Shown: piece after piece, positions 1 through 35,381 of the stretch
How positions within the stretch are numbered: the first letter of the stretch is position 1
Layout: every line of letters begins with the position of its first letter
NCBI RefSeq assembly: GCF_003096415.1
Contig: NZ_QEKH01000041.1
Coordinates: 1-35,381 of the forward strand
Length of the DNA: 35,381 bases
Direction: 5' to 3'
Source of the DNA: Victivallis vadensis
GTDB taxonomy: Bacteria > Verrucomicrobiota > Lentisphaeria > Victivallales > Victivallaceae
Notes under the pieces: model-generated
Databases searched by the model: none
What the model saw: the letters and a program-made list of their open reading frames with translations, nothing else
What the model was told of the DNA's origin: nothing
Made by a program: the position numbers and the translations under genes

Positions 1-1592
1 CCGGTGCCGAACGTCGCACGGTCCGCCGCCGGCACAAGCTGTTCCGCCGAAGCCGGCGCATCCGCGCCAAAGAAATCGGCAGGCCAGTTCACCGCGATCT
101 TCACCGCCACATCCGAAGGAACCGTCACCGAGTCCGAAACCGAAGGATCAATGGTCACGGCACCTTTGCTTCCATCCGCAATCGTGATGGAAGCGACCCC
201 CTCAGGCAGGCTGTCGATCACAACCGAACCGCCGTCATTGGCGGTCAAGGTTAACTGGCCGTCACGGAAAACATATCTGCCATTCGTAATCGAGATGCTG
301 TCGCCAACCTTGAAAGTGATCCCCTCCGGTACGCTGACCGAAGTGGTCGGAGTGGCTTCGGAAACGACGACCGTGCCCGTCACCGCATTGCTGATAGCGG
401 TGGAAGCACTTTTGTAGAACATCACCATCTTGCCGTCGACCACCTGGGCGCCGCTCTTTTGCGAGTCGACGTAGACCACGGAATAATCGATGGTCAATTC
501 GGAATAGATCGGTTGATTGTCATCATCGTAACCGGTTATGAAATTGGAAAAATCGACCTGTCCCTTCATGGAGTTGCCGAGTTCAGCCGGATCAGTGGTT
601 CCCCAGTCATTATGAACGGCATCGACCACCTCATCAGCTTTATTCTGAATCGCGGTTTTGTTGTCGGAAATGGTATTGCCGGAAATCGCGACATCAGTGC
701 CCGTCATCGAGTTTTCGACATAAACTCCGACTTTGGAATTGGTAACGGTATTTCCGGTGACATCAAATCCGGTCGGAACCGAACCGTCGGCATTCTCGCC
801 GCGCAGCACGATTGCACCGTCATCCGCAGAAAGAGAAGAGAGGAATGACTGGTTAGCCTTATCGACGATGTTGTTCTGAACCGTAACCGTGCCGGAGCAA
901 GCTCCGGCCACCTGGATGCCGTTGCGGCTCAGATTGGTCACGGTATTGCCGGAAATGGAGGAGTTGCCGGTCAACGCACTTGAGGAAACGCCGTGATGCT
1001 TGAAACCGTCGATCGTGTTGTTGTCGAATACGAAGTTTTCAAGGTTGCCGCCGAAGAACGCATCCTGTCCTTTTTTGGTTCCCTCTGCGGTTGCACCGAC
1101 AAACCGGTTGCCGGTGATGGTCACATCGGCTGATTTTCCGCCCTGCGTCATATTCACGCCGTAGGCGGAGCCGGAGAACTGCGTACAGTCGAAAATGTTG
1201 TCTTCAACCGTCAGATTGCTCAGTACTCCGTCAGCGCCGAAGCCGTTATGTCCCTGCCCCGGCTCATACGCCATATAGATACCGCAGGCGGAACTGCCGT
1301 AGTTAGCCGTCTGCGGTTGAATGTTGAATCCCCTGATGGTCACACCGTCGGAATAGATGCCGAATCCGTTGGTGACAACAGTGCCGTGATCGGCGGCCCC
1401 CTGCAGCGTGACAGCCTTGCCTACCGTAATTTTCTCATCGAATGTTCCGGCGCCGACCTGAATGGTATCGCCGTCGGCCGACTGGTTGATCGCGGTCTGG
1501 ATGGAGGTGAATGAATTGTTTTCAGCGGCTTCGCCGGCCTGAATTGCGGCCTGACGCGCCGCTTCGTCCGCATACACGTAATAAGTTGCCAT
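1..1592 (-). CDS. Right-handed beta-helix (pectate-lyase-like fold) surface-type protein, 3' end outside window
   Basis: The minus strand is open without a stop from the ATG at 1592 to the left edge (530 residues seen), so the gene is partial. The start MATYYVYADEAARQ follows GGAAGG about 8 bases upstream. Residues about 25-60 (SIQTAINQSADGDTIQVGAG) are the typical entry to a parallel beta-helix, and rungs such as ITGNRF, FDNNTI, ISGNTV, VQNNI and VTGNTV repeat to about residue 330. After that come Ser/Thr/Val-rich beta stretches that may be Ig-like or stalk repeats. The fold is used by polysaccharide lyases and adhesins, but no catalytic residues can be assigned. Oddly, there is no signal peptide at the N-terminus. 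No other in-frame ATG upstream was found that would add one, so the export route is unknown. Fold sure, function not. Confidence 0.75.
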   Translation of the reverse strand, partial: MATYYVYADEAARQAAIQAGEAAENNSFTSIQTAINQSADGDTIQVGAGTFDEKITVGKAVTLQGAADHGTVVTNGFGIYSDGVTIRGFNIQPQTANYGSSACGIYMAYEPGQGHNGFGADGVLSNLTVEDNIFDCTQFSGSAYGVNMTQGGKSADVTITGNRFVGATAEGTKKGQDAFFGGNLENFVFDNNTIDGFKHHGVSSSALTGNSSISGNTVTNLSRNGIQVAGACSGTVTVQNNIVDKANQSFLSSLSADDGAIVLRGENADGSVPTGFDVTGNTVTNSKVGVYVENSMTGTDVAISGNTISDNKTAIQNKADEVVDAVHNDWGTTDPAELGNSMKGQVDFSNFITGYDDDNQPIYSELTIDYSVVYVDSQKSGAQVVDGKMVMFYKSASTAISNAVTGTVVVSEATPTTSVSVPEGITFKVGDSISITNGRYVFRDGQLTLTANDGGSVVIDSLPEGVASITIADGSKGAVTIDPSVSDSVTVPSDVAVKIAVNWPADFFGADAPASAEQLVPAADRATFGT

Positions 1593-1627
1593 GGTGTTAC
1601 CTTCCCGTTTTTACATTTCTATATTAT

Positions 1628-2062
1628 TTATAGGTTGAATTTCTGGAATTGAATGCAGGCGCTCCGGCTCCGTGACATTCCGGCCCTGACGGATTCCCGC
1701 CGGGCGGGAACACGGACAAACGTTCCCGGATCACGGCGGCAGGACCGAACCGTTTCCCGGCACGAAAAAGAAGCGGACAAAATACTGCAGCGGAAACCAC
1801 CGGAAAGCTCCGCGGCGCCGCAGATCGAGAGGGAGACCTTTGAAAAAAGCGGACGCAGAAAAGCAGTGGATTCCGTATACTCCGGAGCCGGAATATAGAA
1901 CGTTCTTCCATCGCGCGTGACAGAGGAGGCCACGCAAAATTCGGAGTAAACGGCAGAAAGGGGAGAATGCAGAAAATATTCCGTACTCATTTTTCCGATT
2001 TCCATCCGGCTGCAACCGGAAGCGGAATCGGCAACTGTCACATGGCAGTGTATATCAGACAT
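1628..2062 (-). CDS. Hypothetical protein, 144 residues, possibly decaying
   Basis: No family is recognised. The start at 2062 (MSDIHCHVTVADSASG) is chosen because a strong purine-rich ribosome site, AGAGGGGGA, lies 5 bases upstream and a near-consensus promoter lies just before it. A longer in-frame start at 2134 would overlap the promoter. The protein is rich in Ser, Arg and Cys, has no clear signal peptide or membrane segment, and its C-terminal third (SRSRSACIQFQKFNL) is low in complexity. It may be a remnant read through into non-coding sequence. Its neighbour downstream is the beta-helix gene, 36 bases away on the same strand, so the two could be cotranscribed. Confidence 0.4.
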   Translation of the reverse strand: MSDIHCHVTVADSASGCSRMEIGKMSTEYFLHSPLSAVYSEFCVASSVTRDGRTFYIPAPEYTESTAFLRPLFSKVSLSICGAAELSGGFRCSILSASFSCRETVRSCRRDPGTFVRVPARRESVRAGMSRSRSACIQFQKFNL

Positions 2063-2080
2063 GGAATCCCCCTCTTGTTC

Positions 2081-2109
2081 GTTATAATTTAACCTGTCGC
2101 AAATGTCAA
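2081..2109 (-). promoter_or_regulatory. Sigma-70-type promoter for the 1628-2062 gene
   Basis: On the minus strand TTGACA (2109-2104) is followed after exactly 17 bases by TATAAC (2086-2081). The start of transcription would fall about 12 bases before the ATG at 2062, leaving a very short leader that still contains the ribosome site. Confidence 0.65.
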
Positions 2110-2159
2110 GAGTAAAATCCTCTTTCTTCATCAAAAAAAGAATGAAACCAAAACAATCA

Positions 2160-2633
2160 CATCACTTTAATTATCAATCACAATCCAACTTCTCCGGGAA
2201 GTCCGGCTCGATTGCGAATCCGGTTGTCAAATCAGACGCGGACAGTTGACTGAAATTCCGTCTCATTGTCAATTGCGGGCGTGAATATTCGACAATACGT
2301 CTTCAGACGAAAGATGAAAGCTCAACTCTTCCGGCGGCAGAAAACAACTATCCCGCTTCATGAGCTATGCTGATTGCACTTATTGTTACAGTAACGATAC
2401 GGTTTGTTTATTTATTATTTATATCATAATAAAATAAACAAACTTAGTTTATTTTATACCAATCATTAGTAAATTTTAATTCGCCTATTTGAAGAAATAG
2501 AAAGAAATTGGATAATAGTGATAAAATTTTTACTATGACTTTTCTGCAAATAAGAATGCGTCGGCAGGCGATGTCACAGGACCGCCCGCCGGCGCGAGGG
2601 GGGGGAGATGGTTGAAAGGAGGAAGCCAGAGAG
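2160..2633. other. Gene-free AT-rich stretch with overlapping palindromes
   Basis: No credible reading frame lies here. A 12-bp perfect inverted repeat (2402-2413 with 2432-2443) overlaps an 11-bp perfect hairpin (2429-2439 with 2447-2457, 7-base loop), so the middle arm can pair with only one partner at a time. Just upstream lies the palindrome GTTACAGTAAC (2385-2395). The remainder, about 2160-2380 and 2460-2630, shows nothing recognisable. Confidence 0.5.
2385..2395. promoter_or_regulatory. Palindrome, possible MerR operator
   Basis: GTTACAGTAAC is a perfect 5+1+5 palindrome. Ten of its eleven bases recur, on the minus strand, in front of the merR-type gene at 3138-3148. The shared motif suggests a common binding protein, most simply the MerR regulator encoded between them. 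This is inference from sequence similarity only. Confidence 0.3.
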
Positions 2634-3110
2634 TTACAGGACGAGTTCAGGGACGATATCCGGTTCGGCTTTTTGCCGTGCCGCCGGATTGCAGGAATCC
2701 TGTCCGCGTCCCTCCAGCAGCCGTTTGTAATATTCCTTTTTGTATTTCAGCACTTCGAACTGCTGCTGCAGAGATTCGAGCTGCCGGCGCAGGCTTTCCT
2801 CCTGGCGGAAGATCATTTCGGCCCGCTCCGGAATGGTCGAATCTCCCTGTTCGCACATCCTGATATAGTGCCGTACCTGATCGATCGGCAGGCCGGTGGC
2901 CCGCAGGCAGTGCACCAGCCGCAGCCAGCTCAACGCATATTCGGAAAACATCCGGATATTGCCGCCCGTCCGGTCCACCGACGGAATCAGGCCGGAATTC
3001 TCATAGTAACGGATCGTGTATGCGGAGAGCCCCGTCAGTTCGGAAACCTCCTTGACGGTATATCTCGGCGTGCGGTCTTTCGACGGGGCAAAGGGGCGAA
3101 TTTCAGCCAT
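2634..3110 (-). CDS. MerR-family transcriptional regulator
   Basis: 158 residues. Residues about 17-85 (YTVKEVSELTGLSAYTIRYY, then GLIP and the R-NIRMFSEY wing) are a MerR winged helix-turn-helix. Residues about 110-145 form the long antiparallel coiled-coil dimer helix. The remaining tail is short and has no cysteine pair typical of metal sensors, so it resembles the AdhR/BltR-like small-molecule or stress group rather than CueR or ZntR. These proteins usually twist promoters with long spacers and regulate their own gene. A purine-rich AGGAAAAG lies upstream of the ATG at 3110. It lies 160 bases downstream of the GH-A gene on the same strand. The effector is not predictable. Confidence 0.85.
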   Translation of the reverse strand: MAEIRPFAPSKDRTPRYTVKEVSELTGLSAYTIRYYENSGLIPSVDRTGGNIRMFSEYALSWLRLVHCLRATGLPIDQVRHYIRMCEQGDSTIPERAEMIFRQEESLRRQLESLQQQFEVLKYKKEYYKRLLEGRGQDSCNPAARQKAEPDIVPELVL

Positions 3111-3131
3111 GGCAGGCTCTTTTCCTGTGAA

Positions 3132-3148
3132 GTTAAACTTACTGTAAC
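3132..3148. promoter_or_regulatory. Imperfect dyad in front of the MerR gene, possible autoregulatory operator
   Basis: The 17-base stretch begins GTTA and ends TAAC, and 12 of its positions agree with its own reverse complement. It lies 22 bases before the start codon and shares a 10-of-11 match with the palindrome at 2385-2395. A clear -10/-35 pair was not found around it. Confidence 0.35.
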
Positions 3149-3270
3149 TTTACAATAACGGGAAACCCGATGAAATACAAATCCTTTCCTCCGCTTTTTC
3201 GGATAAGGCGGAGGAAAAAATGACATGCGGAGAAACCGGCGGGCTCCCCGCGAAAAGACCGGGACGGTTT

Positions 3271-5217
3271 TCAGTTGTTGCAGCGGAACACCATCACGGC
3301 GGCGGAGTTGCCCGGCACCGTCAGCGCCCCCCATTCCATGCGTCCGCCGCACAATACCCGGTCGAACGCCCAGCCCGCTCCGGCGGTGATTGCATCCGTG
3401 ATCGGATCAGGCGTATTGTTGACCGCGATCACCAGAAGCTCGCATCGCGCCAGCCGGTGTTCGGTCAGCGTCAGCGACGGATTCGTGCGGGTCACGCTGC
3501 GTTCCACTCCAGCTGCCGCGGCGGCCAGCTGGTAGATTTTGTAATAGGATTCCGAGCCGGGCAGGAATGCGCGCGGCTGATTCGCGGCGTGCCGTTCGAT
3601 CGGCACCGACAGGAACAGCAGCTTGCCCTTGCCGTATGCCCGGGAGGTCATCACCGGTGTGCCGTCGCGGTCGGAAGCCAGCACTTCCGCATCACGCGCA
3701 GAAAGTTTCAGCAGCCGTTCGACAGGGCAGTACAGCTCCATGCCCGCCCCGATCACCGCGACCGGTTCGGTCGGCGCGGCGGTCCACACGATATCCACGC
3801 CGAAGGGAACGTTGAAAGGTTGAAGAGTTCCGCCGTCGCTGGTGACCAGCAGCGTCGCACCCTTTTCCACTTTATCCAGCAACGCCAGCCAGCGGCGGCG
3901 GTCGATCACGCGCAGTCCGCGCACCGAGGGCAGGATATAGAACTTCGATTCGGGCAGCTCCTGATCTGCGGTCGCAAATTCCACGTCGAAGCCGGCCTGT
4001 TTGGCCAGCAGGAAGCTCGAATAGCCGACGCCCCAGTTGTCCTGTTCATGGCTCAGGATCACCACCGCGTCCCGCCGGAAGGGCGGAATCGTGCGCAGGT
4101 TCAGCCGGTCGAGCGCGCGGCTGAACTCCCGCAGTGCGATCAGCGCCGGCTTGGGTTCGCGGTTGGAACGGACCAGACCGAGCTCCCGCTCAATGGCCAT
4201 CCAGTCGTACGGAGTTTCTTCGAGCTGATCCTGATCGAATGCGCACCACCAGAGCATCCCCCGGCAGTCGTGCGCAAAGCCGTTCCAGAGCATCGCGCGC
4301 ATCAGGTTGGCCGCATTGGAGTCGCCGGACTGGGAGGGCCCCAGCGTTCCGGCCTCCTCGATGAAGGCATCGACGCGCCCGACGTCGCCGTAGAGGCGGG
4401 TTTCGGCTGTCGCGTGAAACGCATTGCGCATCGTATGGATCGGATCGAGATTGCAGTGCGGCGTAAACAAAGGATACGGATGGGTGGTCAGCACATCGGT
4501 CAATTCCGCCTGCTCGCCGATATTCCACAGGCCGTTTTCCTTGAACGCGGTCAGGCTGTGCATGCCGGAGACCACCGGGCGGGAAGCGTCCTCCACCCGG
4601 ATCGCCGCCGAGATCGCATTGGTCCACGCCCACGCCGCATCCGGGTTGCCTTCGACCGGGCCCATGCAGTTGCACTCATTGCCGAGGTCCCACGCGGCAA
4701 TCGCGGTCTCGTTCCTCAGTTCCGAAACCAGATGCCGCACCATCCGCACCTCCCACTTCAGCGCGGTCGGGTCGGTCAGCACATTGACGCCGGAAAACGC
4801 CGGAGGCACGAACATCCGCCCCGACATCCATCCGGTGACCAGCCCGACGATCAGCCGGAGCCTGTATTCGGCGGCATAGGCGCACAGCGTGCGGAAGCGC
4901 TCCACCATCACCGGATCGACTCCCGCGCGCCCTGCCGGCGTATCCGGCAGCGGTTGTTCGCCGAAGCGCATCTCCACAAAGCTCTGGCCCCCTGCGGTAT
5001 GGCGGCTGATCGGCTGGAAGTCCGGCCACAGCGGAAACACCCGCAGCACCTCCACTGCGTTTTCACTGAGCAGTTTCAGGTCGGCACGCACCGTATCGGC
5101 GTCCCATTTGCGCCACATCGCAATTCCGGCATGGCTGGCCCAGTAGTTGCAGCCGACGAAAAAACGGCCTCCGGCCTCGAACATTCCACGTTGCGTCTCT
5201 TTGCGTTTCTGTGACAT
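3271..5217 (-). CDS. Clan GH-A (GH5-like) glycoside hydrolase, cytosolic
   Basis: 648 residues. Residues 13-330 read as a TIM barrel of the GH5/mannanase type. WDLGNEC (E181) matches the acid/base after strand 4 and FIEEAG (E287/E288) matches the nucleophile at strand 7. VLRVFPLWPDF and THPYPLF sit where substrate-binding strands are expected. Residues about 375-600 (VVILSHEQDNWGVGYS, FYILPSVRGLRVIDRRRW) resemble the flavodoxin-like trimerisation domain of GH42 enzymes, followed by a small beta domain. There is no signal peptide, so it probably acts on oligosaccharides taken up by the cell. The ATG at 5217 has GGGGAG only two bases upstream; M12 is a weaker alternative. Exact substrate unknown. 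It lies downstream of the lyase gene but has its own promoter. Confidence 0.72.
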   Translation of the reverse strand: MSQKRKETQRGMFEAGGRFFVGCNYWASHAGIAMWRKWDADTVRADLKLLSENAVEVLRVFPLWPDFQPISRHTAGGQSFVEMRFGEQPLPDTPAGRAGVDPVMVERFRTLCAYAAEYRLRLIVGLVTGWMSGRMFVPPAFSGVNVLTDPTALKWEVRMVRHLVSELRNETAIAAWDLGNECNCMGPVEGNPDAAWAWTNAISAAIRVEDASRPVVSGMHSLTAFKENGLWNIGEQAELTDVLTTHPYPLFTPHCNLDPIHTMRNAFHATAETRLYGDVGRVDAFIEEAGTLGPSQSGDSNAANLMRAMLWNGFAHDCRGMLWWCAFDQDQLEETPYDWMAIERELGLVRSNREPKPALIALREFSRALDRLNLRTIPPFRRDAVVILSHEQDNWGVGYSSFLLAKQAGFDVEFATADQELPESKFYILPSVRGLRVIDRRRWLALLDKVEKGATLLVTSDGGTLQPFNVPFGVDIVWTAAPTEPVAVIGAGMELYCPVERLLKLSARDAEVLASDRDGTPVMTSRAYGKGKLLFLSVPIERHAANQPRAFLPGSESYYKIYQLAAAAAGVERSVTRTNPSLTLTEHRLARCELLVIAVNNTPDPITDAITAGAGWAFDRVLCGGRMEWGALTVPGNSAAVMVFRCNN

Positions 5218-5264
5218 ATCTCCCCTTTCTTACCGGTATGTGTATGGTGTGACTCCGTCCACTT

Positions 5265-5292
5265 ACTATAGCTTCGTTTACGGATATTGCAA
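5265..5292 (-). promoter_or_regulatory. Promoter for the GH-A gene
   Basis: Minus strand: TTGCAA (5292-5287), 16-base spacer, TATAGT (5270-5265). Transcription would start near 5258, giving a leader of about 40 bases. Together with the hairpin at 5306-5339 this suggests the glycosidase can be expressed separately from the lyase. Confidence 0.45.
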
Positions 5293-5305
5293 CACACTCC
5301 GGGGC

Positions 5306-5339
5306 GGGATTTCGCCATGTTCGTCGAAGGCGAAATCCC
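5306..5339. terminator. Intergenic hairpin between lyase and glycosidase genes
   Basis: An 11-bp perfect stem (5306-5316 with 5329-5339) encloses a 12-base loop. No T-run follows in the minus direction, so it is a weak or factor-dependent terminator, or a processing site. Its arm GGGATTTCGCC recurs at the outer ends of the fold-back element near 24030 and 24725, so it may instead be a short member of that repeat family. Confidence 0.4.
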
Positions 5340-5353
5340 CGGCATCATGACGA

Positions 5354-7732
5354 TTACGGGAGACCGGTTCCGGTAAAAGCGGCTTCGATGCCGGAGGAGA
5401 ACAGCAGCGTGTTCCCGGAATTCACCGCCTCATCCGATACGACCGGAATCGTGATTTCGGCCAACTTCCCGCCGTCGGGAGATTTCAGAGTCCCGGTGAG
5501 CGCGGCGGCGGAAACGGCAAGTTCCATCACATACTCTTCACCGTACTTCCAATTGAAATTGGAACGGCACTCCACCGGCCTGATTCCGGCGACGGATTCC
5601 CACTGGCCGTTTTTGCGCTGCTTGAGTTCGAGAAAACGGCGGCTGCCGCCGGAAGCCGGAGACTCGCAGAACGAAAACAAAAACTGGTTCCGGGCGTCCC
5701 GGTGGATTCCGACACCGCAGCTTTTCCAAGCGGAGTCCGCACCGTATTTGCGGATCGGCTTCACCGTGGTCCTGACCGTCCTTCCCGGTTTCAGCGGCAG
5801 CGCGGAAAGCACCCGCTCTTCGCGGGGCTGCCGTTTCATTCCGAGCGTCACCGGTTCGCCGGGCTGCCATGCCCGCGCAGGCTGCGGTTTCAGGCGAACC
5901 GTGTAGGCCAGAGAGCCGTCGGCGGGAACCGCCTGTTCAAACGCGATCATCCGGCAGCCGGGATTCGGAGCGTCCCATTCGGCTTCCAGCTCCTTCGTAT
6001 CAGTGATGCTCCATTTGCCCGGTTGCGGCGAATCGACTTCGATCAGCAGCCGTTTTTCACCGTTCGCCAGAAGGAGGTTCCTCTTTTGTATTTCCGCATC
6101 GCTTCCCTGGATCAGCATCTGCCAGCGTACCACGGCGCCCGGCTTCGCACCTTCGATCCGGTCCGAAATTTCAACACTCCGGTCCGGCAGCAGCCGGAAG
6201 GAACGGGTCAGGTTCTTCGCCTGCCCCGCATAGACCGGCGAGAGGTCGACGACCGCCGAATTTTCCGTGCAACCGGTGATCTCCGCCTTGTTTGCGGCCT
6301 GCTGTAACTGCCCGTCGATCATCAGGATATTGTGGCTCAGGGGGCCGAAGCGGAAGATTTTCCAGCGGTCCGACTCCTGTGCGGAGTTCCACAGCGTCAT
6401 CCCGCGCGCCAGAAACTTGTCATAGTTGTCCTGCCCCAGATCGGCGGCCCAGCGCACTCCGTCAACTTCATAGACGAAGCTGCCGGCATCCATGTGGCCG
6501 TGCGCCCACGACGGCGAACCCGCCTTGACGCCGAGGTAGGCCGCGTCGTCGGACCAGTCCGAACGGAACATCGCCACCGGTACCGCCGCATCCGCGCCGC
6601 TGAAATAGGACTTCGGCGGCTCCCGGTCCGTTTTCCGGTAGTCGGAAAAGAAGATCATCGCCAGCGGCAGCATCCGGGGGCCGCCTTTGCTCACGTCGGC
6701 ATTCCGGCGCGCCCCCGCGTTCAGCAGCTCCTGCTGCGCCCAGGCGGACATCCAGTCGGGACGGTTGAACCGCTTGGGCAGCCACACCTGCGCGAAATCG
6801 ACGCCGATGAACGGCACCGAATCCGCATAGCTGAAACTCCTGCCGCTCGGCGCGCGCACCGCCAGCACGTAGTCGCCGGTCTCGCTGAAGCCGGGCATCG
6901 AAGCCAGCCCGAAATCCGTGCCCAACGCACTCTCAAGCATCGCCAGCAGCGCGACGTTGAATTCACTGCCGTAACTCCAGTAGACCGGCCCCTCCGGATA
7001 GGCGCCTTTGGGATAGTAGGAGGCGCGCATCGCCGGCGGCAGGCAGTTGACCGCCCGCGCAATGGTTTTCGCGGCAAGTTCCGGGTTTCTCTCGAAAACC
7101 GCAAGCGCGCCGGCCGTCATTCCGGCGTGGCAGACCTGATTCCAGTTGTTCGTCCCTTTCACCCACCAGTTGTAGCGGGGTTCGCCGTAGGAAGGCAGGA
7201 TCCCCTTTTCGATGATCGCCTGTTCAAAGAGCTGCCGGTCGTTTTCATCCAGCAGGTCGTAGAGCCAGTCGTACCCGAACGCCATCGCCAGCGTCAGTTC
7301 GGCGACATCCAGAAAATGCTGCGGATTCCAGTCCGGAAACGCCGCCGCGTTGCGCATCTCCGCGACCGCTTTATCGGCGTAGCGGCGGTCGCCGCTCAGC
7401 CGGTAGGCGATCGCCAGCGTATTGATCCGGTACAGGATATTCCGGCTCACCGAAAGCATCTGGTTGCCGGTCATCCGCCGCTCCACCACCGGATAGCCGA
7501 GCATCTTCCCGGCGTCGTGCAGGATACGGCCCGTCATCGCACTTCCGGTTGCGGTTTTGCGGCTCTCCTCCAAAGTCCTGTAGTCCCGCAGGAAGAGCCG
7601 GGGATGGCCGGAAGCGTTTTCCGCAAACAGCCGGGAAACCTCCTGCGGCGAAGCCTCCCGCGGAGCGGCGGCGAGGGCCAGCGCGGCCAGCGAGACCATC
7701 ACAGCCGCACAGATTTTCAATATCGTATTCAT
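5354..7732 (-). CDS. Exported heparinase II/III-family polysaccharide lyase
   Basis: 792 residues with a clear Sec signal peptide (residues 1-22, cut after ALAAA). Residues about 30-340 form the alpha/alpha toroid typical of the heparinase II/III superfamily (PL12, 15, 17, 21 and relatives). NNWNQVCHAG (195-204) and PEGPVYWSYG (246-255) are its signature stretches. The central beta-sandwich carries HGHMDAGSFVYE (411-422), where relatives place a catalytic or metal-binding histidine. The C-terminal 200 residues look like an extra beta domain, possibly for glycan binding. Such enzymes cleave uronic-acid glycans (heparan, alginate, ulvan) by beta-elimination, but the exact polymer cannot be read here. 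It follows the pseudopilin stop by 15 bases and is probably cotranscribed with it. Confidence 0.85.
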   Translation of the reverse strand: MNTILKICAAVMVSLAALALAAAPREASPQEVSRLFAENASGHPRLFLRDYRTLEESRKTATGSAMTGRILHDAGKMLGYPVVERRMTGNQMLSVSRNILYRINTLAIAYRLSGDRRYADKAVAEMRNAAAFPDWNPQHFLDVAELTLAMAFGYDWLYDLLDENDRQLFEQAIIEKGILPSYGEPRYNWWVKGTNNWNQVCHAGMTAGALAVFERNPELAAKTIARAVNCLPPAMRASYYPKGAYPEGPVYWSYGSEFNVALLAMLESALGTDFGLASMPGFSETGDYVLAVRAPSGRSFSYADSVPFIGVDFAQVWLPKRFNRPDWMSAWAQQELLNAGARRNADVSKGGPRMLPLAMIFFSDYRKTDREPPKSYFSGADAAVPVAMFRSDWSDDAAYLGVKAGSPSWAHGHMDAGSFVYEVDGVRWAADLGQDNYDKFLARGMTLWNSAQESDRWKIFRFGPLSHNILMIDGQLQQAANKAEITGCTENSAVVDLSPVYAGQAKNLTRSFRLLPDRSVEISDRIEGAKPGAVVRWQMLIQGSDAEIQKRNLLLANGEKRLLIEVDSPQPGKWSITDTKELEAEWDAPNPGCRMIAFEQAVPADGSLAYTVRLKPQPARAWQPGEPVTLGMKRQPREERVLSALPLKPGRTVRTTVKPIRKYGADSAWKSCGVGIHRDARNQFLFSFCESPASGGSRRFLELKQRKNGQWESVAGIRPVECRSNFNWKYGEEYVMELAVSAAALTGTLKSPDGGKLAEITIPVVSDEAVNSGNTLLFSSGIEAAFTGTGLP

Positions 7733-7747
7733 AATCAGATTTTCCGA

Positions 7748-8524
7748 TCAATATTTCTTACCACGGTTCAGATCGATTCCCATATACAGCGAACTGCCGC
7801 TGCCCGTTCCCCAGCCGCCGATATCATCCATTTTCACAGTGGCGACATGTCCATCCACATACTGTACATTAGTAAGCCCGCCGCGCAACGGCATATAGTT
7901 GTCACGCCCATTGGGAGTCTCATATCTTTGCTTATATTCTCCGGGACCTCCATGCCGATAGGCTGCATGTCGGTTCCAGTTTCCTTTTGCATTGTCTCCG
8001 GCAATATTGTCAAAAGTCTGCACCACAATAGTCGGCTTCTGAAAGGAGCTCAATTTCCGGCAGAAAGCATCGTTGCGATCTCCATACCAACTGTTGCCTG
8101 AACCGTTGCAGAGAATATTCAGCGCATAATGGGTGCGCCGGAAATCCCCTGCACTCGCCCAACCGAATTTTGTGGCTTCCGCCGGGCAGGCAAATGTCCC
8201 TTTCGTGGAATTGATCCCGAAGTAACTCAGTCCGTAATTCCCTTCGGGACAGACCTTGTTGTTCTCGTCCTTGCCGGCGAAAATATAGTACCAGTAGAGT
8301 TCGTTTCCCCTGGCGTCCAGCCGCATCTCCGGGACCAGCCAGTCGTCATTGTCTCCCGCGTAGAAATTGTGCGCGGCTCCGATCTGCTTGAGATTGCTCA
8401 TGCAGCTGGCGCGATGGGCGACCATCCGCGCCTTGTTCAGCGCCGGAAGCAGCATCGCCGCCAGAATGGCTATGATCGCAATCACGACCAGCAGTTCAAT
8501 TAAGGTAAAACTTTTCTTTGACAT
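7748..8524 (-). CDS. Type II secretion-like pseudopilin, module 1
   Basis: 258 residues. [20 protein letters not shown] is a class III (prepilin peptidase) leader: short basic start, cleavage before the Phe of FTLIE, Glu at mature position 5, then a hydrophobic helix ending [10 protein letters not shown]. The globular part has [19 protein letters not shown], typical of the DUF1559 group common in Planctomycetes and Lentisphaerae. Near the C-terminus NVQYVDGH keeps the DG of the H-X9-DG motif, but the upstream His position is Arg here. It would sit in the inner membrane and, after processing, assemble into a pseudopilus or present its head outside the membrane. AAGGAG lies 9 bases before the ATG. 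It lies 25 bases after the regulator gene and 15 before the lyase gene. Confidence 0.9.
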
Positions 8525-8549
8525 GTCTGATACTCCTTCTCGTTGGAGG

Positions 8550-9596
8550 TTAAATCAGGAACGGACAATTGTTGACGATATAACTCATAGTGAAAATCTC
8601 CCGGATCGCCTGATCGGGCAGCTCCCGGTTCACCCGCCCGGCCAGATACCGGACCGCCCGGCGGCACATATCCCCGAACGGAATGCGCCCGTAGGAGATC
8701 GAACCCGACGGAAACGAGGCGCAATCCTGCACGTCATCAAAGCAGAATACATACGGTTTGCGCAGCAGCCTTCCGTCGCATTTCTCACAGGCGGTGTACA
8801 CCCGCGACAGGTGGTATTCGCAGCTGACGAAAATCACATCCGGCTGTTCCGCCTCCAGCCGCTGCGCGATCTTCTCATATTCGCGGCAGTCATCCCAGGA
8901 GATGATCAGCTCCTCCCGCACCGGAATCCCCAATATTTCGTGGGCGCGGCGGTATCCGAGTTCACGCATGAAAGGAGCATAATTCCTGTCGGTCATGGAG
9001 CCGCCCGCGAACAGGATTTTCCCCGCGCCGTTCTGCAGCATCCGCCGTACCACCTGCGCAACGGCCGCCGCATAGTCGACCGCCACATACCCCAGATTCG
9101 GATCGTCGGTGACGCGGTTCAACAGCAGCGTCGGCTTCCGGGCCGCCAGCCGGGAGGCCTGCGGAAAATCCTCCGCATCCAGAAACAGGAAGAACGCCGC
9201 GTCCACATTCTCCCCCGCCAGCAGCTCTTCCTTGCTGCGCAGCAGCAGATTGCAGTTGCACTCCGCACACGCCTTCTGGGAAGCCGACAGCACTTCGGTC
9301 ATGAAGCTGCGCGGCGCTCCCCATTCCGGATGCACTTCGACGCCGATTTCCACGCGCCTGGCCCCGGAGGACTCCGAAGCTCCCGGAACCTTCACAAAGG
9401 AACCGACGCCGGAGCGGCGGAAAATCCTGCCGTCCTCCTCCAGCCGCGTCAACGCCCGCCGCACCGTCATCCGACTGGCTCCGAACTCGTTGACCAGATC
9501 TTTTTCCGACGGCAACTGCATCCCCGGAGCCAGCGCATGACATTCGATCCGGCTCAACAACGATTCATAGATAAAATGGTATCCGTTCTTCTGCAT
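8550..9596 (-). CDS. GntR-type regulator with LacI-type sugar-binding domain, module 1
   Basis: 348 residues. Residues 1-68 are a GntR winged helix ([20 protein letters not shown], then the GSFV wing). Residues about 80-348 are a periplasmic-binding-protein-like effector domain as in AraR ([45 protein letters not shown]). The start at 9596 (MQKNGYHF) has AAAGGGA 4 bases upstream. A longer in-frame ATG at 9668 must be wrong because it overlaps a consensus promoter. It heads module 1 and likely represses its own operon through the GTATAC pair until it binds a sugar. The ligand is unknown. Confidence 0.88.
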
Positions 9597-9612
9597 GGGT
9601 CCCTTTCGCCAT

Positions 9613-9631
9613 GTATACATATCTAGTATAC
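9613..9631. promoter_or_regulatory. Paired GTATAC operator
   Basis: Two GTATAC palindromes (9613-9618 and 9626-9631) are separated by 7 bases, so their centres are 13 bases apart. They cover the predicted transcription start and early leader of the regulator gene, where a bound repressor would block initiation. The spacing suits a dimeric GntR protein. Confidence 0.5.
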
Positions 9632-9639
9632 CTGTATAT

Positions 9640-9668
9640 ATTATAGCAAAGATGAGGCCCCTTGTCAA
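9640..9668 (-). promoter_or_regulatory. Perfect consensus sigma-70 promoter of module 1
   Basis: Minus strand: TTGACA (9668-9663), 17-base spacer, TATAAT (9645-9640). Both hexamers are perfect. A promoter this strong needs a repressor, which fits the GTATAC pair just downstream. Confidence 0.85.
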
Positions 9669-9822
9669 TAGTGAAACGGAATTATTTCAAAAAATTGCGA
9701 CGGTCCAGTCTGTCTGTCCCGAGCACCGGCCAGAAAATTGCCGGAAATCCCCGCACACAGGAGTATGCGCAGGCATTTCCGGCACTGTTTTCAGTATCGT
9801 CGCTCCGATTCAGCGGGAACCG

Positions 9823-11430
<1,608 letters not shown>

Positions 11431-11596
11431 TTTTGCTGCGTGAATCCTTGATGATGATTGTGTTAACGTAAAATAAACCGTGATAATATAGCACCTCGGC
11501 CGGCTTTTTTCCACCCGTTCCGCTTTGGAATTGAGGAAACTTTCCCGGCCATCCGGGAGATTTTCAGGAAAATTACGGATTTTTTCCGTTCCGCTA
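11431..11596. other. Divergent intergenic region between ybiT and module 2
   Basis: A weak minus-strand promoter for ybiT (TGGAAA, 17 bases, TATATT near 11466-11500) is possible. Otherwise nothing was recognised until the module 2 promoter. Confidence 0.35.
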
Positions 11597-11625
11597 TTGA
11601 CATCGGGAATAAGTTTTGGTATAAT
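11597..11625 (+). promoter_or_regulatory. Perfect consensus sigma-70 promoter of module 2
   Basis: TTGACA (11597-11602), 17-base spacer, TATAAT (11620-11625). Transcription would start near 11632, giving a leader of about 107 bases before the regulator ATG. Confidence 0.85.
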
Positions 11626-11634
11626 TAATCAGAG

Positions 11635-11647
11635 TTTAACGTTTCAG
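11635..11647. promoter_or_regulatory. LacI-family operator candidate
   Basis: TTTAACGTTTCAG carries the central AACGTT (11638-11643) with a CG at the dyad centre, as LacI-family operators usually do. It lies at about +4 to +16 relative to the module 2 promoter and just upstream of a lacI-type gene, which suggests autorepression. The outer half-sites match poorly. Confidence 0.4.
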
Positions 11648-11738
11648 CCAAATTTCGTTTCTTATTTTCAATTTCTGAAAAATATGGTTGAAATCAGGAA
11701 CAGATACAGGTTTATCGTTTAATCAATCAGGAGTAAAA

Positions 11739-12776
11739 ATGGGACGGGTCAGTCTGAAGGACGTGGCGGAAGCCGCAGGCGTGTCGGCGGTGACGGCGTC
11801 GATCGTGCTGAACGGCAGCGGCAGCGGCAGCCGGGTCCGGGTCAGCGCGGCACGGAGGGCTGAAATCCAGGCGATCGCGGCACGGCTCGGTTACCGCGCG
11901 AATGCGGCGGGGCGGATTCTGAAAAGCAAGAGCCTCAGCGATATCGGGCTGCTGTTCTTCGAGGAGACCAGACACATCCGCGAACACGCCGGGTTCACGG
12001 ATATGAACCTCCAATTCAGCCGGATCAGCCGCGAATACGGGCGGCGTTACCAGGTGGACTGGTTCGACCCCTTCCGGCATCCCGACGAGGTCCCGGCAAT
12101 CCTGACCGACGGCCTGATCGGGGGGCTGCTGATCGCGGGAAATCCGATCGGGGCCTCCGAACAGTATTTGCGCGAAAGCTGCACGCTCCCCATCGTCCGC
12201 CTCGACGAACCGGGCAAGCATTCGGTGAGGTTCGATCCGCAGCCCGCCTTCCGGCAGGCGCTGGAATATCTGGCCGCGACCGGCCATCGCCGCCTCGGGC
12301 TGGTCAACGGGCCGGAAACGCTGCCGTACTTCCGGAATCTTCACAGCGCCTTCCGCGAAAGCTGCGCGCGCTTCGGCCTGACCGTCGACGAGGAGCTTTT
12401 CTATGAGGCCGATCCCTACGGCGATTTCGCGCTGGACGCGGTGCTGGCGGGGCGGCGGCTTTTCGACCGCCCGGACCGCCCCGACGCCGTGATGGTCAGC
12501 AGCGGCATCCTGGTCAAAAGCATTGTCGTGCAGGCGCTGCAGCGCGGAGTGCGGATTCCCGCCGACGCCAGCATCGTCGCATTCGGCACCAATGACTGGG
12601 AGGCGTACAAGTTCGTCCCCCGCCTCACCGCCGTGGAACGCAACTACGCCGGGATCATCGAAGCCGGAGTCGCGATGCTCTGCGAACTGATGGACAAAGG
12701 TGCCGTGCAGGTTCCGCAAGTGACGGTTCCGGAGCGTTTCTCCATCCGGGACAGCACCGCAAACCGGCTCGCGTAA
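11739..12776 (+). CDS. LacI-family transcriptional regulator, module 2
   Basis: 345 residues. MGRVSLKDVAEAAGVSAVTA is the LacI helix-turn-helix and is followed by a hinge helix (YRANAAGRILKSK). Residues about 65-345 are the sugar-binding core (GLLIAGNPIGAS, GHRRLGLVNGP, PDAVMVSSGILVKSIVVQAL, IVAFGTNDWEAYKFVPRLT). An unusual SGSGSRVRVSAARR stretch sits between recognition helix and hinge. The start at 11739 has AGGAG 7 bases upstream; an in-frame ATG at 11688 would add a sequence foreign to LacI proteins. It opens module 2 and probably controls the pseudopilin and giant enzyme downstream. Ligand unknown. Confidence 0.92.
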   Translation: MGRVSLKDVAEAAGVSAVTASIVLNGSGSGSRVRVSAARRAEIQAIAARLGYRANAAGRILKSKSLSDIGLLFFEETRHIREHAGFTDMNLQFSRISREYGRRYQVDWFDPFRHPDEVPAILTDGLIGGLLIAGNPIGASEQYLRESCTLPIVRLDEPGKHSVRFDPQPAFRQALEYLAATGHRRLGLVNGPETLPYFRNLHSAFRESCARFGLTVDEELFYEADPYGDFALDAVLAGRRLFDRPDRPDAVMVSSGILVKSIVVQALQRGVRIPADASIVAFGTNDWEAYKFVPRLTAVERNYAGIIEAGVAMLCELMDKGAVQVPQVTVPERFSIRDSTANRLA

Positions 12777-12812
12777 CCGCAGGAACTTCAACTTCAACAA
12801 AAGGCACAGGAA

Positions 12813-13544
12813 ATGAAACTGAAAAACAGCGCTGCCCCGGCGGTTTATCCGTCACTTCCGTCTTGCAAATTTACATTGATTGAATTGCTTATAGTAATAG
12901 CAATCATAGCGATCCTGGCGGCGATGCTGCTGCCTGCACTGAACAAGGCGCGGGACAAGGCCCGGATGAGCGCCTGCGCAGGCAACCTGCGCCAACTGAC
13001 CATGATGAGCATCGGCTATGCGCTGGACAACGGGGAAATGCAGCCCCCGATGCGCGAGGCGAACGACAAACCGTGGTGGCACAATATGCTGTTGAAGTAC
13101 TGTTATCCGGGTCGCGGTTATTCGACGACCAAAGACGCGGTCTTCCAGATCAACAACAAAAACGACGGGAACAAGGAGGAGCTGCGCAAGGTTTACTTCT
13201 CCTGCCCGGCAGCGGCGGCAACCGGACGCATGGTCACGCCGTCCTATGCGCGCAACTTCTATTTGTATCTGCCCGGCTCGAACCAGTGGTTTTCGGCGCC
13301 GCAGCTGACCCGGGGACGATATCCGGCGCAGACGCTCTTCTACGCCGACACGATCGTCAAGATCACCGCGAACTACAACCAGTGCGACGCCAACCTCAGC
13401 CCGGCCAAAGTCGGCGGAATGCACAACGGGCGCGTGAACGTCTCCTGGGTAGACGGCCACGCCTCGGTCGCGTTGATCCCCCAGCTGACCAATGACGCCG
13501 TCGCCCCCGCCGGGCCGAACGACATCTGGAACCTGATCCGCTGA
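12813..13544 (+). CDS. Type II secretion-like pseudopilin, module 2
   Basis: 243 residues. A leader of 19 residues precedes [20 protein letters not shown], longer than in module 1 but still ending in Lys before the Phe cleavage point. Glu5 and the [14 protein letters not shown] helix are present. The head region has [20 protein letters not shown] and ends with [15 protein letters not shown], an intact H-X9-DG motif typical of DUF1559-type proteins. The codons for the [13 protein letters not shown] helix are much more AT-rich than the rest of the gene. The gene starts 36 bases after the regulator stop and ends 21 bases before the giant enzyme, so all three are likely one operon. It would be processed by a prepilin peptidase, which is not encoded in this window. 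Confidence 0.92.
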
Positions 13545-13565
13545 CCATTACATAAGGAGTGATCC

Positions 13566-16500
13566 ATGCTTTTCAAATCCGTGATACCGGCGGGCCTGCT
13601 GCTCGCGCTCGAACTGGCCGCCGCGCCGATCCGGCAGGATCAGCCCGCCCGGACCAACTTCAACGCCACCCACAACTGGACGACCGCCAGTGCGGGAAAG
13701 GCGGCGGCCCTGATTCCGAACCGGCCGATTCCGGACCAGCCCTTTTTTGAATACCGCTTCGACTGCCCCGCGCCGGGCAATTACCGGGTCTGGGGACGCA
13801 CGTTCGACCCGAAGTGGTCCAGCCCCGGACGCTGGCGGATCGACGGCGGAGAGTGGCGGGAATGGAAGCCGCAGGCACGGGTGGACCGGGAGGTGTTCCA
13901 GCGTAACTTCCCGCTGGACTGGTGTCTGTGGGGCGAAGCGGAGCTGGAGGCCGGACCTCACCTGCTCCGCTTCGAGGCGACCGGCAAACGGCCGCGCGGG
14001 GACTACTACTATTTCGTGCAGGATGCGCTGCTGCTCACCGACGATCCGGATTTCCGCCCCGCGGGACGTTTTTCCCCGGCGGAGCAAGAGGCGCAGCGGA
14101 AAGGCGCCGAACAGCTCGCCGCCCTGCCCGATGACGGGAAAAAGGCGCTGCTGAGTCTCCGGGTGGAAAAACTGCGCTGCGAAGCCGGCAAACTGCACTT
14201 CACCGCCGTGATGAACCGCCCTTTCAAGGGGCGGCTGCTGGCGGCTTTCACCCGGGGCGGCGCACTGTACGCGGTCGTCCCGCTGGAAGCCGACGGCCGG
14301 AACCGCACGACCGAGTTTGAACTTGATCTTCCGTCCGGCCTGCCGGCAGGTAAGCTGAAACTCTATTTGTTCCCGCTCGGAACTCCATTCGGCTACGGCG
14401 AACCCGGCAGTCTGGTTTGGGCAGAAGGCGACCGGCGAGGCCTGCCGCTGTCGTGGGGCGTCTACCGCAGCCGCTCCGGCATCCGCCACTTCTGGTACGT
14501 GACGCCGGGCAACGTGCTGGTCTGGGACGGAGAACCCTACCTGCCCTTCGGCGGCATGATCAACACCCGGCTCTCCTGGGCCGCCAGACAGGGAGAACCG
14601 GAAAATTCCGGCTTCCTGAACGGCGGGCGCAACCTCCTCAAGGGGCGGATCGCGCAATTGAAATCCTACGGACTGCGCGACATCTATTTCAACGGCTTCT
14701 TTCCCCGCTCCAATCCGAACGTGCTGCGCGAGGTGGTCAATCTGGCCGAGGCGGAGGGGATGAATTACGGCCTGCACCTGTCGGATTTTCCCCGCGAATC
14801 CGATCCGGGTTTCGTGCGCGATCCGGCGCGCGGCGTACCACTCAAGGCGGGAACCGCCTCGCACCGGCTCGACGCGGCAAAGGACTTCCTGCCGGGACGC
14901 AGACCGAAAAAGCTGCCCGAACTGAAATTCCCCTGCCGCGTCCTCTACGCGGTGGTCGATGCGGAAGGCATCGCCCGCGAAGGCGGCGTGGCCACGCTCG
15001 ACGCAGCCGGTTCCGCCGAAGTGAAATTCCGGACTCAGGCGCGCGACGGCGACCGCCTGGTCTATCTGCCCGAAATACCGCTGGCCGCCTCCGATCCCGC
15101 CGGATACTTCGGCGGTCTTGAGGACTACCTCGCCAAGGTGCGGGCGGTCTACGGTTCGCTGCCGCTCGGGGAACATTTCCGTTTCTTCATCGACCCGCTC
15201 TCCAACGAGATGCACACCCGGCCGACCGGCGTTCCGACCACCGCGGCATTTCAGGAGCGGCGCGCCGCCTTCCTTGCGAAGCGGTACGGTTCGGTTGCGG
15301 AGCTGAACCGCATCTGCCGGGCGCGCGGCGCATCCGTCTCCGACTTCACCACCGCCGCCCGGCTGGTGCCGCTGGCGGCCAACGGCCGCTCCAGCTGCTG
15401 GATCGATCCCGAAACCGGCCGGCTGTTCCGGTTCGACGACCAAAACGGCCAGACCCTGCGCGACCTCAAGGAGCTGCGCGGCGAAGTCTGCCGCGAAGTG
15501 ATCAACCGGGTCGTCGCCGTGTTGAAGGAGATCGCCGACGTGCCGGTGCTGCTCAAACACAACACCTGGTTCAGCGACTGGTTCGTGAACCCGCTCGAAA
15601 AGGGCGGCGCGGACGGCACCGGCATGGAAGCGTACTGCTACGGCGACAGCCTCGCCTATCACAATTCCGCCGTGGTCTACGCCGAGGCGATGCAGTCGCG
15701 CCGCACCCAGTGGTGCCCGGTGACCGAAAGTTCGGCGGCGGCCTTCGAGGGGCAGAAAGAGTACTGCGGCTATCCCGACCGGCTGCAGATGCTGGACGAC
15801 ATCGACCAGCTGATGATGCTCGGCGCCAAAGGCTTCTACCATTTCGGCCTCATGTTCGATCCGGATGGGGGCCGCTTCTTCACCACGGAGCTGACCCGCG
15901 ATCCGCGCCAGCTGGAGTGGCTCGCGACCCACGCGAAACTCTACCGCGACGCGGGCCGGAAGCTGCTGGAAGCCCGGCCGGAATACCACGGCTGGTATCC
16001 CGGTTACCTGCGCGAAGGCGAAGCAGCGGGCAACCTCGCGCGCACCTATGACATCGACGGCAACTACATGGGAACTTCCGCCCAGATCCGCATGGCGCCG
16101 GACGGACGGTGGATTCTGCCCGCCGTGAATCCCGACGCCCCGTTCCGCACCCTGCTGGTCGCCGAGCCGCTGCTGACCGCGCTGCAGGCAAAAGAGGCCG
16201 CCCTCCATCCGGCGGCGCGGCGCCTGACCGCGAAGACCCTCGACAGCTTCACCGCCCACGGGATCGGGGTCATCCCGCCGGAGCCGGGGAATCCGAATCA
16301 GCTGCAGGAGTTCCGGCGCAGGGTGCTCGACTGCGAAACCTTCCAGACCGAAGAGCTGAACGGGCTGCGGCTGCCGGACGGCCGGCTGCTGGTCTGGGTC
16401 TGCGTCGAACGCGAACAGGCCGAAATCACGCTGCCGCCCGGAGCGCGGGCCGTCAATCTCAAGGGGGAACCGCTGCCGGCCGAAAACAACCGCCTTACGC

Positions 16501-17228
16501 TGAAACGCGCCCCTTACGCGCTCAGCCGCGACAACCTGCCGCCGCACTTCCCGAACGGCTATTACAATGCGGATAACGGCCAGCCGGAGACCGCCTGTCT
16601 GACCGGCGTGACGATGGAGGAGCTGCAAAAGCGGAACGCCCCCGCATTCCGCCGCTGGCTCCCCGCCGCGCTGGCTCCGGCGGAGGTGGCGGTGTACCGC
16701 GAGGCGGAAGCGTTCCGTTCGACGACCTTTCCGCAGCCGTCGCTGGTGGGTTACTCCCGCTACAGCGGCGGGCGGGCGATTGGCATCAACACCCACTGGG
16801 CGCCTCCGGCTGGCAGGGAATACGAGGCCGTCTACGACTTCGAGCTGTCGCGGCCGCTCGCGAATGCGCAATTCCACCTGCGCAAACAAGTTTCACCGTC
16901 GATGGAGCTGGAAATCCTGATCGACGGGCGAAGCGCGGCCCGGATCGCCGCCAATGCTCCGGCCACCGACCGGATGCACCTGAGCCCGTGGAACGCCGGG
17001 CTGGGCAAGAACCGGCTGGAGGTCGGCTACTCGTCCGCCCCGCTCGGCGCGCTGGCGGCGGGGAAGCATACGCTGACGATCCGCGCACTCGGCCGAAGCC
17101 CCGGCTACGCGATCGATACACAGCTGATGGGAGACGCCGCCGCAAAGGATACCGGAGTGCAGGGACGTTCCGACGACGACGGCATGCGCGCATTGCAGCT
17201 CGACAGCTGGCTGATCGCCGAAAAGTAG
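13566..17228 (+). CDS. Giant exported putative glycoside hydrolase (1220 residues), family unassigned
   Basis: A Sec signal peptide (MLFKSVIPAGLLLALELAAA) leads a beta-sandwich module at about 30-155 (FEYRFDCPAPGNYRVWGRTF) like carbohydrate-binding domains. A middle region of about 300-850 has barrel-like strands (GLRDIYFNGFFP, MNYGLHLSDF, PVLLKHNTWF, GAKGFYHFGLMFD). FIDPLSNEMH (Glu near 546) and CPVTESS (Glu near 720) sit where a GH-A barrel has its acid/base and nucleophile, as in GH42-like enzymes. A second beta module fills about 1040-1215 (VAVYREAEAF...). It would act outside the cytoplasm on a glycan of unknown type. AAGGAG lies 7 bases upstream of the ATG. The catalytic residues are proposed by pattern only, and the family could be new. 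Confidence 0.65.
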   Translation: MLFKSVIPAGLLLALELAAAPIRQDQPARTNFNATHNWTTASAGKAAALIPNRPIPDQPFFEYRFDCPAPGNYRVWGRTFDPKWSSPGRWRIDGGEWREWKPQARVDREVFQRNFPLDWCLWGEAELEAGPHLLRFEATGKRPRGDYYYFVQDALLLTDDPDFRPAGRFSPAEQEAQRKGAEQLAALPDDGKKALLSLRVEKLRCEAGKLHFTAVMNRPFKGRLLAAFTRGGALYAVVPLEADGRNRTTEFELDLPSGLPAGKLKLYLFPLGTPFGYGEPGSLVWAEGDRRGLPLSWGVYRSRSGIRHFWYVTPGNVLVWDGEPYLPFGGMINTRLSWAARQGEPENSGFLNGGRNLLKGRIAQLKSYGLRDIYFNGFFPRSNPNVLREVVNLAEAEGMNYGLHLSDFPRESDPGFVRDPARGVPLKAGTASHRLDAAKDFLPGRRPKKLPELKFPCRVLYAVVDAEGIAREGGVATLDAAGSAEVKFRTQARDGDRLVYLPEIPLAASDPAGYFGGLEDYLAKVRAVYGSLPLGEHFRFFIDPLSNEMHTRPTGVPTTAAFQERRAAFLAKRYGSVAELNRICRARGASVSDFTTAARLVPLAANGRSSCWIDPETGRLFRFDDQNGQTLRDLKELRGEVCREVINRVVAVLKEIADVPVLLKHNTWFSDWFVNPLEKGGADGTGMEAYCYGDSLAYHNSAVVYAEAMQSRRTQWCPVTESSAAAFEGQKEYCGYPDRLQMLDDIDQLMMLGAKGFYHFGLMFDPDGGRFFTTELTRDPRQLEWLATHAKLYRDAGRKLLEARPEYHGWYPGYLREGEAAGNLARTYDIDGNYMGTSAQIRMAPDGRWILPAVNPDAPFRTLLVAEPLLTALQAKEAALHPAARRLTAKTLDSFTAHGIGVIPPEPGNPNQLQEFRRRVLDCETFQTEELNGLRLPDGRLLVWVCVEREQAEITLPPGARAVNLKGEPLPAENNRLTLKRAPYALSRDNLPPHFPNGYYNADNGQPETACLTGVTMEELQKRNAPAFRRWLPAALAPAEVAVYREAEAFRSTTFPQPSLVGYSRYSGGRAIGINTHWAPPAGREYEAVYDFELSRPLANAQFHLRKQVSPSMELEILIDGRSAARIAANAPATDRMHLSPWNAGLGKNRLEVGYSSAPLGALAAGKHTLTIRALGRSPGYAIDTQLMGDAAAKDTGVQGRSDDDGMRALQLDSWLIAEK

Positions 17229-17268
17229 ACCCGGAAGCGGCGTCTCCCGCTTCACGCTGTACCGGCGG

Positions 17269-17385
17269 GTGGTGGTTCCGCTGCTGATTATTCTGATCAA
17301 TCTGCTGATCCGCCTCGGCGGTGAGCTCACCCTGTACCTGATCAATCGACATAGAAAACACAAACTAAACCAAACAATACCATAA
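17269..17385 (+). CDS. Possible small membrane protein, 38 residues
   Basis: A GTG start gives MVVPLLIILINLLIRLGGEL followed by TLYLINRHRKHKLNQTIP: one hydrophobic helix and a basic tail that would face the cytoplasm. It starts 40 bases after the giant enzyme gene in another frame. No strong ribosome site (only GGCGG) supports the start, and the same frame stays open upstream into the enzyme gene, so it may be chance or a relic. Confidence 0.25.
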   Translation: MVVPLLIILINLLIRLGGELTLYLINRHRKHKLNQTIP

Positions 17386-17432
17386 AACATATAAAAAACA
17401 CAATATTTTTGATATTTTTTGAAAATTATAAT

Positions 17433-17461
17433 TTGACATTCTCTATTTATGGGTCTATTAT
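17433..17461 (+). promoter_or_regulatory. Sigma-70-type promoter
   Basis: TTGACA (17433-17438), 17-base spacer, TATTAT (17456-17461), set in an AT-rich island (about 17390-17460). It would drive a unit that runs through the small secreted protein and the purine-rich repeat to the terminator at 18284. Confidence 0.7.
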
Positions 17462-17512
17462 AACAACAGAAGGCAGGAGCTACACTCTACTTTGATAGAA
17501 TAAGGTTGTAAA

Positions 17513-17908
17513 ATGGAAGTAATAAATCTGCGTACCATCATCAGTTCACTCTTATGGACGGTCTGTGCTTTCATTTTTCTTCCGGAAGCCGGAGCAGGCG
17601 CTCCTTCCGAACGGCGGTTCGTGAAAGCGATTCCGTTCAGCGACGATGGCATACTGGAAGAGGCTTCCATGCCGGAGGCGACACAATATGAGTTCCAGGG
17701 AATCTGCAGAAGCCGGGCGGTCCTGTTCATCGATTCGGAAAAACACAAACCGTATCATCCAGTGGAGGCTGTACGTGAAATTCCGGTTTTCACGGCTGGA
17801 ACTTTCCATACACAATATCGGACAATTCAGACCAGGCGAAGAGGAGCCGTTGCATTCGTGAAAGAGTTCCTGCAACCATCGATCCCGGCACGGGCCGCCC
17901 CGGCGTAA
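17513..17908 (+). CDS. Small secreted protein of unknown function
   Basis: 131 residues. MEVINLRTIISSLLWTVCAF continues into FLPEAGAGA, a plausible signal peptide with cleavage near residue 29. The mature part (about 100 residues) shows no known domain; FVKAIPFSDDGILEEA and HKPYHPVEAVREIPVF suggest a folded region, while the Arg/Ala-rich tail (SIPARAAPA) does not. AAGG lies about 8 bases before the ATG, and a good promoter starts 80 bases upstream. It could be intact or the front of a decayed gene joined to the repeat region that begins about 30 bases after its stop. Confidence 0.5.
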   Translation: MEVINLRTIISSLLWTVCAFIFLPEAGAGAPSERRFVKAIPFSDDGILEEASMPEATQYEFQGICRSRAVLFIDSEKHKPYHPVEAVREIPVFTAGTFHTQYRTIQTRRRGAVAFVKEFLQPSIPARAAPA

Positions 17909-17936
17909 GGCGCCCAGGCCGTACAGTCTGTCGCCC

Positions 17937-18172
17937 GGAGGAGAGCGTCGCAGGCGAGGAGTCCCGGCAAGGAGAAATTGCGGAGGAACGGAAAGTGAAG
18001 AGGCCGTTTCACCATGAGGAGTGATTTCCCGGGAGAGGAGGACCTGCTACGAAGAAGAGGAGAGCGTCGCGGAAGAGGAAGCCCCGGCAAGGAGAAATTG
18101 CGGAGGAACGGAAAGTGAAGAGGCCGTTTCGCCATGAGGAGTGATTTCCCGGGGGAGGAGAACCGCGAAGCA
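17937..18172 (+). repeat. Two tandem copies of a purine-rich 120-bp repeat
   Basis: Unit 1 (about 17937-18050) and unit 2 (about 18056-18172) repeat with a period of 119-120 bases. A 48-base core (from 17963 and from 18083) is identical, and the flanks differ at scattered positions. The plus strand is full of GGAG/AGGA motifs. Each unit holds an ATG opening a short basic frame beginning MRSDFPGEE: 18014-18118 (34 residues, Arg-rich) and 18134-18247 (37 residues). Whether these are translated is unclear; the conserved part is at least as much DNA or RNA as protein. Confidence 0.75.
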
Positions 18173-18236
18173 GGCGTAAAAGCGACAGCCGCCGTGAAGA
18201 GGAGAAAAGAGGAACGGCAGCAATGCGGCATTGATC

Positions 18237-18284
18237 CGGCGGAGTGATTCAGAAGTGAAGAGCTGAATCACTCCGCCGTTTTTT
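18237..18284 (+). terminator. Strong intrinsic terminator
   Basis: A 16-bp perfect stem (18237-18252 with 18263-18278), a 10-base loop and a run of six T residues (18279-18284). It closes the transcription unit that contains the purine-rich repeats. Confidence 0.9.
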
Positions 18285-18306
18285 GTATTCCACGCGATCC
18301 CCCAGC

Positions 18307-18335
18307 TTGAAAAAACGGCATTCCCATACTATACT
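18307..18335 (+). promoter_or_regulatory. Sigma-70-type promoter
   Basis: TTGAAA (18307-18312), 17-base spacer, TATACT (18330-18335). Transcription from about 18342 settles the start codon of the next gene, because an ATG at 18347 would leave almost no leader. Confidence 0.6.
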
Positions 18336-18361
18336 GACAGGAAAATATGAAAGGAAGCCCG

Positions 18362-18688
18362 ATGAAAGCCGTTATCATCTATATCTCAGTGATTGTGCCG
18401 GCCACGTTCTGGCTTTCGCTGTACATCGCCGGCTTCTGGATATCCGCTGTTTTTCTGGCAGGCGGCCTCGGTTCGCTGCTGCTCCTGCGCCCGATCGGCA
18501 AGACGAAAGACGAAACGCTGCGCTCCCTGAAAACCGTACTCTACGCCGCTGCCGTCACCCTCGGCTGTTTCCTGTTTCTGAATCTCTCCTGCACCGCCTT
18601 CCTGCCCCAACCGCAGGAGCCCCTGCCGAAACCGCCGCTCAAGTGCATCTGCGCTCCGTCGGACCCGTTCAGCGCCGAACGGAATTGA
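18362..18688 (+). CDS. Small inner-membrane protein of unknown function
   Basis: 108 residues with three likely membrane helices: about 3-22 (AVIIYISVIVPATFWLSLYI), 24-42 (FWISAVFLAGGLGSLLLL) and 59-80 (VLYAAAVTLGCFLFLNLSC). A Pro-rich tail with CICAP follows. The start at 18362 is preferred over 18347 because AAGGAA lies 6 bases upstream and the promoter leaves about 20 bases of leader. No family was recognised. The gene converges on the methyltransferase gene, with only 7 bases between their ends. Confidence 0.6.
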   Translation: MKAVIIYISVIVPATFWLSLYIAGFWISAVFLAGGLGSLLLLRPIGKTKDETLRSLKTVLYAAAVTLGCFLFLNLSCTAFLPQPQEPLPKPPLKCICAPSDPFSAERN

Positions 18689-18695
18689 ATGCCGT

Positions 18696-19424
18696 TCACT
18701 TTTCCAGCCGCTTGCCCAATACGACCTGATCCAGATAAAAATCAGACTGATCCGGCAACAGTTTTGAAAGCAGCAAACCGCACAGATTGTTCCATGTCCC
18801 CAGCGTCAGAATCAACACATAGCGCAGCCAGAGCGGACGGAATGGAATGACACAATCCCAATAAGCGTTTTTCAACTGAAACAGGGCGGTAATTCCGGTG
18901 CCGATTTTTTCCTGCCTGAGAACAGCAAAGCCGTTTCTTTCCAGCAGGGCTTTCAGTCCGAAAGAAGTATAACGGGCGTAATCGAACGGTTTTTCATGTT
19001 CGATCCATGCAAAGGGAACCGTCAGGATGATCCGTCCGCCCGGACGCAGCACACGCCGAAGTTCCGTCAGCAACTCCTCGGGATTGAAAACATGTTCCAG
19101 CACCTCATTCAACACGACTCCGTCGAAGGTCTCCGAGTCGAACGGCAGCGTCTGACCGTCATAAAAGTAATCGGCGTTCCCGGCCTGCCGGGCAGCCGGA
19201 GTATCGATTTCCACGCCGACATATCCGGTACAGGCAGTAAAAAGTTTCTCGTAAGGCCGGGTTCCGCAACCGACGTCCAGTATCCGCCCTTCCAGCTCCG
19301 GGGCCAGCTTTTCCATCATCCGGGCAATGCCATGCCGGGAAAAATAGAAATGATTCAAAAAAATTCCGGTCGGACCGGGACAGAATCTCTCCCGGAGAAT
19401 CAGCTCCTTCAAAATCTTCAACAT
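18696..19424 (-). CDS. Class I SAM-dependent methyltransferase
   Basis: 242 residues. ILDVGCGTRPYEKLF (motif I) and YVGVEID (motif II acidic end) form the SAM pocket; LPFDSETFDGVVLNEVLEH and LRRVLRPGGRIILTVPF are the later motifs of the Methyltransf_11 group. The C-terminal third has hydrophobic segments (LWLRYVLILTLG, NLCGLLLSKLL) that may attach the enzyme to the membrane, as in methyltransferases linked to lipid or surface-glycan synthesis. GGGAG lies 7 bases before the ATG at 19424. The substrate cannot be told from sequence, and neither neighbour helps. Confidence 0.85.
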   Translation of the reverse strand: MLKILKELILRERFCPGPTGIFLNHFYFSRHGIARMMEKLAPELEGRILDVGCGTRPYEKLFTACTGYVGVEIDTPAARQAGNADYFYDGQTLPFDSETFDGVVLNEVLEHVFNPEELLTELRRVLRPGGRIILTVPFAWIEHEKPFDYARYTSFGLKALLERNGFAVLRQEKIGTGITALFQLKNAYWDCVIPFRPLWLRYVLILTLGTWNNLCGLLLSKLLPDQSDFYLDQVVLGKRLEK

Positions 19425-19702
19425 CGCCTTCTCCCGCCAAACGGCATAAAAAAACTACCGGTGTTGGAAAGGTTCCTTCCACCATCCGATCTTGCAGCAC
19501 ACTGCAGAAACAATACGCCGCAGTCCGTCGGAAACAACTCCCGGCGGACCGCGGCCTCCATACGCATTCCGGCAAGATCAATCAGAAACGCAGCATCAGC
19601 GGTTTCTCATTCCGGAAAGCATATCAGTCGCGATTCCGGCCAGTTCCCCGGCCGGAACCGCAACGGCCAAACCGGCAAGCCTTTAAAAAAAACAGGCCGG
19701 CC
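19425..19702. other. Intergenic stretch, nothing recognised
   Basis: About 280 bases between the end of guaA and the methyltransferase gene. A run of eight T residues just after the guaA stop (minus strand) follows the short palindrome AGGCCGGCCT and may help termination. No gene or other clear site was seen. Confidence 0.4.
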
Positions 19703-20968
19703 TCACTCCCACTCGATGGTGCCCGGGGGCTTCGCGGTGATGTCGTAGACGACGCGGTTGACCCCGTCGACCTCTTTGACGATGCGTTCCATCATGGTCT
19801 CCAACAGCTCCCACGGCAGGCGGACCACCTGTGCGGTCACCGCATCCACGCTGTTGATGGAGCGGATCGCGATCACGTAATCGTAGGAACGCTGGTGGTT
19901 CTTGATGCCGACCGTCTTGACCGGGACGAAGATCGCAAAAGTCTGCCAGGTCTTGTGATACCAGCCGGCTTTGGTCAGCTCCTCAGTCACGATCGCGTCG
20001 GCTTCGCGGAGCATCGCGAGCGTGCTGCGTTCAATCGCACCGACGTGGCGCACGCCGAGCGACGGCCCCGGGAACGGGTGGCGGTCGATCAGCTCCGAAG
20101 GCAGCCCGAGCATGCGGCCGACCTCGCGGACCTCATCCTTGAACAGGCGTTCGACCGGCTCGACCAGCTTGAACTTCATGTTTTCCGGCAGGCCGCCGAC
20201 GTTATGGTGGCTCTTGATCACGCCGTTCGGATTGCCGTCCAGCGGAATGCTTTCCAGAATGTCCGGGTAGATCGTCCCCTGTCCGAGGAACGGAGCGTCG
20301 ACCTTGGCCGCCGCCTCCGCGAACACCTCGATAAACTCCTTGCCGATCACCTTGCGCTTCTGTTCGGGATCGGAAACCCCCTTGAGTTTGTCCAGAAAGC
20401 GGTCGGAGGCGTCGACGTAGCACAGATTCATGTCGAAGTTGCGCGCGAAAATCTCCTGCACCATTTCCGGTTCATTCTTGCGCAGCAGCCCGTGGTTCAC
20501 GAATACGCAGGTCAACTGCTTGCCGATCGCCTTGTGAATCAGCGCCGCGACCACCGAGGAATCCACGCCGCCGGAGAGGCCGAGCACGACCTTCTGGCCG
20601 CCGACCTGACTGCGGATGTCGGCGATCGCCTCGTCGATGAATTTCTCCATGGTCCAGCTGCCGGTGCAGCCGCACTTCGCCTTGCAGAATTCGACCGCTT
20701 CATCGACTTTACCGCCGATGCCGCCGGTCAGGTCGAGGGTCGGCAGCTTCAGAGCGTCGAACTTCGCGCGGGCTTCCGGGCGGGCCGGAACGCCGACATC
20801 TGCGCAGACGATCAGTCCGGCCGGAGCTTCCTGCGTGACGCGCTCCGCCGGAACCGTGTACGGCATCACCATCGTATAGATGTGCCGGTCCCGGATGGCG
20901 CGGGCGAATTTCTGGATATCCTCACAGCCGAAATTCAACAGCACAATGGTTTCAGGTGTCTGTTTCAT
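19703..20968 (-). CDS. guaA: GMP synthase with truncated, catalytically dead glutaminase domain
   Basis: 421 residues against about 525 in E. coli. GMP synthase aminates XMP using ATP and ammonia. The synthetase half is intact: PP-loop LGLSGGVDSS (129-138), then LTCVFVNHGLLRKNE, GQGTIYPD, IKSHHNVGGLP, HPFPGPSLGVR and the C-terminal KPPGTIEWE dimer segment. The N-terminal GATase domain is cut to about 100 residues. IVLLNFGCEDIQKFARAIRD and PAGLIVCADVG align with its first strands, but where E. coli has GVCYGMQ (nucleophile Cys86) this protein reads DLTGGIGG. The part holding the His and Glu of the triad is missing. It should depend on free ammonia or a partner glutaminase. The ATG at 20968 has GGAAGGAG just upstream; the frame stays open far upstream only as antisense to the next gene. 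Confidence 0.92.
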   Translation of the reverse strand: MKQTPETIVLLNFGCEDIQKFARAIRDRHIYTMVMPYTVPAERVTQEAPAGLIVCADVGVPARPEARAKFDALKLPTLDLTGGIGGKVDEAVEFCKAKCGCTGSWTMEKFIDEAIADIRSQVGGQKVVLGLSGGVDSSVVAALIHKAIGKQLTCVFVNHGLLRKNEPEMVQEIFARNFDMNLCYVDASDRFLDKLKGVSDPEQKRKVIGKEFIEVFAEAAAKVDAPFLGQGTIYPDILESIPLDGNPNGVIKSHHNVGGLPENMKFKLVEPVERLFKDEVREVGRMLGLPSELIDRHPFPGPSLGVRHVGAIERSTLAMLREADAIVTEELTKAGWYHKTWQTFAIFVPVKTVGIKNHQRSYDYVIAIRSINSVDAVTAQVVRLPWELLETMMERIVKEVDGVNRVVYDITAKPPGTIEWE

Positions 20969-21151
20969 ACTCTCCTTCCCGAGTTGATTGAGAATGTTGG
21001 TTAACATACCCTCTTTTTGCCCGAAATGCAACCGGGAAACCTGCCCGCTTTTCAGAAAAACATCCGGCCCGATTCCTCCGCAGTTTCTCCCGGCCATACC
21101 GGAATCGTCATTTTGTGCTATAATATCCGTGAACTGTACCATCGAACGGGG

Positions 21152-21180
21152 TTGCCAAACGGCGGAGCCTGATATATACT
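21152..21180 (+). promoter_or_regulatory. Promoter of the nucleoside hydrolase operon
   Basis: TTGCCA (21152-21157), 17-base spacer, TATACT (21175-21180). Each hexamer is one base from consensus. Transcription from about 21187 gives a 25-base leader containing AAGGAG. Confidence 0.6.
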
Positions 21181-21211
21181 TATAGCATAAACCGCAAGGA
21201 GCACACCAATC

Positions 21212-22123
21212 ATGAACGTTTTGACCGAAGAGACCATGCGAGCCCGGCTGGAGGTTCCCGCCGGCAGGATCGACGCGATCCTCGATACCGACACCTTCAA
21301 CGAAGTGGACGACCAGTTCGCGCTCGCCTACGCGCTGTTTTCGCCGGAAAAGATCAACCTCCGCGCAGTGACCGCCGCGCCCTTCTTCAACGACCGTTCC
21401 AGCGGCCCCGGCGACGGCATGGAAAAGAGCTACGAGGAAATTCAACGCATCCTGAAGCTGGCCGGGCGCGATTCGGCCGACTTCGCGTGGCGCGGCTCGG
21501 CCAATTACCTGCCGGACCGCCATACTCCCGTCGATTCCCCCGCCGCCCGCCGCATCGTCGAACTGGCCCGCGAAGCCAAAGCCGCCGGCAAAGTAATCTA
21601 CGTGCTCGGCATCGCGGCGCTGACCAATATCTCCTCCGCGCTGCTGATGGCGCCGGAGATCATCGACTCCGTCGTGGTGATCTGGCTCGGCGGCCAGCCG
21701 CACCACTGGCCGACTCACGGCGAATTCAACTATGCCCAGGATATCCCGGCGGTGCAGGTGCTGTTCGACTCCGGCGTGCCGCTGGTGCAGGTGCCGTGCG
21801 CCTCGGTCGCGGAGCTGCTGATGGTCACGATCCCGGAGCTGGACGTGCGCTGCAAAGTGCTCGGCCCCCTCGGTGAATTCCTGTACGAACGCACCTCCAC
21901 TTATATGAAAGAACGCAACTTCGACAGCAAGGTGATCTGGGATATCGCCACGGTTGCGTGGTTCACGGTGCCGGAGACGTTCGCCTCGGCCGTCCATCCC
22001 GCGCCGACGGTGGACGACGAAGGAGCTTACCGGCAGCAGCCGGGCCGCCACCTGATGCGGACCGTCTACCACATCGGCCGCGACGCCGTATTCACCGATC
22101 TCTTCAACCGGCTCAAAAGGTGA
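21212..22123 (+). CDS. Inosine-uridine-type nucleoside hydrolase
   Basis: 303 residues. IDAILDTDTFNEVDDQFALA carries the DxDxxxxDD calcium-binding motif of the IUNH family. YVLGIAALTNISSAL and the later GEFNYAQDIPAVQVLFDS supply the other calcium and ribose contacts. These enzymes split ribonucleosides into base and ribose in the cytosol. The ATG at 21212 is preceded by AAGGAG at 10 bases. Its stop overlaps the start region of the ribokinase-type gene, so translation is coupled and the released ribose can be phosphorylated at once. Specificity (purine, pyrimidine or both) cannot be read reliably. Confidence 0.92.
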   Translation: MNVLTEETMRARLEVPAGRIDAILDTDTFNEVDDQFALAYALFSPEKINLRAVTAAPFFNDRSSGPGDGMEKSYEEIQRILKLAGRDSADFAWRGSANYLPDRHTPVDSPAARRIVELAREAKAAGKVIYVLGIAALTNISSALLMAPEIIDSVVVIWLGGQPHHWPTHGEFNYAQDIPAVQVLFDSGVPLVQVPCASVAELLMVTIPELDVRCKVLGPLGEFLYERTSTYMKERNFDSKVIWDIATVAWFTVPETFASAVHPAPTVDDEGAYRQQPGRHLMRTVYHIGRDAVFTDLFNRLKR

Positions 22124-22128
22124 TGCCC

Positions 22129-23007
22129 ATGAAGCGGATCATCAACATCGGCTCTCTGAATCTGGACAAAATCTACCAATTGCCCCACACGCCGCTGCCG
22201 GGAGAGACGCTGACCGCCTCCTCCAACCGAATCGGACTCGGCGGCAAGGGGTTGAATCAGTCCATCGCCGCCGCCCGCGCCGAAGCCGCCGTGATCCACG
22301 CCGGGGCGGTCGGACCGGACGGGGAACCGCTGACCGCCGCGCTCCGGGAGGCCGGGGCGGACGTGTCGCTGGTCCGGGTCCGCGATACCGCGACCGGACA
22401 CGCGCTGATCCTGGTCAATGAAAAGGGCAACAATTCGATCGTGCTTTCGCCGGGCGCCAACCACACCCTGACGATCAACGACCTCGACGAGGCGATCGGC
22501 CAAGGGCATCCCGGCGACATCCTGCTGCTGCAGAACGAAACCAACCTGATCGCGGAGGCGATCAGGCGCGGCCATGCGGCCGGCCTGAAAATCGCATTCA
22601 ATTTCGCCCCGTTCGATCCGCAGGCGGCGCGCGAACTGCCGCTGGAGCTGGTCGATATCCTGTTCGTCAACGAGATCGAAGGCGCCGGAGTCGCCGGTGC
22701 CGGCGATACCGGCCGCATTCTCGCCATCCTTCATGAACGGTATCCGGCGCTGCTGACCGTGATGACCCGGGGGCCGGAAGGAGCGTTTGCCTGTACGCCC
22801 TCGGGCGAGGTGCTGCATGAGCCGTCGCCGCCGGAGGAGGTGGTCGAAACCACCGCGGCGGGAGACACCTTCATCGGGTTCTTTCTCGCGGAGCTGCTGC
22901 GCTCCGGCGACCTCGGCAAGGCGCTGAAGCTCGGCTGCAAGGCGGGGGCGCGCTGCGTCAGCCGTCCCGGAGCCGCGGAGTCCATTCCGACGCTTGGAGA
23001 ACTTTGA
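22129..23007 (+). CDS. Ribokinase-type PfkB-family sugar kinase
   Basis: 292 residues. INIGSLNLDKIYQLPHTPLP and IGLGGKGLNQSIAAARA (the GGKGxNQ motif) mark the ribokinase branch. The C-terminal ETTAAGDTFIGFF is the anion-hole and catalytic-Asp motif, with Ala-Ala-Gly-Asp in place of the usual Gly-Ala-Gly-Asp. VDILFVNEIEG is the conserved nucleotide-region NE stretch. The start at 22129 has AAAAGG 8 bases upstream; ATG 22123, which overlaps the previous stop, is an alternative adding two residues. Paired with the nucleoside hydrolase it most likely makes ribose 5-phosphate from released ribose. Confidence 0.88.
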   Translation: MKRIINIGSLNLDKIYQLPHTPLPGETLTASSNRIGLGGKGLNQSIAAARAEAAVIHAGAVGPDGEPLTAALREAGADVSLVRVRDTATGHALILVNEKGNNSIVLSPGANHTLTINDLDEAIGQGHPGDILLLQNETNLIAEAIRRGHAAGLKIAFNFAPFDPQAARELPLELVDILFVNEIEGAGVAGAGDTGRILAILHERYPALLTVMTRGPEGAFACTPSGEVLHEPSPPEEVVETTAAGDTFIGFFLAELLRSGDLGKALKLGCKAGARCVSRPGAAESIPTLGEL

Positions 23008-23029
23008 ACAGCGTCCCTTCCTCCCGTAC

Positions 23030-23053
23030 AACCCGGACTTGAAATTCCGGGTT
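23030..23053 (+). terminator. Hairpin after the kinase gene
   Basis: An 8-bp perfect stem (23030-23037 with 23046-23053) with an 8-base loop, followed by a weak T-rich stretch (TATTTTGTT). It is probably a modest terminator; the next gene starts 54 bases later. Confidence 0.5.
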
Positions 23054-23106
23054 CAAGCTGTATTTTGTTATCAGACACAAAAACAGCCGGGAGGAAAGGA
23101 AAGCCG

Positions 23107-24018
23107 ATGACACCGAGAAAACTGCGCCGTCTCCGCAATTGCGCCCTGCTGCTCGGAATACTGGCGGTGTGTTTTCTGGCGCTGCGGATCATCGACGGCG
23201 GCGAAACTTCCGTCTGGGGCTTTCCCTTTCTGCTCTGCTGGCTCTTTTCCATGCTTCTCGGCGCTTACTGCCTCGACCGGAAGCGGGGCTTCCGGGGGGT
23301 CTCCCTCGACGAAGATGACAACGCGGTATTGCGTCCTGCCACCGCCTACGACGACCTGCCGATCCAGACCCTGCTGAACGCCCGGCGTGACGAACAGCAG
23401 TTCACCGCCCGCGCCTACTGCCACACCGTGCTGCTGGCCCTCAGGGTTCCCCGCGTGCGCTATCTTTACCAGCTTGATATGGACCTGCTGCCGCCCTCCG
23501 ACGGCGAGCTGCGGCTTTTCGACGACGCGCCGCCGGTGCAGCTCCGGAAGGGGCGCCGGCTTTTCTTGACGCTCCGGATCAAGGTGGAGGACGGCCGGGT
23601 CGTCACCGTGCGCAGTTCCACCGCGCCTCCGATGTATCCGTTTCGCCAGCCGCAGCAGACGTGGGTCGATCCGGAACGCTGCTGCCCGGCCAACACCCGC
23701 GAAGCGATCGCCGACGTGCTGGATCCCCATGCCGCCGAATGGAGCATTCAGGCCGGCAGCTACCGTGACGACGACCGCCCCCGTTACTGCACGGTATTCT
23801 GCCGGATGATCCCCGCTCGGGACGGCATTCTGCAGTGGGACGGCTTCGCGCCCGTACCGTTGCGCCAGGGCCGCGCGGTACGGCTCTACTTCGAAGTCGA
23901 CCAGTACAGCCGCATCCGGCTGATGCGCCCCGTCACCCTGATGCAGGCGCTGCTGCTGCCGCGCGAATCCGAATGGGTCCGCACAGAACGTCAGCAACTC
24001 CGCGAATCTACCGAATAA
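23107..24018 (+). CDS. Membrane protein of unknown function
   Basis: 303 residues. Two adjacent membrane helices (about 11-26, CALLLGILAVCFLALR, and 37-55, FPFLLCWLFSMLLGAYC) are followed by a soluble part of about 240 residues. That part has two similar halves, each with a Cys-rich strand, a DG-x-L segment and an Arg-rich stretch (LFDDAPPVQLRKGRRLFLTL and WDGFAPVPLRQGRAVRLYFE), so it looks like a duplicated beta domain. No family was recognised. AAAGGAAAG lies just before the ATG at 23107; an in-frame ATG at 23065 is less likely because it lacks such a site. It may be cotranscribed with the kinase gene. Confidence 0.65.
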   Translation: MTPRKLRRLRNCALLLGILAVCFLALRIIDGGETSVWGFPFLLCWLFSMLLGAYCLDRKRGFRGVSLDEDDNAVLRPATAYDDLPIQTLLNARRDEQQFTARAYCHTVLLALRVPRVRYLYQLDMDLLPPSDGELRLFDDAPPVQLRKGRRLFLTLRIKVEDGRVVTVRSSTAPPMYPFRQPQQTWVDPERCCPANTREAIADVLDPHAAEWSIQAGSYRDDDRPRYCTVFCRMIPARDGILQWDGFAPVPLRQGRAVRLYFEVDQYSRIRLMRPVTLMQALLLPRESEWVRTERQQLRESTE

Positions 24019-24042
24019 AGCCCGCCGGAGATTTCGCCTTCG

Positions 24043-24093
24043 GCGAGCAGGGCGCTTCGCCCCTGCACCCCGACCGGCAAGGTGCCGGCGCCG
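24043..24093 (+). repeat. Left outer arm of fold-back element
   Basis: A 51-bp stretch that is the exact reverse complement of 24661-24711. It contains the mini-hairpin CCGGCAAGGTGCCGG and a GC-rich hairpin around CGCTTCG. Confidence 0.9.
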
Positions 24094-24660
24094 AATACTT
24101 GAGAGCCGGGAAAACCGGAACGGTTTTCCCTCCGGGTAAGGGAGGCTCCGGTAGAGACAGGCATGGAGCGTACAGGAGCGGCACACCGCTCCGGTCGGCG
24201 CAAAGCCTGCTTTTTTGCAGGCTTTAGGCACTCCCTGCGCCTGCTGCCGCCGGAGGTCACGCTCGGAACCTCCAAATGCTGACCGGGAAACAGACGGGAA
24301 CCCTGATGGAGGCTGATAAGAATTTATCTACCGATATACGCAAAGCGAGGTCAGGCAACAACGCAATTGCGATATCACAGGCAAGCATCTTTGAGTACGA
24401 GCCTTACTGAACCTTGCCTATATCAAAAGACAGGTAGAGTTCAGCCTCCATGAGGGTAATTTCACATCATCCGGTCAGCATCTGGAGGTTCCGCGCGTGA
24501 CCTCCGGCGGCAGCAGGCGCAGGGAGTGCCCGGCGTCGGCAAAAAAGCCGACGCGGTCGCCGACCGGAGCGGTGTGCCGCTCAGGTACCCGCTTGCCTGT
24601 CCACAGTAGAGTCTCCCCCCTGGAGGGAAAGGCGGCACGCCTTTCCCGGATCTAAGTACC

Positions 24661-24711
24661 CGGCGCCGGCACCTTGCCGGTCGGGGTGCAGGGGCGAAGC
24701 GCCCTGCTCGC
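24661..24711 (-). repeat. Right outer arm of fold-back element
   Basis: A 51-bp exact reverse complement of 24043-24093. Its inner edge (24656-24680) matches the pilin insert at 27445-27469 in 24 of 25 bases. Confidence 0.9.
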
Positions 24712-24741
24712 TCCAGAGGAGCGAAATCCCCGCTTCCAAGC

Positions 24742-25650
24742 TCAATTCAGGAAGCGGCGGGCGTAGCGCTCCGGCATTTCGCGCATATCCAGCAGGATCA
24801 GGAAGTCGATCGTGCCGAATTCCCGGTCATAGGCCGGAGCGCCGCAGATTTTGGCGCCGAGTTTGATGTAGCCTTTGAAAAGCGGCGGAAGCGTCCGTTC
24901 CATCTGCTTTTCGTGTTCCTCGAAATACCGCATCACCTCCGCCGACGGGACCCGGTCCAGCTCGAATCCCGGACGCGGCGTTGCCTGCAGCCGGGTGCTG
25001 ATCATCTCATTGCGCTTGAAATATTCGTAAAGCGCCAGCGCGGCGACCGGATCGCGTTCTTCCAGACTCACGCAACCGAACAGGTAGTGGAACGCCGGTT
25101 TTTCCGAACGCCGGCGCCCCGCGTACCGGTGCAGCCAGCCGCGTCCCGGCTCCGGGCGGCGGCGCAGGGCGCCCAGTCCGCTCCACAGCAGCGCGACCAC
25201 CGCGCCGGAACGGAATTCCGGGTCCACGCAGGAACGTCCGACTTCGCACACTTCGCCGCGAAGCTGCCGCAATCCGTGCACCTCAAACTCCTCCTCCGAG
25301 TAGAAACCGCCGGCCGCCGCCGCTCCGGCGCCGGAGAGCACCCGGTAGGTTCCGACGATCCGGCCCCGTTCCTTTTCCGTCACGATCAGGTGGCGGCAGT
25401 GGCGGTCGAAGCGGTCGCGGTCGATGCCGTCGTTGCAGTTGGCGAGCCGCCCCTGCTCCTGCTTGAACACCCGGTAACGCAGCTTCTGGGCGGCGGCGAC
25501 TTCCGCGGGAGTCTCCGCCAGCTTCAGCCGGAAATGCTCCTGTTCGGCCAGCACCGGCTCATGCCGGCGGGCCAGGTGCGGCAGAAATCCCCGCCATTCG
25601 GCAGAACAAGCGGACGGACGAAACGATTGAATCAACGGAGTCAATATCAT
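24742..25650 (-). CDS. OlsB/GlsB-like N-acyltransferase (GNAT fold)
   Basis: 302 residues. The middle (about 50-200) is a GNAT-type fold of the ornithine-lipid/hemolysin-like group: AAAQKLRYRVFKQEQG, DRDRFDRHCRHLIV, RIVGTYRVLSG and GEVCEVGRSCVDPEFRSGAV are characteristic blocks. LPPLFKGYIKLGAKICGAPA and FGTIDFLILLDM near the C-terminus complete the family pattern. OlsB-type enzymes move a 3-hydroxyacyl chain from acyl-carrier protein to the amino group of ornithine (or glycine in GlsB), the first step to phosphate-free membrane lipids. No OlsA-type partner is in the window. The start at 25650 has GGGGAGGA 7 bases upstream; the in-frame ATG at 25680 is less supported. The amino-acid substrate is not certain. 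Confidence 0.82.
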   Translation of the reverse strand: MILTPLIQSFRPSACSAEWRGFLPHLARRHEPVLAEQEHFRLKLAETPAEVAAAQKLRYRVFKQEQGRLANCNDGIDRDRFDRHCRHLIVTEKERGRIVGTYRVLSGAGAAAAGGFYSEEEFEVHGLRQLRGEVCEVGRSCVDPEFRSGAVVALLWSGLGALRRRPEPGRGWLHRYAGRRRSEKPAFHYLFGCVSLEERDPVAALALYEYFKRNEMISTRLQATPRPGFELDRVPSAEVMRYFEEHEKQMERTLPPLFKGYIKLGAKICGAPAYDREFGTIDFLILLDMREMPERYARRFLN

Positions 25651-25967
25651 GTTTTTTCCTCCCCAAAGCAGTGGAACCAATTCATGTTCTTCGGTACTTT
25701 TACTATAACCGCCTCTTCCGAAAACGGAAGCCGCGCCGTTTAGGCCGCCGTCAGGAAACCGTTAGTTTCCGGTTAACGGCGCTGCCTGAAAGGAGAATAG
25801 CAATAACCGTGCCAACAGTTTTCCGAGGAGGACAGACAGATTTTCTTCCATCATGATATACAAATTATGTACAATCCATATACAGATCATGTCATTTTAT
25901 CGAGCCGTACACCGGACCGCTTTCATCGGGACAAAAGAAATTTCCCAAAAAAATTGTATTTTTTTTG
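25651..25967. other. Intergenic region upstream of module 3
   Basis: About 320 bases, turning AT-rich after 25840. A 6-bp hairpin with a 4-base loop (CTTCCG/CGGAAG) lies near 25723-25738. Short reading frames here (for example 25853-26050) have no matching promoter position and overlap the module 3 promoter, so none is called. Confidence 0.4.
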
Positions 25968-25982
25968 AATACAGTATTGACA
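25968..25982 (+). promoter_or_regulatory. Module 3 promoter -35 box with overlapping palindrome
   Basis: TTGACA (25977-25982) is followed at 17 bases by CATACT (26000-26005) or at 19 by TACTAT, both partial -10 matches. The perfect palindrome AATACAGTATT (25968-25978) overlaps the -35 box, a good place for a repressor. The GntR-type regulator encoded next is the obvious candidate to bind it. Confidence 0.45.
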
Positions 25983-26046
25983 TTTTCATCAAAATGGTTC
26001 ATACTATAACTGTGTTCAAAATAAATACAGAAAAAACGGATTATCG

Positions 26047-27105
26047 ATGAAAAACCCCAAATTCAACCGCGCCGACCAGCTGATGCTCGGCCTGAAGGAC
26101 CGCTGCCAGAAATTGAATGCGGGCGAGAAGTTCCTTTCGGTCCGGCAGATCATGGAGGAGTTCGGCGTCAGCCAGATCACGGTGAAGCAGGCGATCGAAC
26201 GGCTCTGCGAATCGGGCGTGCTCGAAGCGCGCGACCGTTCCGGCTACTTCGTGCGGCGCGACCGCCGTTACGGCAGGATCGTTTCGATCCTGCCCGCCGG
26301 AAACTTCGGCGTCCGGCACGAGTTCACCCGGCTGCTCACGCAGGAGGCCGCCGAAGCCGGTTTCGAGCATGAAGTGATCCTGTTCGGGGAAAACCCGGAG
26401 GGAATCGCCCGGATGAGCGACGTGCGCGCCGACGCGATCATCTTCTCGCCGTTCGGGCTGGACTCCATCACCGCCGCCCAGCTCAACCAACTGATGCTCC
26501 AGCCGGTGCCGGTGGTGCTGATCAACTGCTCGATTCCGGTGGAAAACTGCCGCTATGTCGACAGCGACAACGAGTTCTGCGGCGTGCTGGCCGCGACCCA
26601 TCTGCTGATGAACGGACACCGCAAGCTCGCGCTGCTCCAGACCGAACCGGACTTCCGGGTGGTGCGGGAACGTATCAGCGGCTTCCTGAAATGCGCGGAA
26701 GCCTACCGGCTCCCCGTGGAACTGCTGAATCCGGGCATCCGTTCCGGCGAAAACTCTCCGGCGAAAAGCTATGAGTTCTTTTCGGCCTATCTCGACGCCA
26801 ACCCGGAGCCGCCGTTCACCGGGCTTTTCACGGTTTCCGAGGACCCGACCCGGGAGGTGCTGCGCGCGATCCGGGAACACCGCCTCTCCGTTCCCGACGA
26901 TCTCAGCGTGATTTCGCTCGAACACAGCGTCACGCCGGCCATCCCCGGCCTCACCTCGGTCAACAGCCGCCGGGATAAAATCGCCCATTGCGCCATTCAG
27001 GCGATCCGGGCCCACTTCGACCACACGCCCGGCATCCCGTTCGCCTGTAAAATCACCCCGGAAATCCATCACGGCGCCACCGTAAAAAACCTTAACCTCA
27101 ACTGA
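26047..27105 (+). CDS. GntR-type regulator with LacI-type sugar-binding domain, module 3
   Basis: 352 residues. Residues about 5-72 are a GntR winged helix ([20 protein letters not shown], then SGYFVRRD). Residues about 75-350 are the periplasmic-binding-protein-like core ([83 protein letters not shown]). The architecture is that of module 1, but the two differ widely in sequence, so they are not a recent duplication. The ribosome site is weak (GGATTATCG before the ATG). It starts module 3, 13 bases before the pseudopilin gene. Ligand unknown. Confidence 0.88.
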
Positions 27106-27118
27106 AGGAATTCAAACC

Positions 27119-28276
27119 ATGAAAAGACATTTCACCCTGATCGAGCTGCTCGTGAACATTACATGCAAAATATACAATCAGTTCCCGTACGCCGCTCTGC
27201 GGAAAAGAGAGGGGTTCGGGGGAGAGAAAGCGGCGACTCGCGCCGCGTCTCTCCCCGTACCAGCCAATCCGAACACCTCTCTCATTTCCCGCAAGCTCTC
27301 ACGTCTCCGCCAATGCTCTGCAAGCGGCAAGTCGGAGCAAAAACGTGAAGTTGCCTTTCCGCAGAAAAGCGGGAAGACAACTTCACGTTATTGCGGATCT
27401 TCCTTCCCCGCCGGCCAACCGCGCCTCCGCCAGTTGACCGTCCCGTACCCGGCACCGGCACCTTGCCGGACGCAGGGGGTGCGGGGGGCGGCGGACACGC
27501 CCCCCGCATACCGCCATTTAAGGCCATTCACCCTGATCGAGCTGCTCGTTGTGATTGCAATCATCGCCGTGCTTGCCTCCATGCTGCTGCCCGCGCTGAA
27601 CAAGGCCCGGGAACGCGCCAAGATGGCGCTCTGCGCCGCCAATCACAAACAGGTCATGGCGGCCCAGATCCTGTACTCCAACGACTACCGCAACTATATG
27701 GTCTGGAAGGCCTCCGACGGCACGCCGTTCAGCGGGGTGCTGACCGGCGGCGTCTGGGATTTCTCCACCTCGGCCGGACAGACCTTCACCCGCAACCCGG
27801 CTTTCCCGGAGTACCTCACGTTCGCGGCGCGGCAGACCTTCCAGTGCCCGCTTTCCGGCTCCTACCTCCGCAAGGACTACGGCAACTGGAACACCAACGG
27901 CTTCTACATCCCGCTCTATGAGGAAACCACCGCCTACCAGAAGATGAAGCCGCTCACCGGCGACTTCTACGTCAAGGGAGGCGGCTACTTCGGCGGTTAC
28001 GCCCTGTCGCGCATCAAACGCCCGTCGGAACTTCACCTCTACGCCGACACCAGCTTGCAGAACACCCCCTATGCGGCCTACTACTGGCGCGCCGACTACG
28101 CCGGCGACAGCAGCTCCAACGGCGGCGGCATCTGGCTCGGCCACAACGGCAGAACGCAGCTCTCCTTCGTCGACGGGCACACCGCCTCGCTGACGCTGGC
28201 GCAGATCCAGCAATTGCCGATGAAGCCGCGGCAGTTCATCTCCGAGAGCTATGTCCGCTTCACCGTCCTCCAGTGA
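27119..28276 (+). CDS. Pseudopilin, module 3, with in-frame 396-bp insert splitting the leader
   Basis: 385 residues against about 250 for its two relatives. It begins [12 protein letters not shown], a normal class III leader, then departs into about 130 foreign residues ([20 protein letters not shown] and so on, basic and Pro/Ser-rich). It then repeats [20 protein letters not shown] with the [14 protein letters not shown] helix and an otherwise normal head ending [15 protein letters not shown] (intact H-X9-DG). The insert is exactly 396 bases and has no stop in this frame. As written, the hydrophobic helix sits 136 residues in, and prepilin peptidase would have to act far from the N-terminus. 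If the insert were removed between its flanking repeats, the protein would be a standard pseudopilin of 253 residues. AAGGA lies 9 bases before the ATG. Confidence 0.85.
27131..27153 (+). repeat. Direct repeat, copy 1
   Basis: A 23-bp exact match to 27527-27549, in the same reading frame (offset 396 bases, 132 codons). It encodes FTLIELLV of the prepilin leader. Confidence 0.95.
27131..27526. mobile_element. Structured 396-bp insert in the pseudopilin gene, flanked by 23-bp direct repeats
   Basis: The 23 bases at 27131-27153 recur exactly at 27527-27549 and encode FTLIELLV. Between them lie at least four hairpins: 27219-27227 with 27248-27256 (plus inner GCGGCG/CGCCGC); 27342-27353 with 27378-27389 (12 bp perfect); the CCGGCACCTTGCCGG mini-hairpin inside 27445-27469; and 27480-27490 with 27498-27508 (11 bp). 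Part of it matches the fold-back element at 24656-24680. No transposase or terminal inverted repeats are visible, and 23 bp is long for a target duplication. The element may carry the leader sequence itself or have arrived by recombination at it. Confidence 0.75.
27527..27549 (+). repeat. Direct repeat, copy 2
   Basis: A 23-bp exact match to 27131-27153. It is followed by the true continuation [12 protein letters not shown], so recombination between the copies would restore a standard leader. Confidence 0.95.
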
Positions 28277-28301
28277 CCACCCAATTTCAGGAAACCACAT
28301 C

Positions 28302-30140
28302 ATGACGATTTTACGCACCCTTTTCCTGGCGGCCGCCGCCTCCGCCGTCCTTTCCTCCGGCGCGGCGGCATCCCCATGGGGCATCGCCGCCCATCCGATG
28401 AAAAGCTACGAATGGGATCACATCGACAAAGAGGTCTCGATGATGCGCGAGGCGGGCATCACCATGCTGCGCACCGACCTGCAGTTCTCCCGCGTGGCCC
28501 GCGCCAAGGGCAGTTACGACTTCAGCGCCTGCGACGCGCTGCTCGCCAAACTGGACGGGACCGGAATTTCGCTGCTGCCGATCCTCTCCGGCTACGACTG
28601 GGAGATCCAGTCCTGCCGTCCCGACGCGGTCCCGCTCTACAAGCATCCCGGCGAATGGCGCAACTTCGTGCGGGCCGCCGCCGAACACTACAAAGGCAGG
28701 ATCAAAGTCTGGGAAATCTGGAACGAGCCGGACGGCGGCTTCTGGAAGCCCCAGCCCAACGCGGAACAATATGCGCAGTTGCTCAAAATCGCCCATGAAG
28801 AGCTGAAAAAGGCCGATCCCGCCAATCAGGTGATGGTCGGCGGGCTGTGCGGCTGGGAGGCGAGCTATCTCGCGGATCTTTACGCCGCCGGAGCCGGAAA
28901 ATACTTCGACCTCGTCGCCGTGCATCCTTACGGCAAGGGGCCGGACTCCAGTCCCTTCCAGGCCCGCAGCATGGCGAAATTCCGGCGGGTGATGGCGCGG
29001 CACGGCGACAGTGCGAAGCCGGTCTGGATCACCGAATGCGGCGGTCCCAGCCACCGCAGCAACCTGATCTCCCAGCAGCCCGATGCGCTGATCCGGGCGA
29101 TCCGGTTCGCTGCGGAGCAAATCGGCAGGAAACTGCCCGCCGGAGAGCTGACGGTCGGCGCGCCGGTGTCCCAGGAGTTCCCGGACCGGGATTTTGAAAC
29201 CCCCCGCTCCTGGCTGCCCGGCGTCCGGATCGCCCCGGTCACGCCGCAGCAGCTCGCCGCCGCCGATCCGGCCCGGCTGCCGGTGATGATCGCCACCGAA
29301 CACATCACGCTGGAGGAACCGTTCCTGAAGCCGATGCAGAGTTATCTCAGGCGCGGCGGCATCCTGCTCGCGTTCGGCGAGGTGCCGCTCTACAACCTCC
29401 GCTACCGCAACGACAAGGGGAACTGGGCGCTGCGCGGGGCAGCCTCCGAACTGCATCCCGGTTTCCGCATCGGCTTTCAGGCGTGGTGGACCAAACCCGG
29501 TTTGCCGAAGCAGACCACCCGCGTCAAAACCCTCGAAGCGGGCAAAGCGGCGGGCATCATCGACCTGAAAAACATCTACGTGACCCGTTTCCTGACCCCG
29601 GACAACCTGAAAAAAGGCGACACCTATACTCCGCTGGTCGACGCGCTCGACGGCAACGGGAACTCCATCGGGCAGGGACTGGCGCTCTATACTTTCGGGG
29701 ACTGGAAAGGGGCCGTGCTCGGCTGCACGATGCAGTTCGCAGGCGGAATCACCGAGCAGGAGCAGGCCGATCTGCTGCAGACGCTCTATCTGAGTTATCT
29801 TGCCAACGGGGTGGAAAAGCTGTTCTATTACAACTTCCACAACGACGGCACCTCCCCCGCCGAACGCGAACACAACTTCGGGCTGGTGCGCTGGGATTAC
29901 ACTCCCAAGCCCGCCTACCGCGCCTACCGGGCGATGACCGCCGCCCTCGGACGCGCCCCGAAATTCGCAAGCCGGCTGCCGGGCCTGCCGCCGGAAGTTC
30001 AGGCGCTGATCTTCGAGCGCGCCGAAGGAGGCCGGGTACTCGCGCTCTGGACGACGAAGCCGGAGGTCTCTCCCGCCGTCAACTGCGGCGGGAAAAGCCT
30101 CCGGCCCACCGGGCAGGTTCAATACATCCCCCTGCCCTGA
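28302..30140 (+). CDS. Exported clan GH-A glycoside hydrolase with a domain inserted in the barrel
   Basis: 612 residues. A signal peptide (MTILRTLFLAAAASAVLSSG, cut near 24) leads a TIM barrel: MLRTDLQFSRV, IKVWEIWNEPDGGFW (acid/base E142), YFDLVAVHPYG and KPVWITECGGPS (nucleophile E245), a pattern close to GH39-like enzymes. After the nucleophile strand, residues about 275-490 form a separate alpha/beta region (PVMIATEHITLEEPFLKPMQ, GGILLAFGEVPLYNL, LYTFGDWKGAVLGC) like the flavodoxin-type domain of beta-galactosidases. The last barrel strand returns at 505-545 (VEKLFYYNFHNDG, KPAYRAYRAM). It would act outside the cytoplasm on a beta- or alpha-linked glycan not identifiable here. The start at 28302 is 25 bases after the pseudopilin stop; AGGA lies 11 bases upstream. 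Confidence 0.78.
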   Translation: MTILRTLFLAAAASAVLSSGAAASPWGIAAHPMKSYEWDHIDKEVSMMREAGITMLRTDLQFSRVARAKGSYDFSACDALLAKLDGTGISLLPILSGYDWEIQSCRPDAVPLYKHPGEWRNFVRAAAEHYKGRIKVWEIWNEPDGGFWKPQPNAEQYAQLLKIAHEELKKADPANQVMVGGLCGWEASYLADLYAAGAGKYFDLVAVHPYGKGPDSSPFQARSMAKFRRVMARHGDSAKPVWITECGGPSHRSNLISQQPDALIRAIRFAAEQIGRKLPAGELTVGAPVSQEFPDRDFETPRSWLPGVRIAPVTPQQLAAADPARLPVMIATEHITLEEPFLKPMQSYLRRGGILLAFGEVPLYNLRYRNDKGNWALRGAASELHPGFRIGFQAWWTKPGLPKQTTRVKTLEAGKAAGIIDLKNIYVTRFLTPDNLKKGDTYTPLVDALDGNGNSIGQGLALYTFGDWKGAVLGCTMQFAGGITEQEQADLLQTLYLSYLANGVEKLFYYNFHNDGTSPAEREHNFGLVRWDYTPKPAYRAYRAMTAALGRAPKFASRLPGLPPEVQALIFERAEGGRVLALWTTKPEVSPAVNCGGKSLRPTGQVQYIPLP

Positions 30141-30153
30141 TGCCGCGCTCCGC

Positions 30154-31716
30154 CTACTTCAGGGCGGCGGCGATGTCCTCGTCCGGCGTGGTGACCGGCC
30201 CGATGTTGAACTTCTCGACGAGAAGCCGCAACGTCGCGGGCGACACGAACGCCGGAAGCGACGGGCCGAGCTTGATATTCTTCACGCCGAGCGAAAGCAA
30301 GGTCAGCAGCACCGCGACCGCTTTCTGCTCGTACCACGACAGGATGATCGTCAGCGGCAGGTCGTTGATCGAACAGTGGAACGCCGCCGCCAGCATCGAC
30401 GCGATGCGCACCGCCGAATAAGCATCGTTGCACTGGCCGACGTCGAGCAGCCGCGGAATCCCGCCGATGTCGCCGAATTCCAGCTTGTTGAAGCGGTATT
30501 TTCCGCACGCGAGCGTCAGGATCACGCAATCCTGCGGCACCTTTTCGGCCAGCTCGGTGTAATAGTTGCGTCCCGGCTTCGCGCCGTCACAGCCGCCGAT
30601 CAGGAAAAAGTGGCGGATCTTCCCCGCCTTCACCGCGCCTGCCACCGTTTCGGCCACCGAAGCGACCGCGTCGTGGCCGAAGCCGACCATGATCTTCTTT
30701 TCCGGCCCGTCCGCCGGGAATCCGGGCTGCATCAGCGCGGCTTCGATCACCGGGCCGAATTCGCCGTTTTTCACATGGCGGGCGCCGGGATACTCCACCA
30801 GCCCGGTGGTGAAAATCCGGTCCATATAAGTCGGGCGCGGCTTCTGGATGCAGTTGGTGGTCATCAGGATCGCGCCGGGGAACAGGTCGAACTCCTTTTG
30901 CTGGTCCTGCCACGCGCCGCCGTAGTTGCCGACCAGATGCTTGTACTTCTTCAGTCCCGGATAGCCGTGGGCCGGAAGCATTTCACCGTGCGTATAGACG
31001 TTGATCCCCCTGCCTTCGGTCTGGATCAGCAACTGCTCCAGATCGTCGAGGTCGTGGCCGGAAACCAGAATCGCCTTGCCCGCCACCGGCGTCACGCGCA
31101 CTTCGGTCGGCTCCGGTTTGCCGAAACGGGCGATGTGATGCTCGTTCAGCAGCTGCATCGCCAGATAATTCACGCTGCCGCACTCCAGAATCAGTCCGAC
31201 CAGTTCCTCCGCCGGAACCCGTTCCGCCAGCGCCCGCAACGCCCTGGCCAGAAACGCGTCGATCTTCGCGTCGGAAGCGCCGAGCCGCCGCGCATGGTGA
31301 TAATACGCCGCCATCCCCTTGAGGCCGTACAGCAAAAGTTCACCCAGCTTCGCGGCATCCTCGCCCAGCTCCTGCAGCCGCCGGGTGAATTTATACTCCC
31401 TGCCCAGCTCCAGCAGTCCGGCGGTATCGGCGGGCAGTTCGCGCGGAATCTTCGCGGCCACCCGGCGACAGAGTTCAGCAATCTTCTCCGTATCGAAGTC
31501 CACGTTGGTCACAGTAGCGAACAAGGCGTCCGCCATCAGGCCGGGTTCGGGGGCCGGACGCTTCGCGGCCCACTCCTTCAGCAGTTCCAGCAGCAGGTCC
31601 TGCATTGTCGCGCATTCGTGACTCTTGCCGCAAACGCCGGCGCGCAGCTTGCAGCCGGTTCCGCCTGAAGTCTGTTCGCACTGAAAACAGAACATCTCGC
31701 TCTTCATCTCTTCCAT
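30154..31716 (-). CDS. hcp: Hydroxylamine reductase / hybrid cluster protein
   Basis: 520 residues. The N-terminal cysteines (C10, C13, C22, C29; spacing C-x2-C-x8-C-x6-C) bind the cubane cluster. The spacing lies between the Desulfovibrio type (x2, x8, x5) and the E. coli type (x2, x11, x6). All hybrid-cluster ligands are present: His in VSGHDLDDLEQ, Glu in THGEMLPAHGYP, Cys in TTNCIQKP, IGGCDGAK, LACGKYRF and DVGQCNDAY, and Glu in LSWYEQKA. Hcp reduces nitric oxide or hydroxylamine in anaerobes and protects against nitrosative stress. The second of two adjacent ATGs (31716) fits AAGGAG best; 31719 is possible. No hcr-type reductase gene is beside it. It converges with the module 3 glycosidase, 13 bases apart. 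Confidence 0.93.
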   Translation of the reverse strand: MEEMKSEMFCFQCEQTSGGTGCKLRAGVCGKSHECATMQDLLLELLKEWAAKRPAPEPGLMADALFATVTNVDFDTEKIAELCRRVAAKIPRELPADTAGLLELGREYKFTRRLQELGEDAAKLGELLLYGLKGMAAYYHHARRLGASDAKIDAFLARALRALAERVPAEELVGLILECGSVNYLAMQLLNEHHIARFGKPEPTEVRVTPVAGKAILVSGHDLDDLEQLLIQTEGRGINVYTHGEMLPAHGYPGLKKYKHLVGNYGGAWQDQQKEFDLFPGAILMTTNCIQKPRPTYMDRIFTTGLVEYPGARHVKNGEFGPVIEAALMQPGFPADGPEKKIMVGFGHDAVASVAETVAGAVKAGKIRHFFLIGGCDGAKPGRNYYTELAEKVPQDCVILTLACGKYRFNKLEFGDIGGIPRLLDVGQCNDAYSAVRIASMLAAAFHCSINDLPLTIILSWYEQKAVAVLLTLLSLGVKNIKLGPSLPAFVSPATLRLLVEKFNIGPVTTPDEDIAAALK

Positions 31717-31886
31717 CATCTGCTCCTTCACAGTTGTAATTTTCCCCAAAAACCGGATAACGTTTCGGGGGGGATGCCTTCCGGCACCCCTGCTCCTATC
31801 ATAACCGGCCTCGGGACCGGTCCGCATCGGATCGTTTCTCCACGCCTCCGCCTCGGCGGATTCGGCACACGCTCTTTCACCCTTCA
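31717..31886 (-). promoter_or_regulatory. Structured 5' leader of hcp
   Basis: If transcription starts near 31886, hcp has a leader of about 170 bases with three hairpins: 31847-31860 (5-bp stem), 31804-31821 (5-bp stem) and 31770-31790 (8-bp stem, one bulge, GGAA tetraloop). It does not match any riboswitch class I know. It may be an unknown regulatory RNA or simply GC-rich spacer. Confidence 0.3.
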
Positions 31887-31892
31887 TGTTAT

Positions 31893-31920
31893 ATATTACC
31901 ATCATTATTTATATTTTCAA
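31893..31920 (-). promoter_or_regulatory. Candidate hcp promoter
   Basis: Minus strand: TTGAAA (31920-31915), 16-base spacer, TAATAT (31898-31893). The match is moderate, in an AT-rich island. Confidence 0.4.
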
Positions 31921-31926
31921 CCAATA

Positions 31927-31944
31927 TTGCAATTTTATTCACAA
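31927..31944. promoter_or_regulatory. CRP/FNR-family (HcpR-like) site candidate upstream of hcp
   Basis: TTGCAA-N6-TCACAA on the plus strand, that is TTGTGA-N6-TTGCAA read toward hcp. One half-site is perfect for the TTGTGA-N6-TCACAA motif known for HcpR/CRP-type regulators; the other has 4 of 6. Its centre lies about 50 bases upstream of the predicted hcp start. Confidence 0.35.
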
Positions 31945-32170
31945 ATAAATCATTTCAATAACAAATCATCCACCCGACCTTCTCGCCGAAAACGTTTCTT
32001 CCGGAACAAACGGCGGCGGGTACTCGTATTTCCCGATCCGCGCCTGATTCCCCTTCCTTTCGGAAAATTTCGCATTTTATTGGCCCCGCCCGGTAGCAAG
32101 TGGTTCACAAGCCGCTATATTATATGGCCAAAAGGATTATGCAACACGACAAGCTGGGGGAGATTCCGTC

Positions 32171-34513
32171 ATGGGCAACGACCGGGCGGCGAAGGAGCCG
32201 CGCATGAAATTCCGCCGTATCGGCGGCTTTTATCAATTAAACGTCACCGATCTGCAAGATCTGCGTTACGCCTTGGAACTGGATGAAGCGCACTGGGCGC
32301 TGAACAGCATCGACCTGGACTCGATGTACACCGACCGGCAGTTTCTGAACTTCGTCGACGACGACCACAACGGAATGATCCGCGTGGACGAGGTCAAACG
32401 GGCGATCCGGTGGTATCTGGACCGGATCAAACCGGATTCCGATCCCGGCGCGGGCACCGACGTGCTGCATCTGGATGCGATCAACTCCGACACGCCGGAC
32501 GGAGCAATTCTGTCCGCAGCAGCCCGGGTGGTGCTGGAAAATCTCGGTACGCCGGACGCTTCCTCACTCACCCTCTCCCAGATCCGCAATGACAAGCAGA
32601 TCATTGCCAGTCCGGGTAACAATGGCGACGGCGTGATTACTCCCGGCGGCCTTTCCGGCAGTGGCGTGATCAATCCCCACTCCACCGCCGACGAGCTGTT
32701 GGCGGGGCGGATCAAAACGATCATGGCGACCGTCGGCAGCGTCAAGGACCTGACCGGCGAAGACGGCATCGACGGCAAACTGCTCGACGCCTTCATCGCC
32801 GGGGCACAGACTTTTCTGGACTGGAAGAATGCTCCGGCCAAGGACCCGGCGACGCTGCTGCCGTTCGGAGAGAACACCGCCGCGTTCCACAGCAGATACG
32901 CCGCGCTGAAAGACCGGATCGACCAGTTCTTCCTGAACAGCGCCGCACTGCGTTTCCTGCCGGATTCCTCCGCGCGGCTCGTCAAGGTCGACGCCGTTGC
33001 GGACATCATGAATGCCGCGACCGTCCGCGACTTCCTTGATACGGTGACCATTGCCGAGCCTTCCGCCGCTGAAGAGCTTGATTTCGATGCCCCCCTGAAT
33101 CCGCTGTTCGCCGACGCGCTGGAAGCATTCGCTGCCGATCCGGCGGTGCAGCCGTTTCTTGCGGGGCGGAAGCTGTCCGTCCGAAGCTGGCGGAATCTCA
33201 AGGCGACCATCGCTCCCTATGCGAACTGGCTGGGCGCCAAACCGGGCGACACTTACGATAAGTTCGATCCGGCGGAGCTCGCCGCGATGCTCACCGACGG
33301 CAGCATGGAGCAGCTCCGCAGCCTGATCGAATCCGACCTTGCAGTCGCCAGGGAAATCAGCGCCTACGACCAGTTGCTCAAGCTGGTGCTGTTCAACTGT
33401 TTCCTGCTGCCGTTCCTGAACAACTACGTCTGCCTGAGCGACCTGTTCAATCCCCACGGTCCGGCGATGCTCCAGAGCGGCAAACTGGTGATGGACGGGC
33501 GGCATTTCACCCTTGCGATGCAGATCAAGAACATTGCCGAACACAAGCGCATCGCGACGATGAGCGACATCTGCGTCGCCTATGTCGAAATCACCACCGG
33601 TCCGACGACGGCGCTGCGCAAGCTGACGCTGGCGGTCGCAATCACCTCAGGGAACATGCGCAACCTTTTCATCGGCAAGCGCGGCGTCTTTTTCACGCCG
33701 GACGGGGTGCTGTGGGATGCCAGGGTGATCGACTTTATCCAGCAGCCCGTCTCCGTTTCGGAGGCGTTGCGCATGCCGTTCTACCGGTTCGGAGAATTCG
33801 TGACCAAACAGGCCGACAAATACTTCACCTCCAAGAGCGCCGACGCCCAGAAGGCGATGGAGAAAAACATCGCCACCGGTGCATTGCCGCTGCCGCCCGC
33901 CCCGGCTCCGGCCGCCAAGGTGCAGCAGACTCCCGCCTTTTCCGGCTCGATGCTGCTGATGGGCGGCGGCATCGGCATCGCCGCGATCGGCAGCATGATC
34001 GCCTTTATCGTGAAATCGCTGCAGAACGTGTCGATCCTGAACGTGCTGGCGGTGCTGTTCGGCATCATCCTGATCTTCGGCGGCCCGATGGTGGTGATTT
34101 CACTGGTCAAGCTCTACCGGCGCAACATGGCCCGCTTCCTCGAAGCGAACGCGTGCGCGGTGAACCGCCCGATGCGGCTTTCGCGCAAAATGGGGGCGAT
34201 CTTCACTTTCACCCCGCCCCTGCCCGCTTCCTCGCTGATCCGGGAGGATCTGGTCGACATCTTCCACGGTCCGATCCCGCGCCACCGGCTGCGTTGGACG
34301 CTGATCACGATTCTGCTCTGCGTGCTTGCCCTCGCGGCGACCTACTGGTTCTGGGGGAAAAAGTACTTCGAAAAGCCCGAACCGAAGCCCGCCGTCAAGG
34401 TCGAAGCTCCCGCCGCCCCCGTGCCGGACACACAGCCCCGGGACAACACGGGCGGCGAAAGACAGCAGCCCGTTACCGGCCCGGCAGCCGTAGCCCAATT
34501 GAACCGAAAATAA
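32171..34513 (+). CDS. EF-hand-containing membrane protein of unknown function
   Basis: 780 residues. FVDDDHNGMIRVDEV (about 61-75) is a canonical EF-hand calcium loop with Asp, Asp, Asn, Gly, Ile and Glu in place. GNNGDGVITPGG (about 149-160) resembles a second, imperfect loop. A long helical soluble region fills about 170-590. Two membrane helices follow (about 603-625 and 630-655, GIGIAAIGSMIAFIVKSL and LNVLAVLFGIILIFGGP), then a third near 713-733 (WTLITILLCVLALAATYWFW), then a Lys/Pro/Ala-rich tail. No family was recognised. GGGGGAG lies about 8 bases before the ATG at 32171, which favours it over M12. It diverges from hcp and ends in its own terminator. Confidence 0.75.
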   Translation: MGNDRAAKEPRMKFRRIGGFYQLNVTDLQDLRYALELDEAHWALNSIDLDSMYTDRQFLNFVDDDHNGMIRVDEVKRAIRWYLDRIKPDSDPGAGTDVLHLDAINSDTPDGAILSAAARVVLENLGTPDASSLTLSQIRNDKQIIASPGNNGDGVITPGGLSGSGVINPHSTADELLAGRIKTIMATVGSVKDLTGEDGIDGKLLDAFIAGAQTFLDWKNAPAKDPATLLPFGENTAAFHSRYAALKDRIDQFFLNSAALRFLPDSSARLVKVDAVADIMNAATVRDFLDTVTIAEPSAAEELDFDAPLNPLFADALEAFAADPAVQPFLAGRKLSVRSWRNLKATIAPYANWLGAKPGDTYDKFDPAELAAMLTDGSMEQLRSLIESDLAVAREISAYDQLLKLVLFNCFLLPFLNNYVCLSDLFNPHGPAMLQSGKLVMDGRHFTLAMQIKNIAEHKRIATMSDICVAYVEITTGPTTALRKLTLAVAITSGNMRNLFIGKRGVFFTPDGVLWDARVIDFIQQPVSVSEALRMPFYRFGEFVTKQADKYFTSKSADAQKAMEKNIATGALPLPPAPAPAAKVQQTPAFSGSMLLMGGGIGIAAIGSMIAFIVKSLQNVSILNVLAVLFGIILIFGGPMVVISLVKLYRRNMARFLEANACAVNRPMRLSRKMGAIFTFTPPLPASSLIREDLVDIFHGPIPRHRLRWTLITILLCVLALAATYWFWGKKYFEKPEPKPAVKVEAPAAPVPDTQPRDNTGGERQQPVTGPAAVAQLNRK

Positions 34514-34523
34514 CAACCGGCAG

Positions 34524-34552
34524 CCGGCGGACTGAGAAACTAAGTCCGCCGG
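34524..34552 (+). terminator. Intrinsic terminator of the EF-hand gene
   Basis: A 10-bp perfect stem (34524-34533 with 34543-34552), a 9-base loop, then TATTTTCC. It lies 10 bases after the stop codon. Confidence 0.75.
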
Positions 34553-34584
34553 TATTTTCCATTATTTATTTAGATCGCCCTACT

Positions 34585-34680
34585 TTATGGATAGGAGAAA
34601 CTATTTCCGGCCGCGACTCGAAATTCCTTCGGCGTCTGATTCAATTTGCGGCGGAAAAGCTTGCCAAGATAATTCTGAAG
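34585..34680 (-). pseudogene. C-terminal fragment of an AraC-family regulator
   Basis: The minus strand encodes LQNYLGKLFRRKLNQTPKEF and RVAAGNSFSYP before a stop at 34585. This is the second helix-turn-helix of AraC/XylS proteins (consensus YFSRLFKKxxGxTPxxYR). A TGA stands directly before the fragment and no upstream AraC sequence continues in any frame, so the gene is lost apart from this tail. Confidence 0.65.
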
Positions 34681-34682
34681 TC

Positions 34683-35264
34683 ATGGAGTTTCCAGTTGAA
34701 TTGTTGCCCGTCTTACGGGAACTGATCGCAGGAGAACAGAGTTTCTCCGGCGGCGAAGCGTTGTGTGCCGAACTGGAACGTTTCCACCTGGGCCCACTGG
34801 CCTATTTCCGTTCAGGCGGGAAACTGCCGGCACCTTGACGGCGACAGTTCTGCGGGCAGTTCCGTCAACAGGCCGGAAACGCGCTCCGCCAGCAGTTTGC
34901 CTTCGGCAGTTGACTGCGATGCTCGAAGAAAACCGAATCCGTATTTACGCCGATCAAGGGGTGGCTCTCGCCTTTCGAGTCTATCCGGTTCCCGGATTGC
35001 GGCCGGATTCGTGACGTACTGAAGCGGGACGGCTGGAGTCATGAACTTGAAGCGATCGCCGACCACCATTTCGCGGTGCGCCGGAAAAACGGCTTTTGTC
35101 TGGAACCGCATTTTACCCTGCCGAATTTCAATGGAATTCCGGTACGGGAACTTTGGAAAGAATGTATTCCGATACAGGAGGGAGCCTGTCGCCATGTGCT
35201 TTCGCCGGAATTGAATTTAACGCCGTGTGCAAGTTTTTTAACAAAAAATCCGTTCAAATTGTAG
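34683..35264 (+). pseudogene. Broken nucleotidyltransferase-like (NTP_transf_5-type) gene
   Basis: Three stretches look like one ancestral protein read in shifting frames. 34683-34838 starts MEFPVELLPVLRELIAGEQS and continues LCAELERFHLGPLAYF, like the helical N-terminus of the family. Around 34860-34960 FRQQAGNALRQQFAF and LTAMLEENRIRI fall in different frames. 34914-35264 gives FTPIKGWLSPFES, LKRDGWSHELEAIADHHFAV and LEPHFTLPNFNGIPVRELWK, like its KG, HH and E-H motifs. The DxD nucleotide-binding motif expected between them is missing. The family assignment is tentative; the breakage is clear. Confidence 0.4.
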
Positions 35265-35381
35265 AAGCGGATTCCCATATTTCTGATTGATACAGCAATT
35301 GATGGAATGTGCCAACAATTTCCTGCTAATCCGAACAGTCAAATGCCATAAATCTCGGGCTCTGATTTTTTCGGCATTGAA
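35265..35381. other. Right edge, nothing recognised
   Basis: The last 117 bases are AT-rich and show no gene or site. Confidence 0.4.

Follow-up and report, generated by a model that had tools for sequence, protein, structure and literature searches.

Small RNAs (sRNAs) derived from 3' untranslated regions (3' UTRs) are a known class. RosA of Bacillus subtilis and RsaI of Staphylococcus aureus are described, in the available part of one report, as binding C-rich sRNAs through G-rich regions, and according to the same text one G-rich region of RosA may double as the Shine-Dalgarno (SD) sequence of a tiny ORF (PMC8216469). CrfA of Caulobacter crescentus is presented, in the accessible portion of another report, as a sponge for sibling sRNAs with a 10-mer motif bearing an anti-SD signature (PMC12559287).

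We compare these systems with a putative transcription unit at positions 17433-18284 (+ strand) of the window, i.e. the whole stretch of 35,381 nucleotides that was analysed. Likened to RosA and RsaI by features and not by sequence, as far as the available text describes them, the unit has its own promoter and intrinsic terminator, both recognized in the DNA sequence, and several unpaired G-rich or SD-like regions, which are predicted in the isolated 3' part and more weakly in the full-length transcript. The AAGAGG ahead of two short frames opening with MRSDFPGEE could double as an SD sequence, in the way the available text describes for RosA. The unit differs in length (about 820 nt compared with about 229 nt in that source), in its tandem cloverleaf repeats and in the recurrence of one of their loops in the terminator. 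With CrfA, compared by description in the accessible text and not by sequence, it would share the design of a sponge with an anti-SD-signature 10-mer, but CrfA acts with Hfq according to that text, and Hfq was not found in the genome carrying the unit. The CsrB, CsrC and RsmX/Y/Z RNAs resemble the unit in their many GGA words, repeated hairpin loops and terminator hairpin; in contrast to them, the unit lies in a genome without detected CsrA, shows the loops GUGAAGAG and GGAGAAA instead of ANGGAN, and has no Rfam match. Its terminator-bearing 3' part behind an ORF recalls the 3'-UTR-derived sRNAs, although the ORF itself is doubtful.

Layout of the unit and its reading frames

The unit opens with a sigma-70-type promoter, TTGACA-17-TATTAT, at 17433-17461, which matches 11/12 consensus positions. 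It closes with an intrinsic terminator at 18237-18284, whose arms (18237-18252/18263-18278) form a perfect 16-bp stem around the 10-nt loop AAGUGAAGAG (18253-18262), with T6 next. Both signals are as the earlier note had claimed. A separate consensus scan omits the terminator because it takes loops of 3-8 nt. From these signals we infer a transcript of about 820 nt (17467-18284), presumed to start about 6 nt past the -10 box and to end at the T run. Under a strict rule (promoter of at least 10/12, exact stem of at least 8, T5, at most 900 nt) this is the sole promoter-terminator unit in 635,381 bases, about 12% of the 5.2-Mb, 99.5% complete genome, and the same scan of 635 kb yielded no other such unit as a candidate partner sRNA. 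The unit neighbours a 113-aa ORF (18347-18688) with gene-like codon use, scoring as a real gene, which has its own promoter-like site at 18307-18335 and membrane stretches predicted by look; 30 other genomes yielded a single weak relative of it (E 0.0013).

Past the promoter lies an ORF of 131 codons (17513-17908), in which the earlier note saw a small secreted-protein gene. The open frame and its signal-peptide-like start, a hydrophobic N-terminus followed by an Ala-Gly-Ala stretch, bear this out in part; the ORF is however an orphan with a low coding score. Its codon score, from a model trained on 86 long ORFs, lies at the 6th percentile of real chunks, being best and near that of real genes over 17581-17760 and poor after about 17760, and its SD energy of -4.5 is weak. 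No homologue better than E 0.0255 was found in 60 relatives, with a stop inside that match, none was found in GTDB contigs, and no Pfam family scored above cut-off. The AlphaFold pLDDT of 38, obtained from single-sequence input, says little. The ORF may be a gene or may have arisen by chance.

Each repeat contains an ATG opening a frame with MRSDFPGEE, as described before, at 18014-18118 (34 aa, MRSDFPGEED...) and 18134-18247 (37 aa, MRSDFPGEEN...). The further suggestion of Arg-rich peptides fares badly. Among real coding chunks, the 34-aa and 37-aa frames rank at the 1.2 and 6.1 percentile by codon score, respectively, and the likeness between the two peptides ends at residue nine, the sequences being wholly different after it. 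The 34-aa frame moreover runs through the stems of copy 2. Both ATGs are preceded by AAGAGG with an SD energy of -5.8, slightly better than the median of -5.3 for 128 ORFs, and since this energy is ordinary the frames could still be translated. Judged by their sequence, they are probably not genes.

Tandem repeats, predicted fold and purine-rich words

Two tandem repeats follow the ORF, copy 1 at 17938-18051 and copy 2 at 18057-18173, as delimited by the repeat alignment and the predicted fold. Over 85 nt the copies are 95% identical with a spacing of 120 (17960-18044/18080-18164), and a longer alignment of 108 columns reaches 92.6% with one 1-nt indel (17938-18044/18057-18164). The two repeats of about 120 bp, their richness in GGAG and the identical 48-nt core (17963-18010) that had been claimed are thus all confirmed. 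Within 316 nt the region holds 23 GGA, 15 GGAG, 10 AGGAG and 15 GAGG words. In 600 kb of the genome, taken as 29,580 windows on both strands, no window reaches any of these four counts, and within the 35,381-nt window a single one of 1404 windows reaches them, namely the repeat region itself. Dinucleotide shuffles of the region (n = 300), which retain its purine-rich composition, gave maxima of 20, 14, 8 and 14, respectively. The word density is therefore far beyond chance and unusual for the genome. About half of the GGAG words nevertheless reflect composition alone, because the composition-keeping shuffles give a mean of 7.1 compared with the 15 observed.

The 3' flank at 18176-18236 is made up of words from the repeat in scrambled form, among them GUGAAGAGG at 18194 and AGGAGAAA-GAGGAACGG. 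Between 18176-18290 and the repeat unit 14 8-mers are common, a number reached in none of 2000 shuffles; a shared 10-mer alone was seen in 102 of 2000 shuffles. Flank and repeat give no significant local alignment (144 of 1000 shuffles are as good as the best one). A degenerate third repeat copy in 18176-18236 is possible in view of the shared 8-mers.

The minimum-energy fold is the same cloverleaf for both copies, alone and inside the 378-nt 3' part, in which a purine-rich internal loop separates the outer stem P0 from P1 and the hairpins P2, P3 and P4 follow. P0 and P1 map to 17950-17954/18043-18047 and 17962-17966/18030-18034 in copy 1, and to 18067-18072/18163-18168 and 18082-18086/18150-18154 in copy 2. 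P2 reads GCAA-GGAGAAA-UUGC with the loop GGAGAAA, P3 reads GG-A-GGAACGG with the loop AAAGUGAAGAGG, and P4 reads GGAG-UGAU-UUCC. The P1 stem changes from UCCCG/CGGGA in copy 1 to CCCCG/CGGGG in copy 2, i.e. a compensatory replacement of U-A by C-G, while P0 uses different bases in the two copies (GCAGG/CCUGC and UCGCGG/CCGCGA) and is paired in both. RNAalifold applied to the two copies gives 27 pairs, two of them with both sides changed. The four substitutions in the 85-nt register break no core pair and include one doubly changed pair, an outcome (no broken core pair and at least one doubly changed pair) found in 2.0% of 200,000 random four-transition trials. This covariation derives from two tandem copies in one genome and consists of one pair and one shifted stem.

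The folding energies have to be read with the terminator in mind. The 3' part has a z-score of -2.96, which leans on the terminator since it falls to -0.68 without it, and the transcript minus the terminator gives -0.30. In two calculations on the copies alone, copy 1 scores -1.7 and -1.62, and copy 2 -3.1 and -2.68. Because the reverse strand folds about equally well, the predicted fold by itself cannot tell the strand. We consider the cloverleaf of both copies plausible, though not proven.

The core of the P3 loop in both copies, AAGUGAAGAG, recurs unchanged as the terminator loop, where it is presented on an unrelated stem. This 10-mer has three sites in the 5.2-Mb genome, all in the unit, while a Markov estimate expects 4.6 elsewhere on both strands. 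Letter shuffles of the terminator loop give a P3-loop word with P = 0.0007, and an unfiltered covariance search over 17300-18400 placed the terminator hairpin third, with 10.8 bits (E 0.014). The sequence exactly complementary to the loop, CTCTTCACTT, is absent from the whole genome, so that no partner for full 10-nt pairing exists in it and antisense pairing through the full loop is ruled out.

Using the 16S tail of the genome itself as target, we find 14 separate predicted anti-SD-complementary sites at -7 kcal/mol or better in the 316-nt region, whereas 420 control windows average 2.67 and do not exceed 10. The pairing of UGAGGAGUGAU (-10.1) covers the SD core and, with one bulge, continues on the AUCA side. 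In the 3' part the AGGA, GAGG and AGGAG words are predicted to be unpaired more than under nearly all circular shifts: of 300 shifts, as high a value was reached by 1 for AGGA, 1 for GAGG and 3 for AGGAG. Exposure is weaker in the full-length transcript, where the corresponding numbers are 5 for AGGA, 25 for GAGG, 11 for AGGAG and 42 for GGAG. On these predictions, the RNA of the unit could bind CCUCC-like sequences, i.e. sRNA seeds of the anti-SD type, C-rich mRNA or 16S rRNA.

Relatives, known RNA families and other repeats of the genome

Further copies of the repeat were sought in its own genome, where it was found at its own locus only, a solitary repeat being half of what, by the earlier note, would speak against its reading; beyond the locus the search returned the inverted arm of its own terminator (E 7e-4) and 22 short matches with E of at least 0.12. 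The repeat is absent from all eight congeneric species, and blastn in 99 relatives, with four candidates scored per genome, gave just two short matches, 30 and 33 nt in length. A covariance model built from the two copies had six matches (E 0.004-0.09) in 77 other genomes of the family, about what chance would give since this equals the expectation for 78 genomes at E 0.1, and none at 0.001 in 136 other genomes of the order. Viral contigs contained no match to a 21-mer probe, and phages and plasmids none to the repeat. A 17-mer probe found 49 single matches scattered over phyla in GTDB contigs, with about 30 expected by chance according to our own arithmetic. Among the collections searched the unit is, by sequence comparison, a lineage-specific orphan.

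The 30-nt match, in relative G050, sits at the 3' end of a gltX-like gene. The minus strand of 18212-18250 reads ESLRRINAALLPF, compared with ESLRRIDAALTKF for the last 13 residues of the gltX-like protein of G050 (E 0.021). As none of the 29 own-genome candidates, all of which were scored, offers a second place, the resemblance may be a coincidence or a fossil.

No Rfam family reached its gathering score and membership of a known RNA family was rejected. In the best match (E 0.017) a microRNA hairpin model aligns to the terminator with 24.3 bits, its gathering score being 52, and no Csr/Rsm family appears among the matches to E 5. Acido-Lenti-1, a Lentisphaerae RNA motif held in Rfam, does not match the unit; it comes from a 2010 survey (PMC2864571) and is the one exception to a literature that, in the parts available, does not treat small RNAs of Victivallis or Lentisphaerae. 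CsrA (PF02599) was unmatched in the unit's own, 99.5% complete genome and in eight congeners, while the same model was found in 3 of 14 control genomes and in 4 of the 31 genomes searched. Hfq (PF17209) was found in 0 of 9 genomes of the genus, including this one, and in 5 of 14 controls. There is no enrichment of A(N)GGA, which occurs 4 times compared with a shuffle mean of 4.1, and the loops are GGAGAAA in P2 and GUGAAGAG in P3 and the terminator, not ANGGA. An RNA of the CsrB type is rejected on the negative CsrA search and this lack of enrichment.

The genome harbours other repeats. A dispersed element of about 400 bp at 27131-27549 lies in frame inside a type-IV-pilin-like ORF (27119-28276), flanked on both sides by the same 23-bp stretch, which encodes FTLIELLV, and a 110-nt window at 27281 has the strongest fold z-score (-7.4) among 322 tested. 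Within 600 kb of the same genome, four other stretches (L051, L120, L129 and L137) contain similar copies with 74-92% identity, the L120 copy likewise within a pilin-like ORF. The element seems to be mobile or copied and to target the pilin signal sequence. Next to the L120 insert lies a 129-bp tandem repeat (L120 16706-16984), with related copies at L137 4992, in which CGGGAT/ATCCCG surrounds a purine-rich loop holding GGAGGAACGCAGTGACGA. A giant imperfect palindrome of about 708 bp at 24025-24732, 74% self-complementary end to end, is also dispersed in the genome, with copies of up to 91% in L052, L053 and L057. Kinship of the unit to the pilin insert, the 129-bp unit or the palindrome was rejected, a non-unique 9-mer being all they have in common; blastn of 17925-18290 against 635 kb of the genome returned the self-match only.

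Possible roles of the unit

The idea of a regulatory RNA put forward in the earlier note holds in part. Speaking for it are the common fold with compensatory changes, the loop shared by three hairpins on two unrelated stem sequences and the 14 anti-SD-complementary sites, while the CsrB type is unlikely and the unit is an orphan. We tentatively propose a lineage-specific, sponge-like RNA that would pair with C-rich partners. The putative transcript would be either a stand-alone RNA of about 820 nt or the 3'-UTR product of a small mRNA, and its 3' half would form a structured purine-rich RNA. The two cloverleaf domains and the terminator hairpin would expose GGAG/AGGAG and GUGAAGAG in loops and internal loops, so offering repeated landing sites for C/U-rich RNA. 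The likeliest partners would be trans-acting sRNAs, one or several, that ordinarily bind SD sequences and would pair here through their C-rich seed. By titrating such sRNAs as a sponge, the unit would release their mRNA targets. As with transcription, we infer the role of the loops as working parts and of an sRNA as partner.

This sponge is the likeliest positive mechanism, yet it is as likely that the stretch has no function yet. On the latter explanation, a serious contender though short of an even chance, a young lineage-specific, purine-rich 3' region was duplicated once behind an orphan ORF and came under no selection, its folding being what GC-rich duplicated DNA gives. The absence of the repeat from the eight congeneric species and all other relatives searched agrees with this, as do the 92.6% identity with one indel, which fits a single recent duplication, the whole-transcript fold z-score of -0.30, the weak coding score and a covariation of one pair and one shifted stem. 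Such an origin accounts less well for an SD-like word density that is an outlier among 29,580 windows, for the strong promoter together with a terminator, for the compensatory pair with unbroken stems (2.0% by chance) and for the loop shared with the terminator. It is rather unlikely that the unit is an ordinary mRNA of the 131-aa small secreted protein, in which the repeats would form a long 3' UTR that merely protects or terminates the message. The hydrophobic N-terminus with Ala-Gly-Ala, the 131 open codons past the promoter and a codon score near that of real genes over 17581-17760 would fit, but the frame lacks homologues in the relatives and GTDB contigs and a Pfam family, its SD is weak, its codon score fades after 17760 and its structure prediction is uninformative.

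With identical loops repeated on different stems, the unit recalls the CsrB/RsmZ pattern, as far as the available text on RsmZ shows (PMC4005645), and could titrate an RNA-binding protein recognizing GGA/GA-rich loops, a CsrB-like logic with a different protein. We regard this as improbable, since neither this genome nor its eight congeners yielded a CsrA match, A(N)GGA is as frequent as in shuffles and the P3 and terminator loops hold GUGAAGAG. That the unit serves to encode the two small Arg-rich peptides of 34 and 37 aa is very unlikely: the AAGAGG ahead of both ATGs speaks for it, but the codon scores, the complete divergence past MRSDFPGEE and the passage of the first frame through the stems of copy 2 argue against it. 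Least probable of all is a decoy whose 14 SD-like sites, among them UGAGGAGUGAU, bind the 16S 3' end in 30S subunits and dampen translation. The pairing energies with the genome's own 16S tail would permit it, but SD-like sites are not ribosome-specific, 30S subunits would outnumber any such RNA and the literature search gave no precedent. A bolder possibility, which we think hardly more probable than the peptides, is a new RNA class of tandem cloverleafs showing the GUGAAGAG loop and many SD mimics, with the loop also on the terminator, that would act as a broad decoy for the 30S anti-SD or for all anti-SD-seeded sRNAs in a host where CsrA and Hfq were not found.

If the unit is silent, it is a clean example of purine-rich duplicated DNA mimicking a regulatory RNA. 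If it is made and active as the proposed sponge, a bacterium in which searches for Hfq and CsrA gave no match would possess a regulatory RNA that works by base pairing and is built of repeated modules, its terminator loop doubling as a working loop, and this would mean that SD-mimic sponges arise anew in separate lineages.
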